A stretch of DNA of 64,000 bases from assembly GCA_020846005.1 (NCBI GenBank), contig JADLEQ010000055.1, positions 62,001 through 126,000 of the forward strand, given 5' to 3'. The notes beneath the pieces are model-generated. The model was not told the origin of the DNA. It ran no database searches and saw only the letters and a list, made by a program, of their open reading frames with translations. Positions 1-64,000 of the stretch are shown one piece after another (position 1 is the stretch's first letter; each line of letters opens with the position of its first letter). The position numbers were made by a program, and so were the translations under genes. The DNA is from Polyangiaceae bacterium. Its GTDB lineage: Bacteria > Myxococcota_A > Polyangia > Polyangiales > Polyangiaceae.

Positions 1-788
1 GTGAGCGGCATCGCGCCGAGGAGCGGAGCGTGCCAGACCCCAGTACGGATCCCCATCCCGACGAACAGGAGGAAGTAGCAGGCGAGGAGCGCCGCCGCGT
101 AGAGCACGAGTCCGCCGGCGTACTTGCCGAAGAAGAGGACGTGCCGCCCGATCGGCTTGGAGATCAGCACGTCCACCGCGCCCGCCTGGAGCATCGCCGG
201 GTAGTAGCCCGCGCACGCCGCGATGAACCCCCACATGCTCAACGTGAAGAGGAACCTCACGGCGAGCGACAACCAGATCTCAGCGCCCTTCTCCAGCGGC
301 GTGATGCCCTTCGCGCGCTCGTCGACGATCTTCTGCGCTTCGTCGAGCAGCTCTTGCTGGAGCGCGAGCAGCGACTTGGCACGCTCTCGGGACTCGGCGG
401 AGAGCGTCTCCTCCTCGGCCTTGGCTTCCTCGACTTGCTCGGCGGCCGCGCCCGCCTCGGCGAGGCGCTGCCGCTTGCGGACGGCCTTCCGGTACTTGGC
501 CTGCGCCTCGTCGTACGCCGTCCGCGCGGGCAGCGAGCGCTGCTCGAAGCCGCGCTCCTTGGCGACGGCCGCGCGATAGGCCTCGTCCCAGCTGGTCTCG
601 AAGTCGCCGGTGCCCTGCGTCTGGAAGGCCACCCCGAGGACGGCCTTTCCGTCCGGGCCCGTCAGCACCTTCGGGATGGCGAGCATCCCGCCGGTCAGCA
701 GCAGCATGAGCCCGATGAGGACGAGGAAGACGATCTGCTGCTTCGACTGGCGCCAGGTGTCGCTCACGATGGCGAGAAACGGGGTCAC
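1..788 (-). CDS. ABC-2 type transporter permease subunit (3' end outside window)
   Basis: Membrane half of an ABC exporter; 262 codons are visible and the C terminus lies outside the window. The product has a first membrane segment at about residues 19-40, a long charged coiled-coil-like stretch (about 90-150), and two further membrane segments near 175-198 and 225-248. The stretch LISKPIGRHVLFFGKY before the third segment is the usual ABC-2 family signature (SKP-x-x-R ... GK). It starts with GTG, and that GTG overlaps the TGA of the ATP-binding gene (GTGA), so the two are translationally coupled and make one transporter. No ATG is available in frame nearby. The substrate cannot be told. The coiled-coil insertion between helices 1 and 2 suggests an extracytoplasmic domain. 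Confidence 0.85.
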   Translation of the reverse strand, partial: MTPFLAIVSDTWRQSKQQIVFLVLIGLMLLLTGGMLAIPKVLTGPDGKAVLGVAFQTQGTGDFETSWDEAYRAAVAKERGFEQRSLPARTAYDEAQAKYRKAVRKRQRLAEAGAAAEQVEEAKAEEETLSAESRERAKSLLALQQELLDEAQKIVDERAKGITPLEKGAEIWLSLAVRFLFTLSMWGFIAACAGYYPAMLQAGAVDVLISKPIGRHVLFFGKYAGGLVLYAAALLACYFLLFVGMGIRTGVWHAPLLGAMPL

Positions 789-1759
789 GTGCGCGTCCCT
801 CCCACGCCCTGGTCCTCCTGGGCGCCGATGAGATCGATGAACGCGTCCTCGAGATTCGCCCGCTGCGGCTCGACGCCGTAGATGGCCACGCCACGCGACC
901 GGAGCGCGTCGATGGCGCGCGGGATCTCCTCGCGGGAGGGGAGCGTCACCGTGACCCCGGACGCGTGCGGGCCAACGGCGCCGAGCTCCGCGAGCGCGGC
1001 CTGCGCATCGGCGCCGAGCTCACCCGTCGTGAAGCGCACCTCCACGGCGCCTCGCTCCGTGCGGACGGTGTCGCGGATCTCGTCGACGGTGCCCTGCTGG
1101 AGGACCCGACCATGATGCATGATGGCGACGTGATCACAGATCTGTTCCACCTCGAGCAGGAGGTGGGAGTTCAGGAACACGGTGGTCCCCTTGCGACACA
1201 GGTCCTGGATGACGGTGCGGATGTGTTGGCGCCCGACCGGATCCACGCCATCCGTCGGCTCGTCGAGGAAGACGAGCTTCGGGCTGCCGAGCATGGCCTG
1301 CGCGAGGCCGATCCGCTGCTGCATCCCCTTGCTGAACTTGGTGACCCGCGTCGTGCCCCACTCGCGCATTCCCACCAGCTCGAGCTTCTCGTCGATGTCC
1401 TTGGCGAGCGCAGCGCCCGAGTGGCCCGCGAGCTGGCCGAAGTACTCCAGCACCCCACGGCCGGTGAGGTAGGGAGGGAAGCGGTGACCCTCCGGGAGGT
1501 ATCCCACCTCGCGCCGAGAGACGGGGAGCTCCACGTCGCGCCCGAGGAGGGTCGCGAACCCCTGCGACGGCCGTACGATCGACAGCAGGATCTTCACGAG
1601 CGTGCTCTTGCCGGCGCCGTTCGGCCCGAGCAGGCCGAACGCCGACCCCGCCGGGACGCGCAGGTTCACCGCGTCGAGCGCGCGGACCCTCCCCTTGTAG
1701 ACCTTCCCGAGCCCGTGTGTCTCGACGGCGTGCGCCCCGCCGGTTCCCCCCGTAGCCAC
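785..1759 (-). CDS. ABC transporter ATP-binding protein
   Basis: ATPase subunit of the exporter whose permease follows directly. It shows Walker A GPNGAGKST (residues 45-53), the signature FSKGMQQR, Walker B LVFLDEPTDG, and the switch His in LNSHLL. The C-terminal 80 residues after the nucleotide-binding domain are typical of ABC-2 exporter ATPases of the NatA/CcmA type (family about 300 residues; this one 324). The stop codon overlaps the permease start by four bases (GTGA), so both are made from one mRNA. Efflux of an unknown compound is the likely role; nothing in the sequence identifies it. Confidence 0.93.
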   Translation of the reverse strand: MATGGTGGAHAVETHGLGKVYKGRVRALDAVNLRVPAGSAFGLLGPNGAGKSTLVKILLSIVRPSQGFATLLGRDVELPVSRREVGYLPEGHRFPPYLTGRGVLEYFGQLAGHSGAALAKDIDEKLELVGMREWGTTRVTKFSKGMQQRIGLAQAMLGSPKLVFLDEPTDGVDPVGRQHIRTVIQDLCRKGTTVFLNSHLLLEVEQICDHVAIMHHGRVLQQGTVDEIRDTVRTERGAVEVRFTTGELGADAQAALAELGAVGPHASGVTVTLPSREEIPRAIDALRSRGVAIYGVEPQRANLEDAFIDLIGAQEDQGVGGTRT

Positions 1760-1763
1760 GGGT

Positions 1764-2330
1764 TCAGCTCGGCGCCTTGACGCGCTCGAGGTAGCTGGCG
1801 GTGCGTGTATCGACCCGGATCCACTCCCCCTCGGTGATGAAGAGCGGCACGGCGACCGTCGCGCCGGTCGAGATCTTCGCCGGCTTCGTGACGTTGGTGG
1901 CGGTGTCGCCCTTGGCGCCGGGCTCGGTCTCCACGATCTGCGCGACGATGTGCGGCGGCAGCGCGACCGACACCGGGTTGCCGTTGTAGATGGTGATCGT
2001 CACGTCAATGCCGTCCATCAGGAAGTCCGCCGCGTCACCGACGACCTCCTTCTGGACGCTCACCTGATCGCCGGACTGCGAGTTCATGAAGACGTACGCG
2101 TCGCCGTCCGCGTAGATGTACTGGAGCGTGCGGTCCTCCACGTCGGCGGGCTCGAGCTTCTCCCCGGAGCGGATGTTGCGCTCGATGGTGCCACCCGTGA
2201 GCATGTTGCGCATCTTGGTGCGCGTGAACGCTTGCCCCTTGCCGGGCTTCACGAACTGGAAGTCGACGACGACGTAGGGCTGGCCGTCCTGCAGGATCTT
2301 GAGCCCTTTTCGGATGTCACTCGTGTCCAT
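1764..2330 (-). CDS. efp: Elongation factor P
   Basis: Ribosome-binding factor that relieves stalling at polyproline stretches. The 188-residue product matches the family length and has all three beta-barrel domains. The loop that reaches the peptidyl-transferase centre reads PGKGQ, with Lys31 at the tip. This is the lysine type (as in E. coli Lys34), not the arginine type. The C-terminal domain carries the family stretch KVDTR/VDTRTASYLERVK. I chose the ATG giving MDTSDIRKG; an upstream in-frame start would add 30 Arg/Pro-rich residues not found in EF-P. No EpmA/EpmB modification genes are in this window. The gene lies four bases upstream of the ABC gene pair, probably by chance. Confidence 0.96.
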   Translation of the reverse strand: MDTSDIRKGLKILQDGQPYVVVDFQFVKPGKGQAFTRTKMRNMLTGGTIERNIRSGEKLEPADVEDRTLQYIYADGDAYVFMNSQSGDQVSVQKEVVGDAADFLMDGIDVTITIYNGNPVSVALPPHIVAQIVETEPGAKGDTATNVTKPAKISTGATVAVPLFITEGEWIRVDTRTASYLERVKAPS

Positions 2331-2518
2331 CGGGGAGTCCGTCGGTAGCGGCGCCGCGAACCGGCCCGGTGGGGACCGGCGGCGCGGCGGCCTCTTGGCA
2401 CGTCCGGCGGGCAGAGGCAAGCCGGCGGGGAGCAGCCCCGGCGGCCCGCCCGCTGGCGGCGGGGGAGAGCGCGAGCTTGCCCGCGGGGCCGGTCGCGGGG
2501 TAACTGCGCCCCACGGGC

Positions 2519-3373
2519 ATGGACGAGTACGAGCTCGAGGAGGTCAAGCGCGAGATCGTCGAGGGGCGAGCGCTCGCCATTCGCACGAACAACCTCGTGA
2601 ACGCGCTCTCGGCTGACTTGAAGGCGATCGCGCGTCGACAGCAGGCGACCGAGCGGCGCTACTTCGTGAACGCCGCGCTCGTGTACGTGATCAGCATGGT
2701 GGCCGTCCTGGTGCTGACCAAGGTGGCGTCGGACGCGCGGCTGGAGACGGCGCGTGCCGAGGCCGGGACGACCCGGGAGCGCGTCCAGGCGCTCACCACC
2801 GAGCTCGAGACGCTGCGGCAGGCCGAGGAGGCGCGCGTGCGGACGGGTCGCCAGGCGTCGGAGTTCTGGGACCTCGCGGCCCAGGGCAAGCGGCGCGAGC
2901 TGCTCGAGAAGTGGCCGGAGGTGCAGAAGCTCCCCCTCACGCGGGCGGAGCGCGCGGCGTTCGAGGCGTCGGTCGCGAGGGCGCGCGCCGAGCTCTCGCT
3001 GCTCGACTACCAGGAGGGCCTCGAGCACGTCCGGGCCGGGCGCTGGCACGAGGCGCAGGCGTCGCTTCGCGCGTCGCTCGCGCAGCAACCGGAGGCGTCC
3101 CACGCGGCGGTCGCGACGCTCGAGCTCGGCCGGGCGCTCACGGCGCTCGGGCGTCAGCGCGAGGCGATCCCGCTGCTGTCGCAGCTCGCGGAGTCCTCCA
3201 CCGATCGCGAGGTGATGGACGACGCCACGTTCCTCCTCGCCAAGGCCCAGATCGAGATCCAGGCGTGGAACGACGCCAAGGGGACGCTCCGCTCGCTCAT
3301 CCGACGCTTCCCGACGAGCCCGTTCGCGAACCCCGCGAAGACGATGCTCGCGGAGCTCGGGCTCGAGCACTGA
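2519..3373 (+). CDS. TPR-repeat protein with one membrane anchor
   Basis: A 284-residue protein with no recognised enzymatic domain. The N-terminal 48 residues are charged and cytoplasmic, one membrane helix spans about 49-67, a coiled coil follows to about 110, and the C-terminal half has tetratricopeptide-like helical pairs. Near residues 170-180 is GLEHVRAGRWHEAQASLR, and later DATFLLAKAQIEIQAWNDA. Such anchored TPR proteins are common scaffolds in Myxococcota. It is divergent from efp across a 188-base gap. Its 3' end faces the lipoprotein gene at 3401, with only 27 bases between the stops. The function is unknown. Confidence 0.8.
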   Translation: MDEYELEEVKREIVEGRALAIRTNNLVNALSADLKAIARRQQATERRYFVNAALVYVISMVAVLVLTKVASDARLETARAEAGTTRERVQALTTELETLRQAEEARVRTGRQASEFWDLAAQGKRRELLEKWPEVQKLPLTRAERAAFEASVARARAELSLLDYQEGLEHVRAGRWHEAQASLRASLAQQPEASHAAVATLELGRALTALGRQREAIPLLSQLAESSTDREVMDDATFLLAKAQIEIQAWNDAKGTLRSLIRRFPTSPFANPAKTMLAELGLEH

Positions 3374-3400
3374 GGCCGCCGGCCCCACGCGCGCGATCGC

Positions 3401-4870
3401 TCAGGGCTGCACGAGCACCAGGCGCGGAGCCTGCCACCACCCGCCAGGCGCGAGGCTCGGCCGCGGCCCGACCAGCACCAGGGCGCGGTTCGCTCCGTCC
3501 ACCAGGCCGACGCCGCCGGAACCTGCCTGGATCTCCGACCACGCCACCGCGAGCGACGGGGCGCCCGAGTTGCTCTGCAGCACCTCCACGGTGCCGAGCG
3601 GCCACCCGTGCTCGGCGGCCGAGCGAGCTCCGGTGGGCTCGCGGGGGGCGAGCACGCCGTAGCCGACCGCGGTGGCCAGAGTGACCACCTCCCCGCCGGC
3701 GTCGGCGGGCGGCTGGACGCGGAAGTCGTGCTCGACGACGGAGCCGCGTGTCGCGTGCAGCACCTGGAGCCCCGCGCCGGCGCCAGGCGCGCGGCGGGCC
3801 AGACGTACGGCGATCGCGCCGAGCGTCGGCGTGAGCGGCGTGTAGGCGTCGCCGCAGACGGAGAGCTCGACGCCACCGCTGTGCTCGGCACCAGGGAAGC
3901 AGCCGGTGATCACGACGAGCACGTGCCGACCTCCAGCGACGGTGCCCGCGGGCAGGACGGGGAGTGGGAGCGCGCGGATCGGCGGGTCGCCCGGGCCGTC
4001 GCTCGCGCCCTCGGGCGGCGCGTCCGCGGCGGGCGCGTCCTCCGCCGCGTCGGGTGGGGCGTCGGGGCCGCCGTCCTCACCGGCCGCGTCCGACGAGGCG
4101 TCGGTGCCCGCAGCGTCGCCGCTCGCGTCCGCAGCGTCGCCGCTCGCGTCCGCTGCGTCCGCTGCGTCGAGCCCGGCCTCGCTCGCGGCGTCGCTCCCGC
4201 CCTCGGCCGGAGCGTCCGGGGCGGGCTCGGCCGCCGTCTCGCCGTCGGCCGCGTCCGCTGCGTCCGGCGGGTCGGTCGATCCCTCCGGGCCGGCGTCGGC
4301 CGCGGTGCCCTCGAGCGCGATCTCGGCGCCCGTGAGCGCCTCGACCCGCGCGAGCGACGCCGCGCAGTCGCGCCCGCCGAGGAGGGTGAGGTCGCCGCGG
4401 AAGACGACCAGCCGCAGATCGTCGGCGGCGAAGTCGAGCCCTTCAACCGACGAGTAGGCGCGCGTCGAGGCGTAGTCGATCACCAGCGGCCACCCCACCG
4501 GCGCGCCCACGCCGCCCGTGACGCGCACGAAGCACACCGCCACCCGATCGGCGTCCGGGACTCCGTTCAATACGGTGAGCAGGTCGGGGCCATCTCCGCC
4601 GGCGTCGGCCGGGCCGTCCGCCGGCGGCGCGTCGGCAGGCGCGTCCGCGGCCGAGTCGAGCCCCGAGTCACCCGTAGCCCCGCCGGCATCCGGGGACGTG
4701 GCCCCGGCGCCGCCCCCGCCCGCGCCCGCGCCGGCTGCGCCCCCGGCGCCCGGGCGGTCCCTGCGGGCGAGGATCGAGTGATCCGTGGTGCACGCGGCGA
4801 CCACGGCCGCGACGCCGAAGCTCGCCGTGCGCGCCCTGCTCCACCGCCCGGCCACGCGCCCCCCGACCAC
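3401..4870 (-). CDS. Asp/Ala-rich surface lipoprotein, DUF4397-like ends
   Basis: Predicted outer-membrane or surface lipoprotein of 489 residues. The signal peptide ends in the lipobox VAAC (Cys27). Two structured parts (about 95-195 and 320-489) flank a low-complexity stretch of about 120 residues made almost only of Asp, Ala, Pro, Gly and Ser. The structured parts resemble DUF4397-type beta domains loosely (for example LQVLHATRGSVVEHDF). This is a weak match, and the clear DUF4397 protein of the window is the one at 11209. It starts with GTG three bases after the cysC stop, so the two are probably cotranscribed. The linker is partly encoded by tandem repeats (4110-4169). The function is unknown. 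Confidence 0.75.
   Translation of the reverse strand: MVGGRVAGRWSRARTASFGVAAVVAACTTDHSILARRDRPGAGGAAGAGAGGGGAGATSPDAGGATGDSGLDSAADAPADAPPADGPADAGGDGPDLLTVLNGVPDADRVAVCFVRVTGGVGAPVGWPLVIDYASTRAYSSVEGLDFAADDLRLVVFRGDLTLLGGRDCAASLARVEALTGAEIALEGTAADAGPEGSTDPPDAADAADGETAAEPAPDAPAEGGSDAASEAGLDAADAADASGDAADASGDAAGTDASSDAAGEDGGPDAPPDAAEDAPAADAPPEGASDGPGDPPIRALPLPVLPAGTVAGGRHVLVVITGCFPGAEHSGGVELSVCGDAYTPLTPTLGAIAVRLARRAPGAGAGLQVLHATRGSVVEHDFRVQPPADAGGEVVTLATAVGYGVLAPREPTGARSAAEHGWPLGTVEVLQSNSGAPSLAVAWSEIQAGSGGVGLVDGANRALVLVGPRPSLAPGGWWQAPRLVLVQP
4110..4169 (-). repeat. Tandem repeats inside the Asp/Ala-rich lipoprotein gene
   Basis: Two perfect 21-bp copies (4110-4130, 4131-4151) are followed by two 9-bp copies with one mismatch (4152-4160, 4161-4169). 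All lengths are multiples of three, so copy-number change would lengthen or shorten the acidic linker without a frameshift. Confidence 0.85.
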
Positions 4871-4873
4871 CGC

Positions 4874-5395
4874 TCAGATGCCAGCCCGGCCGCGCATGGT
4901 CCCGATCCGGCGCCGCACCATCGAGGCGCCCTCCTCTGGATCCACCTCGTCGGTGTTCACGATCACGTCGGCGTCCGTCGGCTCCTCGTAGGGGAAGCCG
5001 ATGAGGTTCTGGAGGCTCCCCTGGCGCGCGCGGGCGTACAGGCCCTTCGGGTCCCGCCGCTCACACGTCTCCGGGTGGGCCTTCACGTAGACCAACAAGA
5101 ACCGATCGGCGCCGATGACGCCCCTCGCCCGCTGGCGGTCCTCCGCGAACGGCGAGATGAGCGTCACGATCACGTGGAAACCTTGGTCGGCGAGCATCCG
5201 CGCCATGCCGGCGACGCGGCGGGCGTGCTCGCTCCGCGCGGGCTTGTCGTACCCCAGGTCACTGGAGATGTGCTCGCGGATGATGTCGCCGTCGAGCAGG
5301 ACCGTCCGCAGCGAGGCCGACACGAGTGAGGCGCCGAGCGTGCTCTTCCCGGCGCCGCTGCGCCCCGTCATCCACACGACCGATCCGGTGCTCAT
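4874..5395 (-). CDS. cysC: Adenylylsulfate (APS) kinase
   Basis: Phosphorylates adenosine 5'-phosphosulfate to PAPS with ATP, supplying activated sulfate for sulfation or reduction. The product is 173 residues, a little shorter than the usual 180-200. It has Walker A GRSGAGKST (11-19), the LDGD motif (34-37), TLISPFAEDR, and the DPKGLYARARQG loop found in CysC. The ATG is preceded by GAGGAG at a normal distance, and a TAGCCT hexamer 23 bases upstream may be the -10. No ATP sulfurylase, PAPS reductase or sulfotransferase gene lies nearby. The only partner is the surface lipoprotein gene three bases downstream. Confidence 0.93.
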   Translation of the reverse strand: MSTGSVVWMTGRSGAGKSTLGASLVSASLRTVLLDGDIIREHISSDLGYDKPARSEHARRVAGMARMLADQGFHVIVTLISPFAEDRQRARGVIGADRFLLVYVKAHPETCERRDPKGLYARARQGSLQNLIGFPYEEPTDADVIVNTDEVDPEEGASMVRRRIGTMRGRAGI

Positions 5396-5553
5396 GAGCT
5401 CCTCTGAGTTGGGCGCGGCAGGCTAGCACCCCGGCGCGCGGCGCGGGCGGATGCGCGAAACGACACCCGGCCCGCCTGGGCTCCCGCGCGTCTTCCTCGC
5501 CGGCGGGGGAGACGAGCCCCCCGCCCGGCGGTCTCGACACGCGCCGGACCTGG

Positions 5554-6507
5554 TCAATGGACGGTGATGAGCTTCACGTCGAAGACGAGCATCCCTGCCG
5601 GGCGCCCGCCCTGGGGCTTGTCGCCGTACGCGAGCGCGGCCGGGATCCAGAAGCGCATCGTGTCGCCCTCTTTCATGAGCTGGAGGCCCTCCGTCCAGCC
5701 CTTGATGACGTTCGACAACGGGAACGTGGTCGGCTCGCCTCGCAGGACCGAGGAGTCGAACAGCTTGCCGTCGGTCGTCCAGCCCGTGTAGTGGACGGTG
5801 ACGCGGCTCGCCGCCGTCGGCTTCTTGGTGCCCTTGCCGGGCTCGAGCAGGCGGTACGCGAGGCCGGTCGGCGTCTTCTTCGCGGTCGGCGGCGCCGCCT
5901 TCACGTCCTTCGGCGTCTCCGGCGGCGGAGGCGACGCGATGATCTCGAGCAACTCCACGTCGAACGTCAGGTTGCCCGAGGGCGCGCCCATCCGGGGCGA
6001 GTCCCCGTAGGCGAGCGCCGCCGGGATCCAGAGGCGGCGGCGCTCCCCGACGACCATCAGCTGCAGCGCCTCCGTCCACCCCTTGATGACCTGGGTCACG
6101 CCGAAGGTGGCCGGCTGGCCACGCTGCACGGACGAATCGAACAGCTTGCCGTCGGTCGTCCAGCCCGAGTAGTGCACCTTCACTCGGTCGTGCTCCTTCG
6201 GCTTCTCGGCCCCGGCGCCGGGGGCGAGCACCTTGTAGGCGAGGCCGCTCTTCGTCTTCTGCGCGTCGGCGGGAGGCGCCGCCACGTCCGAGGGCACCGG
6301 AGGCGCCGCCGGAGGCGCCTGCGCCGACAGCCCGGGCGGGAGGACGAGGTTCGGCTTCAGCGCGACGCCGCGCGGGCCGACGGTCGTCGCAGCGGACGCC
6401 GACGCCCGGGCCGGCGGCTCCGGCTTCGGCTGCTCCTTGGAGCAGGCGACCATCCCCGCGGTGGGGACCCACGCGACGACCCAGAGAGCGCGAAGCGACT
6501 GAAGCAT
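5554..6507 (-). CDS. Lipoprotein with two tandem FKBP-type peptidyl-prolyl isomerase domains
   Basis: Predicted periplasmic prolyl isomerase anchored by lipid. The signal peptide ends in the lipobox MVAC (Cys22). After a Pro/Ala-rich linker come two complete FKBP domains, about residues 85-190 and 215-317. Both show VHYSGW/VHYTGW, DGKLFDSS, QVIKGW/NVIKGW, and WIPAALAYGD, so the active-site aromatics appear intact. The repeats are close enough to suggest duplication within this gene. I chose the ATG at 6507 because it gives a clean signal peptide; an ATG 36 bases upstream adds only basic residues. It is divergent from the Tudor-like lipoprotein gene across 90 bases. Confidence 0.93.
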   Translation of the reverse strand: MLQSLRALWVVAWVPTAGMVACSKEQPKPEPPARASASAATTVGPRGVALKPNLVLPPGLSAQAPPAAPPVPSDVAAPPADAQKTKSGLAYKVLAPGAGAEKPKEHDRVKVHYSGWTTDGKLFDSSVQRGQPATFGVTQVIKGWTEALQLMVVGERRRLWIPAALAYGDSPRMGAPSGNLTFDVELLEIIASPPPPETPKDVKAAPPTAKKTPTGLAYRLLEPGKGTKKPTAASRVTVHYTGWTTDGKLFDSSVLRGEPTTFPLSNVIKGWTEGLQLMKEGDTMRFWIPAALAYGDKPQGGRPAGMLVFDVKLITVH

Positions 6508-6585
6508 GGCCGCGAGTCTTCTACGAGGACGCCCCGCATGCACGCCGAATCGGCGGACGGAGGGGACTCGGCGCGGGGACGAGCG

Positions 6586-6591
6586 TATCCT
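6586..6591 (+). promoter_or_regulatory. -10 element TATCCT of a probable leaderless promoter
   Basis: TATCCT lies six bases before the ATG at 6598 and no Shine-Dalgarno separates them, so transcription would begin at or next to the start codon. Confidence 0.5.
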
Positions 6592-6597
6592 CGCTCC

Positions 6598-7866
6598 ATG
6601 CCGACCCGCCGCCGCTCGCTGTCGCTCGCCCCCGCCACGCTGTTCGTCGCCGTCGCCTGCGCCGGCGCACCCCCGGCGGCGGAGGCGCCCGCCGCGGCGC
6701 CCGACCGCGCGGCCGAACCCCTCGTGACCAGCCCGGCCGATCCCACGGCGGTGGCCGTGCCGGGCCCGGCCCCGACCGCGGACCCGGCGCTAGCTCCCGC
6801 TCCCGATCGCGGCGCCGGAGATCGCGTGGTGACCGGGCCGAGCGAGCCGGCCGCGGCGGCGGCGTTCGCGCCCAACGCTCGCGTCCGTTGCCAGTGGAAG
6901 AACGGCGGGCGGGAGTACGCGGGGCGCGTCGTCGGTACCTCGGGCGGCCGCCTGATGGTGGACTACGACGACGGCGACAAGGAGGCGATCGCCCCCTCGC
7001 TGTGCCGAGGCGAGGCGGACGCGGCGCGCGGCGCGCAGCGGGTCGTCACGGGCCCGAGCGACGTCGCGGCGGCCGCGGCGTGGACCGCCGGCACGCGGGT
7101 TCGTTGCCGGTGGAAGGACGGATCGGTCGAGTACGCCGGCACCGTCGTCGGCGCGGCGGACGGTCGCCTCCTCGTCGACTACGACGACGGCGACAAGGAG
7201 GCGATCACCCCGTCCCGCTGCCGCAAGGACGCCGGGGCGACGGCCGCGCCGACCGCCGCGGGCGCGAGCCTCGCCGGCGAGTGGAAGATCCTCCGCGGGG
7301 CGAACCCCGGTGGCTCGCAGCCGTACTCGGGCTCCGTACGCGTCGGGGCTCGCGGGAGCGCCTGGTCGCTCGCGTGGACGATCCCCGGGTCGACCCCGTA
7401 CTCCGGAGTCGGGATCGAGCTCGGCGGGATCCTGGCCGTCGGGTGGTCGCAGAGCGGCGCCCGCCACGGCGTCGTCGTCTACCGGGTTGACGGCGGGCGC
7501 CTCTCCGGCAAGTGGACGAGCGACCAGCAGAGCGGTTCGGTCGGCACCGAAGACCTCGCGGGCCCGGCGGGGCTCTCGGGCGAGTACGCGATCGTGGCCG
7601 CGACAACCCCCAGCGGGGGTACCTATGCTGGGAAGGTGAGCATCCGCCCGACGGGCAAGACGTACCAGCTCGAGTGGAGGCTGACGAACGAGTCCTACCG
7701 GGGCGTGGGGATCCTACGGAACGGCGTGCTCGCGGTCGGCTGGGGGACGGGCGACGGGGTGGGCGTCGTCTCCTACGCGATCCGACCGGGCGAGCTCGAG
7801 GGGGCGTGGGCTCAACCCGGGGGGAGCGAGGTCGGGGTCGAGGTGCTCCAGCGCCAGCGCACGTGA
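6598..7866 (+). CDS. Exported protein with two Tudor-like and two beta-repeat domains
   Basis: A 422-residue exported protein, probably a lipoprotein (Cys21 after VAVA; the -3 residue is not ideal). Residues 95-137 and 167-209 are near-identical modules beginning RVRCQWKNG and RVRCRWKDG and ending VDYDDGDKEA. Their layout (basic strand, GxVV turn, acidic DYDDGD strand) is that of Tudor/agenet-like SH3 barrels. Each is preceded by RVVTGPS. Residues 226-422 hold two copies of a beta repeat with YSGSVRV/YAGKVSI, GVGIELGGILAVGWS/GVGILRNGVLAVGWG. The start is set by the signal peptide and the upstream TATCCT. The binding partner is unknown. The Tudor assignment is from pattern only. Confidence 0.8.
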   Translation: MPTRRRSLSLAPATLFVAVACAGAPPAAEAPAAAPDRAAEPLVTSPADPTAVAVPGPAPTADPALAPAPDRGAGDRVVTGPSEPAAAAAFAPNARVRCQWKNGGREYAGRVVGTSGGRLMVDYDDGDKEAIAPSLCRGEADAARGAQRVVTGPSDVAAAAAWTAGTRVRCRWKDGSVEYAGTVVGAADGRLLVDYDDGDKEAITPSRCRKDAGATAAPTAAGASLAGEWKILRGANPGGSQPYSGSVRVGARGSAWSLAWTIPGSTPYSGVGIELGGILAVGWSQSGARHGVVVYRVDGGRLSGKWTSDQQSGSVGTEDLAGPAGLSGEYAIVAATTPSGGTYAGKVSIRPTGKTYQLEWRLTNESYRGVGILRNGVLAVGWGTGDGVGVVSYAIRPGELEGAWAQPGGSEVGVEVLQRQRT

Positions 7867-7919
7867 GCCGCGCCGCGCCGAGGCCCAAGCGAGCGCGCCC
7901 GCCGCGTGTCGGGGGAGAC

Positions 7920-8333
7920 ATGCCGACGCCGCGCAACCGAGCGCCGCGGGCCACCGCCGCGCGACTCTTCGCTCTCGCGAGCCTGCTCGCGGTCACCTGC
8001 GCGCCACCGCCCGAGCCCCCGCGATCGCCCTTCCAGCGTCCGCCGGGGCACCGCCCGCCCTGGCCCCCGGGGAGCTCGATCACCACGTCGCGGATGTGCG
8101 CGTGTCGGGTGTGCGAGCCCAGCTCGTGCTGCCGCGGCTCCGACGCGGAGGTGGAGCGCGCGTCTCGCTGCGACGGCGCGACCGACGGCGACACGGTGGA
8201 CTTCAGCCGAGGTGGCGAGTGCGGAGGGCTCGCGATCGAGAGCTGCGCGGGGCAGTGTCGCCAGGAGGTCTGGCGGGTCAAGCAGAGCCAGGACTGCTCC
8301 GCGCGACAGCCGGCGACGTGTTGCCCCCCGTGA
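7920..8333 (+). CDS. Small Cys-rich exported protein
   Basis: A 137-residue protein with an N-terminal signal sequence ending LLAVTC, possibly a lipoprotein, although Thr at -1 is unusual. A Pro-rich stretch follows. The remaining 80 residues have a dense cysteine pattern (CACRVC, CC, C, C, C, C, C, CC) that suggests several disulfides. GGGGGAGA just before the ATG is a plausible ribosome binding site. The last 56 bases overlap the 3' end of the MFS gene on the other strand. No family is recognised. Confidence 0.65.
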   Translation: MPTPRNRAPRATAARLFALASLLAVTCAPPPEPPRSPFQRPPGHRPPWPPGSSITTSRMCACRVCEPSSCCRGSDAEVERASRCDGATDGDTVDFSRGGECGGLAIESCAGQCRQEVWRVKQSQDCSARQPATCCPP

Positions 8334-9729
8334 CCGGGACGGCCACGGCGGGATACGCCAGCGCGACCACGACGGCGAGCGCCGCGAGGATCGCCATCGC
8401 GACGCAGACGTGGAGGACGGCTGTGGCGAGCGTCTCGACGACGCCCGCGGAGAGCGCGCCGCCGTGGCGCGCGAGGAGGCGCTCGAGCTCCCGCGCGTTC
8501 GACCCACCGCCGACCTCCAGCGCGAGCAGCGCCCCGAGCGCGCCCACGCCGACGGCGCCGCCGGTCGACCGCATGAAGATCGTGCTCGCCGTCGCCACGC
8601 CGCGCTGGGCGTGCACGGCGCTCAGCTGCACGCCGATCAGCACGGCCGTGTTCGCAAAGCCCAGGCCGACGCCGAGCAGGAACGACGCCGCCGCGATCGC
8701 GCCGACCGGCGCGCGCGTCCCCACCGCCAGCGCGAGCGCTGAGGCGCCGAGCAGGACGACTGCGACGCCGAGGCGCACCGGCGCGCGGAACCCTACGCGG
8801 GGGATCGTCCGGCCCGTCGCGTACGCCGCGATCGGCCAGCCGACGAGCATGGCCGCGACCGCGCCGCCGGCCCGCGCCGGGGCGTCGCCGAGCACGCCCT
8901 GCACGTGGAGCGGCACGAAGTGGAGCGTCCCCATCATGACGGCGCCGAGCAGGAGCCCGAGCGCGCTCGCCACGGCCAACGGGCGGGACGCGAGGAGCGC
9001 GAAGGGAAGCACGGGATCGGAGGCGCGGCGCTCGGCGACGATCAGCGCCGGCACCGCCGCCGCGAGCACGACCAGCGCCACCAACACCCCGCGCCCCGAC
9101 ACGGCCAAGAGCAGCGCCGTCCCCACGATGGCCACCAGCGCCGCGCCCGCCCAGTCGACACGCCCCCCACGCGGCGGCTCCGCGTCGCGGAGGGACACGA
9201 CCAGGATCGCGATCGCGAGCAGACCGATCGGGAGGTTGAGGTAGAAGACCCAACGCCAGGAGGCGACCGCCACGAGCGCGCCGCCCACCAGCGGGCCCAC
9301 GATCCCGCTCACCGCCCACACGGCGCCGAACGCGCCTTGCACCTTGCCGCGCTCCTCGATGTCGAACAGATCGCCGATGACGGTGAGCGACACCGGCTGC
9401 ATGCAGCCGGCCCCTACGCCCTGGACGGCGCGAAACGCGATCAGCCACGCCATCGAGCGAGCCGCGCCGCAGGCCGCCGACCCCGCCAAGAAGAGGGCCA
9501 TCCCGCCGAGGACGAGCGGTCGCCTCCCCCACTGGTCCGCCAGCTTGCCGAAGACGGGCGTGGTCACGGTAGCCGCCAGCAGGTACGCCGCCCCGACCCA
9601 CCCGTACAGCTCGAGCCCGCCGAGCTCGGCGACGACCGTCGGCATCACCGTCGAGACGACCGTCGCCTCCAGCGCCGCCAGCGCCATGCCGAGGACGAGG
9701 CCGACGACGATCGGGGCGCGACGCGGCAT
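8278..9729 (-). CDS. MFS transporter, DHA2 (EmrB/QacA-like) family
   Basis: Proton-driven exporter of drugs or other small molecules in the inner membrane. About 483 residues with roughly 14 hydrophobic segments, as in the DHA2 family. The family signatures are present: LAALEATVVSTVMPTV in helix 1, GKLADQWGRRP in the loop 2-3 (motif A), and VQGVGAG in helix 4. I chose the ATG giving MPRRAPIVVGLVLG; an in-frame start 39 bases upstream is possible. No regulator or adaptor sits next to it. Its 3' end overlaps the convergent Cys-rich gene by 56 bases. Confidence 0.92.
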   Translation of the reverse strand: MPRRAPIVVGLVLGMALAALEATVVSTVMPTVVAELGGLELYGWVGAAYLLAATVTTPVFGKLADQWGRRPLVLGGMALFLAGSAACGAARSMAWLIAFRAVQGVGAGCMQPVSLTVIGDLFDIEERGKVQGAFGAVWAVSGIVGPLVGGALVAVASWRWVFYLNLPIGLLAIAILVVSLRDAEPPRGGRVDWAGAALVAIVGTALLLAVSGRGVLVALVVLAAAVPALIVAERRASDPVLPFALLASRPLAVASALGLLLGAVMMGTLHFVPLHVQGVLGDAPARAGGAVAAMLVGWPIAAYATGRTIPRVGFRAPVRLGVAVVLLGASALALAVGTRAPVGAIAAASFLLGVGLGFANTAVLIGVQLSAVHAQRGVATASTIFMRSTGGAVGVGALGALLALEVGGGSNARELERLLARHGGALSAGVVETLATAVLHVCVAMAILAALAVVVALAYPAVAVPVTGGNTSPAVARSSPGSA

Positions 9730-9868
9730 CACCGCGCGGTTCCTGCGGCCGGCACCCGGCGCGGTCAACCGGGACTCGCGCCGCCGCGCGTGACCCGCCG
9801 GACCGGCGGTCGAGGGTGCCGGGGCGCCTTCGTCGCCCGCCGTCGGCGTGGTAGCGAACGTCGCAGCG

Positions 9869-11083
9869 ATGACGGAACGCCTCTACTACCACGACTCCTT
9901 GCGCCTCGACTTCGACGCGCGGGTGGTCGATCACGCGCGGTTCGAGGGGAGAAACGCCGTCGTGCTCGATCGCACGGCCTTCTATCCGGAGTCCGGCGGG
10001 CAGATGGCCGACCGCGGTCGCCTCGCGACGGCTCCCGTCCTCGACGTCCAAGTCGACGGCGGCGACCGCGACGCTCCGGCCGGCGACCGCGAGCGGATCG
10101 TGCACGTGCTCGAGGGGAAGCTCCCGGAGATCGGCACCGTGGTGATCGGCGAGGTGGATCGGGCCCGGCGGCGCGTCCACATGGCGCTCCACACCGCCCA
10201 ACACATGCTGTCGCGCGCGCTCACCGACGTCGCGCGCACGCAGACGGTGTCGTCCCGCCTCGGCGAGACGACCTGCACGGTCGACGTCGACGCTGCCGAG
10301 CTCGACGAGCGCTCGCTGGCCCGCGCCGAGGATCTCGTGAACGCCCTGGTCGATGACGATCTCGAGGTGCGCGCCTGGTTCCCGGACGCGGGCGAGCTCG
10401 CGCGGCTGCCGCTACGGAAGGCGCCGACCGTGGACGGCGCCGTGCGGCTGGTCCGGATCGGCGACTTCGATCTGACGCCCTGCGGCGGCACGCACTGCAC
10501 GCGCACGAGCCAGGTGGGCTCGCTGCACGTGACGGGCGTCGAGCGGTACAAGGGCGGGACCCGCATCTCGTTCGTGGCAGGTCGCCGCGCGAGGGATCGG
10601 CTGGCCGCCGAGTCCCAGGTGCTCGGGGCGATGGCGCGAGAGCTCACGTGCGCCCCCGAGGACGTGCCCGGAGCGCTCGAGAAGCTCCGGCGTCAGCTCC
10701 AGGAGTCGCGCGAGGCGGCCGGCAAGCTCCAGGCGCGGCTGGCAGAGCTCGAGGCGGGGCGGCTCGAGGCCGAGCAGGGATCCCGCGAGCTGATCGTCGC
10801 CAGCGTGGAGGGCGCCGGACCCGAGCTCCTGAGGGCGCTCGCGTCGCGGCTGGTGCGCCCCGACCGCGCCGTGCTCTTGGCGGGCGAGCGATCGGAGGGG
10901 ATGGCCCTCCTCGCTGCACGCGGGGCGGCGTCGAGCGTCGACTGCGGCGCGCTCGTCCGCAGGCTCGTCGAGGCCGCGGGGGGCCGTGGCGGGGGGCGGC
11001 CCGAGCGCGCCGAGGGCAAGCTCCCGCCCGACGCCGCGTTCGCCGAGCTCGTGTCGCGCGCGCTGTCGGCGAGCGACGGCTGA
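9869..11083 (+). CDS. Alanyl-tRNA editing protein, AlaX-like with C-terminal DHHA1 domain
   Basis: Predicted to hydrolyse mischarged Ser- or Gly-tRNA(Ala) in trans. The zinc-binding residues of the editing site are present as HTAQH (His108, His112) and CGGTHC (about 197-202). RTAFYPESGGQMAD near residue 40 is a hallmark of the AlaRS-related second-additional domain. A coiled coil (about 245-295) leads to a C-terminal DHHA1-type domain with GGRGGGRPERAEGK. No aminoacylation domain is present, so it is not a synthetase. The length of 404 residues fits the long AlaX type. The ATG at 9869 is preferred over a GTG 21 bases upstream because MTERLYYHDS matches the family start. Confidence 0.92.
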   Translation: MTERLYYHDSLRLDFDARVVDHARFEGRNAVVLDRTAFYPESGGQMADRGRLATAPVLDVQVDGGDRDAPAGDRERIVHVLEGKLPEIGTVVIGEVDRARRRVHMALHTAQHMLSRALTDVARTQTVSSRLGETTCTVDVDAAELDERSLARAEDLVNALVDDDLEVRAWFPDAGELARLPLRKAPTVDGAVRLVRIGDFDLTPCGGTHCTRTSQVGSLHVTGVERYKGGTRISFVAGRRARDRLAAESQVLGAMARELTCAPEDVPGALEKLRRQLQESREAAGKLQARLAELEAGRLEAEQGSRELIVASVEGAGPELLRALASRLVRPDRAVLLAGERSEGMALLAARGAASSVDCGALVRRLVEAAGGRGGGRPERAEGKLPPDAAFAELVSRALSASDG

Positions 11084-11140
11084 GACACCGTGGACGTCCT
11101 ACGAGCGCTCCGCGCGCGCCGGGTCCCGCCAATACGCGCG

Positions 11141-11172
11141 CCGACGCCCCGCGGAGGTCCCCGGGGCGTCGG
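11141..11172. terminator. Bidirectional hairpin between convergent genes
   Basis: A perfect 11-bp stem, CCGACGCCCCG at 11141-11151 pairing with 11162-11172 across a 10-base loop, lies between the convergent AlaX and DUF4397 genes. No T tract follows. Confidence 0.6.
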
Positions 11173-11208
11173 ACACGCTGGCTCCGCGCGGCGCTCGCCG
11201 CGCGCGCT

Positions 11209-12804
11209 TCACTTCGGCGCGACGGGCGCCACCGTCCAGGGCGAGCTGGTGGTGTCGACGATCATCAGCCCGAAGCCGTTCGAGCTGCCGCCGAAGTCGC
11301 CGGTCGCGAGCACGAAGGCCCGCAGCCCGGCGGTCAGCGTCAGGTCGAACTCGGCGGCCGTGGCCGTGGAGCCGGCTGCGGCGAAGCCGAGCGTCACGGC
11401 CCCGGGCGTCAGCGCGGCGCCCGCGGCGGCGCTGGCGTCGGGGAACGCCACGCCGGCGTAGAGCGGCGGGGAGTCGAGGGTCCCGGCGGTCGTGACGGTG
11501 CCGATATCGACACTCGGTGCGTTGCTCGACGCGTGGACCGCGCGCACCACCGCGCTGCCCGCCGATCCGAGGTCGAACCCCTCCTCGAGCGGGAGCAGCT
11601 GGAACGTCGCCGGGGTGGCGCCGAGCTGCCCGACCGCCGCGGCGAGGTAGCTTCCCCCGGCCGCGAGCGCGGGCGTCGTCGCCGAGGCCGCTGGGGCGCC
11701 GGCGGGCCGAGGCGTCGGGCCGGCGACCCCTGCGAAGAAGTCGAGGGTGTACGCGCCCGGCGGGACCTGGAGGCGCGCCATCGCGCCGTACGGCGCGTTG
11801 TCGACCAGCTCCGTGGCGCCCGCGTAGATGTCGACCGCCGGAGCGTCCGGGCTGGCGTGCAGCGCGTAGACGACCGGATCCTGCTTCACCGTGGCCGTGG
11901 GGGAGTCGGTCGTCGACGCGGGCAGCACCGCGAGCAGCGAGAAGCCGCGCTCCTGGCGAGGCAGCGCCCCGAGTTCGCCGACCGCGATGAGGAGCACGTT
12001 GGCAGCCGCCGGGATCACCGTCGGCGTGGTGAACCCGGTGACGCGGGCGCCGCCAGCGCGGATCGCCACCGAGAGCGCGGTGGCCGCAGGCAGATCGACG
12101 CCCGCCGCCGGGGTGTCCGTGAACCGCGCCAGGCCGGTGATCTCCGACGAGCCGTCGTCGCCCACGTCGATGTCGACGGTGGGGGCGTCGTAGCTCGCGT
12201 GCACGACACGAGCTCGGAAGCTGCCGCTGGCGGCGGCGTCGAAGTCCTCCTCGAGCGCGAGGACACGGAACTGATCGTCGGGGCTCGAGGAGCCGAAGCT
12301 GCCCGCCGCGATCGCGACGTACGACCTGCCGGCCTCGAGCGTTAGATCGGGGCTCGTGAACGCCGGCGCGCTCGAGGCGGCGGCGCCTGCGGCGCGGAGG
12401 TCGACCGCGAAGGTGCCGGCCGGCAGCTCCAGGTAGCTCGTCGCCTCGCCGTACGCGAAGTTGGTCACCGCGGCGGTCGAGGCGCCCTTCGCGTAGATGT
12501 CCACGGCCGGAGCGTTCGCGGAGGCGTGCACGACGCGTAGCCGGGCTGGCGCACCAGCGTCGGATCCTCCGGCGCCCGCCATGCCGCCGGCGCCCGCCAT
12601 GCCGCCGGAGCCCGCCATGCCGCCGCTGCCGGCGGAGCCGCCGGAGCCCGCCATGCCGCCGGAGCCCCCGCTGCCCGGGGAGCCGGCGGAGCCGCCGGTG
12701 GCCGCCGCGCCGACGTCGTCGTCGTCGCTGCAGCCGGCGAGCAGGCCGAGCCCGGCGAGGGCCAGAGAGCCGAGAATCGTGAAGCGCATCGTGGGTCGAG
12801 TCAT
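11209..12804 (-). CDS. Lipoprotein with four DUF4397 repeats
   Basis: Surface lipoprotein of 531 residues. The signal peptide ends in the lipobox LAGC (Cys25), followed by four Asp residues, a Gly/Ala/Ser/Met linker of about 50 residues, and four DUF4397 domains. Each domain opens with the same strand: LRVVHASANAPAVDIYAKG, ARVVHASYDAPTVDI, VYALHASPDAPAVDIYAGA and VRAVHASSNAPSVDI. The family role is not known; such proteins are common in Myxococcota. AGGAAG sits seven bases before the ATG. The 258-base upstream region carries a 10-bp motif also found just before the neighbouring MerR-B12 gene, which suggests control by that regulator. Confidence 0.92.
   Translation of the reverse strand: MTRPTMRFTILGSLALAGLGLLAGCSDDDDVGAAATGGSAGSPGSGGSGGMAGSGGSAGSGGMAGSGGMAGAGGMAGAGGSDAGAPARLRVVHASANAPAVDIYAKGASTAAVTNFAYGEATSYLELPAGTFAVDLRAAGAAASSAPAFTSPDLTLEAGRSYVAIAAGSFGSSSPDDQFRVLALEEDFDAAASGSFRARVVHASYDAPTVDIDVGDDGSSEITGLARFTDTPAAGVDLPAATALSVAIRAGGARVTGFTTPTVIPAAANVLLIAVGELGALPRQERGFSLLAVLPASTTDSPTATVKQDPVVYALHASPDAPAVDIYAGATELVDNAPYGAMARLQVPPGAYTLDFFAGVAGPTPRPAGAPAASATTPALAAGGSYLAAAVGQLGATPATFQLLPLEEGFDLGSAGSAVVRAVHASSNAPSVDIGTVTTAGTLDSPPLYAGVAFPDASAAAGAALTPGAVTLGFAAAGSTATAAEFDLTLTAGLRAFVLATGDFGGSSNGFGLMIVDTTSSPWTVAPVAPK
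12571..12660 (-). repeat. 18-bp tandem repeats encoding the Gly-Gly-Met-Ala-Gly linker
   Basis: Five 18-bp units. Units 1 and 2 are identical, units 3 and 5 are identical to each other and differ from unit 1 by a single base, and unit 4 is diverged. They encode the flexible linker of the DUF4397 lipoprotein, and copy changes would stay in frame. Confidence 0.85.
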
Positions 12805-12885
12805 GGTTTGGTCTTCCTCCGTTCGGTGGGGCGAGACATGGTCTAGAGCTGGACAAACATTCGTCAATCGATTCATCCAACGTTT

Positions 12886-12895
12886 GTCTAGGACA
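12886..12895 (-). promoter_or_regulatory. Candidate regulator site TGTCCTAGAC before the DUF4397 lipoprotein gene
   Basis: The 10-mer TGTCCTAGAC (minus strand) is repeated exactly at 14000-14009 before the MerR-B12 gene. A related TTTGTCC...TCTAGAC lies at 12841-12857. The stretch 12852-12888 also forms an inverted pair GACAAAC / GTTTGTC. The site is within a 258-base gene-free region that must hold the lipoprotein promoter. Confidence 0.5.
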
Positions 12896-13062
12896 CGCTC
12901 GGCCTGCGGCTCCTCCCTCGGCGGGACCGTCGCTGGCCTGCCCGGGCCGGCGCACGCCGCACCCCGCGGCCGAAATCCCTCCCCCGGTTGGCGGACTCGC
13001 TCCGCCCATGCCGTGGCGTCGCGACGCCGCCGCGGCGGCTTCCGCCCCCGTACGGCGCAGAC

Positions 13063-13992
13063 CTAGGCGAGCAGCGGCGCCGTGAACCGGGCGAGCCGCG
13101 CGTCGATCTCCGCCCACGCCGCGACGCGATACGTCCGCTCCTGGGCGAGGCCGAGGGTGGCCGCGCGCGCGCCGCCGACCCAGATCTCGATCGCGGGCGG
13201 GAGCTTAGAGCCGAGCCAGGCGATGCTCGCGGCGACCGTCTCGCCGTCGGCGCTCGCCGAGACCGACAGCCCGACCACGTCGACGCCGAGGGCGCGAGCC
13301 GCGTCGGCGATCTGATCGAGCGGAGCGTCCACCCCGAGCAGGCGCGGCTCGGCGCCGCGGAGCGCCAGGTAGAGGGCGGCCATCTCCAGCCCCAGGCCGT
13401 GGCTCTCGTGCGGCAGGGTGGTGAGCAGCACGACCGGGCGCCCGCGAGACTCGTAGGCGCTGAGCAGCAGCCGGAGCTGGGTCGAGAGCGTCTCGGTGAG
13501 GAGGTGTTCGTGCCGAACCTGGAGCTCACCGGCGGCCCAGCGCTCCCCCACCTGCGTGACCAGCGGTGCCGCGACCTCCATGAGGAACGCGCGGGGGCCG
13601 AGCGTGGCGACGGCCTGCCGGAGCAGCAGCTGGAGCGCTGTCACGTCGTCGTCACGGAGCGCGTCGATCATGCCCGCGAGCGTCGGGCTCTGATCGGTCG
13701 CCAGGTTGGTCGGTGCGTGGGCAGCCTCGAGCAGCGCGTGCCGGAGATCGTCGGGCGAGCGATGGATGACCTCTCCGGCGCGGTAGCCGGCCTTCAGCGC
13801 CCGCGAGATCAGCACCAGCCGCTCCACCTCGTCGGCTGAGTAGGCGCGGACGCCGTTCGGGTTCCGGACGGGCTTCGGGAAGCCGTAGCGGCGCTCCCAC
13901 ATCCGGAGGGTGTCGGCCGAGAGCCCGGTGAGCCGCGCCGTCACGCGGATCGAGTAGCCGTGCTCCTCGCTGGCGAGTCCGATGTCGTCCAC
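13063..13992 (-). CDS. MerR-family regulator with B12-binding domain, CarH/LitR type
   Basis: Light-sensing repressor candidate of 309 residues. Residues 12-80 form the MerR winged helix (VTARLTGLSADTLRMWERRY). The middle has the four-helix cobalamin cap with W152 followed nine residues later by Glu162-His163, which is the Wx9EH motif of adenosylcobalamin photoreceptors. The Rossmann part has ESHGLG (196-201), the ExHxxG motif whose His198 would be the lower cobalt ligand. These residues separate true CarH-type sensors from light-independent relatives. It starts with GTG; TAGACT six bases upstream suggests a leaderless mRNA. TGTCCTAGAC at 14000-14009 overlaps that hexamer, as expected for autorepression. 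The SDR gene ends 19 bases upstream. Confidence 0.92.
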   Translation of the reverse strand: MDDIGLASEEHGYSIRVTARLTGLSADTLRMWERRYGFPKPVRNPNGVRAYSADEVERLVLISRALKAGYRAGEVIHRSPDDLRHALLEAAHAPTNLATDQSPTLAGMIDALRDDDVTALQLLLRQAVATLGPRAFLMEVAAPLVTQVGERWAAGELQVRHEHLLTETLSTQLRLLLSAYESRGRPVVLLTTLPHESHGLGLEMAALYLALRGAEPRLLGVDAPLDQIADAARALGVDVVGLSVSASADGETVAASIAWLGSKLPPAIEIWVGGARAATLGLAQERTYRVAAWAEIDARLARFTAPLLA

Positions 13993-13999
13993 AGAGCAA

Positions 14000-14009
14000 G
14001 TCTAGGACA
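14000..14009 (-). promoter_or_regulatory. Candidate operator and -10 region of the MerR-B12 gene
   Basis: TGTCCTAGAC (minus strand) is identical to the site at 12886-12895. It overlaps TAGACT (13999-14004), which ends six bases before the GTG start, so a bound repressor would cover the promoter. Confidence 0.5.
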
Positions 14010-14011
14010 AC

Positions 14012-14929
14012 TCATGGACGAACGCCAGTCGACCCCAAGAGGGCGCCGAGGGCTGCGGGCAGCGTCGGATCGAGGAACTCGAAGCCCCCGGCCGCGAGCG
14101 CGGAGGGGTGCACCCGCTGGCTCGAGACGAGCACGCCCGTCACCTCGCCGAGGACGGCGCGCAGCGCGAAGCGGGGCGCGGGCAAGAGCGCGGGGCGGCG
14201 GAGCACCCGCCCGAGCGCCCGCGAGAAGTCGGCGTTCCGCTCCGGCGCCGGGGCGACCAGGTTGTGGGCGATCGATCCCTCGCTGTCGACCAGCCACTCC
14301 AGCGCGCGGACGACATCCCGGAGCGTGATCCAGCTCATGAAGTGACGCCCGTCCGCGACGGGACCGCCCGCGCCGAGCCGAAACAGCGGCAGCAGCTTCG
14401 CGAGCGCCCCGCCCTCGGGCGAGAGCACGATCCCGATCCGCGCGCGCGCGACCCGCACACCCAGCGGCTCCGCGGCCTGAGCCTCGCTCTCCCAGGCTTG
14501 GCAGACCTCGGCGAGGAAATCAGCGCCGGGCGCGCTCCGTTCGTCGAGCCACTCGTCGCCTCGATCACCGTAGTAGCCGATCGCCGAGGCCGAGACGAGC
14601 GACCGCGGCCTCCGCTCGATGGATCCGAGCGCCTCGACGAGCGTCCGCGTGCCGAGGACGCGGCTCTCGCGGATGCGGCGCTTCTTCTCCGCCGTCCAGC
14701 GGCCCTCCGCGACGCTCTCGCCCGCGAGGTGCACGATCGCGTCGACGCCCTCGAGCGCGCTCGCGTCGACCGTACCGCCCGTGGGATCCCACGCGATGTC
14801 GGTCTCTCGCTGCGGCGCGCCTCGTACGACGCGCCGCACCGTCCGCCCCTGGCTCACCAGGTGGCGCTCGAGCGCCGATCCGACGAGCCCGGAGGCGCCC
14901 GTGATCGCAACCGTCGCAGCGCGACCCAT
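14012..14929 (-). CDS. TIGR01777-family NAD(P)-dependent epimerase/SDR-like protein
   Basis: Extended SDR-fold protein of 305 residues. It has the nucleotide-binding GASGLVG (11-17), HLAGESVAEGRWT, and SASAIGYYGDRGDEWLDE, which are the hallmarks of the TIGR01777 (YfcH) family. The C-terminal region has VHPSALAAGGFEF as in that family. The substrate is not known. It lies directly upstream of the CarH-type regulator on the same strand, 19 bases apart; TIGR01777 genes are often found beside LitR/CarH-type genes in light-response clusters, so a shared role is likely but not shown. AGGAGG lies seven bases before the ATG. Confidence 0.9.
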   Translation of the reverse strand: MGRAATVAITGASGLVGSALERHLVSQGRTVRRVVRGAPQRETDIAWDPTGGTVDASALEGVDAIVHLAGESVAEGRWTAEKKRRIRESRVLGTRTLVEALGSIERRPRSLVSASAIGYYGDRGDEWLDERSAPGADFLAEVCQAWESEAQAAEPLGVRVARARIGIVLSPEGGALAKLLPLFRLGAGGPVADGRHFMSWITLRDVVRALEWLVDSEGSIAHNLVAPAPERNADFSRALGRVLRRPALLPAPRFALRAVLGEVTGVLVSSQRVHPSALAAGGFEFLDPTLPAALGALLGSTGVRP

Positions 14930-15013
14930 GCGGATCCTCCTAGCGACGGCCGCCCGGAACCGCCACCCCGCGCCCCAGCCCGCCGCGGGGGACGCTCGGC
15001 CCCTGCCGCGCCG

Positions 15014-15802
15014 TCACAGCGTGCGGCGCGATCGCGCAGCCTCGACCGCGCGATCCAGGGCCTGCGGACTGAAGCCGATGAGCAGGCGACCGCCCACGTC
15101 GATGATGGGGATCGAGGCGCCGTTCAGCTTCGCGCGCTCGAGCTTCCGATCCATCTCCTGCTTCACCGCGTCGCTGCTCTCGATGTCCTTCTCGATCACG
15201 GTGACGCCGCGGGACTTCAGGTAGCGGGCGGCGTCGTGACAGGGCTTGCACCACTCGGCGCCGTAGATGACGGCCACGACGGGCACCTCCCTCCGCGCCG
15301 CCGACCCGGCGACAGGCGGCTGCGCGCTCACCGCCGCGCTCGGCGGCGGGACGAGCGCCTCGAGGCGCGCCTTCCGGCGCGTCGCGCCGAGCTCGTCCCA
15401 CTGGGCCCGGGACATCGTCCGCACCGCGTAGGTGCCATCCGGCTGGCGAGCGCGCAGATCGGCGACGTAGACCTGATCGCCCGTGCCGTCTTCGCGCGTC
15501 GTCACGACGACGCGCACCTGGTCGCGCGCGTCGATCGGCACGTCCGCCGGTCTCTGAACCACGTGGAAATCACCGGCCGTGTCGACATAGGTGAGCAGGA
15601 GGTTCGCGGTGTCCTCGCGCACGACGAGCGGCCCGAGTCCCACCGGACGAGGCGCCGAGCTCGCGGGGGCGGGCTGGTTCGTCGCCTCGCCCCTGCAAGC
15701 GGTGGCGCTCCCCAGCAGCCAGCAGATGACCGCGAAGGCACGCGCCAGCGCGCCGACGCGGCGGAGCGGCCCCCCCCGGACGCCCACCTCGCGCGCGCTC
15801 AC
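15014..15802 (-). CDS. Lipoprotein with C-terminal glutaredoxin-like domain
   Basis: Exported thiol-redox protein of 262 residues. The signal peptide ends at ATAC (lipobox-like). A middle region of about 120 residues has no recognised fold. The last 85 residues form a thioredoxin-fold domain of the glutaredoxin type: IYGAEWCKPCHDAARYL with the CKPC active site, GASIPIIDV with the cis-Pro, and LIGFSPQALDRAV. The start is the GTG whose bases overlap the TGA of the upstream ABC-F gene (GTGA), so translation is coupled. A role in periplasmic disulfide handling is inferred from the domain and the signal. Confidence 0.88.
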   Translation of the reverse strand: MSAREVGVRGGPLRRVGALARAFAVICWLLGSATACRGEATNQPAPASSAPRPVGLGPLVVREDTANLLLTYVDTAGDFHVVQRPADVPIDARDQVRVVVTTREDGTGDQVYVADLRARQPDGTYAVRTMSRAQWDELGATRRKARLEALVPPPSAAVSAQPPVAGSAARREVPVVAVIYGAEWCKPCHDAARYLKSRGVTVIEKDIESSDAVKQEMDRKLERAKLNGASIPIIDVGGRLLIGFSPQALDRAVEAARSRRTL

Positions 15803-17775
15803 GACGTCGCCTCCTGCGCCGGCGGCGGACCGGCGGCCTCGAGCTCCTCGGACAGCGCGACCCACTCCTTCGTCATGGCGTCCACCTTCGCGGCAAGCGA
15901 CCGCTCCTCTCTAGCCCACTCGTGGAGCTTCTCCCAGTCGCCCCCCCCGGCGTCGCAGAGCCGCTGCCGCAGCTCGGCGAGCCGCGCCTCCTCGGCGCCG
16001 ATGTCCCGCTCGAGCGTCGAGGCGCGGCGCTGCTTCTTCTCGAGCTCGCGACGCGCCTCTCGATCGCGCCGATGGCGATCCGCCCCGGCCCGCGCCCCCG
16101 CCGCCGCGCGCGCCTCGGCCGCCGCCCGCGCGCGGCCACGCTCGGCCTGCTCTTCGGCGGCCGCCCGCTCGCGGCGCGCGAGCATCTCCGTGTAGTCACA
16201 GAAGCCACCCTCGTAGAGATCGATCGCGCCCCCCTCACCGTAGCTGATCGTCCGGGTGGTCACGCCCTCGAGGAAGCGGCGATCGTGCGACACCAGCAGG
16301 ACCGTCCCTTCGAAGCCGGAGAGCGCCTCCTCCAGGATCTTCGCCGCGGGGATGTCCAGGTGATTCGTCGGCTCGTCGAGGAAGAGGAGGTTGCGAGGTT
16401 CGAGCAGGAGCTTGGCCAGGGCGAGCCGCGTCCGCTCGCCGCCAGAGAGGCTCGCCACCTTGCGGAGCGGATCGTCACCCGAGAAGCGGAACCGCCCGAG
16501 GTAGTTGCGGGTCGCCTCGACGTTCAGGTCCCCCCGCACGCTGCGGATCTCGTCGACGCCCGTCTTCTCCGGGTCCAGGGTGCCGAGCTGCTGATCGAAG
16601 TACCCATCCCGTAGGTTCGTGCCCCTGCGCACCTCACCTTCGTCCTCCGAGCCTCCCTGACCGGCGAGCAGCCGGAGCAGCGTGCTCTTCCCGCAGCCGT
16701 TGCGCCCCACGATCCCCACGCGATCCCCGCGGCGGACGAGCAGATCGAAGCCCGCGAACAGCCGCTGGCCCCCCCGCTCCGCGCCCAGGCCGCGCGCCTC
16801 GAGCACGATGTCCCCGCTCCGGGGGGCTGGCGCGAACGAGAAGCGCACTTTCTCCGCCCGCGCCCACACGTCCTCCGGCCGGTCGACACGGTCGAGCTTC
16901 TCCAGCATGCGGCGGCGCGACTGCGCCTGCTTCGTCTTTTGTCCGGCGAGGTTCCGCCGGATGAAGTCCTCCGTCTTCGCCACGAACGCCGCCTGCTGCT
17001 CGGCCTGGTCACGCTCCCGCGCGAGGTCCGCCTCCCGCTCCGTCTCGTAGGCGGAGAACGGCACACCGTACACTCGGAAGCCCTCCCGCCCGAGCTCGAG
17101 CGTCGACGGGCACGCAGCGTCGAGGAACGCGCGGTCGTGCGACACCACGAGCACGGCGCCGCGCCACGCCGCGAGGTGGCCCTCGAGCCAGCGGATGGTG
17201 TCGAGATCGAGGTGGTTGGTCGGCTCGTCGAGCAGGAGCAGCTCCGGCTCGGTGGCGAGCACGCTCCCGAGCTGGATGCGTCCCCGCTCGCCCCCCGAGA
17301 GGCTCGCCACCTCGCGATCCATGTCGGAAACTCGGAAGCCGAGCCGGGTCGCGATGGTCTCCACACGCCGCTCGAGCGCGTCTGCACCGGCGAGGTGGTA
17401 GCGATCCATGGCGTCCGCCAGCCGCGCGAGATCACGCTCGGAGCCGCTGGCCGCCGCCTCCTGCGCGCTCGCGAGGTCGTGGCGGAGCGCGACGAGCTCA
17501 CCGAAGCCGGAGAGGAGCGCGTCCCGCACCGTGCCCTCGCGCGACAGCTCGTGGCTCTGCCGGTAGTACCCGAGGGTCGTCTCACGACGGACGACCACCG
17601 TCCCTTGGTCGGCGCGCAGCTCCCCGGCGAGGACCCGGAGCAGCGTGCTCTTCCCCGCGCCGTTCGGGGCCACCAGGCTCGCGCGCTCGCCGGGCTCGAG
17701 GCGGAACGTCACGCCCTGGAACAGCGGACGCTCGGAGTACCCGAACGCGAGATCGGCGACTTCCAGGAGAGCCAT
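15799..17775 (-). CDS. ABC-F family ATPase (Uup-like)
   Basis: Soluble ATPase with two ABC domains and no membrane part; family members act on ribosomes. Domain 1 has APNGAGKST (36-44), LSGGERGR and LLLLDEPTNHLD. Domain 2 has GRNGCGKST, LSGGERTR and LLFLDEPTNHLD. The linker between them is charged and helical (about 250-310). The C terminus (about 540-650) is a long coiled coil, which favours the Uup subgroup over EttA. The length of 658 residues fits. TATCCC nine bases before the ATG may be the promoter -10, giving a leader of only a few bases. It is coupled to the glutaredoxin-like lipoprotein gene downstream by a GTGA overlap. Confidence 0.94.
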   Translation of the reverse strand: MALLEVADLAFGYSERPLFQGVTFRLEPGERASLVAPNGAGKSTLLRVLAGELRADQGTVVVRRETTLGYYRQSHELSREGTVRDALLSGFGELVALRHDLASAQEAAASGSERDLARLADAMDRYHLAGADALERRVETIATRLGFRVSDMDREVASLSGGERGRIQLGSVLATEPELLLLDEPTNHLDLDTIRWLEGHLAAWRGAVLVVSHDRAFLDAACPSTLELGREGFRVYGVPFSAYETEREADLARERDQAEQQAAFVAKTEDFIRRNLAGQKTKQAQSRRRMLEKLDRVDRPEDVWARAEKVRFSFAPAPRSGDIVLEARGLGAERGGQRLFAGFDLLVRRGDRVGIVGRNGCGKSTLLRLLAGQGGSEDEGEVRRGTNLRDGYFDQQLGTLDPEKTGVDEIRSVRGDLNVEATRNYLGRFRFSGDDPLRKVASLSGGERTRLALAKLLLEPRNLLFLDEPTNHLDIPAAKILEEALSGFEGTVLLVSHDRRFLEGVTTRTISYGEGGAIDLYEGGFCDYTEMLARRERAAAEEQAERGRARAAAEARAAAGARAGADRHRRDREARRELEKKQRRASTLERDIGAEEARLAELRQRLCDAGGGDWEKLHEWAREERSLAAKVDAMTKEWVALSEELEAAGPPPAQEATS

Positions 17776-17808
17776 GGCGCGCGGGGGATAGCACGCCGTG
17801 GCGCCGGG

Positions 17809-18954
17809 TCACTGGACGGCGATCGTCGCCACGCGCAGCTTCACCCGCTCGCGCCCGCGCTGCACGACCACCTCGACCGCGTCCCCCACCTGGCGGGCGT
17901 CGAGCGCGTTGTAGAGGTCCGAGTACGTCGACACCTTCTTGCCGTCCACCTCGACGATCACGTCGCCGAGCGCGAGCCCGCGGGGGGTCTCGCTCAGGCC
18001 GCGGAGCCCGGCCTTCTCCGCGGGGCTCCCCGGCACCGTCGAGATGACCGCCACCCCCTCGACGCCCGCCCGTCGCTCGATCCGCTGCTGCGGATCGATC
18101 TGCACGCCGAGCCCCACCTGCTCGGCGCGTCCGGTGCGGATGATCTGGGGGACCACCCTCGCGAGCGCGCTCGCGGGGACGGCGAAGCCGATCCCGGCCG
18201 AGGCCCCGGAGCGCGAGTAGATCATGGTGTTCATCCCGATCAGCCGACCCGAGGAGTCCAGCAGCGGGCCGCCGCTGTTGCCCGGGTTGATCGCGGCGTC
18301 CGTCTGGATCATGTCGCGGATCTCGACCCCGCCGATGCCGTCCACCTCCCGGCCGAGCGCGCTGACGACGCCCGTCGTGAGCGTGTGGTCGAGGCCGAAC
18401 GGGTTGCCGATGGCGATGACCTTCTGCCCGACCTCGAGCTCCTCGCCCTCGGGCGCGAGCTTGACGGGCACGAGCGAGCCGGGAGGCGCGTCGACGGCGA
18501 GCACCGCGATGTCCTTGCGCGGCTCCGCGCCCACCAGCCGCGCCTCGAAGCTGCGCTGGTCCTGGAGGCCGACCCGGAGGCTCCGGGCGTCGCGCACGAC
18601 GTGGTAGTTCGTGACGATGTGCCCCTCGGCGCTCCAGACGAAGCCGGACCCCGAACCGGCCGGGACCTCGACGGCCCGCCCGCGGAGGTAGTCCACGACG
18701 ACGCGGTGCTGGGTCACGAACACCGTCGACGGCGACGCCGCCTTGAAGATGGCGATCGTGTTCTGCTCGTCCTCGGTGCGCGCGCCCGGCGAGAGCCGCA
18801 GCGGCTCCCCGGCCTTCCCCGAAGCAGCGGGCGCCGCGGGCGCCTGACCGGCGGGAGAGGAGTCCGCGGAGGGCACCAGGCTGGTGACCCGCTTGCACGC
18901 GGGCGCGGTGAGGAGAGCGACGAAGAGCAGGGGGGCGGAGCGCGGGGGTCGCAC
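17809..18954 (-). CDS. HtrA/DegP-type serine protease with PDZ domain, probable lipoprotein
   Basis: Periplasmic quality-control protease candidate of 381 residues. A short signal peptide ends TAPAC (a possible but imperfect lipobox). The trypsin-fold triad is present: His in NYHVV, Asp in KDIAVL and Ser in GNSGGPL. VIAIGNPFGLDHTLTTGVVS is typical of HtrA. A single PDZ domain fills the C terminus (GVAVISTVPGSPAEKAGLRG ... GDVIVEVDGKKV). The start is a GTG with GAGGAA six bases upstream; longer in-frame starts would place the signal peptide internally. It ends 33 bases after the ABC-F start and faces no other gene on its strand. Confidence 0.94.
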   Translation of the reverse strand: MRPPRSAPLLFVALLTAPACKRVTSLVPSADSSPAGQAPAAPAASGKAGEPLRLSPGARTEDEQNTIAIFKAASPSTVFVTQHRVVVDYLRGRAVEVPAGSGSGFVWSAEGHIVTNYHVVRDARSLRVGLQDQRSFEARLVGAEPRKDIAVLAVDAPPGSLVPVKLAPEGEELEVGQKVIAIGNPFGLDHTLTTGVVSALGREVDGIGGVEIRDMIQTDAAINPGNSGGPLLDSSGRLIGMNTMIYSRSGASAGIGFAVPASALARVVPQIIRTGRAEQVGLGVQIDPQQRIERRAGVEGVAVISTVPGSPAEKAGLRGLSETPRGLALGDVIVEVDGKKVSTYSDLYNALDARQVGDAVEVVVQRGRERVKLRVATIAVQ

Positions 18955-19131
18955 GGCAGGTTCCTCACTAGCACCGCGGCGGGCCACGCCCGCGCCGGGA
19001 ACCAACCCGCGGGCGCGGGTTTCCTTCCCGTGGGCGGCGCGCCGGTCGGCCGCCGATCGACCGCCACGGACCACCGGGGCGGTGGACGCTGCACCGAGTG
19101 AGCCGCTAGGATCGTCGAACGGGTCGAGTCG

Positions 19132-19707
19132 ATGACGAGAGAACAGAGAGTGCTGGAGGGTTACGCCGCCTGGCCCTTTCGCGTGCGGGCGCTCCCATAC
19201 GCGGTGCTCGGGATGTCGACGCCGGTGGTCGTGTGGGCGGCCTGGGCGCTCGCCGCCGACCCGGCCGGGCGCGACCCGTCGACGGTGGGGACGGCGCTGG
19301 CCGGGATCGTCGCGCTGCAGATCGCCGTGTACTTGGGCGTCCTGCTGCGGGCCGAGCAGCCCTCGGCAGAGGTGGCGCGGTGGCTGAAGCAGCGCTCCGA
19401 GGGCGCCGCGCCACCCCACGACCCGGCGATCGACTCGCGACTCGAGGCGCTCCGCCGCCTGGAGGTGCCGGCGTCGCGGTGGGCGCGCGCGGGGACGCTG
19501 GCGACGGCGGGGTCGCTGGCGGCCATGGTGCTCGGGCTGTGGCAGCTGGTCGAGGCGTACGTCCACGGCGGGCCCGCCCTGTGGCGCGGCGCGGCCGCCT
19601 GCGGGCTCGGGGCGATGGTCGGCGCGTGGGGAGCGGCCTCGAACGCTCGCGCTGAGCTCGCGCTGGTCGTGCGCGCGCTCGAGGCCGCCGCCGCGAGGTC
19701 CGGTTGA
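19132..19707 (+). CDS. Integral membrane protein of unknown function
   Basis: A 191-residue protein with about four hydrophobic segments (near 22-43, 55-72, 120-140 and 150-172) and a short Arg/Glu-rich cytoplasmic loop between the second and third. No family is recognised. It is divergent from the HtrA-type gene across 177 bases. Its stop lies 34 bases from that of the convergent MopE-like gene, with a hairpin between them. The ATG start follows GGTCGAGTCG; no better start is seen. Confidence 0.7.
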   Translation: MTREQRVLEGYAAWPFRVRALPYAVLGMSTPVVVWAAWALAADPAGRDPSTVGTALAGIVALQIAVYLGVLLRAEQPSAEVARWLKQRSEGAAPPHDPAIDSRLEALRRLEVPASRWARAGTLATAGSLAAMVLGLWQLVEAYVHGGPALWRGAAACGLGAMVGAWGAASNARAELALVVRALEAAAARSG

Positions 19708-19715
19708 GCTACGGG

Positions 19716-19732
19716 GGGCGCCCGGCGCGCCC
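19716..19732. terminator. Short hairpin between convergent genes
   Basis: GGGCGC pairs with GCGCCC across five bases in the 34-base gap between two facing stop codons. The stem is only 6 bp, so this is weak. Confidence 0.35.
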
Positions 19733-19741
19733 TGCGGGCGG

Positions 19742-21676
19742 TCAGTGCCAGCAGAGCTCGTCCGCGGTGGTCGGGTAGGCGCCACCGGGCTGGAAGAGCC
19801 AGTCTCGCTCGGTGAGCGGAGTCGGCGCCGCCTGTGGGTTGCGGTCGACGCAGACGTTCGTCGACCCGTCACGATCGGGCACCGGCGTCACCGAGTGGGT
19901 GACGTCGATGAGGCAGTCCACGAGCTGGCCGCCCGACACGACGGCCTCGACGACCGCGGCGGACCAGAGGTCTCCCCCATTGAAGCCACCAGCGTCGTCG
20001 AGGCGCGGGAAGTCGTGGACGCCCGGGACGTAGCCGAGGGAGAGGCGCCGCTCGCCGTTGCAGTAGACGTTCAGGTGCGGCTGAACCTCGCCGCTGAAGG
20101 CGAAGGCGTGGGCGCCGATCGCGAAGCGGTCACCGTCGTTCGGGGCGTCGTGGTTGATGTTCTCCGCGCCGCAGAAGTCGTTGGCGCCGAGGAAGCCGTG
20201 CGGGTTCTTGATGAGCGGGTCACAGCTGATGTTGTCGAAGTCGAGCCGCGGGTTGTCGCAGGCCGCGAACGCGTCGCGGCGGGAGCCCCAGCCGTGGCAC
20301 GCCGTCGTCGGCGAGACGGGGTAGCCCCATGCGGGCGCGGGCGACCCGGTGCAGCCGGACGAGTCCATGTAGTAGCAGTCGTCCCCGCGCTGATCCTCGC
20401 GGCAGGTGTTGAACCAGCCGTGGCCCGGGCCGTCGCAGGTGTCGGGGTTCTGCAGCCTCGCGAAATGGAGGTCGACGTCCGCCGGCATGTTCGTCCAGCA
20501 GAGCTCGGCGCGGATCCCCGGCGCGCGGACCTTCACCTTGGTCGTGCAGGCGTAGTGCTTCCCGAGCAGGTCGAACTCGCCCGTCACGACGTAGTCGCCG
20601 CTCAGGGCGAACCCGAGGTGCATGCGGTGCGTGGCCGCCTGCGCGGCGCCCGCCACGAGCCCAACCTGCGTCCCCGTGGGCCCGAGCCCGGGCGTCCGCT
20701 GCCCCACGGGACCGATGCCACCGCTGGGGTTGTTGAACATCTGGAAGGACGGGTTCGGGAGGATGTTGTCGCAGTCACCGCCGTACGCGGTCCATCGCCA
20801 GCCCGTCGCCTGGGTAGGCGCGACGTTCTTGATCCAGGCGTGGCCGTCGAGGAACGGGAGCGCCGACGGGGGCGGGAACGGCGCGGTGACGATCTCGGCC
20901 GTCGGACACTCGACGTAGGTCCCCTCGCACGAGCAGTCCGACGCCCGGCTGTTCATCGGAGCGCCGTCGCAGTCGAAGTCGCCCGGCGCGCACACGTCGT
21001 CCGCGTACGGAGGCAGCGCGCCGCGGCACTCGCCGTCCCACCGGCCGTAGGTGAACTCGCCGACGATCTCCGTCACGCACTTCATCGTCCCGACGGCGTT
21101 CGCCTCGCACCAGCCGACGGGCTTGCCGCTCGCGTCGGCCTGCGTGCTCGAGGCGAGCGTGCACCACTTCGTCTCGCCGGAGCCGACGGCCGCGCCGCAG
21201 TCGCAGCCCTCGTCGACGAGCCCATCGCAGTCGTCGTCGAAGCCGTTGCCGGTCGCGCCGTTCGCCAGGAGGGGGTTCGGATCGGTGGCGCCGTCGCACT
21301 CGTCGGCGGTCGCCGTCGCGCAGAGCCGCGCGAGCGGGCCGGGCGCGTAGCCGGCGTCGCTGCAGGCGTCGGTGAGCAGCACGTCCGGCGGCGCGTCCTG
21401 CGTCACGCCGGGGCCGTCGGTGAGGACGACGTCGTCGGGAGCGTCCGTGCCCGCGTCGAGCGTGACGCCGCCGGTGCCGCCCGTCCCCGAGCTGCCCGCC
21501 CCCCCGGACGTGCCCGAGAAGCCGCCCGTCGCGCCCCCAGCGGCGGACCCGCCCGAACCGCCGCTCGCGCCACCCGCGCGGCCGCCTGGGTCGTTCGCGG
21601 AGCAGCTCGCCACCGAGAGCGCCAGCCCCGCGGCCGCCAGCACGAACACTCGCCCGACCCACGGCATCGGCTGCAT
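19742..21676 (-). CDS. Large lipoprotein with MopE-like Asp/Cys motifs
   Basis: Surface lipoprotein of 644 residues. The signal peptide ends at VASC. A Gly/Ser/Thr linker with GGTGG repeats and an acidic stretch lead into a region with MopE-like metal-binding motifs: NGFDDDCDGLVDEGCDC, then DFDCDG and further cysteine pairs. Such Asp-rich loops bind Ca2+ or Cu in related proteins. The C-terminal 300 residues are beta-rich with many Cys, Trp and Tyr (for example DVDLHFARLQNPDTC), typical of myxobacterial surface proteins. The ATG at 21676 gives the only proper signal peptide. The function is unknown; adhesion or metal binding is a guess. Confidence 0.82.
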   Translation of the reverse strand: MQPMPWVGRVFVLAAAGLALSVASCSANDPGGRAGGASGGSGGSAAGGATGGFSGTSGGAGSSGTGGTGGVTLDAGTDAPDDVVLTDGPGVTQDAPPDVLLTDACSDAGYAPGPLARLCATATADECDGATDPNPLLANGATGNGFDDDCDGLVDEGCDCGAAVGSGETKWCTLASSTQADASGKPVGWCEANAVGTMKCVTEIVGEFTYGRWDGECRGALPPYADDVCAPGDFDCDGAPMNSRASDCSCEGTYVECPTAEIVTAPFPPPSALPFLDGHAWIKNVAPTQATGWRWTAYGGDCDNILPNPSFQMFNNPSGGIGPVGQRTPGLGPTGTQVGLVAGAAQAATHRMHLGFALSGDYVVTGEFDLLGKHYACTTKVKVRAPGIRAELCWTNMPADVDLHFARLQNPDTCDGPGHGWFNTCREDQRGDDCYYMDSSGCTGSPAPAWGYPVSPTTACHGWGSRRDAFAACDNPRLDFDNISCDPLIKNPHGFLGANDFCGAENINHDAPNDGDRFAIGAHAFAFSGEVQPHLNVYCNGERRLSLGYVPGVHDFPRLDDAGGFNGGDLWSAAVVEAVVSGGQLVDCLIDVTHSVTPVPDRDGSTNVCVDRNPQAAPTPLTERDWLFQPGGAYPTTADELCWH

Positions 21677-21744
21677 GCTGAGATTTTCCCCCCGCGAGGG
21701 CCGGATCGTCAAGGTAGCCGGGCGCCGGGCGAAGACCGCTGGCC

Positions 21745-22650
21745 TCAGGCGGCGATCGGCGGCGGCGGCTCGTCGAGGTCGAGATCGAACACGACGACCT
21801 CGTCGAGCGGCACGTACTTGCCGGAGTCGTCGCGCCGCACCCGGCTCGCCGAGTAGGTCGCGTCGTGGGTGTAGAAGAGCCACGCGCCGTCCGCGGCCAG
21901 GCGCTCGAGGATGGCGGCCTTCTCGTCGATGAGGCGCTCGGGGAAGCGGTCGTACCCCATCGTCACCGGGAGGTGGACCCACGGGCGCCCGGGCACCAGA
22001 TCCGCGCAGAAGAACGCCGAGCCGTGTCGCCCCCGCACCCAGGCGTGCAGCATCCCTGGCGTGTGGCCCGAGGTGACGTGGAAGAGGAAGCGCGATCCGA
22101 GCACCGGCGTCGCCGCGCCCTCGACGAGCTCGAGGCGCCCGGAGGCCAGGAGGAGCTCGCTGAGCCCCGGCACGAAGGACGCTTTGTCCCGCGCGTGCGG
22201 CGCCCGCGCGCGCGCCCACGCCTCGCGCCCCACGACGAACGTCGCGCGCGGGAACAGCAGCGACGGCTCCCGGCGCTCGGCCCACTCCGCGAGCAGGCCG
22301 CCCGCGTGATCGAAGTGCAAGTGGCTCAGCACGACCACGTCGATGTCCGCGTCCGTCAGCCCCAGCGCCGCGAGGGAGCGCACGAGGACGTGATCGTCCT
22401 CGACGACGCCGTAGCGCTCGCGGAGCTTGGGCTCGAAGAACGCGCCGATCCCTGCCTCCAGCAGGACGCGCTGCGGGCGCGCGCCGTCGCCGTTGGAGAT
22501 CTCGACGAGGAGCGCGCGGCAGGCGAGATCGATGCGCCCGAGCTCATCCGGCGGGCACCAGCGGCTCCAGAGCGCGCGCGGCGCGTTCCCGAACATCGCG
22601 CCGCCATCGAGCCGCTGGCGGTTGCCGGAGACGGAGCGCACGCGCAGCAC
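21745..22650 (-). CDS. Metallo-beta-lactamase-fold hydrolase
   Basis: Zinc hydrolase of 301 residues with the complete MBL ligand set: HLHFDH (HxHxDH), His in TSGHTPG, Asp in FCADLVP and His in YTHDATY. The layout resembles the quinolone-hydrolase/lactonase-like and PqsE-like branch, but the substrate is not known. The start is uncertain. I chose the GTG at 22650, which has TAGACT seven bases upstream, over an ATG that would add 51 Arg/Ala-rich residues. It is divergent from the SMUG1 gene across 163 bases. Confidence 0.88.
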
Positions 22651-22657
22651 GGACGGG

Positions 22658-22663
22658 AGTCTA
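22658..22663 (-). promoter_or_regulatory. -10 element TAGACT of a probable leaderless promoter
   Basis: TAGACT (minus strand) ends seven bases before the GTG at 22650, with no Shine-Dalgarno between. The same hexamer precedes the MerR-B12 gene. Confidence 0.4.
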
Positions 22664-22813
22664 CCAGTGGCTCCGCGGCGCCGCACGGCCCCGGTGACCC
22701 GTGCGACCGCGAGCCGCGCGCGCCGGGGCGCGGCGCCCGCGCGTGAGCCGCTCCCCCCGCCGACCCGCGCCGCCGGCTGGCGACCGCGCGGCGAACCGAG
22801 CACACTCCGCCCC

Positions 22814-23554
22814 GTGTCTGGCCGCGCCCGCGCTCCAAGCCGCCTCGCCGAGATCTCCCGTCGCCTCTCGGCGAGCTGCGGCGCGATGTCGTTCTCGCGA
22901 CCGGTCGCCTACGTGTACGACCCGCTCGCGCACGCGCGCGATCCGCACGAGCGGTACCTCGCGCGCTGGGGCGCCGGCGCCAAGCGCGTGCTGTTCCTCG
23001 GCATGAACCCCGGCCCGTTCGGCATGGTGCAAACGGGGGTACCCTTTGGCGACGTCGCCAGCGTGCGCGACTTCCTCGGCGTCGAGGGTCGCGTGAGCCG
23101 CCCGCGACGGGAGCACCCGCTGCGGCCGGTGCTCGGCTTCGCGTGCCCCCGGAGCGAGGTGAGCGGGCAGCGGCTCTGGGGGTGGGTGGAGCGCCGCTTC
23201 GAGTCCCCGGCGCGGTTCTTCCGCGACCACTTCGTCCACAACTACTGCCCGCTCGCGTTCCTCGAGGCGGGCGGGAGGAACCTCACGCCCGATCGCCTGT
23301 GCGCCGCAGACCAAGGCCCGCTCTTCACGGCGTGCGACGCGGCGCTGACCGAGGTCGTGCAGGCGCTCGGCAGTCGCCACGTCGTCGGCGTCGGCGCGTT
23401 CGCCGAGCGGCGCGCGCGATACGCTCTCCGGGGCGCCGGCGTCACCGTCTGCGGCATCCTCCACCCGAGCCCCGCGAGCCCCCTCGCCAACCGCGGCTGG
23501 GCGCCGACCATCGAGCGCCAGCTCGGGGAGGCCGGCCTGCTCGGGCCGGCCTAG
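22814..23554 (+). CDS. Single-strand-selective uracil-DNA glycosylase, SMUG1 type
   Basis: Base-excision enzyme removing uracil and oxidised pyrimidines from DNA. The catalytic motif [19 protein letters not shown] (with the Asn) and the C-terminal HPSPASP (with the His) are those of SMUG1 rather than UNG or [21 protein letters not shown] is also family-specific. The length of 246 residues suits bacterial SMUG1. No ATG fits; the GTG at 22814 starts the conserved region after about 30 residues. It is divergent from the MBL hydrolase gene. SMUG1 is found only in some bacteria, so this may stand in for or add to UNG. Confidence 0.93.
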
Positions 23555-23557
23555 CGT

Positions 23558-23617
23558 GGCGAGCGGCGCGGAGGAGCCAGGGGCTCGCGCGCCCCCGACG
23601 GCGCCTCCGCGCTCGCC
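23558..23617. terminator. Imperfect long hairpin between convergent genes
   Basis: GGCGAGC and GCGGAGG (23558-23574, with a 3-base bulge) pair with CCTCCGC-GCTCGCC (23604-23617). The 14-bp stem fills the gap between SMUG1 and the facing membrane protein gene. A second 7-bp stem (23531-23550) overlaps the SMUG1 stop. Confidence 0.5.
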
Positions 23618-23630
23618 AGCGCGGCGCCGG

Positions 23631-24122
23631 TCAGCTCCGGAACGCCGCCTTCACCTTCGCGTCGAGCAGCGTGACGAGCGCCCAGATCCCGATCGGAGTG
23701 TTGATCAGGCAACAGATCGAGCAGGGGAGCGAGAAGAGCACCGCGGCCACCGTCGCCAGGGTGTGGCTCTGCAGCTGCTTCATCTTGAGCGCGCCGAAGA
23801 TGACGAAGCCGTTGAAGAGGAGGCTGATGAAGCCGCTGATCAGGCCGACGGTGCCGGAGAAGAGCGCCTGCATCCCCTGGTCGCCACCGGAGGCGGCGCC
23901 GACGCCGGCACCGAGGAGGTTCATGGCGATCCCGAAGAGATTGACGAGGATCGCGAGCCCACTCAGGATCAGCATGAGCATCGCCGGGAGGGCCACCTTC
24001 CCGGTCGCGTCCCCGGGCGGCGCCGCGCCGGGCGCGGGGCCCGGCATCGGGCCAGGGAACTGTGCGGGGCCAGGCGCCGGCGGATAGCCTTGCCCGTACG
24101 GACCAGGGGGCGGGTTGTACAT
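23631..24122 (-). CDS. Small membrane protein with Pro/Gly-rich N terminus
   Basis: A 163-residue protein. The first 42 residues are almost all Pro, Gly, Ala and Tyr (PPGPYGQGYPPAPGP), followed by about four hydrophobic segments (near 43-72, 85-112 and 120-152). A CCxI pair (SICCLINTPIGIW) in the last helix recalls small DUF4190/DUF4339-like membrane proteins with a Pro-rich cytoplasmic tail. The function is unknown. GGAGGT lies 11 bases before the ATG. Confidence 0.72.
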   Translation of the reverse strand: MYNPPPGPYGQGYPPAPGPAQFPGPMPGPAPGAAPPGDATGKVALPAMLMLILSGLAILVNLFGIAMNLLGAGVGAASGGDQGMQALFSGTVGLISGFISLLFNGFVIFGALKMKQLQSHTLATVAAVLFSLPCSICCLINTPIGIWALVTLLDAKVKAAFRS

Positions 24123-24350
24123 GAGCCTCTTCTACCTCCAGGAGGCCGACCACCGCCTCCACCGCCGTCTTAGCCAGGATCCCGGGCGAGCGTCAACGCG
24201 GCGCACCGCGCGCGCCCGACCCGAGCGGGCGCCTCGGCTCGCCGGCCGGCTCGCGCGGCGGCGGCTCGAGGCGAGCTGCGGCGCAGGTGGGAGTTCTCCC
24301 CTGGGGCAGACCGGCAGCGCCTGCCCCACGCTGCGCCGGTACGCGGTGGG

Positions 24351-24707
24351 TCAGCCCCGATAGTAGAGCTGCTCCACGCAGGCGTCGATCAGGTAGAAGC
24401 CCGGAGCCGCCCACTCGTTGCACGAGAGCTGTTCGACCCACGGGAGGCACTCGTCGTACAGCTGCTCCCGATCGCGGATGCCGACCACCGCGTTGCACGT
24501 CCCCATGTCGGCCTCGACCAGGCCGTCGCACTCCGCCACCGTCCCGCCGCACTCGGCGCACTTCTGGCTCCACGCCGCGCTGACGTCCTCGCAGACCTCC
24601 GGGGGAGGAGTGTCGCCTACCAAGGGAGGCGCCCGACGGTCCGAGTCCGAGGCGGAGCAGCCCGCCAAGCCCATCGCCAAGAGCATCGAGATGTAGGCAG
24701 GTCCCAT
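24351..24707 (-). CDS. Small Cys-rich lipoprotein
   Basis: A 118-residue lipoprotein with the lipobox LAGC (Cys17). The mature part has eight cysteines spaced as four likely pairs (VCEDV ... KCAECGG ... ECDG ... GTCNA ... ECLPW ... SCNEW ... DACVEQ), giving a compact helical disulfide-rich fold. No family is recognised. It lies downstream of the multihaem-like lipoprotein gene on the same strand (161 bases), so it may or may not be part of that unit. GAGGGA lies upstream of the ATG. Confidence 0.68.
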   Translation of the reverse strand: MGPAYISMLLAMGLAGCSASDSDRRAPPLVGDTPPPEVCEDVSAAWSQKCAECGGTVAECDGLVEADMGTCNAVVGIRDREQLYDECLPWVEQLSCNEWAAPGFYLIDACVEQLYYRG

Positions 24708-24868
24708 GAGCAGATCCCTCGCGCCGAGGTTCGCGCGCCGCCGCCCGATACGCAAGGGGGTCAGTCACCCGCAGGCCCTCCGGCCACGCACCGCCCCGGC
24801 CGGCCGGAGGCGTGGCGGCTCGGCCCCCCTCCCCTTGCGGCGCCACGCCGGACCGTACGGTCGCGACT

Positions 24869-27800
24869 TCAATCGAACGGGGGGCCGCGCTCGGCACCGC
24901 CGCCGATCAGGCCGGGGTACTCGGCCGTCCGCGCGATCACCTCGGAAGCCTGCGTGAGGATGTCCGGGTTCACGACGACGTGCTTCTCCTGGCCGGAGAT
25001 CGACCCGTGACAGCCGGCGCACATGCCGTCGAAGAGCTGCCGGCGGAACCCCTGCTTCAGCTCCTCGCCGGGGTAGAACTGGAGCTCCTCCCGGAGGAAA
25101 TGCCGGCGGGGGCCGGTGTCGTCCGCGAACTTGGTGTCGAGCGCCATGACGAGGGGCATGCCACCCGGGACCTCGGCGATCCCGCTACCATCCTGGAAGA
25201 GCTGGATCACGCCCAGGGACCGCCGCCGGGCGTAGACCTCGCCGTACTGATCCGTCGTCACGAACGATCCCCCCTGGGCGAAGCTCGTGACCCCCGGAGC
25301 CGGCGGCAGGCTCTCCCAGAACTCTGGCGACGACGCATCGATCTGCCGAGGCGACCGCGTATTCTGGAAGAGGAGCCCCATCAGCATGGGGAGATCGACG
25401 TACCGGATGCGCGCGATGGGCTTGCGGTCCGGCGCCGTCGAGATGTTGGTGGCGACGTTCGCCTCGTGCTTCGACGAGTCGAACACCCCGCGGTTCATCC
25501 GCGGGTACACGGCGACCGGCCACAGCTCGTCGCTCGGGCCCTCGACCAGCGGTGTCCGCCGACCGGTGACGGGGTCGACGACATGGATGTCGAAGTTCCC
25601 CGAGAAGGCGGAGAGCTCGACCACGTTCGGCGCGTAGCTGACCACGAGGCGGCCGTCCGGCAGCGGGTAGGGGCTGCGGTACGCGCCCTGCGTCCCCCCG
25701 AGCCGGCCGGTCGACGCCGGATCGATGACCCGCAGGCTCGACTGATAGAACCCAGGGGCCGGCCGGTCGATCGCGCTCGGATCGAGCGGGTAGTCGGCCG
25801 GATCGGCGCTCTTCTGGTCGACGCCGATGCTGCGGTTGATGACGACGAGCGCGCCCGCCTGGTTCGCCGTTCCACGGTCACTCGCGATGGCGACGAGGTT
25901 CTTGTCGGCGGTCTCGACGAACTCCGTGAACTGCAGGTACCCCGCCGTCGCGCGCTGGCCGAAGAGCGGGTGGTAGTCACCGCCGTCGATGTTGATGCGT
26001 CGCCCCGCGAGCTGATAGAAGCCAGGCGCTCGCTTCTCGGTAGAGAAGATCACGCGGCCGTCGCTCTTGAACATCGGGTAGAGTTCCTGGTTCAAGAGGA
26101 ACGTGAGCTGGCGGACGTGGCCGTTCTCGGCGATGTAGAGGTTCGAGTTGAGCTTCGACGGGTCGGCCGGCGTCCGCTGCGGGCCCTGGTAGGAGAAGGC
26201 GCCCACGTTCATCACGTTGCCGCGCGTCGACGTGAAGACGACGCGGCCGTCCGGCGAGAACGCAGGATCGAAGTTGTGCACGAGCTCGCCGTTCGACGGG
26301 ACGGGGTTGCCCTCGTCGTCGACCGGCGGGGCGTCGATCGTCGGCTCGACGCCGCAGCCCGCTGCGTCCAGGACGTAGACGCGCCACGGCTGGTCGGCGG
26401 CCGTCCTCGCGCTGAACCCGAGGCGGGAGCCGTCCCACGCGACGGCGGGGCGCCGCACGTCGGCGGTCGCCGGGTCGAGCCCGCAGCCGGCCAGCAGGCT
26501 CTCCTCGGCGCCGAGCGTGACCACGCCCGCGGCGTCCACCGTCGCCGGCGCCCGGATCAGATCCGCGCCCGGCGCATACGACTCGAAATCCTGGGCGGCG
26601 TTGCGCCCGGGCGCGGGCGGGCGCCGGACGAAGACGAGGTGGCTCAGCCCCGCCGCCGGCATCCGCGCGGCGCGCTCCTTCGCGATCCAGGTGACGAGCA
26701 CGCAGTACTCGCTGACCTCGTCGAGCGGGGCGGTCTCCGCGGCGACCGGATCGCACGCGGTGGGATCGCCGCCGTACGCGAGGAGCGGCCCGCCGCGGTG
26801 CAGGATCCCGCCCGCGTCCGGCGGGAGGTTCTTCCGGACGATCCGGCTCGCGTTCGGGTCGGTCGTCTCGAGCGCGATCTGCTCGAGCGACAGGTGGTAG
26901 TTGGTGCGCGAGGCGGCGAGGCCGAAATGCCCCCCGCTGCCGCCGCGCAGGCGGTACTCGTGGAAGCTCAGCCCCGAGTGGCACGCCAGCGTCATGCAGC
27001 CGCGACGCGCGAGCATCGGCTGGACCCGCTTCGCGAAGAATGGGAAGCCCTCCTCCGCGGGGACGTTCGTCGGCGGCCCCTTCGCCGCGGCCCAGTCGCG
27101 GAGCGCCAGCCAGTCCGGATCGCTGGTCGACGGGAAGAAGACGCCCCCCTCGTGGTAGGCGCCGCCGCTCGCCGGGTCGAGCCCGCTCCGCAGCAGCTCG
27201 CTCGCGGTCGTGTCGGCGTTCACGAAATCGCTCGCGGCGAAGTAGTTCCACCGCACCTGCTCGGGCGTGCTCCCGCAGGTGAGATAGAGCGAGTTCGCCC
27301 GCGCGCCGTGGCAGTTGCCCGCCGCGCAGCTCTTGACGAGGACGGGCCCGGCCCGGTCGCGGAACGCGGCGAAGTCGGCGCCCGCCGGATCCGCCGAGGG
27401 GTCGAAGAGGGCGTCCGTGCCGAGCGTCTCCGAGCAAGGGCGGGAGGCGAGCTTCGGCGGTGGCGCCGCGGCGTTGTTCTCGGCCGCGCCCCGCTCGATC
27501 CAGCGCTGAAGCGTCGCGAGGGACACGCTGCCGAAGTCGAGGAGCGAGCCTCCGGCGTGCACGATGTTGCTGCGCGTGACCACGACCTCGTTGTCGTACG
27601 TCACGAGCCGGAGATCGTACTCGGGCACGACCTCCAGCAGGAGCGCCGGCATGCCGTAGGGGCCGTAGTTCTGGAAGAGGTCGCGCCGGAGCGAGAGGTC
27701 CCCGTAGCTCGCGACGCTCAGGTTGCCGAGCGCGTTGCCCCTCGAGTCGGCGACGTGGCAGCCGCTCGTCGTCGGGCTCGAGGCGCACGACTCCTGGAGG

Positions 27801-27931
27801 ATCGGCGCGATGTTGCGCTCGTAGTAGGTCGTCTCCGCGGGCCGCTCCTCGCGGGTGCACCCAGGCACCCCGCCGACGACCGCGGCCCCCACGACACCGG
27901 CGACGAGAGCAGCTCGAACCAAGCGCGCCAT
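24869..27931 (-). CDS. Large exported lipoprotein with PD40-like propeller and several C-x-CH motifs
   Basis: Predicted periplasmic or surface cytochrome-like lipoprotein of 1020 residues. The signal peptide ends at VPGC. Four Cys...Cys-His motifs are seen: an 8-residue spacing near the N terminus (CASSPTTSGCH), two with 4-residue spacing (CAAGNCH, CMTLACH) and one canonical CAGCH near the C terminus. CX4CH is a known but uncommon haem-binding spacing; the CX8CH one may not bind haem. The middle has PD40/TolB-like blades (FDPAFSPDGRVVFTSTRG, PMFKSDGRVIFST). The ATG at 27931 is preferred because TAGAAT lies seven bases before it and overlaps the alternative ATG at 27940. It follows the HEAT-repeat gene by 79 bases in a three-gene unit. 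Confidence 0.82.
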   Translation of the reverse strand: MARLVRAALVAGVVGAAVVGGVPGCTREERPAETTYYERNIAPILQESCASSPTTSGCHVADSRGNALGNLSVASYGDLSLRRDLFQNYGPYGMPALLLEVVPEYDLRLVTYDNEVVVTRSNIVHAGGSLLDFGSVSLATLQRWIERGAAENNAAAPPPKLASRPCSETLGTDALFDPSADPAGADFAAFRDRAGPVLVKSCAAGNCHGARANSLYLTCGSTPEQVRWNYFAASDFVNADTTASELLRSGLDPASGGAYHEGGVFFPSTSDPDWLALRDWAAAKGPPTNVPAEEGFPFFAKRVQPMLARRGCMTLACHSGLSFHEYRLRGGSGGHFGLAASRTNYHLSLEQIALETTDPNASRIVRKNLPPDAGGILHRGGPLLAYGGDPTACDPVAAETAPLDEVSEYCVLVTWIAKERAARMPAAGLSHLVFVRRPPAPGRNAAQDFESYAPGADLIRAPATVDAAGVVTLGAEESLLAGCGLDPATADVRRPAVAWDGSRLGFSARTAADQPWRVYVLDAAGCGVEPTIDAPPVDDEGNPVPSNGELVHNFDPAFSPDGRVVFTSTRGNVMNVGAFSYQGPQRTPADPSKLNSNLYIAENGHVRQLTFLLNQELYPMFKSDGRVIFSTEKRAPGFYQLAGRRINIDGGDYHPLFGQRATAGYLQFTEFVETADKNLVAIASDRGTANQAGALVVINRSIGVDQKSADPADYPLDPSAIDRPAPGFYQSSLRVIDPASTGRLGGTQGAYRSPYPLPDGRLVVSYAPNVVELSAFSGNFDIHVVDPVTGRRTPLVEGPSDELWPVAVYPRMNRGVFDSSKHEANVATNISTAPDRKPIARIRYVDLPMLMGLLFQNTRSPRQIDASSPEFWESLPPAPGVTSFAQGGSFVTTDQYGEVYARRRSLGVIQLFQDGSGIAEVPGGMPLVMALDTKFADDTGPRRHFLREELQFYPGEELKQGFRRQLFDGMCAGCHGSISGQEKHVVVNPDILTQASEVIARTAEYPGLIGGGAERGPPFD

Positions 27932-27938
27932 GGGGGGC

Positions 27939-27944
27939 ATTCTA
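27939..27944 (-). promoter_or_regulatory. -10 element TAGAAT of a probable internal leaderless promoter
   Basis: TAGAAT (5 of 6 to the sigma70 consensus) ends seven bases before the ATG at 27931, so the last gene of the operon may also be transcribed alone. Confidence 0.45.
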
Positions 27945-28010
27945 CCGCGCGCGCGGGGGCTGTCGACGCGGCTCGGTGCCCGATCCGTGCGACCGCTCAC
28001 GCCACCCTCG

Positions 28011-28955
28011 TCAGAGGCGACGGAGCGCCACCCGTGCCGCGTCGCGCACGAAGCCGTCGGTGTCCGCCTGCGCGGCCTCGACCGCCGCGCGCGCTGCCGG
28101 ATCGGCGATCTGCCCGAGGGCGTAGACCGCCGCGACCCTCACGCTCGCCTCCGGCTCGGCCGCCGGCGACGTGAGCGCCACCAGCCCGGCGACCGAATCG
28201 GACGCGCGCATCGCGCCCAGCACCTGCACGGCCCGGCGACGCACGACGGCGGAGTCGTCCGAGAGCCGGCCGGCGACCGCGGCCACGTCGACGAAGCCGT
28301 TCACGCGGAGCGTCGCGTCCACCGCGGCGAAGCGCACGGCGGAGTCGGCGTCCGCCATCGCCACCGCCAGCTCGCCCGCCGCTCCCTGGCTGTTCATCCG
28401 CTCGAGCCCCCGGACGGCGGCCTCGCGCACCTTCGCAGAAGGATCGGTGCGGATCGCCGCCGAGAGGGGCGCCACGCCGGCGTGCGTGAGGAACTCGCCG
28501 AGCGCGTTCGCCGCGTAGGCGCGCGTCGCCTCGGGCTGGGTGCGATCCTCGAGCGCGGAGACCACCCGCGAGTACACCTGGCCCTTGCCGAACACCCCGA
28601 AGATCCGCCGGCGCAGCCACCACGCGCTGATCTCCCGGACGCGCGAGTCGCCGTTCCAGAGGAGCGCCTCCACGACGGGGATGCACTCCAGGCACTCCAC
28701 CTTCTCGCCCCGCTCGAGGACGCGCCACACCTCCGTCGGCGCGACGTTACCAGCCCGAAGCTTGAGGATCGTCTCCGGCGTGCTGACGCCCTCGAGCGAC
28801 TCGGGCGAGAGCTGCCGGTAGACGCTGGCGCGACCACTGTAACGATCGGGCTCGGCCGCGCTCGCGGAGCCGACGAGCGCCGAGCTGACCACGAGGCCCG
28901 CGAGCGCGGAGAACCTGCCGAACGAATGGAGCTTCATGAGGGTCATCTTTCGCAT
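28011..28955 (-). CDS. Exported HEAT-repeat protein
   Basis: A 314-residue periplasmic protein. A Sec signal peptide ends near Ala33 (SALVGSASAAEPD). About seven HEAT-like helical repeats follow, for example AVVRRRAVQVLGAMRASDS and ASVRVAAVYALGQIADPAA. A CLEC pair (about residues 88-91) lies before the repeats and could form a disulfide or bind metal. HEAT solenoids mediate protein contacts; here the likely partners are the two large cytochrome-like lipoproteins encoded on either side. The start lies nine bases after the stop of the upstream gene, which points to one mRNA. Confidence 0.85.
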   Translation of the reverse strand: MRKMTLMKLHSFGRFSALAGLVVSSALVGSASAAEPDRYSGRASVYRQLSPESLEGVSTPETILKLRAGNVAPTEVWRVLERGEKVECLECIPVVEALLWNGDSRVREISAWWLRRRIFGVFGKGQVYSRVVSALEDRTQPEATRAYAANALGEFLTHAGVAPLSAAIRTDPSAKVREAAVRGLERMNSQGAAGELAVAMADADSAVRFAAVDATLRVNGFVDVAAVAGRLSDDSAVVRRRAVQVLGAMRASDSVAGLVALTSPAAEPEASVRVAAVYALGQIADPAARAAVEAAQADTDGFVRDAARVALRRL

Positions 28956-28964
28956 CCTTCCGAG

Positions 28965-31328
28965 TCAGTAGTTCTCACCGCTGCCGGCGACCGGATCCGT
29001 CTCGTTGGGGACGAACGCGCTGTTCTGCCGCGCGTAGAACTGCCCACCCAGGTCGATCACCCGGATCAGCATCACCCGCTCGTCCCGCGTGAGCGTGATG
29101 CCCACGTCGTCGGGGTGCATCGTGCGGACGCCGCCCGCGACGCCCTCGACGGAGAACGGCTCGCCGAGCGGCCACGCCGTGCGGTTCGGGTCCAGAGACG
29201 AGGTGACGTTGAGCTTCTCGATGAGCACGCTGCCGCGCGCATCGCTCGGGACCGCCCACGGGGGCGGGATCTCGCCCTGCACCGTCCCGCCCCGGCCGAT
29301 CTCCATCTGGATGGCCGCGGGGTAGAACAGGGAGACGTACGACGCGGGCCACTCCGCGACGCGGCGATCGTACTCGACCGTGACGCCCCGCGAGGTGAGG
29401 TCCAGGCGCGGCACGCGGAACTCCTCGCTCGTCCCCAGCGTCCCGTTCGCCATCGTCAGCGTGTAGAACGTCTGCGGACCGCTGCCGTTCGTCGTCTCGT
29501 TGTGGCAGGAGACACACTTGGCGTCGAAGAGCTTCTGCACCTCGTTCGGGTTGGCCGGGTCGTTGGCGTAGGCCCAAGGGTACTCGATCCGCTCGGCGAT
29601 CGGCTGCATCATCGGCTGCGGCCCCTTGCCGCCCGCGATCGTCAGCGCCTGCGCGCCGGGGATGATCTGCCCCGTGCGGTTCTCGTGGCAGCCGCCGCAC
29701 ACGCGGTCCTCACCCGGCATCGCCTGGATCCACAGCGTCTGGCTGCGGATCGCGAGATCGAATTCGTCCACCGGCTGCAGGTGGACGGGGACGTACGGTG
29801 GCACCGCCGCCAGCCACGAGCCGTCCGCGTAGACGTCGGCCTCGCCGATCAGCGCCGCGCCCTCGGCCATCGTGAGGCCGAACATGGTCGTCCCCGGCGA
29901 GCCCTCGCTGGAGAAGCCCTCGATGATGCGGACCTTCTTCGCCTGCGCGAGCGCCTGATCGAGCGGGGTGCCGTCGAACTGGGCGCCGCTGACCGTCTCG
30001 CCGTGCTTGGCGGTCAGGCTGGTCTGCCGCACGTCGATCGAGCCAATCCGCGCCGGCACCGTCGCGTCGGTCGTGGTGATGATGGACGCGATGATGGGCG
30101 GCGCCTGCCGGGCGACGACGGCGCGCCCGTAGACCTCCCAGCTGTCCTCGTAGTTCACGACGAGCTGGTTCTGCCGAGACTCGGGATCGTAGAGGTAGAG
30201 GCCGAAGTCCGGCGGCGTCAGGGCCAGCTCGTTCAGCTCGTTCACGAAATCGTGGCCCGACCACGAGACGAGGATGCGACCGTCCGGCAGCGAGACGGGG
30301 TACTGGTAGCGCCCGACGGGCGACGGCTCCTCCTCACGCGGGACCGCAGGCGTCAGCAGCTCGTACTGAGCGGCCTCCTCGTCGAAGCGCTCGGGCTGGC
30401 CCTCGGCGCGGGCGTCGATCCGGAGGAGCGAGCCGGCCTGGATGGTGTTCTGCCGCGAGGTCGTGATCGCGAGGAACACGTTCGGCGTGTTCGTCTCGGT
30501 GACCTGCACGAGGGAATTGCCCGGCTTGTCGTGTTGGCCCGCGATGGCGACCATCTGCGTACAGTCGGGGTTCATCGCGAAGAGCTTCACGTCGTTGACG
30601 TTCTCGAGGTGCTCCCAGCGAGAAAAGCCGACGCGACCGTCGGCCATGCCGAAGAGCTGCACGGTGTGCGAGAGGTTCTGCGAGCAGAGGTGGCGATCCG
30701 CGTCGCCGCCCGCCATGGTCACCGTCCCGATCTGGGTGACGCTCCGCGGGTGGTTGTACTCGTCCGCGCGCGTCCCCATCTCCGTGTAGCCCTGGTTGGT
30801 GACGAACGCGACCTTGTCCCCCGCGACGTAGACGGGGAAGAGATCATCGTACGGACCGAACGTGAGCTGGTGGAGCTCCCGGGGCCCGGAGCCCTCAAGC
30901 GACGCCCAGTAGATGTGGTAGTGGTCGTCGGCGCCCAGCTTCATCGAGAAGACGACCCGCGTCGCGTCGAACGAGAGGTCCAGGCTCGAGACGTCGGCGC
31001 GATCGTGGCCCGCGATGAGGTTCTCGACCTTGCCGGTCGCGAGGTTCCTCAGCTCGACCCGCGCGCCCGGGACGTAGCGGTCGTAGTCGACGACCTGGCC
31101 CATGCCGCCCGCCACGTCGATGCTGACGCCCTCGGGCCCGACGACGGTGTGCTGCCGGACGACGTAGACGATCCGCTCGACCGACTTGCCGAGCGCGCCA
31201 TCGTCGGTCGGCTCGTCCTTCGCGGAGCAGCTCGTCGCGACGCCGCCCCACCAGGCGAGCAGGAGCGGGGACGCGAGCAGGCCGAGGTGCGTCAGGCGCC
31301 GGCGCCGAGCGGGATCGAGACGGGTCAT
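28965..31328 (-). CDS. HzsA-related lipoprotein with propeller and two CXXCH haem sites
   Basis: A 787-residue exported protein. An Arg-rich N terminus and hydrophobic segment end at ATSC, giving a lipid anchor. Residues 50-400 hold PD40/WD40-like blades (DLSFDATRVVFSM, YDDLFPVYVAGDKVAFVTN). The C-terminal part has two canonical haem motifs, VCGGCHENRTG and CVSCHNETTN, in the arrangement of the hydrazine-synthase-alpha-like family, which is widespread outside anammox bacteria. A role in hydrazine chemistry is not implied. GGAGGC lies eight bases before the ATG, and a sigma54-type promoter lies upstream. It is the first gene of the unit that continues with the HEAT and second cytochrome-like genes. 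Confidence 0.85.
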   Translation of the reverse strand: MTRLDPARRRRLTHLGLLASPLLLAWWGGVATSCSAKDEPTDDGALGKSVERIVYVVRQHTVVGPEGVSIDVAGGMGQVVDYDRYVPGARVELRNLATGKVENLIAGHDRADVSSLDLSFDATRVVFSMKLGADDHYHIYWASLEGSGPRELHQLTFGPYDDLFPVYVAGDKVAFVTNQGYTEMGTRADEYNHPRSVTQIGTVTMAGGDADRHLCSQNLSHTVQLFGMADGRVGFSRWEHLENVNDVKLFAMNPDCTQMVAIAGQHDKPGNSLVQVTETNTPNVFLAITTSRQNTIQAGSLLRIDARAEGQPERFDEEAAQYELLTPAVPREEEPSPVGRYQYPVSLPDGRILVSWSGHDFVNELNELALTPPDFGLYLYDPESRQNQLVVNYEDSWEVYGRAVVARQAPPIIASIITTTDATVPARIGSIDVRQTSLTAKHGETVSGAQFDGTPLDQALAQAKKVRIIEGFSSEGSPGTTMFGLTMAEGAALIGEADVYADGSWLAAVPPYVPVHLQPVDEFDLAIRSQTLWIQAMPGEDRVCGGCHENRTGQIIPGAQALTIAGGKGPQPMMQPIAERIEYPWAYANDPANPNEVQKLFDAKCVSCHNETTNGSGPQTFYTLTMANGTLGTSEEFRVPRLDLTSRGVTVEYDRRVAEWPASYVSLFYPAAIQMEIGRGGTVQGEIPPPWAVPSDARGSVLIEKLNVTSSLDPNRTAWPLGEPFSVEGVAGGVRTMHPDDVGITLTRDERVMLIRVIDLGGQFYARQNSAFVPNETDPVAGSGENY

Positions 31329-31383
31329 GGGTGCCTCCGGGCGGCGCCCCCGCGGTGCGGGCGGGCGAGCGCCAGCACCACCG

Positions 31384-31401
31384 TTGCAGGGGGCGTGCCA
31401 G
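31384..31401 (-). promoter_or_regulatory. Sigma54-type promoter of the cytochrome-like operon
   Basis: CTGGCACGCCCCCTGCAA on the minus strand fits the -24/-12 pattern TGGCACG-N4-TTGCA with one mismatch. The GG and GC are separated by exactly 10 bases. The expected start of transcription is about 45 bases before the ATG at 31328. I found no second site of this quality in the window. Confidence 0.7.
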
Positions 31402-31536
31402 GCACATCGCCACGATTCGCGCGGAACGACGGCCCGCCGCCGGGGGCCGCCCACCCCGCTCGGGGCCAACCGGGGGCTCGGGCCCCCCGGCCCGTCCCAC
31501 GCCGTCCGTGCGCGCCGAGGGCCGACGCTGCCCCGC

Positions 31537-32475
31537 TCAGCCCCGCCGGCCGTGGAGCTGGCCCTCGTGCCAGAGGAGGAGCTCGATCGAGCCCACCTCG
31601 CGGAGCCACGGTTGGTCGTGCGGCCCCGCGGGCACGGTGAGGCGGCACGGGAGTCCCCGCGCGTGGAGCTGCCGAGCCAGCTCCTCGTTCCCCACGCGGT
31701 ACGGATCGTCGCTCGACGTCTCCACGTGCAAGCCGACCGGACCACTCCGATCCACGGTCGCCGCGATCCGCTCGGCCAGCCGGGCCGCGCCGGGGGCGTG
31801 GAGGGCAGCCTGCACCACACCCAGCGTCGAGAAGGCGTGCGCGCGCCGCAGCCACACCTCGGGCGCGACGAACCCGCCCATCGAGCAACCGTCGAGACCC
31901 ACCGGGCCGCCGCGCGTGGCCGGCACGCGCTCCCGCACGGCCGGCAGGAGCGCATCGACGAGCCACGCGGAGTAGGCGTCGAGGAGGCGCTCGGTCGGCG
32001 CGCGCCACGGGTTCGGCGTGACGGGACATGCGAGCACCACGCCCCGGAACGGGCGGTGGGCCAGGCGGCGGTTGATGCGCGCGAGCCGCTCGTCATCGAG
32101 CCAGCGCCGGCGCGGCTCGGTCCGCGTGACCGGCGGCGTGGCGAGCCGCGCGTGTGCCCGCGCCAGCCCGTAGAGCTCGCTCCAGGCGCGGAGGGCGAGC
32201 CGGCGGTCGTGCGTCTCGCCGAGCCCGTGCAGGAGCACGAGGACGGGCGCGCGCGCCGCGGGGAGCGCGCCCGGCACGAGCAGACGCGCGAGCGGCGCCG
32301 TGGCCGCGCGCCCCCGGACGAAGCCCGCCACCGACTCGTCACGCGGCAGCTCGACATCGAGCGCTTCGAGCCGCGCGGCTCCGCTCGCGTCCCGCGCGTC
32401 GGCGGCGGCAGCGGCGGGGGGCGGCGCACCCACCCACCCGGCCGCGAGCATCGAGAGCGCGTCGCGTCGCCGCAC
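31537..32475 (-). CDS. Exported alpha/beta-hydrolase, esterase type
   Basis: Predicted serine esterase of 312 residues. The N terminus MRRRDALSML followed by a hydrophobic Ala-rich stretch looks like a Tat-type signal. The fold landmarks are LLHGLGE (oxyanion region), the nucleophile elbow GCSMGGF, an Asp in SSDDPY and a His in GPHDQPW. This matches esterase-D-like and polyhydroxybutyrate-depolymerase-like hydrolases; the substrate is unknown. It starts with GTG, and TATCGC six bases upstream suggests a leaderless transcript. It lies downstream of no gene on its strand. Confidence 0.85.
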   Translation of the reverse strand: MRRRDALSMLAAGWVGAPPPAAAAADARDASGAARLEALDVELPRDESVAGFVRGRAATAPLARLLVPGALPAARAPVLVLLHGLGETHDRRLALRAWSELYGLARAHARLATPPVTRTEPRRRWLDDERLARINRRLAHRPFRGVVLACPVTPNPWRAPTERLLDAYSAWLVDALLPAVRERVPATRGGPVGLDGCSMGGFVAPEVWLRRAHAFSTLGVVQAALHAPGAARLAERIAATVDRSGPVGLHVETSSDDPYRVGNEELARQLHARGLPCRLTVPAGPHDQPWLREVGSIELLLWHEGQLHGRRG

Positions 32476-32481
32476 CCGCGC

Positions 32482-32487
32482 GCGATA
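32482..32487 (-). promoter_or_regulatory. -10 element TATCGC of a probable leaderless promoter
   Basis: GCTATCGC (minus strand) ends six bases before the GTG at 32475. The same GCTA-type hexamer precedes several other genes here. Confidence 0.4.
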
Positions 32488-32567
32488 GCACGCGCCCGCG
32501 CCTGCTGCGTCGCACGTGCTACCGTCCCGCGCGACGCCGCCGCGACGCGGGTCCCCCGAGCGCCCCG

Positions 32568-33635
32568 ATGAAGTGCCCGAGCTGCAGCACCACCCAGAAG
32601 GCCAAGGAGGGGATGAAGTGCGCGAAATGCGGCTACGAGTACGTCTTCCAGCCGCGCACCGACGGCATCACGGACGGCAAGTTCCGCCAGCTCCTCGCGC
32701 GTGCGAGCGCTAACGGGACCTACTACTTCACGAAGAACCAGCTCTACACGCTGTACTGCCAGGATCGATCCGGGTTCGCCGGCGGGTACGGGTGCGGCGC
32801 GCTCGCGGGCATGCTCGCGCTCGGTGGGCTCGCGGCGGCCGCCTTCGTCGGTGCGGTCGTCCTCGCGGCGGACGACGAGCTGCTCGCGGCGGCGCTGGCC
32901 GGCGCCGTGTCGGTGGCCCCGGGCGTCGGCGCGCTCGTGATCTTGCTCACGGGTCGGCGCCCGCCCGAGCCCCCGAACCGCGCGCCGCTCGATCGCTGGC
33001 TCGGGGCGTGGGTCGAGAAGAAGGGCCCGATCCCGAAGCTCCTCGAGCGCCCCTCGCTCCACCAACCCCCCGGTGGCTACCGCGAGCCCGACGTCCATGA
33101 CTACGGCGTGGAGCGTCTGCTCATCGTGCAGCACGACCTCCTGGTCGACCTCTTCGTGAAGAACAACGTCCACGCCGAGCAACGCGCCCTCGTGATCTCC
33201 GAGCACGGCTACCCGCCGTATCTCCTCCACCAGGCGCAGCGGCTCCTCGCGGAGCGGCCGGACCTCCCCGTCGTGCTCTTGCACGACTCCACCGCCGAGG
33301 GCGTCGACATGGCGCGCCGGCTCGCCCAGTCGCCGCGGTTCCCGCTGCACGGGCGCCGCGTGAACGACGCAGGCATCTTCCCGTCCGACGTGGCGGGGAT
33401 CGGCGTCCTGCAGAAGCTCCTCCCGGAGACGAAGCAGAACGGCGTGCCGGTCGACTCGCTGCCGGTCGGGCTGCTCGCGGGCGGCCTCGCCGGCGCGCTC
33501 GGCGCTGGGATCCTCCTCGGGCCTTCCCTGCTGCACGCGCAGCAACCTCGGCCGCAGCCTGGATCGGGCTCCAGCGGCTCCTCGGACACCGGGTCGTCCG
33601 GGTGGGCGGACGCGGGCGAGGCCGATTTCGGCTGA
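32568..33635 (+). CDS. Zinc-ribbon membrane protein of unknown function
   Basis: A 355-residue protein. It begins with a zinc ribbon, CPSC (3-6) and CAKC (18-21). Two hydrophobic segments lie near 78-102 and 106-130. The soluble region that follows (about 180-270) reads RLLIVQHDLLVDLF, LVISEHGYPPYLL and VVLLHDSTAEGVDMARRL; this acidic pattern at strand ends is reminiscent of TOPRIM-like folds, but that is only a guess. A Gly/Ala membrane-like segment and a Ser/Gly tail end the protein. Its stop is six bases before the asparagine-synthetase-like gene, so the pair is an operon. The role is unknown. Confidence 0.72.
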   Translation: MKCPSCSTTQKAKEGMKCAKCGYEYVFQPRTDGITDGKFRQLLARASANGTYYFTKNQLYTLYCQDRSGFAGGYGCGALAGMLALGGLAAAAFVGAVVLAADDELLAAALAGAVSVAPGVGALVILLTGRRPPEPPNRAPLDRWLGAWVEKKGPIPKLLERPSLHQPPGGYREPDVHDYGVERLLIVQHDLLVDLFVKNNVHAEQRALVISEHGYPPYLLHQAQRLLAERPDLPVVLLHDSTAEGVDMARRLAQSPRFPLHGRRVNDAGIFPSDVAGIGVLQKLLPETKQNGVPVDSLPVGLLAGGLAGALGAGILLGPSLLHAQQPRPQPGSGSSGSSDTGSSGWADAGEADFG

Positions 33636-33641
33636 CGGCAC

Positions 33642-35399
33642 GTGGGAGCGCTCTACGGTTTCGCGGGGGCTCCCGACCGCAAGCTGATCGCCCACATGGG
33701 CGAGGCGCTGCGCCATCGGGGCCGGGAGGCCGAGCAGCGCCTCGAGCTGCCGTGGGTGACGCTCGCTGTGCGCCCGCGCCTGCCGCCGGGGACGCTCCAC
33801 GCGGCGTCCGGCATCCTCCAGCGAGGCCCGCTGGCGGTCGCGCTCGCGGGGCTGCTCTTCGGCCGAGACTCCGAGCGTGACCTCGACGGCTGGCTGGCGC
33901 GCGTCGAGCGCGAGGGCGAAGCGGCGCTCTCCGAGCTGCGCGGCGCGTTCGTGCTCGCGCTCGCGGACGAGCGGACCCACACGCTGACGCTGATGCGCGA
34001 CGCGGCCGGCGTGCGGACCGCGTATCACGCCAGGGCGGCCGGACGCGTCCTCTTCGCCGTCGAGCCGAAGGGCGTCCTCGCCTGCCCGGACCTGCCGCGG
34101 CGCCCACGACCTGCGGCCCTCGCCCAATACCTCACGTTCAGCTTCGTGCCGGGCGAAGGGACGCTGCTCGAAGGGGTCCGTGAGCTGCTCCCGGGGCACG
34201 CCCACTCGTTCCAGGGAGGCGAGGAGCGCGTCGTCCGCCACTTCCGCTTCGAGGAGCGGGAGCCCGAGGCCACCGCCGAGCCGAGCGCGGAGCTCGAGGC
34301 CGAGTGGGCGGCGCGGTTCCGTGAGGCGCACGCGCACGCGGTCGCCGAGCGGCGCCCGCGTGGCGAGACGGTCGGCGTGTTCCTCTCCGGCGGCCTCGAC
34401 TCGAGCGTCGTCACCGCGGAGCTCACCGCGCAGCACGACGCGACCGTGCGCTCGTACTCCCTGTGGTTCGGCCCCGAGTACCCCCACGAGCTCGAGTTCG
34501 CCCGGGCGGTCGCGCGGCGAGCAGGCACCGAGCACACCGAGGTGCTGCTCCGCCCCAAGGAGTTCCTCCCGGAGCTGCGCCGCATCGCCTGGCACCTGGA
34601 CGACCCGATCGGAGATCCGATCACCGTGCCCAACTTCATGCTCGCCGCGCGCGTCGCGCGCGACGTGCGGTTCATCTACAACGGCGAGGGGGGCGATCCC
34701 GTGTTCGGCGGGCCGAAGAACATCCCGATGATGCTCCAGCACTGGTACGGGGGCATCGAGCGCGAGCCGGGGTTCCGCGAGCGCGCGTACCTCGCGTCAT
34801 TCCGCCGTGGCTACGAGGAGTGGCCGCGCCTCCTCGCCCCGGCGTGGGCGAGCGAGGTGGACGCGCGGCGCGATCTCGAGGGACTGCTCACGCCGTTCCT
34901 GGAGGGCGAGCGGCCACGCCTCTTCTTGAACAAGCTCACGGCGACCAACCTCCGGCTCAAGGGGGCGCACCTCATCCTGCCCAAGGTGGACCGGATGACG
35001 GGCGCCGCGGGCCTGGTCCCCCTCTCGCCGCTGTTCGACGATCGGTTGATCGAGCTGAGCTTCGCGATGCCCGCGTGGATGAAGCTCCGCCACGGCATCG
35101 AGAAGCGCGCGCTGAAGCTCGCCTACGCCGGGCAGCTGCCGCCCGAGGTCGTCGCGCGGCCGAAGTCCGGGATGCGGGTGCCCGTCCACTGGTGGATGCA
35201 GGGCGACATGAAGCGCTACGCGCGCCGGGTGCTCGCCGCGCGCGAGCTGCGGCGCGGCGGGATCCTGGAGCCGCAGCGCGTGAGGAAGCTCCTCGACTAC
35301 GACATCGAGGAGGGCCCGGGGCGGTACGGGCTCCGGATCTGGATGCTCCTCACGCTGGAGCTCTGGCGCAGGCTGGTGGTCGAGCGCGAGGCGCCGTGA
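33642..35399 (+). CDS. Asparagine-synthetase-like amidotransferase lacking the catalytic Cys
   Basis: A 585-residue enzyme with the two-domain layout of AsnB. The N-terminal glutaminase-like domain begins MGALYGFAG and has RHRG, but the Cys that must follow the initiator Met (MCGI...) is Gly. The C-terminal domain is intact: the PP-loop SGGLDSS (249-255), LDDPIGDP, NGEGGDPVFGG and KVDRMTGA. It should therefore adenylate a carboxylate and use free ammonia or another amine, as in beta-lactam-synthetase-type relatives. It starts with GTG; no Cys-containing alternative start exists upstream in frame. It is coupled to the zinc-ribbon membrane protein gene six bases upstream. The product is unknown. 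Confidence 0.88.
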   Translation: MGALYGFAGAPDRKLIAHMGEALRHRGREAEQRLELPWVTLAVRPRLPPGTLHAASGILQRGPLAVALAGLLFGRDSERDLDGWLARVEREGEAALSELRGAFVLALADERTHTLTLMRDAAGVRTAYHARAAGRVLFAVEPKGVLACPDLPRRPRPAALAQYLTFSFVPGEGTLLEGVRELLPGHAHSFQGGEERVVRHFRFEEREPEATAEPSAELEAEWAARFREAHAHAVAERRPRGETVGVFLSGGLDSSVVTAELTAQHDATVRSYSLWFGPEYPHELEFARAVARRAGTEHTEVLLRPKEFLPELRRIAWHLDDPIGDPITVPNFMLAARVARDVRFIYNGEGGDPVFGGPKNIPMMLQHWYGGIEREPGFRERAYLASFRRGYEEWPRLLAPAWASEVDARRDLEGLLTPFLEGERPRLFLNKLTATNLRLKGAHLILPKVDRMTGAAGLVPLSPLFDDRLIELSFAMPAWMKLRHGIEKRALKLAYAGQLPPEVVARPKSGMRVPVHWWMQGDMKRYARRVLAARELRRGGILEPQRVRKLLDYDIEEGPGRYGLRIWMLLTLELWRRLVVEREAP

Positions 35400-35518
35400 G
35401 CGCCGGCACGCGGCGCGGCGACCTCGCGCCAGCGCGACGCCTTGGCGTCGCCGGGCCCGGTGCGACGGGCCCCAGCGCGAAGGCAGATTTCGTGCCCGTT
35501 CCCGTAGAGGGATCTAAG

Positions 35519-36334
35519 ATGCCGCCGATGCTCCGTAGGGTCGCTCCGCTCCTCCTCCTCTCGGTCCTGCCGGCCTGCTCCGACACCCAGACCGGACCCG
35601 GCGCCCACGGCGACCCGCTGGGAACGATGGAGAAGTTCTGCGCGGCGTTCGCCAAGCTCGCGTGCAACGCCAAGGTCGTCACGGCCTGCGCAGCGGCGGA
35701 CGCCGAGGCGTGCCAGGCGACTCAGGCCGCGTTCTGCGCCGGGCTCGTACCCGGCGCGGGCTACACCTCGGAGGCCGCCAAGGCGTGCCTCTCCGCCGTC
35801 GAGACCGCCTACGCGGACGCCGTTCTTACGCCGGCGGAGCTCGCGGTGGTGCGCGGGCTCGCCGCCCCCTGCGACCAGCTGGTGGCAGGCGAGGTGGAGG
35901 CTGGCGGGTCGTGCACGGAGCGCTGGGACTGCGACACGCTCGAGGGGTTCGACTGCGTGCGTGCGCCCGGCGTGACCTCGGGGAGCTGCCAGATCCCCGA
36001 GGAGCGAGGCGGCGGGCAGTCGTGCGGCCTGCCGGCGCAGACCTGCGCCGTCGGCTTCTACTGCAACGGTTCGTACTGTATCGAGCGCGCCCAAGCCGGC
36101 GCTTCGTGCTCGGAGTCGGTCCCGTGCGGAGAGGCGCTCCTCTGCAGCGGCGGCGGCGTGGACGGCGGGGCCGGCGGCACCTGCGTCGTGAAGGCGACGA
36201 CCGGCGGCGCGTGCGGGAGCGGCGCGGAGTGCGCGAGCGGGCTCTGCGCCATCGCCGCCGGATCCTCGGCCGGCGTGTGCGTCGACCAGGCGCAGCTCAC
36301 CCCGACCGAGCCGCTCTGCAACGACCTCCGCTGA
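35519..36334 (+). CDS. Cys-rich lipoprotein
   Basis: A 271-residue exported protein whose signal peptide ends VLPAC. The mature protein has about 24 cysteines. The first half is helical with spaced cysteines (KFCAAFAKLACNAKVVTAC). The second half has EGF-like small disulfide knots (GGSCTERWDCDTLEGFDC, AGASCSESVPCGEALLC, GGACGSGAECASGLC). This layout is frequent in Myxococcota, with no known function. The ATG at 35519 is followed by a second one three codons later. TAGAGG lies eight bases upstream. Confidence 0.78.
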   Translation: MPPMLRRVAPLLLLSVLPACSDTQTGPGAHGDPLGTMEKFCAAFAKLACNAKVVTACAAADAEACQATQAAFCAGLVPGAGYTSEAAKACLSAVETAYADAVLTPAELAVVRGLAAPCDQLVAGEVEAGGSCTERWDCDTLEGFDCVRAPGVTSGSCQIPEERGGGQSCGLPAQTCAVGFYCNGSYCIERAQAGASCSESVPCGEALLCSGGGVDGGAGGTCVVKATTGGACGSGAECASGLCAIAAGSSAGVCVDQAQLTPTEPLCNDLR

Positions 36335-36428
36335 TCCGGCGCCGCTGGGCGGGGCCGCGGCGACGCAGCCGAGCGAGGCCCCGGGGTCCGCCCCGCGCCG
36401 GGGGGTGTTGCGTCCGGCGCCGACCGCA

Positions 36429-36434
36429 TATCCT
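36429..36434 (+). promoter_or_regulatory. -10 element TATCCT of a probable leaderless promoter
   Basis: TATCCT ends eight bases before the ATG at 36443, and only C and G separate them. The same hexamer precedes the genes at 6598 and 57318. Confidence 0.45.
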
Positions 36435-36442
36435 CCCGCCCC

Positions 36443-37195
36443 ATGAAGACGCGCTCGCTCCTCGTGCTCGCCGCCGCGCTCCATGCGTTCGGCTGCGACG
36501 ACCCACCGCCGAAGAAGAACCCGTTCGAGCCGCCGGCGAAGTCGACGAACGAGCCCCCGAAGCTCACCGAGCCCCCGAAGCCCAAGGGGCCGCCGGAGCT
36601 CGAGGTGAAGACCTCCGAGATCAGGGTGGGCTTCGACCTGGTGCTCTTCGATCGCCCGGAGGGGCCGTCGCGACTGACGACCGCGCTCGCCGAGCACAGG
36701 TCGCACCTCGAGGGGAAGCAGGTGACGCTCGCCGCGGATCGCAAGGCGAAGCCGGCGTGGGTGATCGCCCTGATGAAGGAGCTGGAGAAGCTCGGCGCGA
36801 CGGGCTTCCTCGTGAAGACGGAGTCGCGGACGGAGTTCCCGAAGGAGCTCGCCCTCGATCGACAGGCGACGCAACGCGAGGCCAAGCCGTGCGCCGTGGT
36901 CGCGATGGTGCTCGACGACCGGGCGACCGCCGTCTGGCAGGTCCAGGGCGGGGCGGCGCTCAAGTGGCCGAAGGGCTTCGCGGGTCCCGACCTCTCGATG
37001 ACGGCGGAGACGCTCGAGAAGAAGGGCGCGGCCTGCAAGGACTCCGCGGTGCTGTTCTTCCAAGGGGGCGAGAAGATCGAGTGGGGGTTGATCTACGATC
37101 TCGCCGCGAGCGCGACGAAGCTGCAGAAGCACAAGTTCGAGAAGCTCGTGCTGCTCGAGAAGGTCCCCGTGGCGGGTCGCAAGGTCGAGCTCTAG
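36443..37195 (+). CDS. Exported protein with ExbD/TolR-like domain
   Basis: A 250-residue protein with a signal peptide ending near HAFGC, possibly a lipoprotein. A linker of Pro, Lys and Glu (PPKKNPFEPPAK) is followed by a domain whose strand-helix pattern LEGKQVTLAADRKAKPAWVI resembles the periplasmic domain of ExbD/TolR (family: 'vtixaDkxvxyxxvvxvmd'). No N-terminal transmembrane Asp helix of a real ExbD is present, so it does not make a motor. It may bind another envelope protein. Its stop lies only four bases from that of the convergent OPT gene. Confidence 0.65.
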   Translation: MKTRSLLVLAAALHAFGCDDPPPKKNPFEPPAKSTNEPPKLTEPPKPKGPPELEVKTSEIRVGFDLVLFDRPEGPSRLTTALAEHRSHLEGKQVTLAADRKAKPAWVIALMKELEKLGATGFLVKTESRTEFPKELALDRQATQREAKPCAVVAMVLDDRATAVWQVQGGAALKWPKGFAGPDLSMTAETLEKKGAACKDSAVLFFQGGEKIEWGLIYDLAASATKLQKHKFEKLVLLEKVPVAGRKVEL

Positions 37196-37199
37196 CTGG

Positions 37200-39035
37200 T
37201 CAACGCCCGGCGATCCCGGCCGCGGTGTCCCAGATCGCCAGGCCGACTCCCACGAGCGACTCGCCAGCGACGAGACCGGCAGCGATCACGATCAGCAGCC
37301 GCTTCGTCCAGCCCGGCCTCCACCGGCCGAGGAGCGCCGCGAGGACGGCGCCGAGGAACATCGAGAGGCTGTTCCACGCAGGGACCACCATCGCGAGCCC
37401 GATGCTCCCGGGGCTCGGAACCCACCCCGCGACCCTCGGCGGCAGCACCTTCTCGAGGACGGCGAGCACGACGCCCAGCACGCCCGCGATCGCCATCGCG
37501 TCGAGCGCCATGGGGGGCATCGCCGAGAAGCCCTCGCGGAAGACCTCGGCCACCGCCTTCCACGCCGCCACGGCCGGCGCGGGCCACTCGGCGGTGAGCA
37601 GCATGCCCTTCGGATCGGGCACGAGCACCAGGTAGCCGACACATCCTGCGACGGCCCCCGCGAGCACGCCGGCCGTCTGGGACACCGCCTGCTGGCGCGG
37701 GCTCGCGCCGATGAGCGCGCCCGTCTTCAGATCGTGGAGGAGATCCCCACACTGGCTCGCCGCCCCTCCCGTGACGTTGGCCGCCATGAGGTTCCCGGCC
37801 ACGTCGCCGGGTGACACCGCGCCAAACACGAGCTGCGTGACCTTCCCCATGGGGCCCACGGGCGTGATGCCCGTCTCGCCCGACACGCGCCCGGCGACCA
37901 CCGCGAGGAGGAACGTGAAGAGGACGCTGCCCGCCGCGAGCCACCAAGAGATCCCGAAGAACGCGACCTGCGGCACGGTCGCCAGGATGAGGACGCACAC
38001 CACCGCCGCGAGGAACACCTTGCGCGGGACGTCGTCGGCGTCCTCGGGGCTGGCGCGAGCCTCTCCGCTGCCCACGAGCGCGCGCCGGATGCTGCGCCAG
38101 CCGAACGCCACGCTGGTGAGCGACGCGGTCACCATCATGCTGACGCCGGGCCAGAGCATCCACTTGTTGATCGCGCCGAACCACGGGGTGAGCGGGTTCG
38201 GTGGCCCGGGCTGCGCCCAGCCCGCGTCGAGGGCGAGCGGGGCGAGCCACACCCACGACGCGACGGCGCCTACGAGCAGCGAGAACCCGGCGCGCAGGCC
38301 GATGATCGCTCCAATCCCGAGCATGAGCACGGAGGGGTCAACCGAGATCCCCAGGTTGGCGAAGGTGTAGGTCGTGGCGCCCGACTTCGCGGCGACGCCT
38401 CCCGGGAGCCCCCACGGGTGCAGCTTCGCCAAGTGCGCCGCGAGCTTGGTCGCGGCCCCCGCCGCCGCGCCGAGCCCGAGCGCCGTCACCCGCGACATCG
38501 CCTCGCGACCCTGCGCGTACATCTGCTTGATCGTCTCGGCGCTCGCCACCCCGCCCGGGAACGGCAGGCGATCGACGACGATCATCTGGCGGCGGAGGCC
38601 GATCGCGACGACGACGCCGACCAGGCTGACGGCCGCCGTCCACACCACGAGCTCGAGGTAGCCGAGCGTCTTCCCGGTGAGGATCGTCCACGCCGGGATC
38701 GGAGCCACCAGCCCCGCCGAGCTGATCGAGGCCGCAGCCGAGGCCGCCGTCTGGTTGATGTTGTTCTCCAGCATGCCGAAGGGCCGCTTCGAGGTGAGGC
38801 GGAACCAGCCGAACGCGAGGAGCATCGCCGTGATGCTCATGTTGAACCCCCAACCGATCTTGAGGCCCGCGTAGATGTTGCTGAGCGAGAGCACGCCGCC
38901 GAGCACACAACCTGCGGCGACGGCACGGAAGGTGAGCTGGGGCGAGGTGCGATCTAGCGCCGGGTAGTCCCCGGCCGGCCGCGCCTCGGCGGGAGGCGCG
39001 TCATCGGGGGTGGCGTCGGGCTCACGCTCGTTCAT
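37200..39035 (-). CDS. OPT-family oligopeptide/metal-chelate transporter
   Basis: Inner-membrane transporter of 611 residues with about 14 hydrophobic segments. Family signatures are present: LSLSNIYAGLKIGWGFNMSI near the first helix, ENNINQTAASAAASISSAGLV, FPGGVASAETI, GITPVGPMGKVTQLVFG and ANVTGGAASQCGDLLHDLKTG. Bacterial members of this OPT subgroup take up peptides or metal complexes; which applies here is unknown. The ATG giving MNEREPD is preferred because TACTCC lies eight bases upstream. It is convergent with the ExbD-like gene, with four bases between the stops. Confidence 0.92.
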   Translation of the reverse strand: MNEREPDATPDDAPPAEARPAGDYPALDRTSPQLTFRAVAAGCVLGGVLSLSNIYAGLKIGWGFNMSITAMLLAFGWFRLTSKRPFGMLENNINQTAASAAASISSAGLVAPIPAWTILTGKTLGYLELVVWTAAVSLVGVVVAIGLRRQMIVVDRLPFPGGVASAETIKQMYAQGREAMSRVTALGLGAAAGAATKLAAHLAKLHPWGLPGGVAAKSGATTYTFANLGISVDPSVLMLGIGAIIGLRAGFSLLVGAVASWVWLAPLALDAGWAQPGPPNPLTPWFGAINKWMLWPGVSMMVTASLTSVAFGWRSIRRALVGSGEARASPEDADDVPRKVFLAAVVCVLILATVPQVAFFGISWWLAAGSVLFTFLLAVVAGRVSGETGITPVGPMGKVTQLVFGAVSPGDVAGNLMAANVTGGAASQCGDLLHDLKTGALIGASPRQQAVSQTAGVLAGAVAGCVGYLVLVPDPKGMLLTAEWPAPAVAAWKAVAEVFREGFSAMPPMALDAMAIAGVLGVVLAVLEKVLPPRVAGWVPSPGSIGLAMVVPAWNSLSMFLGAVLAALLGRWRPGWTKRLLIVIAAGLVAGESLVGVGLAIWDTAAGIAGR

Positions 39036-39135
39036 CGCGCGTGGGAGTACCACGAACCGTCGACGCCCCGAAGCGCCGCAGGCCCGCCGGCGCACGGCCG
39101 GTGCACGCCGCGCGAGGGACGCGGGGCCGCCCCGC

Positions 39136-40113
39136 TCAGAGCCAATGCCGCCAGAGGAAGAACCCGACCATCGTCACGGGCACGAGCAGGCACGCCGCGA
39201 GCATCACGCCGAGCCAGACCCCGGAGTCGAAGGGGAGGCCTGCGAAGTTCTGGCCGAAGAAGCCTGTCACGAACGTGAGCGGGAGGAAGATCGCGCTCAA
39301 GATCGTGAGGCGCTTCATGATCTCGTTCGTGCGGTTCGAAACCGCCGTGAGGTACGCGTCGAGCGCGTCGTTGAGCTGCGTGCGGCTCGACTCAAGCGCC
39401 TCCCCCATGCGGACCAGATGATCGTGGACATCGCGGAAGTAGGGCCGGGTGCGGGGCGCGATCTGCGGCTCCTCCCGCCGCTCGAGCGCAGCGAAGACAT
39501 CGCGCTGCGGCGCCACGATCCGGCGGACGGCGATCAGCATGCGCTTGAGCTCGAGGATGCGGGACAGGTCCACCGGACGCGGTCGGTGGAGCACCACGTC
39601 CTCCACCTCCTCGAGCCGCGCGGCCAAGCGTTCGAGGACAGGGAACACGGCGTCCACGCAGCCGGCCGCCACCAGGTAGTAGAGGAAGTCGACCCCTCGC
39701 CGTCCCAGCGCGGGCTCAGAAGCGACCCGGCCCCACGCGCTCTCGAGCGCCTCGACGCGCTCCACGTGCACCGTGATGAGCCACGTGTCGCCGAGGAACG
39801 CGTGCACCTCCAGCGCCTCGGCGCGCTCCACGCCGGCTGCGTCGGGCACGAGGCGGACGGCGTGGGTCACCAGGAAGAGGTGCTCGTCGTATTCCTCGAG
39901 CTTGGGCCGCTGGTCGAAGCTGATGCAGTCCTCGATGGCGAGCGGGTGGAGGCCGAAGCGCTGGCGGAGGACCTCGAGGAGGTCACGCGCGTCGGGCCCC
40001 TCGCCCTCGACGTCGATCCATCGCCGCGTGCCGTCCGGCGGAGGCGCGAGGCGCGCTCGATCGTCGTGCGGCACGGGCGACCCGTCCGCGGGGAGATCGA
40101 GCACCCGGAGCAC
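39136..40113 (-). CDS. corA: CorA-family divalent-cation channel with a GQN filter
   Basis: Membrane channel of 325 residues. A long cytoplasmic alpha/beta domain (about 1-255) and two C-terminal helices match CorA. The conserved loop normally reads GMN; here it is GQN (287-289, in FFGQNF), so the selectivity may differ. The residues just before (TGFFGQNFAGLPF) and the basic tail otherwise fit the family. It starts with GTG; TAGGCT six bases upstream suggests a leaderless mRNA. It is the only gene of its transcription unit. Confidence 0.92.
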   Translation of the reverse strand: MLRVLDLPADGSPVPHDDRARLAPPPDGTRRWIDVEGEGPDARDLLEVLRQRFGLHPLAIEDCISFDQRPKLEEYDEHLFLVTHAVRLVPDAAGVERAEALEVHAFLGDTWLITVHVERVEALESAWGRVASEPALGRRGVDFLYYLVAAGCVDAVFPVLERLAARLEEVEDVVLHRPRPVDLSRILELKRMLIAVRRIVAPQRDVFAALERREEPQIAPRTRPYFRDVHDHLVRMGEALESSRTQLNDALDAYLTAVSNRTNEIMKRLTILSAIFLPLTFVTGFFGQNFAGLPFDSGVWLGVMLAACLLVPVTMVGFFLWRHWL

Positions 40114-40119
40114 CTCCCG

Positions 40120-40125
40120 AGCCTA
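40120..40125 (-). promoter_or_regulatory. -10 element TAGGCT of a probable leaderless promoter
   Basis: GCTAGGCT (minus strand) ends six bases before the GTG at 40113. Confidence 0.4.
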
Positions 40126-40163
40126 GCAGCGCTCTGCCTCGCGACCGCGCGCCGCGCCCCGGC

Positions 40164-40904
40164 TCAGCGCGGGATGGGGCTCCCGCGGAGTCGCTGCGCG
40201 TCCTCACAGCTCTTCGCGTGGCCGCTCGAGCAGCCGCGGTCGTAGGCCGCCCCGGCCGCCGCGAGATCCGGAGGCCCGAGGCGACCCTGCTCGAGCAGGT
40301 AGCCGAGCGAATTGCAGGCGAACCCGGCGAGCTCACCGCACGCCTGCTCGAGCACCGCGCGAGCCTTGCTGGGATCCTTCGGGAGGCCGTGGCCGTCGGC
40401 TAGCGCGACGCCCAGCATCCCGCACCCGCGCGCGTCGCGGGCCGAGCACGCGATGACGAAGAGCTGCCCGGCGCACTGGGCGTCGCCGCTCGCACCCGGC
40501 TTGCGCGTGACGATCCCGACCCCGTAGCTCGTACACGCCCCCGCGTTCCCGAGCACGCACCCCCGCTCGTAGAGCGCGAAGGCGCGGGGGTCGTCGGGGA
40601 GCTGAGCCTCGACGAGCGCCGCCATCCGCACGCAGCCGTCCCCTACGTCGTCCTGGCACTCCTGGCCGCACGCCGCGAACTCGCCGCGCTGGCACGCCTC
40701 GCCGGACACCGCGGCCGTCGGCGCGCGAGAGCCGGCCCGCTCGGCGAGGCACTCGCCCGCCCCTCGACCGGAGGACGACCGCCGGGTGATCCCGCCCAGG
40801 ACTCCGCCAGGCTGCCCGCCGCACGCGCCGACGAGGAGCCCGGCGCCGAGCGCACCAGCGAGCAGGCAGACGCAGGCGGGCACGCGGCGCGCTCGGGACG
40901 TCAT
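40164..40904 (-). CDS. Sel1-like repeat lipoprotein
   Basis: A 246-residue lipoprotein with lipobox VGAC. The mature part has Cys-containing Sel1-like helical repeats, for example YERGCVLGNAGACTSYGVGI, IACSARDARGCGMLGVALAD and YDRGCSSGHAKSCEDAQRL. In such proteins the paired cysteines staple each helical hairpin, as in Hcp-like (beta-lactamase-related) SLR proteins. The function is protein binding at most. TATAGT lies 11 bases before the ATG, and TTG 12 bases upstream is an unlikely start. It is divergent from the gene at 40962. Confidence 0.82.
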   Translation of the reverse strand: MTSRARRVPACVCLLAGALGAGLLVGACGGQPGGVLGGITRRSSSGRGAGECLAERAGSRAPTAAVSGEACQRGEFAACGQECQDDVGDGCVRMAALVEAQLPDDPRAFALYERGCVLGNAGACTSYGVGIVTRKPGASGDAQCAGQLFVIACSARDARGCGMLGVALADGHGLPKDPSKARAVLEQACGELAGFACNSLGYLLEQGRLGPPDLAAAGAAYDRGCSSGHAKSCEDAQRLRGSPIPR

Positions 40905-40961
40905 GGGCGGCGCCAACTATATCCCGCTGACGCCTTCGACGCATTGCGCTATGAGGGGGCC

Positions 40962-41567
40962 ATGCGTTTCACCACGCTCCTCATGGGTCACCACGACGAC
41001 CACATGAAGGCTCGCCTCTCGGCGGCCCTCGACCGGATGGACGCGAAGAGCCGGCTCGCGACCTGCCTCAGCATCGAGCCCAAGGAGCAGCGGGTGCTCT
41101 GGGACCTGTTCGAGGACTCGACGCTGGACGCGAGCCACTTCGTCCCGCCCGGGCTGGAGCCGCTCCGTGAGGTCATCCACCACGGGAAGAACACGCTCCC
41201 CGCGCACAACTTCTTCCAGAAGCGGTTCTGCCGCGCGCCGGACGACTCCGCCGACCTCTACGGGTACAATCACCAGTCGCTCTCCGCGTTCACGGGCCCG
41301 GGGTATTTCGTCGCCCACCCCGTCGACCGCGAGCGCGAGAAGTCCGCCCCGACGGATTACGTCATCGACTACACGCGCCTGCCGCCCAAGAAGGCGGAGC
41401 CGTGGCCCGAGATCCTGCCGAACGAGGCGCGCCTCGGGCGCTTCGTGTACGCCGGGATGAAGGACTACATGCGCAAGGTGAGCGACCACGTCAGCGTCGG
41501 GCGCGCGTACAAGCAGGGGCCGATGAACGCGTGGTTCCTGCTCTGCCGCGAGGACCCAGCGAGCTGA
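40962..41567 (+). CDS. Conserved protein of unknown function
   Basis: A 201-residue soluble protein without signal or membrane segment. It has many aromatic and His residues (LPAHNFFQKRFCRA, GYNHQSLSAFTGPGYFV) and no motif I recognise. The general look, with YFVAHPVD and DYVIDYTRLP, is that of an intact, well-folded enzyme-like domain. GAGGGGG ends two bases before the chosen ATG; an in-frame ATG 18 bases upstream would read through this site. It is convergent with the thioesterase gene, 28 bases between stops. Confidence 0.72.
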   Translation: MRFTTLLMGHHDDHMKARLSAALDRMDAKSRLATCLSIEPKEQRVLWDLFEDSTLDASHFVPPGLEPLREVIHHGKNTLPAHNFFQKRFCRAPDDSADLYGYNHQSLSAFTGPGYFVAHPVDREREKSAPTDYVIDYTRLPPKKAEPWPEILPNEARLGRFVYAGMKDYMRKVSDHVSVGRAYKQGPMNAWFLLCREDPAS

Positions 41568-41595
41568 GCGCGCAGCGGCCGCCGCCGGCGCGCCC

Positions 41596-42540
41596 TCACT
41601 CGGTGAGCCACAGCCGCGCCGAGCACCGCGGACGGCCGGCCTCCTCCCAGCTGCGCGCCGCGCGCGATCCGGGCGTGTCCTCGAAGAACCCGCCGACGAC
41701 TCCCACCGCGCCCCCCTCGGCCTCGAACGCCTGGAGCACGAGCCGGAGCACGTCGCCGGCGAACCCGGGCTTCCTGTAGACGAGCTCTGCGCGCCGCGCG
41801 AGGCGGCGCCCCGGCCGCCCGAGCTCGTGCAGGCGGCGGAGCGCGGCCTCCTCGAGGAGGCGGGGATAGACTTGGAAGTTGACGTGCTGGTTGCCGTCCG
41901 TGTGGGCGAGCCCGAAGGCGACCGGGACCGGCTCGGCGCGCGGCGCCTCCTCCAGCGCGCGGGCACCGCCCGGCAGCTCGAGCAGCGCCGCGGGCCTCCA
42001 CGCGAGGCGGGTCGCGGGGACGCTCGGCAGCTCGGGATCGTCCAGCGCGAGCACGCGGTGCCCGGGTGGCGCGACCGCGGGCCGCGTGAGGACGTGGCGG
42101 CCGAACGACCGCGCCGCGAGCACGCGCCCGCGGCCGGGGCGCGGCGGGGCGTCGCGACCGCCACGCGCGGGAGCGTGGCTCTCGAGCCACGTGTCCATGA
42201 GGATGCGGTCGACCGTCCCCTCGGCGTCGACCGTGTGGGCGAAGCGCATGCGCACCTCGTGCTCGAGATCCGCGAACAGCGAGATCCCGCGCTCGCCGCC
42301 CTCGAGCGTCACGTACGTGAGCACGGTCCGGATCCCCTGCGTGCCGAGCCGACCGAGGGAAACGGCCATCGGGTGCCGCTCCCAGAACACGGGCCCCATC
42401 GCGTGCCAGACGGAGTCGAGCCGGAGGCGCCCGTCCTGCGTCACGTCCTCGTAGCGGGGGCGCGTGATCCCGGTCGCCACGACGGCGTCGGCCGGCGGCG
42501 CGTCGGCGCGGGCGAACTCGGAGGGCGCGCGGTCGAGCAT
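41596..42540 (-). CDS. Hotdog-fold acyl-thioesterase-like protein
   Basis: A 314-residue protein of two hotdog halves. The second half has HTDGNQHVNFQVYPRLLEEA, with the helix-wrapping strand pattern of 4-hydroxybenzoyl-CoA/acyl-ACP thioesterases. The first half has LEGGERGISLFADLEHEVRM. The substrate is not clear. Its ATG shares one base with the TGA of thiD (TGATG), so it is translated after thiD. No fatty-acid or polyketide genes are nearby. Confidence 0.75.
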   Translation of the reverse strand: MLDRAPSEFARADAPPADAVVATGITRPRYEDVTQDGRLRLDSVWHAMGPVFWERHPMAVSLGRLGTQGIRTVLTYVTLEGGERGISLFADLEHEVRMRFAHTVDAEGTVDRILMDTWLESHAPARGGRDAPPRPGRGRVLAARSFGRHVLTRPAVAPPGHRVLALDDPELPSVPATRLAWRPAALLELPGGARALEEAPRAEPVPVAFGLAHTDGNQHVNFQVYPRLLEEAALRRLHELGRPGRRLARRAELVYRKPGFAGDVLRLVLQAFEAEGGAVGVVGGFFEDTPGSRAARSWEEAGRPRCSARLWLTE

Positions 42541-43376
42541 CAGTGGAGCGCCTCGCGCGTGCCCTGGGCGGAGCCGGGACGCGGCTCGAGCGGGTGAGCG
42601 TGGTTCAGTGGCCCGTGCCCCTGCCCCCAGCCCGGCGCCGTCTCGATCGCGCGGCGCACGTACCCGTGGGCTCGCGCGACCGCGTGACGCAGCGTGAGGC
42701 CCTGCGCCAGCCCGACGGCGATCGCCGACGCGAGCGTGCAACCCGTCCCGTGCGTGGAGAGCGTCAGGACGCGCTCGGAGGTGAAGCGCTCCTCGTCACC
42801 GTCGGCGGTCCGGAGGACGTCGACGATGGTGTCCCCCTCGAGGTGACCGCCCTTCACGAGCGCGGCGCCAGCGCCCCGCAGCAGGAGCTGCTCCGCTGCG
42901 CGCCCCAGGTCATCGGGCTCTTGCACACGCACGCCGGTGAGCGCGCTCGCCTCCGGGGCGTTCGGTGTGAGGAGCGCCGCGCGCGGGACGAGCTCGTCGA
43001 GGACCGCCTGGACGGCGTCGCCCGCGAGCAGAGGGGCTCCCCCTTTGGCGATCATCACCGGGTCGACGACCAGCGGGACGCCTGGCGCCCAGCGCGCGGC
43101 GGCGCGAGCCACCGCCCGGACGACCGCCACCGACGCCAGCATCCCCGTCTTGATCACGTCGGCGCCGAGATCCTCGAGCACCACGCGCATCTGCTCCTCG
43201 ACGAACTCGGGCTCGACGGGGACGATCCGATGCACCCCGAGCGTGTTCTGCGCCGTGAGCGCGGTCACCGCCGTCGCCGCGTAGCCGCCGAGCGCGGTGA
43301 TGGTCTTCACGTCGGCCTGCAGCCCGGCGCCTCCGCCGGAGTCCGAGCCGGCCACCACGAGCACGCGCCCGATCAC
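42540..43376 (-). CDS. thiD: Hydroxymethylpyrimidine/phosphomethylpyrimidine kinase
   Basis: Phosphorylates HMP and HMP-P in thiamine biosynthesis or salvage. The product of 278 residues has GSDSGGGAGLQADVKT at the N terminus, ALTAQNTLGV, VVDPVMIAKGG, LLTPNAPEASALTG, VKGGH and THGTGCTLASAIA, all family signatures with the catalytic Cys in GTGC. I chose the GTG at 43376 because the family starts just before GSDS; an ATG at 43451 would add 25 residues of poor composition. The stop overlaps the thioesterase start (TGATG). No other thi gene or thiamine riboswitch is visible. Confidence 0.92.
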   Translation of the reverse strand: MIGRVLVVAGSDSGGGAGLQADVKTITALGGYAATAVTALTAQNTLGVHRIVPVEPEFVEEQMRVVLEDLGADVIKTGMLASVAVVRAVARAAARWAPGVPLVVDPVMIAKGGAPLLAGDAVQAVLDELVPRAALLTPNAPEASALTGVRVQEPDDLGRAAEQLLLRGAGAALVKGGHLEGDTIVDVLRTADGDEERFTSERVLTLSTHGTGCTLASAIAVGLAQGLTLRHAVARAHGYVRRAIETAPGWGQGHGPLNHAHPLEPRPGSAQGTREALH

Positions 43377-43481
43377 GCGAACCCCGGCGTCGAGGTCGGA
43401 GGGGCGAGGCGCGGAGGCAGCACGCCGCGCGAGGTAGTCGCACGGCGCCACGCGCGCAACGCCGGCGCGACGCGCGCTCCG

Positions 43482-43829
43482 TCAACGCGGGGGCGCGGTG
43501 GAGCCGGCCGGCGGCACGATGCCGGGCGGGAGCGTCACGCCGGGCGGGAGCGTCACGCCGGGCGGGAGCGTCACGCCGGGCGGCAGCGGGAGGCCGCTCG
43601 CGGGGGGCGCGGCGGGGGGCGCGGCGGGCGGCGGCGCGGCCGGGGGCGGCGCCGCCGGCTGGGTCGCCGCGGGCGGCGGGGCGGTCGCGGCCGGCGGGGC
43701 GGCAGCGCCGGGCGGCGCGCCGGGGGGCTGCTGCTGCTGCGCCGGCGTGGCCGGCGCCTCTTCGATGTAGCAGGCGCCGAGCGCGCCGGTCGCGGAGGCG
43801 AGCACGATTCCCAGCAAGACGTTCTTCAT
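43482..43829 (-). CDS. Pro/Ala-rich repeat lipoprotein
   Basis: A 115-residue lipoprotein with lipobox LGAC. The mature protein is nearly all Pro and Ala, with runs such as APPPAAPPPAAPPAAPPA and four LPPG(V/I) units near the C terminus, three of them encoded by perfect 18-bp repeats. It has no folded domain and may span the periplasm or peptidoglycan. GAGGAA lies six bases before the ATG. Confidence 0.72.
   Translation of the reverse strand: MKNVLLGIVLASATGALGACYIEEAPATPAQQQQPPGAPPGAAAPPAATAPPPAATQPAAPPPAAPPPAAPPAAPPASGLPLPPGVTLPPGVTLPPGVTLPPGIVPPAGSTAPPR
43521..43574 (-). repeat. Three perfect 18-bp tandem repeats
   Basis: Copies at 43521-43538, 43539-43556 and 43557-43574 are identical and encode TLPPGV-type units of the Pro-rich lipoprotein. 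Perfect identity suggests recent expansion. Confidence 0.9.
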
Positions 43830-43982
43830 GAGGTTCCTCGCTCGAGGGAGCAAAGCACGAAAGGACCGCCCACGGCCAGGGGGCCCGCGGGCAGCGCACG
43901 GACACACCTGGTACGGCCGGCGACGCCCGCTCCTACCCGCGCCGCCCGCCAGCGAGCTACGGCGAGCCCCCGGGCGCGCGGG

Positions 43983-44789
43983 TCACCCGCCGCCACCGTC
44001 GCGCCGCGCTCGGACCTGCTCGCGGAGCTTGGCGAGGTCGCCCTTCTGCCCGGCGTCGGACTCCGTCACGTGCGCCTCGTCGAGCAGCGCTCTCACCGCG
44101 GGGGTCGGCCCCTCGCGCTCGGCGAGCTGGCGGACGCGCTCGAGCGCGAGCCGCCGAGTCGGCAGCGGCCCGATCTGCAGGAAGCCGGCGAGCCGCGCGA
44201 ACGCGAGGCGGACGATGCCGTCGTAGGCTCGCACGGGATCTTCGAACTTCGGCCGCTCATGGGCGTGGCCGGCCAGCGCGGGCGGCAGCGGGACCCGCCA
44301 GCCCGACCCTCCCGGCCTCGGGCGGAACGCGCTCGCGGGCGGCGCCGGAGGCGCGGCGCTCCCGGAGGGGAACGGCGGCGCGAACGCCGAAGCGGCGGCG
44401 AGCGCGGCGAGCTCGAGCGAGTGGACCTCGAGGATGCGTCGCGCCGCGAGCGCGCGGGTCGCGAGCTCGAGCGCCGCGTCGAGCGCGTCGGCCGCCGGGG
44501 CGTCCCTCTGCTCCAGCTCCATCAGGCGCGCGCGCGCGTCGCGCGCCGCGTCGCACTTCGCTCGGGCGTCGGCCCCGAGCGCGTCGCAGCTCGGGAGGGC
44601 GACGACCGCGACCCACGAGGCCTTCCACCGCGCGCGCTCCTCCGCGAGCGCCTTGCCGTCCGCCCAGCGATCCGGAGCCGCGGCGCTGGCCGCCGGCTGC
44701 CCGCCGGCGCCGGACCCGCCCGCGCGGCAGCCCGCCACGGCGCACCAGCCGAGCATCGACCCGGCGATGAGCCAGCGAGGCTGTGACAT
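43983..44789 (-). CDS. Lipoprotein of unknown function, Ala/Arg-rich
   Basis: A 268-residue lipoprotein with lipobox VAGC. The mature part is helical and charged with two conserved-looking cysteines (LPSCDALGADARAKCDAA) and a Pro/Ala stretch (about 140-160). No family is recognised. TAGGGA six bases before the ATG suggests a leaderless start. It is divergent from the Cys-rich gene at 44911, which has a similar start, across 121 bases. Confidence 0.65.
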   Translation of the reverse strand: MSQPRWLIAGSMLGWCAVAGCRAGGSGAGGQPAASAAAPDRWADGKALAEERARWKASWVAVVALPSCDALGADARAKCDAARDARARLMELEQRDAPAADALDAALELATRALAARRILEVHSLELAALAAASAFAPPFPSGSAAPPAPPASAFRPRPGGSGWRVPLPPALAGHAHERPKFEDPVRAYDGIVRLAFARLAGFLQIGPLPTRRLALERVRQLAEREGPTPAVRALLDEAHVTESDAGQKGDLAKLREQVRARRDGGGG

Positions 44790-44795
44790 GTCCGG

Positions 44796-44801
44796 TCCCT
44801 A
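44796..44801 (-). promoter_or_regulatory. -10 element TAGGGA of a probable leaderless promoter
   Basis: GCTAGGGA (minus strand) ends six bases before the ATG at 44789. Confidence 0.35.
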
Positions 44802-44898
44802 GCATGGTGCGCCGCACCCTGGCCTCGCGCGGAGCCGGTCTACGGGCGCGGCGCCGGCCGATCCCAGGACGGCAGCGGCCCCGCCGGGCGACCTGCGC

Positions 44899-44904
44899 TA
44901 TCGT
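44899..44904 (+). promoter_or_regulatory. -10 element TATCGT of a probable leaderless promoter
   Basis: GCTATCGT ends six bases before the ATG at 44911. Confidence 0.4.
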
Positions 44905-44910
44905 CCGGGC

Positions 44911-45531
44911 ATGAGGTCGCACTGGATGTGGGTGGGCGCTCTCACGCTGACCGCCGCGTGTGGCGGGTCGAGCACCGGTGGCGCGGGCGGCGCGGCGGGC
45001 AGCGGCGGCGCGGGCGGCGCTGCGGGCGCGGGCGGGACGGCTGGGCTCGCTGCCTGTGGCCGGACCTCCGAGTGCGTCGTGGTCCCCGAGTCGTGCTGCG
45101 GCACCTGCGGCATGGCCACGGCCGGCGACGCGATCGCGGTCGCAGCAGCGAAGGCGAATGAACACCGAACGGCGGCGTGCGCCGGTCAGGGCGGCGGCGG
45201 GTGCCCGCTCTGCGCCGGGCAGGAGGATCCCACGCTGCTGGCGACGTGTCGGAGCGGCGAGTGCGCGCTCGTCGTGTTGACGACCGATCCGATCACCGAG
45301 TGCTCTGCCAGCACCGATTGCAGGCTCCGGACCAGCGATTGCTGTGAGTGCGGAGGCGACACGTCGGTGGCCGGGCTCATCGCGGTGCGCGCGGACTCCG
45401 AGTCCACCTACGCCGAGATGGCGTGCGACGACGGCCAGGGCTGCCCGGAGTGCGCGCCGCAGTATCCGGCCGAGGCCTCGGCGCAGTGCCTGGTCGGGCG
45501 CTGCACGGTGGTGTACCAGGGCGGCGGCTGA
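44911..45531 (+). CDS. Cys-rich lipoprotein with an internal duplication
   Basis: A 206-residue lipoprotein with lipobox TAAC and a Gly/Ala linker. The mature part consists of two copies of one module of about 75 residues. Copy 1 has SECVVVPESCCGTCG ... AIAVAAAKANEHRTAAC ... GGCPLC ... ATCRSGECALVV. Copy 2 has TDCRLRTSDCCECGG ... LIAVRADSESTYAEMAC ... QGCPECA ... AQCLVGRCTVVY. The spacing of eight cysteines is the same in each. No known domain is recognised. Confidence 0.78.
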   Translation: MRSHWMWVGALTLTAACGGSSTGGAGGAAGSGGAGGAAGAGGTAGLAACGRTSECVVVPESCCGTCGMATAGDAIAVAAAKANEHRTAACAGQGGGGCPLCAGQEDPTLLATCRSGECALVVLTTDPITECSASTDCRLRTSDCCECGGDTSVAGLIAVRADSESTYAEMACDDGQGCPECAPQYPAEASAQCLVGRCTVVYQGGG

Positions 45532-45617
45532 GGTCGGCGGCTCCGCCCACCTCGCCTGCGACGCGCCCGCGCGGGGCCCCCGGCGGCCGGGCGGCGGCGG
45601 CCTGCTGGACTTCTTGT

Positions 45618-45633
45618 AAGTAAGTGCTTACTT
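45618..45633 (+). promoter_or_regulatory. Palindromic operator AAGTAAG-TG-CTTACTT over the tetR promoter
   Basis: A perfect 7-2-7 inverted repeat, the usual TetR form. It overlaps TACTTG (45629-45634), which ends six bases before the ATG at 45641 and is the probable -10. Binding of the encoded TetR protein here would shut off the whole operon. Confidence 0.75.
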
Positions 45634-45640
45634 GCAACCC

Positions 45641-46264
45641 ATGGGCCCGCCTCGCCGGTCATCCGAGCAGCGCCGCGTCGAGCTGGCCGAGGCCGCGCTC
45701 GACATCATCGCAAAGCGAGGCATCGCGGCCCTCACGACCCGCGCGCTCGCCGAGCACGTCGGGCTGACGACGGGCGCGCTCTTCCGCCACTTCCCTTCAC
45801 TCGACGAGCTGCTGATCGCCGTGGTGGCGCGGGTCGACACGGTGCTCGAGCAGACGTATCCGCCGCCGGAGCTCCCCGCCGCGGAGCGGCTGTGGCGGTT
45901 CGTCGAGGCGCGGAGCGCGGCCGTGGGGATGCGGCGGGGGATCTTGGGGCTCGTGCTCTCGGAGCAGTTCCGTCTCGCGTTGCCGCCCAGTGGATCGCGG
46001 CGCCTCGCGGCGGCCGTCCGCCGCACCCGCGAGTTCATCAGCGAGACGCTCGCCGAGGCGCAGCGCGCGGGAGACGTGCGCGACGACACCCCCGCCGAGG
46101 CCCTCACGGAGATCGTCGTGGGGACGGTGCTGGCCCTCGCCCTCGCGCCGGGCGCCCCCGTGGGCCCGGCCGCGAGCGGCGCCGTCCGCGACGCGCTGGA
46201 GCGACTGCTCCGCCCGCAGGAGGCCGCACCCGGCGAGCGCCGCCCCCGCCCGAGGAGCGCCTGA
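45641..46264 (+). CDS. TetR-family transcriptional regulator
   Basis: A 207-residue repressor. The N-terminal helix-turn-helix is clear: VELAEAALDIIAKRGI, LTTRALAEHVGLTTGALFRHF. The C-terminal domain (about 65-195) is the variable ligand-binding part. It heads a five-gene operon whose every junction overlaps; its TGA shares a base with the ATG of the adaptor gene (TGATG). An autorepression site lies at 45618-45633. I chose the ATG at 45641; a TTG nine bases upstream lies inside the operator. Confidence 0.95.
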   Translation: MGPPRRSSEQRRVELAEAALDIIAKRGIAALTTRALAEHVGLTTGALFRHFPSLDELLIAVVARVDTVLEQTYPPPELPAAERLWRFVEARSAAVGMRRGILGLVLSEQFRLALPPSGSRRLAAAVRRTREFISETLAEAQRAGDVRDDTPAEALTEIVVGTVLALALAPGAPVGPAASGAVRDALERLLRPQEAAPGERRPRPRSA

Positions 46265-47454
46265 TGCCCGACCCCGAAGACTCGACCTGGGCGATGCGCG
46301 CCCGCCGCCTCGGCTCCCTCGCCGCGCGCGCCGCGCCGTGGGCGGTGCTGCTCGCGGTCGGCCTCGCGCTCGCCTGGAGCCGGCTCCTGGCGCCCCTGCC
46401 GGCGCGGGTCGCCCGCGTGGAGCGCGGCCCGATCGTCGAGGAGGCGTTCGGCCGCGGGACGATCGAGAGCCGGCGCGAGGCCGCGGTGGGGTTCGACCTC
46501 GTCGGGCGCGTGAGCGAGCTGTTGGTCGCCGAGGGCCAGCGGGTGACTCTCGGCCAGGAGCTCGCGCGCCTGGAGACGACCCAGGCGCAGGCCGAGCTGC
46601 GCTCGGCGCAGCTCAACGTCTCGGCCGCCCGAGCGTCCCTCAAGCGCCTCGCCGCAGACGAGGAGCGCGCCCGCACGCTCCTCGTGGCCGCGGAGCGCGA
46701 GGCCACGCGCGCGCAGGTGCTCTTCGCGGCCGGCACGCTGCCGACCCAGCAGCGGGACGAGGCGTCGGACCGCGTCCGGCTCGCGCGCGCGGAGCTCGAC
46801 CGGGTCCTCGCGCAGCGCTCCGAGGCGGTCCGCGGCATCGACGTCGCGAGCGGGGGCGCCGAGCAACGTAAGGTGATGCTCGTCCGCGCGACGCTCCTGG
46901 CGCCCTTCGACGGCGTCGTCACCCGTCGCCTCCGGGAGCCGGGCGACACCGTCGCGGTGGGCTCGACGGTGCTGCGCATCGCGGACACAGCGCAGGTCCG
47001 CGTGCTGGCCGCGCTCGATGAGACGGTGCTGCCACGACTGGAGCCGGATCAGCCCGCGAGCATCGTCTTCCCGGGGACGCCCGCGCCGCTGCCGGGGCGC
47101 GTCAGCTTCATCCCCTGGGAGGCCGACCGCCAGACCCACGAGATCGCCGTCGAGGTAGCCCCGGAGCGCCTCGAGCGACGCGTGGCGATCGGCCAGCGCG
47201 CGGACGTTCGCGTGGAGCTGCGGCGCGTGCCGGACGCGCTCCGCGTCCCGACGTCGATGCTCCTCCACGACGCCGCGGGGGTCTTCGTCCACGTCGACCG
47301 CGGCGGGAGGATCGCCACGGCGCGACCGGAGCTCGGCGCGCGTGGGGCGGAGCACGTCGAGGTGCTCGCCGGCCTCGCCGAGGGCGATCTCGTCCTCGCG
47401 CCCGAGCGCGCCGGCGGCGGGCTGACCCCAGGGCGAAGGTGGGTCGCTCGATGA
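46264..47454 (+). CDS. Periplasmic adaptor (membrane-fusion) protein of an ABC exporter
   Basis: HlyD/MacA/DevB-type adaptor of 396 residues. One N-terminal membrane helix (about 25-45), a lipoyl half (VGFDLVGRVSELLVAEGQRV), a helical hairpin (about 115-190), the second lipoyl half (LLAPFDGVVTRRLREPGDTV) and a beta-barrel (LDETVLPRLEPDQPASI) are all present. It links the permease to an outer-membrane channel, which is not encoded here. The ATG overlaps the tetR stop, and its own TGA overlaps the permease start (ATGA). Confidence 0.93.
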   Translation: MPDPEDSTWAMRARRLGSLAARAAPWAVLLAVGLALAWSRLLAPLPARVARVERGPIVEEAFGRGTIESRREAAVGFDLVGRVSELLVAEGQRVTLGQELARLETTQAQAELRSAQLNVSAARASLKRLAADEERARTLLVAAEREATRAQVLFAAGTLPTQQRDEASDRVRLARAELDRVLAQRSEAVRGIDVASGGAEQRKVMLVRATLLAPFDGVVTRRLREPGDTVAVGSTVLRIADTAQVRVLAALDETVLPRLEPDQPASIVFPGTPAPLPGRVSFIPWEADRQTHEIAVEVAPERLERRVAIGQRADVRVELRRVPDALRVPTSMLLHDAAGVFVHVDRGGRIATARPELGARGAEHVEVLAGLAEGDLVLAPERAGGGLTPGRRWVAR

Positions 47455-48662
47455 ACCTCGCGCTCCGCGACGTACGGCGCCACCTCGCGCGCTTCCTCGG
47501 GACGGCGGCCGGATTGGGGTTGCTGCTCACCGTGGTGATCGCCATGCAGGGGATCTACGCGGGCATGGTCGACGACGCGACGCTCCTCACGCGCGCGATG
47601 CAGGCCGATTTCTGGGTGGTCCAGCGTGATACCCGGGGTCCCTTCGCCGAGGCCTCGCGCGTCGACCCGAGCTTGGAGGCGCGCGCGGCGGCCGTCCCCG
47701 GTGTGCGCGCGGCGAGGCCGTACACCTACCAACTGATCCAGCGGGACCACCGCGGACGCGTGCTCCGCATCGCGCTGGTCGGGCTCGGGTGGCCAGACGA
47801 CCCCGGCACGTCGCTCCCGCTCGTCCAGGGCAGGCGGCTCCAGCAGCCTCACGGAGAGATGATCGCCGACACCTCGCTCGGGATCCCCTTGGGGGAGACG
47901 CTCACCCTCGCCGGCGAGGCGTATCGAGTGGTCGGCCTCACCCGCAACGCGCTCACCTCGGGCGGCGACTCGGTCGCCTTCCTGACGGTGGCCGACACGC
48001 AGCTCGTCGCGCTCGAGCAGCCGCCGGAGGCGCTTCGCCTCGAACGAGAGCGCGTCCTCGAGCGCCTCCGGCGGACCGATCTCGGTCGCGGCCAGCCGGG
48101 GCTGGAGGACCTCGCGGCGGATCCACGCTGGCGTGCCCCCGCGCTGGCGTCGCCGCCGCATGCGGCGGTGCTGGTGCAGGCCGGTCCGGAGAGCCGCGCG
48201 GCGGTGCGCGAGGTCCTCGCGGGGTGGGGCGACGTCACGGTGTACACGCAGGCCGAGGAGGAGGCGCTCCTCCTCGGCGGCGTGGTGCAGCGCGCGCGCA
48301 TGCAGATCGGCCTCTTCACCGTGATCCTGACGCTCACGGCGGGCGTGATCGTGACGATGGTCATCTACAACCTCTCGCTCGAGAAGACCCACGATCTGGC
48401 CGTCCTCAAGCTGATGGGCGCCCCGTCCGCGCGCCTGCTCGGGCTGGTGCTCCAGCAGTCGTGGCTGCTCGGCGCGCTCGGCTACGCCGCGGCGTGGGCG
48501 CTCGGCGAGGCGGTGTTCCCGCTCTTCCCACGGCGGGTGCTCCTGACCCCCACGCTCACGTGGCTGGCGCCGCTCGTGACCTTCGGGGTCGTCACCGTGG
48601 CGAGCGTGCTCGGGCTCCGCCACGTGCTGCGGGTCGACCCGGCGCGGGCGCTGGAGGGGTGA
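47451..48662 (+). CDS. FtsX/MacB-type ABC exporter permease (DevC-like)
   Basis: A 403-residue permease with one N-terminal membrane helix (about 15-38), a large periplasmic domain (about 45-275) and three C-terminal helices, the MacB/FtsX plan. The last part has NLSLEKTHDLAVLKLMGAPSARLL, the coupling region of the family. The short length and the order adaptor, permease, ATPase match DevBCA glycolipid exporters better than MacB, which has its ATPase fused. The substrate is unknown. It starts at ATGA with the adaptor and ends at TGATG with the ATPase gene. Confidence 0.92.
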   Translation: MNLALRDVRRHLARFLGTAAGLGLLLTVVIAMQGIYAGMVDDATLLTRAMQADFWVVQRDTRGPFAEASRVDPSLEARAAAVPGVRAARPYTYQLIQRDHRGRVLRIALVGLGWPDDPGTSLPLVQGRRLQQPHGEMIADTSLGIPLGETLTLAGEAYRVVGLTRNALTSGGDSVAFLTVADTQLVALEQPPEALRLERERVLERLRRTDLGRGQPGLEDLAADPRWRAPALASPPHAAVLVQAGPESRAAVREVLAGWGDVTVYTQAEEEALLLGGVVQRARMQIGLFTVILTLTAGVIVTMVIYNLSLEKTHDLAVLKLMGAPSARLLGLVLQQSWLLGALGYAAAWALGEAVFPLFPRRVLLTPTLTWLAPLVTFGVVTVASVLGLRHVLRVDPARALEG

Positions 48663-49378
48663 TGGACGCCCCTGCCGTCGAGGCGCGCCGGCTCACGAAG
48701 ACGTACGGCCACGGCAGCGGCGCGGTGCGCGCGCTCGACGACGTGAGCCTGAGTCTGGCGCGGGGCACGGTGGCCGCGCTGCTCGGCCCGAGCGGGTCCG
48801 GAAAGTCCACGCTGGTGAAGGCGCTCGGGTTCGTGTCGCCCGCCGAGCACGGGGAGGTGCGCTTCGGCGGGCGGGTCGTCGTGCGAGACGGGGTCGCGCT
48901 CGCCGATCTCGCGGCGCTCCGTCGCCGCCACCTCGGGTTCGTGTTCCAGAAGGCGAACCTCACGACGTTCCTCGACGCGCGGGAGAACGTGGAGCTGGCG
49001 TGCGAGCTCTCCGGGAAGCGCGATGGCCGGAGGCGCGCCCGCGAGCTGCTCGCCTACCTCGAGGTGTCGCACCGCGAGCGATCCTACCCGGAGACGCTGA
49101 GCGGGGGCGAGCAGCAGCGCGTGGCGATCGCGCGAGCGCTGGCGAACGAGCCGTCGCTGGTGCTCGCCGACGAGCCCACCGCGGCCCTCGACGGCGCGCG
49201 CAGCCGCGTCGTCATGGAGCTGTTCCGTCGCGTCGCGCACGAACGCGGCGCCGCCGTGCTCATCGTCACGCACGATCACCGCGCGCTCGACGTCTTCGAC
49301 GTCCTCTACGAGATGGAAGATGGCCAGCTGCGGCCGGCCACCTCCCCCCCGCACCCCCCGTCCCGGAGCTCCCCATGA
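48662..49378 (+). CDS. ATP-binding subunit of the exporter (DevA/LolD-like)
   Basis: A 238-residue ATPase with Walker A GPSGSGKST, LSGGEQQR and LVLADEPTAALD, plus the H-loop VTHDHRALD. It belongs to the MacB/LolD/DevA branch, which suits the FtsX-type permease. The ATG shares one base with the permease stop, and its TGA overlaps the next start (ATGA). These overlaps ensure equal expression of the exporter parts. Confidence 0.95.
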   Translation: MDAPAVEARRLTKTYGHGSGAVRALDDVSLSLARGTVAALLGPSGSGKSTLVKALGFVSPAEHGEVRFGGRVVVRDGVALADLAALRRRHLGFVFQKANLTTFLDARENVELACELSGKRDGRRRARELLAYLEVSHRERSYPETLSGGEQQRVAIARALANEPSLVLADEPTAALDGARSRVVMELFRRVAHERGAAVLIVTHDHRALDVFDVLYEMEDGQLRPATSPPHPPSRSSP

Positions 49379-49899
49379 ACGCGACCCCTCTCCACCCCGC
49401 CATCGTACACGTCCCCCTCGTCCTCGCCCTCGTGACGCCACTGCTCGCCGGCTGGGCCGCCTGGGCGACGCACCGAGCGCGCGGCACGAACGCCGCGTGG
49501 CGCTTCGCGGCGGCGCTCGAGCTGGCGGTGCTGGTCACGGCCATCGCGGCCCTGCGCACGGGAGAGGCGGAGGAGGACCAGGTCGAGCGACTGGTGCCGC
49601 ACGCGGCCCTGGAGACCCACGAGGACCGCGGGAAGCTCTTCGCCGGCTCGGCGCTGGTGACGGCGCTGCTGCTCGTCGGGGCCGCCGCCGCGCACGGGCG
49701 CGAGCGCGCTCGGCTCGCGACGACCCTCGGGGCGCTGGGCGCGGTGACGGCGGCGGCCTCCGCGGGCCTGGGGATCGCGACGGGCTCCGCAGGCGGCGAG
49801 CTCGTGTACGTGCACGGGGCAGCTGCCGCGCACGTGCGCCCGGCGGCTCCCGGCTCCGGCGCCGCCGCGCCCGCCGCGCCGCGGCCGCACGACGACTAG
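49375..49899 (+). CDS. DUF2231 membrane protein
   Basis: A 174-residue protein with four hydrophobic segments. LHPAIVHVPLVLALVTPLLAG at the N terminus, with its paired His residues, is the DUF2231 signature. In other members these His residues may bind haem or metal; that is not established. It is the last gene of the TetR-led operon. Its TAG stop lies in the palindrome CTAG that is also the stop of the facing EamA gene. Confidence 0.85.
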   Translation: MNATPLHPAIVHVPLVLALVTPLLAGWAAWATHRARGTNAAWRFAAALELAVLVTAIAALRTGEAEEDQVERLVPHAALETHEDRGKLFAGSALVTALLLVGAAAAHGRERARLATTLGALGAVTAAASAGLGIATGSAGGELVYVHGAAAAHVRPAAPGSGAAAPAAPRPHDD

Positions 49900-50843
49900 C
49901 GCCGCGCCGGCGCGGCACCACCGCCAGGCGGAGCGGCTCGGGGCGAGCGCCAGGCACCGAGGCCGGCCAGCCCGAGCCCCGCGACGAGGACGAGCGCGCT
50001 GCCCACCAGCTGGACCTTCGTCGGTCGCTCTCCGAGCAGCGCGACCGCCAGCCCGAGGTTCACGACGATCCCCGCGTAGCCGAGCGCGCTCACCCGCGCG
50101 GCGAGGTCGAGCCCGTACGCGTGCGTCATCATTACCTGTCCGAGCGCGCCGGCGGCGCCGGCGAGCGCCAGGAGGGCGAGCTCGGCGGGGCCCGGCACGA
50201 CGTGGTGACCCAGGCCGATCGCGCCGGTGAGGATCGCCGCCCACGTCATGAAGTGTAGGCTGACCCCTTCCGCGCTCTCGCTCGGACCGAGCCGCCGGAG
50301 GTAGATCATCGCGAGCGTCCCCGCGAGCGCGCCGCCGAGGCCCGCCGCGACGCCGAGCGGCCGGCCCGCGGAGCCGGCCGCGTCCACCCCGGCGATGCAC
50401 GCCGTCCCCGCGAACGCGAGGAGCAGCGGCGCCCAGACCCGAGCGCCCGGGCGCTCCCGGAGCAACCACGGAGAGAGCGCGGCCACGAAGATCGGGCCGA
50501 GGCTCGACAGCGTGACGGCGTCACCGAGGGGGAGGACGCTCAGCGCATAGAACCCACACCACAGCGCGAGCGTGCCAGCGAGGGTCCGCCGCCACTGCGT
50601 CCCTCGATCGTGCACACGGAGCGAGATGCCGCGCGACCTCGCCCAGAGCCAGACGGCCAGCGCGCCGAACCCGGCGCGCCCCGCGGCGACCTCGTGCCAG
50701 GGGAGCCGCTGGTACGCGAGCTTGGCGGCCACGCCCATGGCCGCGAACGCAAAGGTTGCGCCGATCATCCACAGCGCGGCGCGCGCTGGGCGTGGCAGAG
50801 GTGGGGCCGACGCGGCGGCGCCGGGCCCGGCGGATCTTGGCAT
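49896..50843 (-). CDS. EamA/DMT-family transporter
   Basis: A 315-residue inner-membrane protein with ten hydrophobic segments and two EamA repeats (about 25-155 and 170-300). LSSLGPIFVAALSPWLLRERP and GYAGIVVNLGLAVALLGERPT are the paired repeat ends. The family exports amino acids, nucleosides or other metabolites. The ATG at 50843 has TAGATC ten bases before it. The stop overlaps that of the convergent DUF2231 gene by four bases. Confidence 0.9.
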   Translation of the reverse strand: MPRSAGPGAAASAPPLPRPARAALWMIGATFAFAAMGVAAKLAYQRLPWHEVAAGRAGFGALAVWLWARSRGISLRVHDRGTQWRRTLAGTLALWCGFYALSVLPLGDAVTLSSLGPIFVAALSPWLLRERPGARVWAPLLLAFAGTACIAGVDAAGSAGRPLGVAAGLGGALAGTLAMIYLRRLGPSESAEGVSLHFMTWAAILTGAIGLGHHVVPGPAELALLALAGAAGALGQVMMTHAYGLDLAARVSALGYAGIVVNLGLAVALLGERPTKVQLVGSALVLVAGLGLAGLGAWRSPRAAPPGGGAAPARR

Positions 50844-50927
50844 GGGGCGCCGCGATCTAGCACTCGCGGCCGCTCCGGGTAGCGAGCCCCTTGCGCGCCG
50901 GGCGGCCTGGCGGCACCCTCGTTCGGC

Positions 50928-51380
50928 ATGCAGCTCCGCCGACTGCTCGTCCCCGTCGACTACTCCGAGCACGCGGAGCGCGTGCTCGCCCACGCCGCCG
51001 AGCTCGCCGCGGCCGTCGGCGCCGAGGTCCACGCCCTGCACGTCTGGGAGTGCATGCCGAACGCCCCCGCCAGCCTGCTCGTCCAGACCCCGGAGGGTCC
51101 GCGGAAGCTCGGGGATCTGGTTCGCGAGACGGCCGAGCGCGACATGATCGAGTTCCTCGCGAAGGTGACGCTCCCCGAGGGCGTCCGCGTGACGCACGCC
51201 CTCGCGTCGGGCGAGCCGACGAAGGCGCTGCTCGAGGCAGCGGCGAGAGCGGACGTGGACCTCATCGTGATGGGCACCCACGGCCGCACGGGGCTCAAGC
51301 ACGCGGTGCTGGGCAGCGTCGCCGAGAAGCTGGTCCGGCTCTCGCCGAAGCCCGTGCTGGTCGTGCCGCTCCGCGCCTGA
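50928..51380 (+). CDS. Universal stress protein
   Basis: A 150-residue UspA-domain protein. LLVPVDYSEHAERVL at the N terminus and GTHGRTGLKHAVLGSVAEKL at the C terminus form the ATP-binding pattern (G-2x-G-9x-G-S). It is a single-domain form, usually induced by starvation or oxygen limitation. It is convergent with the formate/nitrite channel gene and sits beside a putative anion-channel cluster, which would fit a redox or hypoxia response. Confidence 0.94.
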   Translation: MQLRRLLVPVDYSEHAERVLAHAAELAAAVGAEVHALHVWECMPNAPASLLVQTPEGPRKLGDLVRETAERDMIEFLAKVTLPEGVRVTHALASGEPTKALLEAAARADVDLIVMGTHGRTGLKHAVLGSVAEKLVRLSPKPVLVVPLRA

Positions 51381-51423
51381 GCCGCGACGTGGAGCGCGGC
51401 CGAGGTCACGCCGCCGTAGAGCC

Positions 51424-52233
51424 TCAGTGATCCGCGACGGCCGGCGTGCCAGCTACGCCGTGCGTGTACCAGAGCGCGAGCCCGGTGAAGACGGCGCCTC
51501 CCACGATGTTGCCGATCGTGACCGGGATCTGGTTCCACATCCACCAGTCCGCGAGCCCGATCGGGGCGCCGAGCAGGATGCCCGTCGGGATCACGAACAT
51601 GTTGACGACGGAGTGCTCGTAGCCGTGGGCGAAGAAGATGGTGATCGGCAGCCACATCGCCACGATCTTCCCGATCGATGAGCGAGACGTGTAGGAGAGC
51701 ACGGTGCCGAGCGCGACCATCCAGTTGCACGCGACGCCCTTCAGCAGCGCGGTGGCCCAACCCGCCGCGCCGTGATGCGCGTACGCGAGCGTCTTCTTCA
51801 CCGCCACGCCCCGCACGACGTCGGCCATCTTCCCGGCCTCCTCGGTGCCGCAGTAGGTGATCGCCGCCCAGAAGAGCACGGCGTACGCGACGCTGCCCGC
51901 CAGGTTGCCGGCGTACACCCACCCCCAGGAGCGCAGCAAGCCGCCGATCCCGATCCGCTGCGCGGCGATCCCCTGCGGCAGCAGCGCGAAGTTGCCCGTC
52001 ACGAGCTCGAGGCCGAGCAGCACCAGGATGACGAAGCCGACGGGAAACGCGATCGCCCCCGCGATGGCGGGGAGCCCCTGCCCGACGATCTCGAACACGA
52101 GCGAGGTCGAGATCCCCAGGATGCCGCCCGCGAGCGCGCCGCGCACGAGCATGTCGCGGACGGGTAGTCGCGACTTCTTCACGCTCGCGGCGGTCGTGTC
52201 CTCGACGAGCTCGCTCGGCTTGACGTAGTCCAT
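51424..52233 (-). CDS. Formate/nitrite transporter family channel (FocA/NirC)
   Basis: Pentameric anion channel subunit of 269 residues with six membrane helices. Landmarks are FVILVLLGLELVTGNF, the Omega-loop region, KGVACNWMVALG, and FAHGYEHSVVNMFV, which has the pore His. Formate, nitrite or hydrosulfide are the possible substrates. GGAGGTGC lies just before the ATG. It is the third of a three-gene unit with the TDT-type protein and a small membrane protein. Confidence 0.93.
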   Translation of the reverse strand: MDYVKPSELVEDTTAASVKKSRLPVRDMLVRGALAGGILGISTSLVFEIVGQGLPAIAGAIAFPVGFVILVLLGLELVTGNFALLPQGIAAQRIGIGGLLRSWGWVYAGNLAGSVAYAVLFWAAITYCGTEEAGKMADVVRGVAVKKTLAYAHHGAAGWATALLKGVACNWMVALGTVLSYTSRSSIGKIVAMWLPITIFFAHGYEHSVVNMFVIPTGILLGAPIGLADWWMWNQIPVTIGNIVGGAVFTGLALWYTHGVAGTPAVADH

Positions 52234-52264
52234 ACGCACCTCCGTCCCGCGCCGGAGCGCGGGG

Positions 52265-52630
52265 TCACTCCTCGAGCTGCGCTGCCTCGTCCGCGTCCAT
52301 CGCGCCACGGAGGTAGGTGAACGACCCGATGAGCCAGACGACCGTGCCGATCCCGAGCACGCCCAGGGTGGCGCGGCCGAAGGGGATCGTGTTCTCGAAC
52401 AGGATGGCGCCGAGCTCGGTGTCGACGCCCCCCGCGAAGCAGACCGCGCAGTAGAGCACGACGCCGACGATGGTGATGACGGAGCCCGCGAAGATGAGGT
52501 TCTTCCCGCGGCGCTGGAGGACGACGGCTGGCGCGACGGGCTTCGTGGCCAGCTCGAGCTGGACGGGGCGCGGGAGATCGAGGAGGCCGGTGGCCTCCAG
52601 GCCGAGGGTACGAGACGGGTGCGTGTTCAT
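52265..52630 (-). CDS. Small two-helix membrane protein
   Basis: A 121-residue protein with two hydrophobic helices (about 48-70 and 85-106) and an acidic C-terminal tail. No family is recognised. It overlaps the upstream TDT gene (ATGA), and the channel gene follows 31 bases later, so it may be an accessory subunit of one of the two channels. GGAGAAG precedes the ATG. Confidence 0.8.
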   Translation of the reverse strand: MNTHPSRTLGLEATGLLDLPRPVQLELATKPVAPAVVLQRRGKNLIFAGSVITIVGVVLYCAVCFAGGVDTELGAILFENTIPFGRATLGVLGIGTVVWLIGSFTYLRGAMDADEAAQLEE

Positions 52631-53862
52631 GCGACTTCTCCTGGGGTGGGGTGTGGCGCGCCCGCGGGCTCGAGGGCGCGGAGATCGAGCGACGGCGCCT
52701 GCGGGCTGGTGGCCACCCGCGGCCGCGACCGAAGCGCGAGGACGAGGAGCTGGAGCAGCCGGGTCGCCCAGCCGGAGAACGCGAGCAGCCACGCCACGAT
52801 GCCGGCGACGATGAACCCGCGCGCGACCCACACCAGGAACCCGAGCTCGAACGCCTGGACCAGCTTCCACGTGCAGACGCTGTACATGCCGAGCGGGAAG
52901 ACGAGGCCCCAGTAGAGCGGGTCGTATTGGATCGGGACGCGGCGCACGACGTGACGCCAGATCCCGAGCACGACCAGGAGCGGGATCCACCAGGTCGCGG
53001 TGGCCCAGTAGAGGACGGTGAAGCCCTTCACGAACGGCAGGATGCCCGCCATGAACGAGGAGTCTCCAGCGGCTCCGAGCAGCGAGGCGCCCGCGAGCGT
53101 GGAGATGGCCACCGCGCCCATGTTGATCCAGTAGGGGGGCATCACGTCCGTCGGCCCCAGGCGGAAGAACGTGTAGCGGTAGAAGATGAGCGAGATGAGC
53201 CAGATGTAGAGCATCCCGCCGGCTAGCCAGAATGCGGTCAGCACGAACAGCGCGGCGTCGCGATCGCTCACGCGCTCGGGGAGGACGGCCGTACCGAGCA
53301 CGCAGATCGCCTGCGTCGCGACCACGCCGACCAGCCAGCCACCGTTGATCCCCTGCTCCAGCGCGGGCTTGTCTTCACGCACGCTGAGCGCGACGAAGAC
53401 CGTGTACGTAGCGATGACCCAGAGGACCACCGCGACGACCCAGAGCGCGAACGCCACGTCAGGCAGCCCACGCAGGAGAGCGAACTGGCTGCCGAGCACG
53501 CAGGTGGCCGCGACCGGCGTGAAGAACCCCGGCGCGCGCTGGTGGCTGGACCAGTCCGCCACGAACTCCCGCCGGAAGAGCAGCGCCCGCGCCCCGGTCG
53601 CGCCCCAGAGCGCGACGTAGGCGACCAGGTTGATCCAGAAGAGCGCGGCGCTGAGGTCGGCGAGGCCGAGGAGGTGCCCAGCGATCGAGACGATGCCGGT
53701 CGCCATCGAGAGCGCGAAGTAGGCGGGGTGCATCGTCGAGATGCGCTCGCGGAGGGCGGCGCCGACTCGCCCGGCGCGGGGCGCCCGCCTCGCCCCCGGA
53801 TCCGCCGCTGCCGCGCTCGACGCCATGTCCGTAGCGTGCGTGCCCGTGGTGGCGCGCGGCAT
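52627..53862 (-). CDS. TDT-family (TehA/SLAC1-like) anion channel or transporter
   Basis: A 411-residue protein with ten hydrophobic segments. HPAYFALSMATGIVSIAG at the first helix, and WWIPLLVVLGIW and PLYWGLVFPLGMYSVCT in the C-terminal half, match the tellurite-resistance/dicarboxylate transporter family. Family members pass malate, sulfite or nitrate. It is the first gene of the unit after the two-component genes, 78 bases downstream of the response regulator. An inverted repeat in this gap may be its operator. A start at 53826 is also possible. Confidence 0.9.
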   Translation of the reverse strand: MPRATTGTHATDMASSAAAADPGARRAPRAGRVGAALRERISTMHPAYFALSMATGIVSIAGHLLGLADLSAALFWINLVAYVALWGATGARALLFRREFVADWSSHQRAPGFFTPVAATCVLGSQFALLRGLPDVAFALWVVAVVLWVIATYTVFVALSVREDKPALEQGINGGWLVGVVATQAICVLGTAVLPERVSDRDAALFVLTAFWLAGGMLYIWLISLIFYRYTFFRLGPTDVMPPYWINMGAVAISTLAGASLLGAAGDSSFMAGILPFVKGFTVLYWATATWWIPLLVVLGIWRHVVRRVPIQYDPLYWGLVFPLGMYSVCTWKLVQAFELGFLVWVARGFIVAGIVAWLLAFSGWATRLLQLLVLALRSRPRVATSPQAPSLDLRALEPAGAPHPTPGEVA

Positions 53863-53880
53863 CCGGGTGTGTCCGACCCG

Positions 53881-53925
53881 CTCGTAGGACGTTCCGACGT
53901 GCGCTGTCGGTGTCCGTCCTACGAG
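53881..53925. promoter_or_regulatory. Perfect 11-bp inverted repeat between regulator and channel genes
   Basis: CTCGTAGGACG (53881-53891) and CGTCCTACGAG (53915-53925) are separated by 23 bases that also hold CCGAC/GTCGG. It may be the binding site of the adjacent NarL-type regulator, or a terminator of the two-component operon. The wide spacing and mirror arms suit two regulator dimers. Confidence 0.55.
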
Positions 53926-53940
53926 GCGTGCGACGGCGCG

Positions 53941-54573
53941 CTACGTCACGAGCCCGTTGCGCACTGCGTAACGGATGATCTCGGCGTTGGAGGCCAGGGC
54001 GAGCTTCTGGAGGATGCGGGTTCGGTAGGTGCTGACCGTCTTGACGCTGAGCGCCATCTCCGCGGCGATCTCGGACACCGAGCGCGCCTGCGCCAGCTTG
54101 AGGAAGACCTCGAGCTCCCGGCTGGACAGCGCCTCGTGCGGCGGGCCCGATTGCGCGTTGGCGAGCTGGTCGGCGAGCTGACCGGCGACCGCCTCGCCGA
54201 GGTACCGGCGGCCGCTCGACACGGTGCGGATCGCGCGGAAGAGCTCCTCGTCGGCGGCCTGCTCCTTGGTGAGGTAAGCCGCCGCGCCCTCGCTCATCGC
54301 GCGGCGCACGAACTGCCGCTCGCCGTACATGCTGAGCACGATGACGGGCGTACCGGGGCAGCGGTCGCGGAGGGTCGGCAAGAGGTCGAGGCCATTCGCA
54401 GAGCCGAGGGCGACATCCAGGATCAGCACGTCCCAGAGCCCAGGCTTCGCGCGCTCGAGGAGCTCGTCGCGGTTCGTCGCCTCGCCGACCACGACCCCCG
54501 GGAGCTCCAGCTCGAGGATGTGACGGAGACCGGAGCGTACGATGCTGTGATCGTCGGCGATCAGGATCCTCAC
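53941..54573 (-). CDS. NarL/FixJ-type response regulator
   Basis: A 210-residue regulator. The receiver has the acid pocket DD (7-8), phosphoacceptor Asp53 (DVLILDVALG) and Lys in YLTKE. The LuxR-type helix-turn-helix follows: LSSRELEVFLKLAQARSVSEIAAEMALSVKTVSTYRTRI (split: recognition helix SVKTVSTYR). Its ATG overlaps the TGA of the histidine kinase (ATGA), so they form one system. The TDT-FNT unit just downstream is the natural target. Confidence 0.95.
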   Translation of the reverse strand: MRILIADDHSIVRSGLRHILELELPGVVVGEATNRDELLERAKPGLWDVLILDVALGSANGLDLLPTLRDRCPGTPVIVLSMYGERQFVRRAMSEGAAAYLTKEQAADEELFRAIRTVSSGRRYLGEAVAGQLADQLANAQSGPPHEALSSRELEVFLKLAQARSVSEIAAEMALSVKTVSTYRTRILQKLALASNAEIIRYAVRNGLVT

Positions 54574-56348
54574 GCGGGCTCACTCCCTTCCGATGCGTCG
54601 TCCTCGAGGCGCGGCGTGCGCGGGACCCGCGCCACGATCGTCGTGCCCTCACCCCCGGCGCCGCGCACCGTCAGATCTCCGCCCACGAGCCGCACGCGCT
54701 CCCGCATCCCCAGGATGCCGAGCGCGTGCGCGCCGTCGAGATCCGCGGCTCGGATGCCGGTGCCGTCGTCGTGGATCGAGAGCTCGATCTCGCCGGCGGA
54801 GCCGGCGAGCTCGACCGTCACCGCGCTGGCCGACGCGTGACGGACCACGTTGGTCAGCGCCTCCTGGACGATCCGGAAGAGGGTCGTCGCCGTGAGCGGA
54901 TGCAGCGGCTCCGCGAGGTTCTTCGCCTCGACGACGATGGTGAGCCCGGCTTCGCGCTCGCAGTCGTGCACCAACCAGTCGATGGCCGCCGCGAGCCCGA
55001 GCCGGTCGAGCACCGGCGGGCGGAGCTGCGAAGAGAGGCGTCGGACCGCGTCGATCGCGCCGTCGATCCTCGCGGCCATCGACGAGAACGGATCGCCCAT
55101 CTCGTCCGGGACGTCATCGCACTTGCACACGCGCCGGACGGCGGCGAGCTCCATCTTCAGCCCGGTGAGGATCTGCCCGAGTTCGTCGTGCAGCTCCCGC
55201 GCGATGCGGCTCGCCTCCTCGTCGCGCGCGAGCTGGAGCCGCCGGGAGAGCGCGCTCAGGCGGCGCTTCGCCTCCTCGGCCTCGCGCTGGCGCTGCGCGA
55301 GCGCGTCCGCCATCTTGCGGAACGAGATCGCGAGCTCCCGGAGCTCGCCGTGGCTCCCCGGGAGCGGGGGTCGCGCCGCCAGGTCCCCGGCGCCGAAGCG
55401 CCGGACCGCGCGCGTCAGCGAGCGGAGCACCCGGAGCACGCTGATCTCCGCGGCGACGATCGCGGCGACGATCGCGAAGATCGTGACGAGGACGAGCCCG
55501 ACCAACGTGCGGTAGAAGACGCGATCCGCCGTGCTCTGCACGCGCTCGTAGGGCAGCCCGGCCACGACGTGGATCCCCGGGACCCCTTCCATCGGCGTCG
55601 AGACGAAGAACCGCGCGCGGGGCGGCGAGCCGACGGAGAGGACCGCGCCGTGCGTCGCGTGCAGCGCCTCGGCCAGCGCCGGGACGGCGCGCCCTTGATC
55701 CTCGACCAGCTCCCCCGCCGTCGCGCCGGAGCGGGCCAGGACGTGCCCGCCGCGATCGGTGATCAGCAAGGTGTAGTCGGGCGGCAGCTTCGCCTGCTCG
55801 GAGAGCGTCGCCAGCCAGCCGAGCTCCACCGCGACGAACGCGACCGCGCAGGCGTCTCCGCTCGAGGTCCGTACGGCCTGCGCCATGTGTAGCACCGGGC
55901 GCCCCACCAGACCGACGACGTACGCCCCCGCCTCGACCTCCGTGCTGCGCAGCGCGGCGAGGAAAGCCTCGTTGTGCGCCAGCGTCGCGGGCTGCGCGAC
56001 AGGCGCCGCGCTGCACACGATGTCCCCCCGCAGATCCGCGAGACCCAGGTTGGCGAGCTGCGGCAGCCCGCTCAGCAACTCGGGGAGGTGGGACGGGCAC
56101 GGCGGCGGCCGATCGGGCGCGCCGGCGTCGCAGGCGAGGCGCGACGCCAGCCTCCCGATGGAGTTGCGGCTCCCGGCGAGCTGGTGCGCGTGCTCGCGGG
56201 AAGCCAGGCTGCCCAGGTGGCGCGCCTCCGTCTCCATCCGCTCGAGCGCGGCCTCGCGCTCCTTCGTCGCCGCGAAGAAGATGAACGAGATCGCCGGCAC
56301 GGTGGCGAAGCAGACGAGCAGGATCAGGCGGGCCCGGAGCGACAGCAC
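54570..56348 (-). CDS. Sensor histidine kinase, HisKA_3 (NarX/DesK) type
   Basis: A membrane kinase of about 592 residues. One helix near 8-27, an extracytoplasmic sensor domain of Cache-like composition (about 30-265) with several cysteines, a second helix, a HAMP linker, the phosphoacceptor His in RELHDELGQILTG, and an HATPase_c domain with EALTNVVRHASA and DDGTGI. Between the phosphoacceptor helices lies an inserted CKCDDVPDEMGD with two cysteines, which could bind a metal or sense redox. The start is uncertain: I use the GTG at 56348 just before the first helix; a TTG at 56450 would add 34 residues. Confidence 0.9.
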   Translation of the reverse strand: MLSLRARLILLVCFATVPAISFIFFAATKEREAALERMETEARHLGSLASREHAHQLAGSRNSIGRLASRLACDAGAPDRPPPCPSHLPELLSGLPQLANLGLADLRGDIVCSAAPVAQPATLAHNEAFLAALRSTEVEAGAYVVGLVGRPVLHMAQAVRTSSGDACAVAFVAVELGWLATLSEQAKLPPDYTLLITDRGGHVLARSGATAGELVEDQGRAVPALAEALHATHGAVLSVGSPPRARFFVSTPMEGVPGIHVVAGLPYERVQSTADRVFYRTLVGLVLVTIFAIVAAIVAAEISVLRVLRSLTRAVRRFGAGDLAARPPLPGSHGELRELAISFRKMADALAQRQREAEEAKRRLSALSRRLQLARDEEASRIARELHDELGQILTGLKMELAAVRRVCKCDDVPDEMGDPFSSMAARIDGAIDAVRRLSSQLRPPVLDRLGLAAAIDWLVHDCEREAGLTIVVEAKNLAEPLHPLTATTLFRIVQEALTNVVRHASASAVTVELAGSAGEIELSIHDDGTGIRAADLDGAHALGILGMRERVRLVGGDLTVRGAGGEGTTIVARVPRTPRLEDDASEGSEPA

Positions 56349-56534
56349 CGCTCGCGCGAAGCGCCGCGCCGGCGTCGTCGGAGGCGCCGACCGCCCAGAC
56401 GGCGGCGGCGCCGACGATCGGGGCGGGTCGGGGTTCGTGCAGTTCGTCAACGCGCGCGGCCCGGCTCGGCGGGACGGTACCACGCTGCGGACCGCCGGAT
56501 GGCGGCGGCGCTCGATCCGTGCTCGAAGGGCGGG

Positions 56535-57131
56535 ATGCGGAGGTCGGCGGCCCGAGGCGGCACGGCGGCGGCGGGGGTCGCGGCCGCGCTGGCGTTCGCA
56601 GGTTGCGCGAGCCCCCCGCTGCCGGACCCGCGCCACGCCGCCGAGGCGCCGCGCGACGAGCTGCCGGCGGTGGGTGTGGACGGCTGGCGCGGGGGCGAGC
56701 GCGAGGTCGTGGTGGCGTTGCCGCCCGCGGTCGTGCTCCGAGCGCTCACGGAGCCGGCGCTGTGGAGCGCGACCCTGCCCCACCTGCTGGCGTTCGAGCC
56801 GCTGCCCGGCGCGCCCCGCGCGCCCTCGTGCGCGCGCGTCACCCAGGGCGGCGCGCTGGGGACTGCGACCTACACGGCGTGCGTGGCCCGCCACGAGGAC
56901 TCGGTCCGGTTCTGGATCGACCGGACCCGGCCGCACGGGATCGACGACGCACGCGGCTGGTTTCGCGTCTCGCCCCACCCGGCCGGCGCGCGCGTGCGGT
57001 ATCGGGTGCGGCTGCGCATCGGCCACCTCCTCACGGAGCTCCTGGCCGGCGGGACGATCGAGGAGCTCGCGCTCTCGATGCCGGAGCGCGTGCGGGCCCA
57101 CCTCGAGGGCCCAGCGGTCGCCGCCCGGTGA
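56535..57131 (+). CDS. Lipoprotein with SRPBCC-like fold
   Basis: A 198-residue lipoprotein with lipobox FAGC. The mature part has the strand-helix pattern of START/polyketide-cyclase-like (SRPBCC) ligand-binding folds: VVVALPPAVVLRALTEPALWSA at the start, VRYRVRLRIGHLLTELLAGG and a long C-terminal helix. The ligand is unknown. It is divergent from the kinase gene across about 185 bases. An ATG 36 bases upstream is a possible alternative start. Confidence 0.7.
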   Translation: MRRSAARGGTAAAGVAAALAFAGCASPPLPDPRHAAEAPRDELPAVGVDGWRGGEREVVVALPPAVVLRALTEPALWSATLPHLLAFEPLPGAPRAPSCARVTQGGALGTATYTACVARHEDSVRFWIDRTRPHGIDDARGWFRVSPHPAGARVRYRVRLRIGHLLTELLAGGTIEELALSMPERVRAHLEGPAVAAR

Positions 57132-57187
57132 CGCGCGACCGCCGTGCTAGCGTCTGGGCGCTGCCCGGCCGCCGCGGGCCAGCGCGC

Positions 57188-57271
57188 GGCCCCTTGGCGA
57201 AAGCGGTAGACGCGGGGGACTTAAAATCCCCGGCCCGAGAGGGCGTCCAGGTTCGAGTCCTGGAGGGGCTA
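57188..57271 (+). tRNA. tRNA-Leu (anticodon UAA)
   Basis: The clover-leaf is complete: 7-bp acceptor GGCCCCT/AGGGGCT with a G-U at the first pair, D arm with GGTAGACGC, anticodon stem GGGGA/TCCCC with the loop CTTAAAA, long variable arm (GGCCCGAGAGGGCG), and T arm with GTTCGAGTC. The anticodon TAA is at 57222-57224. The discriminator base is A (57271) and CCA is not encoded. The long variable arm and anticodon agree on leucine. Confidence 0.97.
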
Positions 57272-57305
57272 CCGAGATCCTCGCCGGGCGCTCCTCGCGT
57301 CATGA

Positions 57306-57311
57306 TATCCT
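57306..57311 (+). promoter_or_regulatory. -10 element TATCCT of a probable leaderless promoter
   Basis: TATCCT ends six bases before the GTG at 57318 and follows the tRNA gene by 34 bases. Confidence 0.45.
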
Positions 57312-57317
57312 GATCGA

Positions 57318-58262
57318 GTGCGCGGCTGGTTCGTCGGCGTCTGCGTCTTGGCCACGGCGGCGTGGGCGCCCCTGGCGTGCACGTCCTCGGAGGAGGAGGA
57401 GCCGACGCCGTGGGCGTCGGGGGGCCGCGCCGGGAGCGGGGGCACCGGCGGCGCGCGGGATCCGAGCGGCTGCCTGCAGGTCGAGTGCAAGCCGCCGCCC
57501 TGCTGTGGCGACACCTGCGCGTCGTCCGGCGATTGCTGTGCGGGCACCGTCTGCTCGTTGAACGGCCGGTGCATCCCGAGCTCTTGCTCGGCGTGCGGCG
57601 ACGTCGGTTGCGTCGTCGACTTCTCGAGCTGCACCTCCGAGTGCGCGACGCCGGATTGTTGCCTCACGGCGTGCACGGCCGACACCGACTGCTGCGCCGG
57701 CACGCGCTGCCGGCAATCGACCGCCGGCGAGTGGAAGTGCTACCCGGACTCCTGCGACGCCTGCGGCGGCATGCAGCCGCTCTGCTCGACGAACCCGACG
57801 ACGTGCGCGACGACCTGCGAGGCGCCCGACGCGTGCGGCGACCTGTGTGAGTCGAACGCGGATTGCGACGCCTTCACCGAGTGCAACGAGTTCGCCAGCG
57901 GCACGAAGAAGTGCGTGCCGCTGCGGTTCGATGACGAGTGCTCCCTGTGCGGCTCCTCCTGCAGCTTCTTCGGCGGGACGTGCGAGGTCGAGTGCGGCAG
58001 CTCGGGGAGCGGCGGCACCTCCGGTACGGGCGGCACGGGCGGTGTCGGCGGGGCGACGACCGGCGGAACGGGCGGCGCCGCGACGGACGCGGGAACTTCG
58101 GCCGGGGGCGCGCCGTCGTGCGCGGCGTGCTGTGCGCCCTGCGCGAGCGACTCGGACTGTTGTGCCGGTTCGGTCTGCTACACGGGCGACGGGAACCCGC
58201 GCTGCGTGCCGAGGTCGTGCGACGGCTGCGACTGGGGGTGCACCTACTACTGCCCGAGCTGA
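57318..58262 (+). CDS. Cys-rich exported protein, first of a tandem pair
   Basis: A 314-residue exported protein with a signal peptide ending near PLAC. The mature protein has over 50 cysteines in a repeating order such as PPPCCGDTCASSGDCCAGTVC and CCLTACTADTDCCAGTRC, with CPDS/CVPR-like ends. The motif resembles chained whey-acidic or granulin-like knots. A Gly/Thr linker (about 240-260) precedes a last module. It starts with GTG. The next gene, 9 bases downstream, has the same order of motifs, so the pair arose by duplication. Confidence 0.8.
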   Translation: MRGWFVGVCVLATAAWAPLACTSSEEEEPTPWASGGRAGSGGTGGARDPSGCLQVECKPPPCCGDTCASSGDCCAGTVCSLNGRCIPSSCSACGDVGCVVDFSSCTSECATPDCCLTACTADTDCCAGTRCRQSTAGEWKCYPDSCDACGGMQPLCSTNPTTCATTCEAPDACGDLCESNADCDAFTECNEFASGTKKCVPLRFDDECSLCGSSCSFFGGTCEVECGSSGSGGTSGTGGTGGVGGATTGGTGGAATDAGTSAGGAPSCAACCAPCASDSDCCAGSVCYTGDGNPRCVPRSCDGCDWGCTYYCPS

Positions 58263-58271
58263 GCCGCGCGC

Positions 58272-59099
58272 GTGCCTCCCAGACCCTCGCCTCGCGGCCG
58301 GCTCGCTCTCGCCCGCGCACTGTGCGTGGTCTCCACCCTCGGGTTCGCGTGGCTGCTCGGCCCCGCGTGCAGCAGCAGCGGGACGGAGCCGGCTCCGGCC
58401 ATCGAGCGATCGCTGTGCGCCGCCGTCCGCTGCTCGCCCCCTCCCTGCTGCGGCGGCCGCTGCGTCACGAGCTCCGACTGCTGCGCGGCGACGACCTGCT
58501 CGCCCGAGGGGCGCTGCGTGCCGCAGAGCTGCGCGGTGTGCGGCGACGCGAAGTGCGTCGTGGACGACGCGACGTGCACGGCGCAGTGCGCGGCGGGCGA
58601 CTGCTGCACGGCGACCTGCGTGACCGACCTCGACTGCTGCGACGGTGCCCGGTGCGGCAGCGTCGGAGGCGAGCCGCGGTGCGTCCCCCTTGAGTGCGCG
58701 AGCTGCGGTGGCATGCGCCCCGTCTGCCGCTTCGATCGCGAGTGTCGGGTGCTGTGCGAGGCGCCGGCGTCCTGCGGAGACGACTGCACCACCGACGCGG
58801 ACTGCGACGAACGGAGCGTCTGCTCCGCACGCGCCGGCACCCGCGCTCGGTGCGCCCCGAAGGACTTCGAAGCGCTCTGCTCCGCGTGCCCGGCGGGGTG
58901 CCTACTCGACGCGCGCACGTGCGAGGTCGTGTGCACCGAGCCCGGCGGGAGCTGCAGGGCCTGCTGCGAGGCCTGCGACGCCAGCCACCCGTGCTGCCCC
59001 GGATCACGCTGTGACGCGCTGGCCCCGGGCGGCCCCGCGTGCGTACCCGACGCTTGCTCGGCGTGCGCCTACGGCTGCGCGTACGCTTGCCCCCGCTGA
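58272..59099 (+). CDS. Cys-rich exported protein, second of a tandem pair
   Basis: A 275-residue paralogue of the preceding gene product. Signal peptide ends LLGPAC. Modules in the same order: PPPCCGGRCVTSSDCCAATTC, CVVDDATC, AGDCCTATCVTDLDCCDGARC, CASCGGMRPVC, CGDDCTTDADCDE and a final RACCEACDASHPCC. It lacks the long Gly linker of its neighbour. It starts with GTG nine bases after the upstream stop. Its TGA lies inside a hairpin shared with the facing protease gene. Confidence 0.82.
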   Translation: MPPRPSPRGRLALARALCVVSTLGFAWLLGPACSSSGTEPAPAIERSLCAAVRCSPPPCCGGRCVTSSDCCAATTCSPEGRCVPQSCAVCGDAKCVVDDATCTAQCAAGDCCTATCVTDLDCCDGARCGSVGGEPRCVPLECASCGGMRPVCRFDRECRVLCEAPASCGDDCTTDADCDERSVCSARAGTRARCAPKDFEALCSACPAGCLLDARTCEVVCTEPGGSCRACCEACDASHPCCPGSRCDALAPGGPACVPDACSACAYGCAYACPR

Positions 59100-59116
59100 G
59101 CGCCGGGCCGCTCAGC
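59095..59116. terminator. Hairpin containing both stop codons of convergent genes
   Basis: GCTGAGCG (59095-59102) pairs with CGCTCAGC (59109-59116) across CCGGGC. The TGA of the Cys-rich gene and the TGA of the protease gene lie in opposite arms. Confidence 0.6.
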
Positions 59117-59816
59117 CGTACGCGCCGGGGTGGAGCAGCCCGAGCAAGAACCCGAGCCCGGGACGGACGACCTTGAAGAGCTGCCACGCGACGAGGAGCC
59201 CGGCGAGCTGCATCAGCGGCTGCTCGCGCAGCGCCTGGAAGAAACGCGCCGAGGCGGGGTGGGTCGCGCCCTCCAGAACGCCAGCGCCGTCCAGCGGCGG
59301 GACGGGGAGGAGATTGAACAGCCCGAGCGTGACGTTCAGGTAGAGCGTCACCGACAGGAGCGTCGCGAGGAAGGAGAGCGGCGTTCGCACGTCTTCGGCC
59401 CCCGGGACGGCGACGAGGTGCGCGGCCGAGGCGGCGGGCGGCGCCACGAACACGCCCGACGCGAGCAGCGCGTGCATGATCGCGAGCGCGACCCCCGCGA
59501 GCAGGAAGTTGGCCACGGGACCGGCGAGCGACATGAGCGCGGCGCGGCGCGGGAACCGCTGCGCCCAGCGCGCGTCGTACGGGGCGCTCGCCCAGCCGAT
59601 CATGGCCCCGGAGACGAAGAGCGAGAGCAGGGGCATGACCACCATCCCAAACGGCTCGCGGCGGAGGTGCGGCAACGGGTCGAGGCTCACCTGCCCGCCC
59701 TCGTACGCCGTGGGATCCCCGCCTTTCAGCGCCGCCCAGGCGTGCGCGGCCTCATGGCAGGTCGTGCTGAAGACGAACACGAGAAACCACACGAGCGCTT
59801 CGACGACGGTCGTCAC
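59112..59816 (-). CDS. Site-2-protease-type (M50B) membrane metalloprotease
   Basis: Intramembrane zinc protease of 234 residues with about five hydrophobic segments. The zinc motif HEAAH (21-25, in TTCHEAAHAW) and the distal LLPVPPLDG with the third ligand Asp are intact. It lacks PDZ or CBS domains. Such proteins may cleave membrane-bound regulators. It starts with GTG six bases after TATGCG, which suggests a leaderless mRNA. The stop lies in a hairpin shared with the facing gene. Confidence 0.9.
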   Translation of the reverse strand: MTTVVEALVWFLVFVFSTTCHEAAHAWAALKGGDPTAYEGGQVSLDPLPHLRREPFGMVVMPLLSLFVSGAMIGWASAPYDARWAQRFPRRAALMSLAGPVANFLLAGVALAIMHALLASGVFVAPPAASAAHLVAVPGAEDVRTPLSFLATLLSVTLYLNVTLGLFNLLPVPPLDGAGVLEGATHPASARFFQALREQPLMQLAGLLVAWQLFKVVRPGLGFLLGLLHPGAYG

Positions 59817-59822
59817 GGCCGG

Positions 59823-59828
59823 CGCATA
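59823..59828 (-). promoter_or_regulatory. -10 element TATGCG of a probable leaderless promoter
   Basis: GCTATGCG (minus strand) ends six bases before the GTG at 59816. Confidence 0.35.
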
Positions 59829-59964
59829 GCACGCCCCCGGTCGCCGAAGCAGCGGGCGGGCGGGCGCGGCCCGCGGACCGCGCCGCACGCCGGCGAGCGC
59901 GCGCCTCGGGCCCCGCTCGCGGGGTTGCCGGCGCGTCCCGCCCTGGCATGATGGCCCGTCGACC

Positions 59965-60714
59965 ATGCCCGGACGCACCTTCGCCATCGGCGACATCCAC
60001 GGGGAGACGGAGCACCTCTTCCGGTTGCTCCACACCTTCCCCGCGCTCGACGCAGATGACACCGTGGTGTTCCTCGGCGACTACGTCGACCGCGGGCCGC
60101 GCAGCAACGAGATCGTCGAGTACGTGCGCACGTTCCACGAGCGCACGGCTGCGAAGGTCGTCGCGCTGCGTGGGAATCACGAGGACGCGTGGCTGCGCGT
60201 CGTCGATCAGGGGTGGGACGAGTTCGTCCTCCCGCCCGGGAACGGCTGCCTCTCGTGCCTCCGGTCGTACACCGGCGGGCCGCGTCCTCGGGAGGGAGAG
60301 CTCCCCATGCCGGGCGAGCACCTCCTGCTCACGAGCGGCGGGTTCTTCCCCGAAGAGGACCTCGAGTGGTTCCGCGGCCTCCCCCACTGGTACGAGGACG
60401 AGCACGCCATCTACGTGCACGCGGGCCTCCCCCGCAAGGAGGGCGTCTTCCTCCACCCTCGGGACGTCTCCCCCCCGATGCCGCTGCTCTGGTGCCGAGA
60501 CGAGCACTTCTTCCGCGAGTACCGGGGGAAGCTCGTGGTCTTCGGCCACACCCGAACGGAGTACCTCCCTGAGGAGCTCTCGGGCTACACCCCGGATGAT
60601 CCTTCGGACCTGTGGGCGTACGAGAGCGTCGTCGGCATCGACACGGGCTGCGGAAACGACGGCTTCTTGACGGCGATCGAGCTGCCCGCGATGAACGTCT
60701 ACGAGTCGCGCTGA
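59965..60714 (+). CDS. PPP-type metallophosphoesterase
   Basis: A 249-residue phosphatase with all metal-ligand motifs: GDIHG (9-13), GDYVDRG (38-44) and GNHE (70-73), then His residues in YVHAGL and FGHTR. It resembles bacterial PrpA/PrpE and Ser/Thr protein phosphatases; whether it acts on proteins or Ap4A is not known. It is divergent from the M50 protease gene and ends at a GC-rich hairpin. Confidence 0.92.
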   Translation: MPGRTFAIGDIHGETEHLFRLLHTFPALDADDTVVFLGDYVDRGPRSNEIVEYVRTFHERTAAKVVALRGNHEDAWLRVVDQGWDEFVLPPGNGCLSCLRSYTGGPRPREGELPMPGEHLLLTSGGFFPEEDLEWFRGLPHWYEDEHAIYVHAGLPRKEGVFLHPRDVSPPMPLLWCRDEHFFREYRGKLVVFGHTRTEYLPEELSGYTPDDPSDLWAYESVVGIDTGCGNDGFLTAIELPAMNVYESR

Positions 60715-60725
60715 GCGGACCCTCA

Positions 60726-60755
60726 GCGCGCGCGCCGCCGGCGCCGCGCGCGCGC
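60726..60755. terminator. GC-only hairpin between convergent genes
   Basis: GCGCGCGCGC at 60726-60735 and at 60746-60755 can pair across ten bases, between the phosphatase gene and the facing small gene. Because each arm is self-complementary, other foldings exist. Confidence 0.4.
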
Positions 60756-60777
60756 CGGTCGGCCGCTCCGCACCGCC

Positions 60778-61041
60778 TCACGTGGCGGGGACGTCGATCA
60801 CGCTCTCCGGCTCGTGCGGCGCGGCGTTAGCCGGCGGCGCGCCGCGGCGGCGATCCACCGCGTCGGCGAGCGCGCCGAGGAGGCGCGCCGTCGCTTCGAG
60901 CGAGCGCGCGCTGGTCTCGACGGCGGCGCGGCCCATCGTCAGGCCGTAGCGCGCCCAAGCGGCGCCGATGCCGACGACCGCACGGGTCGCGTCGCGGAGC
61001 TCATCGTCGGTGGACTGGGGATCGTTCTGGGGGTGGGTCAT
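60778..61041 (-). CDS. Small helical protein downstream of the RHH gene
   Basis: An 87-residue soluble protein: a charged N terminus, an amphipathic helix of about 50 residues (AWARYGLTMGRAAVETSARS) and a Pro/Ala tail. No family is recognised. It starts three bases after the stop of the ribbon-helix-helix gene, so the two form an operon. It may bind the regulator or a membrane surface. Confidence 0.65.
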   Translation of the reverse strand: MTHPQNDPQSTDDELRDATRAVVGIGAAWARYGLTMGRAAVETSARSLEATARLLGALADAVDRRRGAPPANAAPHEPESVIDVPAT

Positions 61042-61044
61042 GGG

Positions 61045-61611
61045 TCATTCCTCTCGTGTTTCGGGCTCGGTCGAGGTGCCCTGGGTGGGCACGCAAGGGG
61101 GGCAGACGAAGACGCGCGGACCGGGTCGCTCGGTGATCCCGAGCGCCGCGGCGGCGCCCGACGCCAGCGACGCCGCGCAGCTCGCGCACCGCGCAGGCTG
61201 CGCCAGGTGCACCGGCTGCCACGCGACGACGCCGTCGAGCGCGCGGGATCGCTCGACGCGCGCCCGCATCCGCTCTCGCTCATCCCGAACGGTGCGCGCG
61301 GCGCGCTCGAGGCGCTCCTCGACGCGCCCAGTCGCGCGGTCCGCGATCGCGACCGCGTCCTCCAGGATCGTCCGGACGAGGTTGGAGACCGGGATGCGGA
61401 GCGCGTCAGCCGCCGCCTTCAGCTCCTCCTCGAGGACCGCGGGGATGCGGGTGTGGAGCACGCGCTCCTTCTTCTGGCGGCTCTTGGCGCCTGCGCTCTC
61501 CGCTCGATCCGCCTGGGTGGCGGCCTCCTCTGGCTCGGCGGCGCTCGGCGCCGGGTCCGGCTCCTGGACGTGCGGCGGCGCGGAAGGCGGGGCGGGAGGC
61601 GGCGTCGGCAT
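61045..61611 (-). CDS. Ribbon-helix-helix regulator with C-terminal zinc-binding motif
   Basis: A 188-residue DNA-binding protein. A Pro/Ala/Glu-rich N terminus precedes the RHH domain RVLHTRIPAVLEEELKAAAD ... IPVSNLVRTILEDA, a coiled coil (about 95-125), and a C terminus with CASC and CPPC that could bind one zinc. The ATG at 61611 is chosen because a GTG at 61632 would lie between the -35 and -10 of the promoter. Repeats of TGTGTCACGT at the promoter are a candidate autoregulatory operator. It is cotranscribed with the small helical protein gene. Confidence 0.8.
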   Translation of the reverse strand: MPTPPPAPPSAPPHVQEPDPAPSAAEPEEAATQADRAESAGAKSRQKKERVLHTRIPAVLEEELKAAADALRIPVSNLVRTILEDAVAIADRATGRVEERLERAARTVRDERERMRARVERSRALDGVVAWQPVHLAQPARCASCAASLASGAAAALGITERPGPRVFVCPPCVPTQGTSTEPETREE

Positions 61612-61620
61612 GACTCGCGG

Positions 61621-61649
61621 ATAATGAATCACGATGTGTCACGTGTCAA
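61621..61649 (-). promoter_or_regulatory. Sigma70-type promoter of the RHH gene
   Basis: TTGACA (61644-61649) and CATTAT (61621-61626), read on the minus strand, are separated by 17 bases. The -10 ends nine bases before the ATG, so the leader is at most a few bases. Confidence 0.7.
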
Positions 61650-61675
61650 CCTCGGCGGATCACATTGTGTCACGT
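61635..61675 (-). promoter_or_regulatory. Direct repeats TGTGTCACGT at the RHH promoter
   Basis: TGTGTCACGT is found at 61635-61644 and 61666-61675, 31 bases (three helical turns) apart. The first copy covers the promoter spacer and touches the -35. Direct repeats are usual for RHH dimers. Confidence 0.6.
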
Positions 61676-61712
61676 TTTGCACGTTTGCCCCCGGGAGCGC
61701 CGCGTGCCAAGG

Positions 61713-62096
61713 GTGTCCGCGGTGAGAGCGGCGGTCGTGCGCTGGATTTCCGGAGCTGCGTTGGTGATTTCGATAATCGCTTGCAGTAGCGAGCCGGCGC
61801 GAGTCGACCGCGCGTGTCGCGTCCCGTCGTTCCGCTCGTGCGAAGATCCGTGCGGCAAGGGTGTCGCCGAGTGCATCGCGCCCGGCGAGTGGGGCCCGTG
61901 CTCCTGCACTGTGATCGACTCAGGGTTCGCGGATCCCGACGGATCGGATTCCGCCGACAGTGGATCTGATGCCGCGACGGCCGACGCGCGCGTCGCGGAC
62001 GGCGCCGCTGACTCCCCCCCGACCGACGGGACGGACGCCGCCGTCGATGAGGCAAGCCTGACGGACACCGGCCCTCCAGAGGCGACGCCCGACTGA
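61713..62096 (+). CDS. Small acidic lipoprotein
   Basis: A lipoprotein of about 127 residues with lipobox IIAC. A short Cys-containing part (CRVPSFRSCEDPCGKGVAEC, GPCSC) is followed by an Asp/Ala/Ser-rich tail, a composition like that of the linker at 4000-4300. The start is uncertain (GTG at 61713 or 61722). It is divergent from the RHH gene and may share its operator. Confidence 0.6.
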   Translation: MSAVRAAVVRWISGAALVISIIACSSEPARVDRACRVPSFRSCEDPCGKGVAECIAPGEWGPCSCTVIDSGFADPDGSDSADSGSDAATADARVADGAADSPPTDGTDAAVDEASLTDTGPPEATPD

Positions 62097-62134
62097 CGCT
62101 CCCGGCGACGGCCGCCCGCGCGTACGAACGGATT

Positions 62135-62149
62135 TGAAAGTCGTTTTCA
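62135..62149 (+). promoter_or_regulatory. Fur-box-like site before feoA
   Basis: TGAAAGTCGTTTTCA matches the 7-1-7 Fur core in 11 of 14 positions. It lies 20 bases before the ATG of feoA, with AAGGAG (62158-62163) between. It is one of few AT-rich sites in the window. Confidence 0.6.
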
Positions 62150-62168
62150 GTGGCGGTAAGGAGAGCGC

Positions 62169-62444
62169 ATGTCGCTCGCCGATGTGAGCCCGGGCCAGAA
62201 CGCGGTGATCCAGGCCGTGGGCGGGCAGCGCGCGTTTCGCAGGCGGCTGCTCGAGCTCGGTCTCCTGCCGGGCACCGCCGTCACGTTGGTGCGCGTGGCT
62301 CCGCTCCGCGATCCCGTGGAGCTCCTGGTGCGCGGGACGAGCCTCTCGATCCGGCGAGCCGAGGCCGCGTGCATCGAGGTGGCCCAGCTCACCAGCGCGG
62401 CCTCGGAGCCTCTCGCTTCCGGGGCGGCGCGGGGCCCCGGGTGA
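62169..62444 (+). CDS. feoA: Ferrous iron transport protein A
   Basis: A 91-residue SH3-like FeoA protein, with AVGGQRAFRRRLLELGLLPG and VELLVRGTSLSIRRAEA as in the family. It assists FeoB. AAGGAG lies five bases before the ATG, and a Fur-like box is upstream, so iron would repress it. Its TGA overlaps the GTG of feoB (GTGA). Confidence 0.93.
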   Translation: MSLADVSPGQNAVIQAVGGQRAFRRRLLELGLLPGTAVTLVRVAPLRDPVELLVRGTSLSIRRAEAACIEVAQLTSAASEPLASGAARGPG

Positions 62445-64000
62445 ACGAGCCACGATCGCCAGCCCTGTCGGAGCCCCCGTCCGCGGCGCCGATCGTGCTG
62501 CTCGTGGGCAGCCCGAACGTCGGGAAGAGCTCCCTCTTCAACGCGCTCACTGGGGGGCACGCTCGCGTCGGCAACTACCCCGGCATCACCGTCGAGCGGC
62601 TGAGCGGTCAGGCTCGCGTCCCCACGAACACCGGCGCGCGATCGGTGAGAGTGACGGACGTCCCCGGGACGCACTCGCTGGCCGCTCGGTCGCGCGACGA
62701 GCGCGTCGCGCTCGACTCGATCCTGGGCGCGAACGGCGAGCCGCAGCCCGCGCTCGTGGTCTGCGTGGTCGACGCGACCCAGCTCGGGAGGAGCTCCTAT
62801 CTGCTGCTCTCCGTCGCGGAGCTCGGCGTCCCGCTCGTAGTGGCCGTCAACATGATCGACGAGGCCCGGGACGCGCCCCCCGACGTGGCCGAGCTCGAGC
62901 GCGCGCTCGGCGTCCCGTGCGTCGTCACGGACGCGCGACGCGGCCGGGGCGTGGACGCGCTGCGCGCGACGATCGCCCGCGGCCTGGAGGATCCGCGGCG
63001 CTGCGATCTCGAGATCGACTACCCGCCAGCGCTCGTCGCCGATCGCGAGGAGCTCCGCCAGCACCTCCCGGAGCCGTGGCGCGGCGACGACCGGCGCGAA
63101 CGCGCGCTCGCGCTGTGGGCGCTCGCGAGCCTCGACGAGGACGACGAGCTAGACGACGCGCCCCGAGCGCTCCGAGAAGCCGCGATCCGCGTCCGCGCGC
63201 GGCACGCAGACCGCGACCTGGACCGCGAGATCGCGACGGGTCGGTGGGCGGCCATCGAGCGCCTCGTGAGCCGCGTCACCCGGCGAGACGATCCGCATCC
63301 GCAGAAACGCCGCGGGACGGAGCGCGCCGACCGCCTCCTGCTGCACCCGGTCTGGGGCTTCGCCATCTTCGTCGCGCTCATGCTGGCGCTGTTCCAGTCG
63401 CTCTTCTCGTGGTCGGAGCCAGCGATCCAGCTCATCGAGAGCGGCGTGTCGGCGCTCCAGGGCGCGCTGCGCGCGGCGCTCCCCGCCGGCCTCGTCCGTG
63501 ATTTCGCGTCGGAGGGTGTGGTCGGCGGGGTCGGCAACGTGATCGTGTTCTTGCCGCAGATCCTCCTCCTCTTTCTGCTCCTCGGGCTGCTCGAGGACTC
63601 CGGCTACATGGCGAGGGTCGCGTATCTGATGGACCGCGTCATGAGGTCCCTCGGGCTCCACGGGCGCGCGTTCGTCCCCATGCTCTCCGGCTTCGCCTGC
63701 GCCGTCCCGGCGATCCTCGCTACGCGGACGATGGAGCGGCAGCGAGACCGGACGCTCACCATGCTGGTGATCCCGCTGATGACCTGCTCGGCGCGACTGC
63801 CCGTGTACACGCTCATCATCGCCGCTCTGCTCCCGCCGGGCGAGGTGCTCGGTCTGAGCGTCGCCCCGCTCGCGCTCACGTCCATGTACGTCCTGTCCAT
63901 GGTGGTCTCGCTGGCTGCAGCGGGGATCCTCGGGCGCACGGTGGTCCGCGGGCGCCGGATGCCGCTGCTCCTGGAGCTCCCGCCGTACCGAGTGCCGCAG
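62441..64000 (+). CDS. feoB: Ferrous iron transport protein B (3' end outside window)
   Basis: The first 520 residues of an Fe2+ transporter. The GTPase domain has G1 GSPNVGKS (23-30), the NYPGITVE switch region, G3 DVPGTHSL and G4 NMID. The helical bundle and the first membrane helices follow, with the gate regions FLPQILLLFLLLGLLEDSGY and GFACAVPAILATRTM (Cys in the pore). It starts with GTG overlapping feoA. The gene runs past the window end, as expected for a protein of about 650-750 residues. Confidence 0.95.
   Translation, partial: MNEPRSPALSEPPSAAPIVLLVGSPNVGKSSLFNALTGGHARVGNYPGITVERLSGQARVPTNTGARSVRVTDVPGTHSLAARSRDERVALDSILGANGEPQPALVVCVVDATQLGRSSYLLLSVAELGVPLVVAVNMIDEARDAPPDVAELERALGVPCVVTDARRGRGVDALRATIARGLEDPRRCDLEIDYPPALVADREELRQHLPEPWRGDDRRERALALWALASLDEDDELDDAPRALREAAIRVRARHADRDLDREIATGRWAAIERLVSRVTRRDDPHPQKRRGTERADRLLLHPVWGFAIFVALMLALFQSLFSWSEPAIQLIESGVSALQGALRAALPAGLVRDFASEGVVGGVGNVIVFLPQILLLFLLLGLLEDSGYMARVAYLMDRVMRSLGLHGRAFVPMLSGFACAVPAILATRTMERQRDRTLTMLVIPLMTCSARLPVYTLIIAALLPPGEVLGLSVAPLALTSMYVLSMVVSLAAAGILGRTVVRGRRMPLLLELPPYRVPQ

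Follow-up and report, generated by a model that had tools for sequence, protein, structure and literature searches.

The carH gene of a soil-type Polyangiaceae bacterium probably encodes an AdoB12-dependent repressor of the CarH/LitR family that binds DNA in the dark and is released by light. The predicted regulon comprises carH, a DUF4397 surface lipoprotein gene and, remote from both, the crtY-crtI-crtB cluster; it probably also includes an RpoH-like sigma factor gene. The carH gene lies in a stretch of 64,000 nucleotides (contig JADLEQ010000055.1 of assembly GCA_020846005.1), here referred to as the window, and the features of the locus are listed in Table 1. Members of the CarH/LitR family are best known for switching carotenoid genes. 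What appears to be new here is the surface-lipoprotein regulon of a CarH/LitR branch that is distinct from the crt-linked CarH of myxobacteria, and our data suggest that light alters the cell surface besides the pigments in this organism.

Our model starts from what the sequences themselves contain, namely, operators with exact spacing that are conserved from genus to genus and in different gene arrangements, and the cofactor residues. DNA binding, AdoB12 loading, release by light, repression and the surface location of the lipoprotein are the predicted steps. In the dark, AdoB12-loaded CarH oligomers would bind TnnACA half-sites in operators (TTGAC-n6-NTGTC or tandem 11-bp repeats) that overlap the −35 element or fill the −35/−10 spacer, and the bound oligomer would block RNA polymerase. 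Light would break the Co-C bond, CarH would leave the DNA, and the regulon would be transcribed.

Table 1. Features of the carH locus, in window coordinates
Feature	Position	Strand	Remarks
DUF4397 lipoprotein gene	11209..12804	−	531 aa; Pfam DUF4397 4.7e-50, 2 stretches
Lipoprotein layout			Lipobox LLAGC (read by eye), Gly/Ser-rich repeat linker, DUF4397 repeats
−10-like TAGACC, putative lipoprotein promoter	12840..12845	−	16 bp from −35
Core CarH half-site (predicted)	12850..12857		TTTGTCCA on minus; TGGACA (TnnACA) on plus at 12850-12855
−35 TTGACG, putative lipoprotein promoter	12862..12867	−	Pattern match C55:74852-74867 = window 12852-12867
Upstream CarH-type site GTGTCCTAGACAAA	12884..12897	−	Includes the 10-mer at 12886-12895; TnnACA = TAGACA, 12885-12890
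carH, CarH/LitR class-I-type MerR-B12 repressor gene	13063..13992	−	GTG start
Candidate operator TTGTCCTAGAC before carH	14000..14010	−	7 bp ahead of GTG
Degenerate neighboring 11-bp repeat TCGTCCATGAG	14011..14021	−	Position of −35 TTGAC in relatives (L034, L070, L073)
TIGR01777-family NAD-dependent epimerase/oxidoreductase gene	14012..14929	−	TIGR01777 300.5 bits, cut-off 207.35

Identity of the CarH protein

The original prediction of a CarH-type MerR-B12 protein that retains the Wx9EH and ExHxxG residues was borne out. Pfam recognized an N-terminal MerR DNA-binding domain (MerR_1, PF13411, 50.6 bits versus a cut-off of 21.6) and both B12-binding subdomains (PF02607, B12-binding_2, 36.8 versus 23; PF02310, B12-binding, 38.5 versus 32.1). 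The best PDB relatives were Thermus thermophilus LitR/CarH (1.4e-33 and 2.3e-33), and the AF2 model (45 rows; pLDDT 90, pTM 0.72) had TtCarH as its top fold match. The Wx9EH motif corresponds to W151, E161 and H162 and the ExHxxG motif to E195, H197 and G200; W151, E161, H162 and H197 (TtCarH W131, E141, H142 and H177) were invariant in 34/34 aligned orthologs. Against the NCBIfam CarH equivalog NF052513, the window protein scored 139.2 bits, below the curated 400-bit cut-off.

At a threshold of E<=1e-45, 34 carH copies were collected from 30 of the 108 genomes of the family, and the copy in the window was the only full carH homologue in its own genome. A protein tree of 60 rows, from which a truncated carH match (L090) was excluded, clustered the window protein with 32 other proteins of its family (support 86/81) and separated it (100/98) from a 16-row group that included crtI-adjacent paralogs (G006, G014, G022, G015, G004, G031, G033 and G020). 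Betaproteobacterial LitR-like proteins were nearer to it than this crt-linked group, and it did not group in the tree with the myxobacterial crt-linked CarH subfamily. The named relatives recovered in one scan came from Polyangiaceae, Sorangium, Labilithrix and unclassified Myxococcales assemblies. Collectively, these data support the assignment of the protein to the CarH-type AdoB12 photoreceptor family, on a branch that stands apart from crt-linked myxobacterial CarH.

Unlike TtCarH, to which it is about 32 % identical, the window protein lacks the equivalent of His132, the upper ligand in the light state of TtCarH that was needed for tetramer dissociation in one study (PMC10442372). The position is occupied by Ala152 in the window protein and by His in 0/34 clade members. 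This absence lends weight to a rival reading, which we consider unlikely, in which CarH binds the operators and represses the lipoprotein gene but the main signal is the level of AdoB12 or the oxygen/redox state; occupancy would then be set by AdoB12/redox because the photolysed form would stay assembled without His132. In line with this, TtCarH H132A was mostly still tetrameric after light (PMC10442372), although the same paper also cites an earlier report in which H132A disassembles. Moreover, His was found at this position in only 5/19 CarH/LitR paralogs and was absent from the other 14, so that it looks like a trait of TtCarH and some relatives and not a family-defining one. The published light signature consists of GxxW, EH, GxxH and GxxxP (PMC11796333), of which GxxW, EH and GxxxP were intact in 34/34 clade members, and carotenoid genes, a classical light output, belong to the putative regulon. 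GxxH has its G in 21/34 and reads HESH in the window protein, a departure that counts against the light switch. We retain light as the probable main signal, a reading that derives from the CarH residues and the family. This natural group of CarH proteins lacking His132 also offers a way to test what that residue does in the photocycle, which is disputed.

A promoter-operator at the lipoprotein gene and at carH

The original prediction rested on two exact copies of TGTCCTAGAC, and both are present on the minus strand, at 12886-12895 and 14000-14009. The genome scan for this motif, set beforehand as a check, found these 2 copies and none elsewhere in 5,704,377 bases. As the reversed pattern occurred 7 times in the same genome, the copy number alone proves nothing; what is notable is the placement, with both copies within 1.1 kb of carH. 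That the two copies arose by chance, or represent a generic promoter feature with no relation to CarH, would fit with 2 exact 10-mers in 5.7 Mb not exceeding the control. We find this hardly credible, given that the copies sit at carH and its neighbor and that, in relatives, the promoters of carH, DUF4397, crt and sigma genes carry identical or near-identical sites with exact 11-bp phasing.

The 10-mer is part of a conserved promoter-operator in which a −35 TTGAC is followed 11 bp on by NTGTC. Its building block is the TnnACA half-site known for CarH; the published CarH repeat is nnnnTnnACAn, arranged in tandem 11-bp arrays (PMC9304148). A split variant of the 10-mer had also been proposed at 12841-12857, and it does exist, as TTTGTCCAGCTCTAGACC on the minus strand, but it is better read as the conserved core operator between −35 TTGACG and −10 TAGACC. 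The TA start of this −10 element and the equal −35/−10 spacing are common to the promoters of the DUF4397 orthologs of G069, G068 and G014. The pattern TTGACN6TTGTC had a single occurrence in the genome, at the lipoprotein promoter. Neither this promoter nor the carH operator contains an exact tandem TnnACA pair, the sites at both genes being degenerate forms. A generic promoter scan returned no sigma-70 site at the locus, the lipoprotein −10 TAGACC falling below the scan threshold, and an Rfam scan of the window returned no cobalamin riboswitch and nothing but one tRNA. The palindrome TTGTCYWRGAC was also evaluated as an operator in its own right and is weak when taken alone, with 5 occurrences in the genome versus 12 for the reversed control; the 5 sites lie at crt, the lipoprotein gene and carH, before an RpoH-like sigma gene and inside one ORF. 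Within the lipoprotein gene, 9/18/54-bp tandem repeats (12569-12707) encode the Gly/Ser-rich linker, a possible length-variable spacer.

The copy at 14000-14009 had been placed in carH's own promoter. It does precede carH, but not in a free-standing promoter, since it sits in a gap of 19 bp between the stop of the oxidoreductase gene (14012) and the GTG of carH (13992). The operator at this place has no good −35, and the degenerate repeat TCGTCCATGAG overlaps the oxidoreductase gene end; the identical 11-mer TTGTCCTAGAC occurs at the same position before carH of G064 (L070). In G100 and G105, the gene order is ABC-F, thioredoxin-like and carH, and L072 and L073, which have this order, lack the TIGR01777 oxidoreductase gene. 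In the window, this gene stands between the thioredoxin-like gene and carH and ends 1 bp before the operator. TIGR01777 homologues were also found near carH in L075, L078 and L082. The two genes are possibly cotranscribed, and transcription of carH may now start at the promoter of the oxidoreductase gene, which would place the operator within the transcription unit. CarH remains likely to target its own gene as well.

Conservation of the operator at DUF4397 lipoprotein genes

DUF4397 orthologs (E<=1e-25) numbered 26 copies in 21 of the 108 family genomes. A carH ortholog was present in 16/21 of these genomes versus 14/87 of the others, genomes being counted regardless of kinship, and in 7/7 genomes with a close DUF4397 ortholog versus 23/101 others. 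The seven closest copies are that of the window and six at 56-61 % identity, and TTGACN6NTGTC was found upstream of six of them (window, G014, G068, G069, G024 and G065), being absent from the G036 ortholog (58 %). In Markov-resampled sequence, the chance of this pattern was 0.0003 per promoter, and the pairwise identity of the six promoters was 75 % in the 16-bp core versus 29 % and 26 % in the 45-bp flanks. The 19 more distant DUF4397 copies, one of which has no upstream sequence, lacked TTGACN6NTGTC; 2 of them (L149, L162) have other CarH-like sites.

The DUF4397 gene lies downstream of carH in the window, is convergent with it in G024 and divergent in G065, and is unlinked to it in G014, G068 and G069, where it lies either about 154 kb off or on a different contig. 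The original prediction of a matching operator at carH and at the lipoprotein gene is thus supported: the lipoprotein operator recurs at orthologous promoters in other genera, also where the genes are unlinked, and its retention despite gene rearrangement argues for coregulation and not merely shared ancestry of the locus. Because the architecture is found in 6/7 of the closest promoters with any arrangement of carH, control of the DUF4397 lipoprotein by CarH is well supported by comparative genomics. Read-through from carH into the lipoprotein gene was rejected as the whole story, as a conserved promoter-operator precedes the lipoprotein gene itself, even in genomes where carH is unlinked to it. 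Retention of the operator at orthologous surface lipoprotein genes after the genes moved apart points to selection for control of the surface by light (or B12) in myxobacteria, and it would provide a first regulatory context for the uncharacterized DUF4397 lipoproteins. The protein itself had no PDB relative at E<=1, and its AF2 model (2 rows) was poor (pLDDT 63) and all-beta.

Carotenoid and sigma factor genes as further likely targets

The lipoprotein had been proposed as a target in place of the usual carotenoid genes, and this part of the original prediction did not survive. The crtY-crtI-crtB cluster lies on contig C54 of the same genome, remote from carH, and the crtY promoter (G000 C54, L097:7278-7310) reads CTGGACAAAAG|CTGTACACATC|CTTGACGTGGC, that is, three tandem 11-bp repeats of which the first two are canonical TnnACA CarH repeats and the third holds the −35 element. 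With no other full CarH homologue in the genome, the CarH of the window is likely to regulate carotenoid genes as well, and its predicted control of the lipoprotein would come in addition to carotenoid control.

The exact TnnACA-N5-TnnACA arrangement occurred 3 times in the genome: in the crtY promoter, inside one ORF, which we take to resemble a flagellar hook gene, and before one gene that is presumably dnaA-like. The crt promoter thus carries the sole intergenic exact tandem pair besides that of the dnaA-like gene, and the window lipoprotein promoter carries none, as would be expected if CarH governed only itself and the crt cluster and the lipoprotein motif were a relic or a chance match at an independently expressed gene. 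We judge this very unlikely in view of the footprint in 6/7 close orthologs, including the unlinked genes of G014, G068 and G069, and of the genome-unique TTGACN6TTGTC at the lipoprotein promoter.

About 45 bp ahead of the start of an RpoH-like sigma gene on contig C19 lies TTTGTCCTGGACAG; the gene product scored 243.4 bits for subfamily PRK06596 (cut-off 241) and stayed below the cut-off of TIGR02392. Among the orthologs of this sigma gene, TTGACN6NTGTC was present in G022, G064 and G100 and absent in G105 and G007, while those of G014, G068 and G069 have degenerate operator forms at most; carH-adjacent sigma genes with CarH-type sites were found in G036 and G073. The RpoH-like sigma gene is a likely CarH target, less secure than the lipoprotein gene. 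In L126 (G073), the RpoH-like sigma gene that lies downstream of carH is immediately preceded by 4 tandem 11-bp CarH repeats and TTGACN6TTGTC, and its product is a candidate light-controlled heat-shock-type sigma factor.

Operator arrays at other carH loci

Motifs were counted over 33 carH loci, the truncated L090 being left out. In 18/33 loci, the window not being among the 18, the 300 bp upstream of carH contain a pair of exact TnnACA half-sites that share their orientation and are spaced 11 bp, and 8 loci have such a pair at 22 bp; other spacings of 6-40 bp occurred in 0-3 loci each. The 11-bp pair was absent from all 1065 control 300-bp windows from the same loci and present in 3/152 other intergenic regions, 2 of which precede sigma-factor genes adjoining carH. 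The pattern TTGACN6NTGTC, with the half-site 11 bp after the −35, was found 16 times when both strands of 372 kb were scanned: 10 sites precede carH by <=300 bp (that in L036 falls at another gene's end), 3 at DUF4397 genes, 2 at DCC1/sigma genes, and 1 is unrelated. In a wider sample of 80 named loci that included Betaproteobacteria, the exact 11-bp pair was found in 15 of the 78 loci with enough upstream sequence (8 from Polyangia, 7 from others). Within this sample, the partner genes of the window CarH clade were found in Polyangia loci only.

Relation to known CarH and LitR systems

Like the myxobacterial CarH proteins of M. xanthus, Cystobacter and Sorangium described in PMC9304148, the window protein combines a MerR DNA-binding domain with a B12-binding domain and is associated with TnnACA 11-bp repeat operators over the −35 element and with a carotenoid operon as a putative target. 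Unlike crt-linked myxobacterial CarH, it belongs to a separate branch (100/98), its gene lies away from crt, and a lipoprotein gene is among its predicted targets. For Labilithrix luteola, in which carH is unlinked, a CarH-type operator has been reported ahead of the gene (PMC9304148); the main text of this paper uses neither the word "fasciclin" nor the word "lipoprotein". With T. thermophilus CarH/LitR it shares the fold, the equivalents of W131/E141/H142/H177 and the operator half-site; unlike there, the half-sites here also occur as a −35/NTGTC pair in the promoter spacer, besides tandem repeats.

A regulon beyond carotenoids likens the window protein to proteobacterial LitR (P. putida PplR, P. 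mendocina PmlR; PMC9758184). In Pseudomonas, the regulon includes photolyase, a short-chain dehydrogenase and GTP cyclohydrolase I (PMC9758184), so that regulation by LitR beyond carotenoid genes is known in principle; oxidoreductase and GTP cyclohydrolase II genes adjoin carH in our loci. In contrast to the window protein, class II LitR is without part of the B12 domain and its operator is TGTACA-N12-TGTACA (PMC9758184), and the main text of that paper names no fasciclin target. In the open-access literature, we found no relevant paper on fasciclin with CarH, LitR, or light and myxobacteria, and no surface lipoprotein as a conserved CarH/LitR target, the matches for CarH/LitR with lipoprotein concerning other bacteria; papers on DUF4397 were unrelated, and RpoH with CarH returned one review.

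Genes adjoining carH

A predicted lipoprotein gene adjoins carH in 16/34 loci (fasciclin in 9, alpha/beta hydrolase in 4, DUF4397 in 3; lipoboxes read by eye), and genes for GTP cyclohydrolase II, a DCC1-like oxidoreductase and RpoH-like sigma factors recur nearby. These data are compatible with a broader reading, on which we are evenly divided: the Polyangiaceae would possess a second, His132-less branch of B12 photoreceptors with a light-dependent envelope change as its core output, each lineage keeping one surface lipoprotein (DUF4397, fasciclin or lipid-hydrolase-like) under the same operator, and an RpoH-like sigma factor widening the response beyond the direct targets. The fasciclin gene of the window's own genome (C71, L103) has no tandem CarH pair nearby.

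The fasciclin lipoprotein gene is divergent from carH in L037, L040, L053, L075, L079, L081, L082 and L089 and lies upstream of it in L036. In 8/8 divergent cases, the shared intergenic region contains tandem 11-bp CarH repeats, and the fasciclin/carH loci often continue with genes for GTP cyclohydrolase II and a DCC1-like protein. A radical SAM gene is divergent from carH in L039, L041 and L084; the protein of L041 has its own B12-binding domain, and those of L039 and L084 were assigned by an N terminus similar to that of L041. Tandem CarH repeats are present in L041 and L084, and at the radical SAM loci a B12 sensor may control a B12 enzyme.

Follow-up and report, generated by a model that had tools for sequence, protein, structure and literature searches.

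A conserved gene trio in the Myxococcota encodes two putative lipoproteins related to hydrazine synthase alpha and a HEAT-repeat protein

The locus, its promoter and its products

The window analysed here is a stretch of 64,000 nucleotides from a Polyangiaceae bacterium (GCA_020846005.1, JADLEQ010000055.1:62001-126000). Three genes lie in a row on its minus strand (24869-31328): gene A, followed by the gene of a HEAT protein (H) and by gene B. A preliminary description of the row as an HzsA-related lipoprotein, an exported HEAT protein and a 1020-residue lipoprotein was correct for all three genes and their coordinates. The gap between A and the HEAT gene is 9 nt and that between the HEAT gene and B is 10 or 79 nt. 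The features of the locus are listed below; residue numbers of B count from the GTG at 28000 (minus 23 for the 1020-aa form).

31385..31400, minus strand: sigma54-type -24/-12 element TGGCACGCCCCCTGCA, 56 nt before the ATG of gene A; best-scoring site of the window
28965..31328, minus strand: gene A, putative HzsA-like lipoprotein, 787 aa (PF18582, E 2.9e-13; profile against 5c2v_A, E 1.7e-16)
29685..29699, minus strand: CXXCH of A, C544-H548 (C544/C547/H548), equivalent of the haem alphaI site; invariant in 64/64 orthologues
29502..29516, minus strand: CXXCH of A, C605-H609 (C605/C608/H609), equivalent of the haem alphaII site; invariant in 64/64 orthologues
29115..29117, minus strand: His738 of A, aligned with HzsA His772, the distal ligand of haem alphaII (PMC12758564); invariant in 63/63
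28011..28955, minus strand: gene H, exported HEAT-repeat protein, 314 aa (HEAT_2, E 2.7e-21)
28683..28694, minus strand: CXXC of H, C88-C91, in the module LExGExxECxxC...REIxAWWLRRR; invariant in 59/59 orthologues
24869..27931, minus strand: gene B, putative lipoprotein, 1020 aa from the ATG at 27931 (1043 aa if the GTG at 28000 is the start)
27755..27787, minus strand: module 1 of B, C72-X8-C81-H82, possible distal ligand His148 (27557-27559); invariant in 58/58
27308..27328, minus strand: module 2 of B, C225-X4-C230-H231, possible distal ligand His283 (27152-27154); invariant in 58/58
26978..26998, minus strand: module 3 of B, C335-X4-C340-H341, possible distal ligand His401 (26798-26800); invariant in 58/58
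25007..25021, minus strand: CXXCH of B, C994-H998 (C994/C997/H998), at the end of the HZS_alpha-type middle domain; invariant in 55/55

The near-consensus -24/-12 promoter that had been noted 56 bases before the first gene was recovered at 31400-31385. It is of the TGG-N9-TGCW type, has a set place before the operon and is the sole site of that score on both strands of the 64 kb. A scoring of 60 upstream regions with one matrix identified a -24/-12 site before A in 56 of the 60 loci, whereas the same score was reached by 7% of random stretches drawn from the same loci. The median distance from the site to the estimated A start was 34.5 nt among these regions, a figure that is approximate because the start codons in those loci were estimated by rule. 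The source genome encodes rpoN. Control of the operon by sigma54 is supported by these sequence data.

Protein A consists of a beta-propeller, an HZS_alpha middle domain and a C-terminal haem domain, and carries a lipobox (Cys34) and the motifs CGGCH and CVSCH. The lipobox and the two CXXCH motifs contain the only cysteines that are conserved among the orthologues, and PF18582 was found in 27/27 of them. Protein B consists of three tandem N-terminal haem-like modules, an HzsA-type propeller and an HZS_alpha-type middle domain (PF18582 in 14/27 orthologues). Both proteins were modelled with AlphaFold2 from 27-sequence alignments as single, haem-free chains (mean pLDDT 78 for A and 82 for B). 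The best match of the A model is 5c2v_A (Z 32.0, 3.3 A, 585 residues; model residues 47-781 against chain residues 53-802). The B profile matches the same chain (E 1.2e-8), which is also the best match of the B model (Z 31.7, 3.7 A, 465 residues), but the structure matches of B are dominated by propellers and this known-fold test barely covers the N-terminal modules. TolB propellers follow next for both proteins at Z 25-27; the propeller part alone is therefore unspecific, whereas the match of A to HzsA over three domains is specific. The preliminary description had called B cytochrome-like and had missed its relation to HzsA, which the profile, the model and the HZS_alpha domain of B all show. 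The fold and the HZS_alpha matches of B imply two HzsA-type subunits and not one. Overall, the resemblance of A and B to hydrazine synthase alpha in predicted architecture stands.

The HEAT protein carries a signal peptide, and complete orthologues also start with a hydrophobic N-terminal signal. C88 and C91 are its only cysteines and lie inside the best-conserved, N-terminal stretch of the protein. The NCBIfam HEAT names CpcE, NblB and PRK13800 were rejected for H since all of them scored far below their cut-offs and the matches are explained by shared HEAT repeats.

Conservation of the trio and its genomic context

Protein searches identified A in 28 and B in 28 of 59 relatives, largely on the same contigs and with room for one HEAT gene between them. 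A contig search with the A sequence alone gave no matches, and the loci were found when the A alignment was used as the query. The named records with the trio system belong to the Polyangiaceae, Sandaracinaceae, Labilithrix, Kofleriaceae and Nannocystineae, all within the Myxococcota. Wherever a Myxococcota locus is long enough to reveal the gene order, this order is A-H-B, with the exception of two genomes (G014 and G054) in which B lies elsewhere, and it holds down to 30-35% identity (Kofleriaceae and Nannocystineae).

A survey of 183 genomes of the order recovered A in 73, the HEAT CXXC module in 71, B in 72 and all three in 70, so that the conservation in other genomes on which the preliminary description had staked its reading was borne out. 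The departures from a full trio consist of two genomes in which A is cut by a contig end (G039 and G128), one in which the contig stops after the HEAT gene (G036) and one genome of 80% completeness that contains a fragment of B (G002). With the CXXC-module profile, a single gene was detected in each of 71 genomes out of the 73 with A, and the 110 genomes that lack A gave no match. Phylum-wide, A was present at E <= 1e-60 in 24 out of 282 genomes, all of one class. The pairwise distances of A, H and B correlate (r 0.95, 0.90 and 0.87), a correlation that common descent alone would also yield. The matches from Planctomycetota and others (L109-L136) contain A-like proteins and neither B nor a separate HEAT gene of the trio type. 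At the level of sequence, the conservation of the trio, its order, its Cys/His motifs and its promoter across the Myxococcota is more than chance.

No flanking gene is conserved with the trio across the loci, and the neighbours are lineage-specific. Together with the almost perfect co-occurrence of A, HEAT and B, this agrees with the earlier view of a self-contained set. The accompanying claim that no transporter or cytochrome maturation gene lies nearby calls for two corrections: genes of an OPT-family transporter (37203-39095, minus strand) and a CorA-like transporter (39139-40113, minus strand) are located 6-9 kb upstream, and the lack of a maturation gene near the trio has little meaning, since the source genome carries genes for cytochrome c assembly proteins (PF01578) at another place.

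Several lineage-specific neighbours were recorded. Nine loci (L034, L036, L037, L039, L072-L075 and L077) have a divergent gene upstream of A, whose L037 copy encodes DsbD_TM and thioredoxin domains, and many of these DsbD-type loci have OmpA-family and TPR protein genes downstream of B. In L018-L023, L025, L045, L059, L061, L063, L071 and L106, the gene upstream of A is a PRA-CH/PRA-PH gene on the opposite strand (both domains were seen in the L021 copy), and most of those loci have a response-regulator gene behind it. In the window, B is directly followed by a gene of a 118-aa Cys-containing probable lipoprotein (24354-24707, minus strand), and a gene of a 163-aa probable membrane protein is also located downstream (23634-24122, minus strand); neither has a Pfam match. 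A MerR-type regulator with B12-binding domains, possibly light-responsive and of the CarH type, is encoded at 13066-13992 (minus strand).

A link of the trio to denitrification or ammonification was considered and rejected. Within the 183 genomes of the order, nosZ was present in 32% of the genomes with A and 29% of those without (p 0.74), and nrfA in 23% and 18%, respectively (p 0.45). Only nirK displayed a weak association (22% with A and 8% without, p 0.014, uncorrected for kinship and for the testing of three genes), and the source genome has no nirK match. As the trio lacks a conserved neighbour and is not strongly associated with nosZ, nrfA or nirK, no substrate is suggested.

Haem-type motifs and possible roles of the three proteins

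The two proteins contain six haem-type motifs in all: two CXXCH motifs in A, and one CXXCH and three C-Xn-CH motifs in B. The three CXXCH motifs, each with its His ligand, are of the form expected of c-type cytochromes, and all haem-type Cys and His residues of A and B are invariant across 55-64 distinct orthologues. The N-terminal modules of B are mutually homologous according to hhalign (98% for modules 2 and 3, 92% for 1 and 2, 51% for 1 and 3). The Cys-Cys spacing of module 1 is X8 in 29 orthologues and X6 in another 29, and never X7. H148, H283 and H401 each sit in a repeated H-x-G-G downstream of the C-Xn-CH of their module, and modules 1-3 may each bind a bis-His haem. Six further cysteines of B are invariant (C189, C242, C416, C433, C506 and C549) and probably form disulphides.

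Additional B-like genes were observed in several genomes. The source genome has a second, distant one (L052, G000:C3:10872-13241, minus strand) with 32% identity to B residues 212-1024, so that the match starts past module 1. Extra copies besides the trio B were found in L046 (G022:C1), L049 (G032:C296), L050 (G043:C69) and L051 (G044:C20). In G014, two B copies (L047 and L048) lie away from A and HEAT, and the A-HEAT pair has no adjoining B.

The promoter, the gene order, the co-occurrence, the HzsA fold of A and B and the haem-type motifs were all established by computation. The explanation favoured here, with modest confidence, is that A, HEAT and B constitute one inducible, envelope-anchored redox unit with six haems that is related to hydrazine synthase but is not hydrazine synthase. 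A and B would both be exported, acylated and loaded with covalent haem, six in all. The three N-terminal modules of B would conduct electrons to a periplasmic carrier like a wire, and the substrate-handling core would consist of the propellers together with the haems of the middle domains, at the alphaI positions of both lipoproteins. The HEAT protein would be a dedicated partner that either joins A and B or brings both to the haem-loaded state. The complex might then act on a small substrate, in the manner of the alpha half of a multihaem oxidoreductase of the hydrazine-synthase type. Counting against this explanation, C-X6/8-CH did not turn up as a haem attachment spacing in the literature searched, the gene associations suggest no substrate, and the key active-site residues of hydrazine synthase (Tyr591 and Cys303) are missing.

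The part played by the HEAT protein can be read in two ways. The suggestion of the preliminary description that a HEAT solenoid holds the set together is plausible, as two Planctomycetota records (L116 and L122) contain HEAT repeats fused to HzsA-like domains, which favours a physical association of the HEAT protein with an HzsA-like partner. However, the best-conserved part of H is the N-terminal CXXC module, and a thiol or maturation role, which the preliminary description had left out of account, is therefore a live alternative to a scaffold. As a dedicated maturation factor instead of a structural subunit, H would keep the cysteines of the atypical sites in B reduced through its CXXC and hold the apocytochrome with its solenoid, combining the jobs of CcmH (CXXC) and CcmI/NrfG (alpha-solenoid). 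The invariance of both cysteines, the confinement of the module to genomes with A and the DsbD-type thiol donor gene that divergently adjoins A in nine loci are consistent with such a factor, and in other systems dedicated lyase or chaperone proteins are required at atypical haem sites (PMC6976685, PMC3601427). Yet family scans of H gave no Pfam or NCBIfam match to CcmH, CcmI or NrfG at E <= 1, the operon contains no dedicated CcmF-type lyase, DsbD does not adjoin the trio in most loci, the HEAT-HzsA-like fusion in L122 has no CXXC module, and the CXXC may also be a structural disulphide. A maturation role of this kind is considered rather unlikely overall. It is doubtful, too, that the trio forms a multihaem enzyme whose complex contains two subunits of the hydrazine-synthase-alpha type and in which the CXXC HEAT solenoid serves as a haem-loading helper for the C-X4-CH and C-X6/8-CH motifs of B.

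Alternatively, the C-Xn-CH modules of B might be haem-free with their cysteines in disulphides, which would make B a largely structural or substrate-binding propeller with one CXXCH haem and leave A as the only full cytochrome. The non-canonical spacing (variable between X6 and X8 in module 1) and the further invariant, probably disulphide-bonded cysteines point in this direction, and none of the Pfam cytochrome models recognises modules 1-3. On the other hand, the second Cys of each module is followed by an invariant His and later by the invariant His of H-x-G-G, the pattern to be expected of a bis-His haem; the C-X4-CH spacing of modules 2 and 3 has been counted as a haem motif in published cytochrome searches (PMC10734462); and a disulphide alone does not explain the invariance of the CH pair. 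Haem-free modules are judged improbable. An envelope sensor or substrate-capture device with TolB-like propellers, in which haem detects NO, O2 or CO as a ligand and which is neither an enzyme nor an electron conduit, would fit the propeller alignments with TolB (Z 25-27) and the response function that inducible sigma54 control suggests, but is highly unlikely given the match of A to HzsA across all three domains and the lack of a conserved signalling partner adjoining the trio.

Relation to hydrazine synthase and other known systems

The HzsA family is already known, and the seemingly new part is the unit of two HzsA-type proteins and a HEAT protein with atypical haem-type motifs. In the literature searched, with most subscription papers outside reach, no description of the A-HEAT-B trio was found, nor a tested function for any HzsA relative outside anammox. 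HzsA-like proteins are widespread, and a compact, strictly conserved trio with a switchable promoter makes their function testable, the more so as trio homologues occur in genera with cultured myxobacteria, for example Sandaracinus. The C-X6/8-CH motifs of B with their matching distal His would extend the known modes of haem attachment, and a new type of partner for atypical haem sites may be represented by the HEAT-CXXC protein.

In HzsA, Tyr591 holds the iron of haem alphaI, His587 and Cys303 hold a zinc, and His772 is distal to haem alphaII (PMC12758564). Protein A shares with HzsA (5c2v chain A) the three-domain fold of propeller, HZS_alpha middle domain with the alphaI CXXCH and C-terminal haem domain, as well as the distal haem-alphaII histidine (His738, equivalent to His772), and B shares the propeller and the middle domain with CXXCH. 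In contrast to HzsA, A and B are putative lipoproteins, and B has three added N-terminal modules but no alphaII domain. Based on an ungapped alignment from the CXXCH, Tyr591 is replaced by Thr552 in A and Ser590 by an invariant Arg551; the zinc ligand Cys303 has no conserved Cys counterpart in A and is absent from the Scalinduaceae too. The genes beside A are those of HEAT and of B, the latter again HzsA-like, and not those of HzsB and HzsC, and the B profile matched HzsA and gave no match to the HzsB and HzsC chains at E <= 1. Both A (40.2 bits) and B (27.5 bits) score below the 800-bit cut-off of the NCBIfam equivalog NF052339. On account of Tyr591, Cys303 and this cut-off, hydrazine synthase proper was rejected as an identity for the trio.

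Resemblances to other systems concern parts of the trio. By analogy only, H combines a CXXC thiol pair with a periplasmic alpha-helical solenoid as CcmH and CcmI/NrfG of System I do (PMC3601427), but the solenoid there consists of TPR and in H of HEAT repeats, and no sequence similarity was found. The two Planctomycetota fusions unite HEAT repeats with an HzsA-like propeller and middle domain in one protein, whereas the same profiles find no B and no separate HEAT gene in these records, and the L122 protein lacks the CXXC module. The hydrazine synthase-like clusters of clades I-IV in the Planctomycetota and Desulfobacterota likewise place alpha beside partner genes in non-anammox organisms with key active-site residues missing (PMC12758564, whose main text contains no word starting with "Myxococc"). 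They pair alpha with a fused beta-gamma, often together with an FG-GAP protein, whereas HEAT and B accompany A in the trio of the Myxococcota. For the alpha homologues of clade I, the absence of a His772 equivalent has been reported (PMC12758564); A keeps this residue and therefore differs from them, and the retained distal histidine of haem alphaII bears on the evolution of hydrazine synthase.
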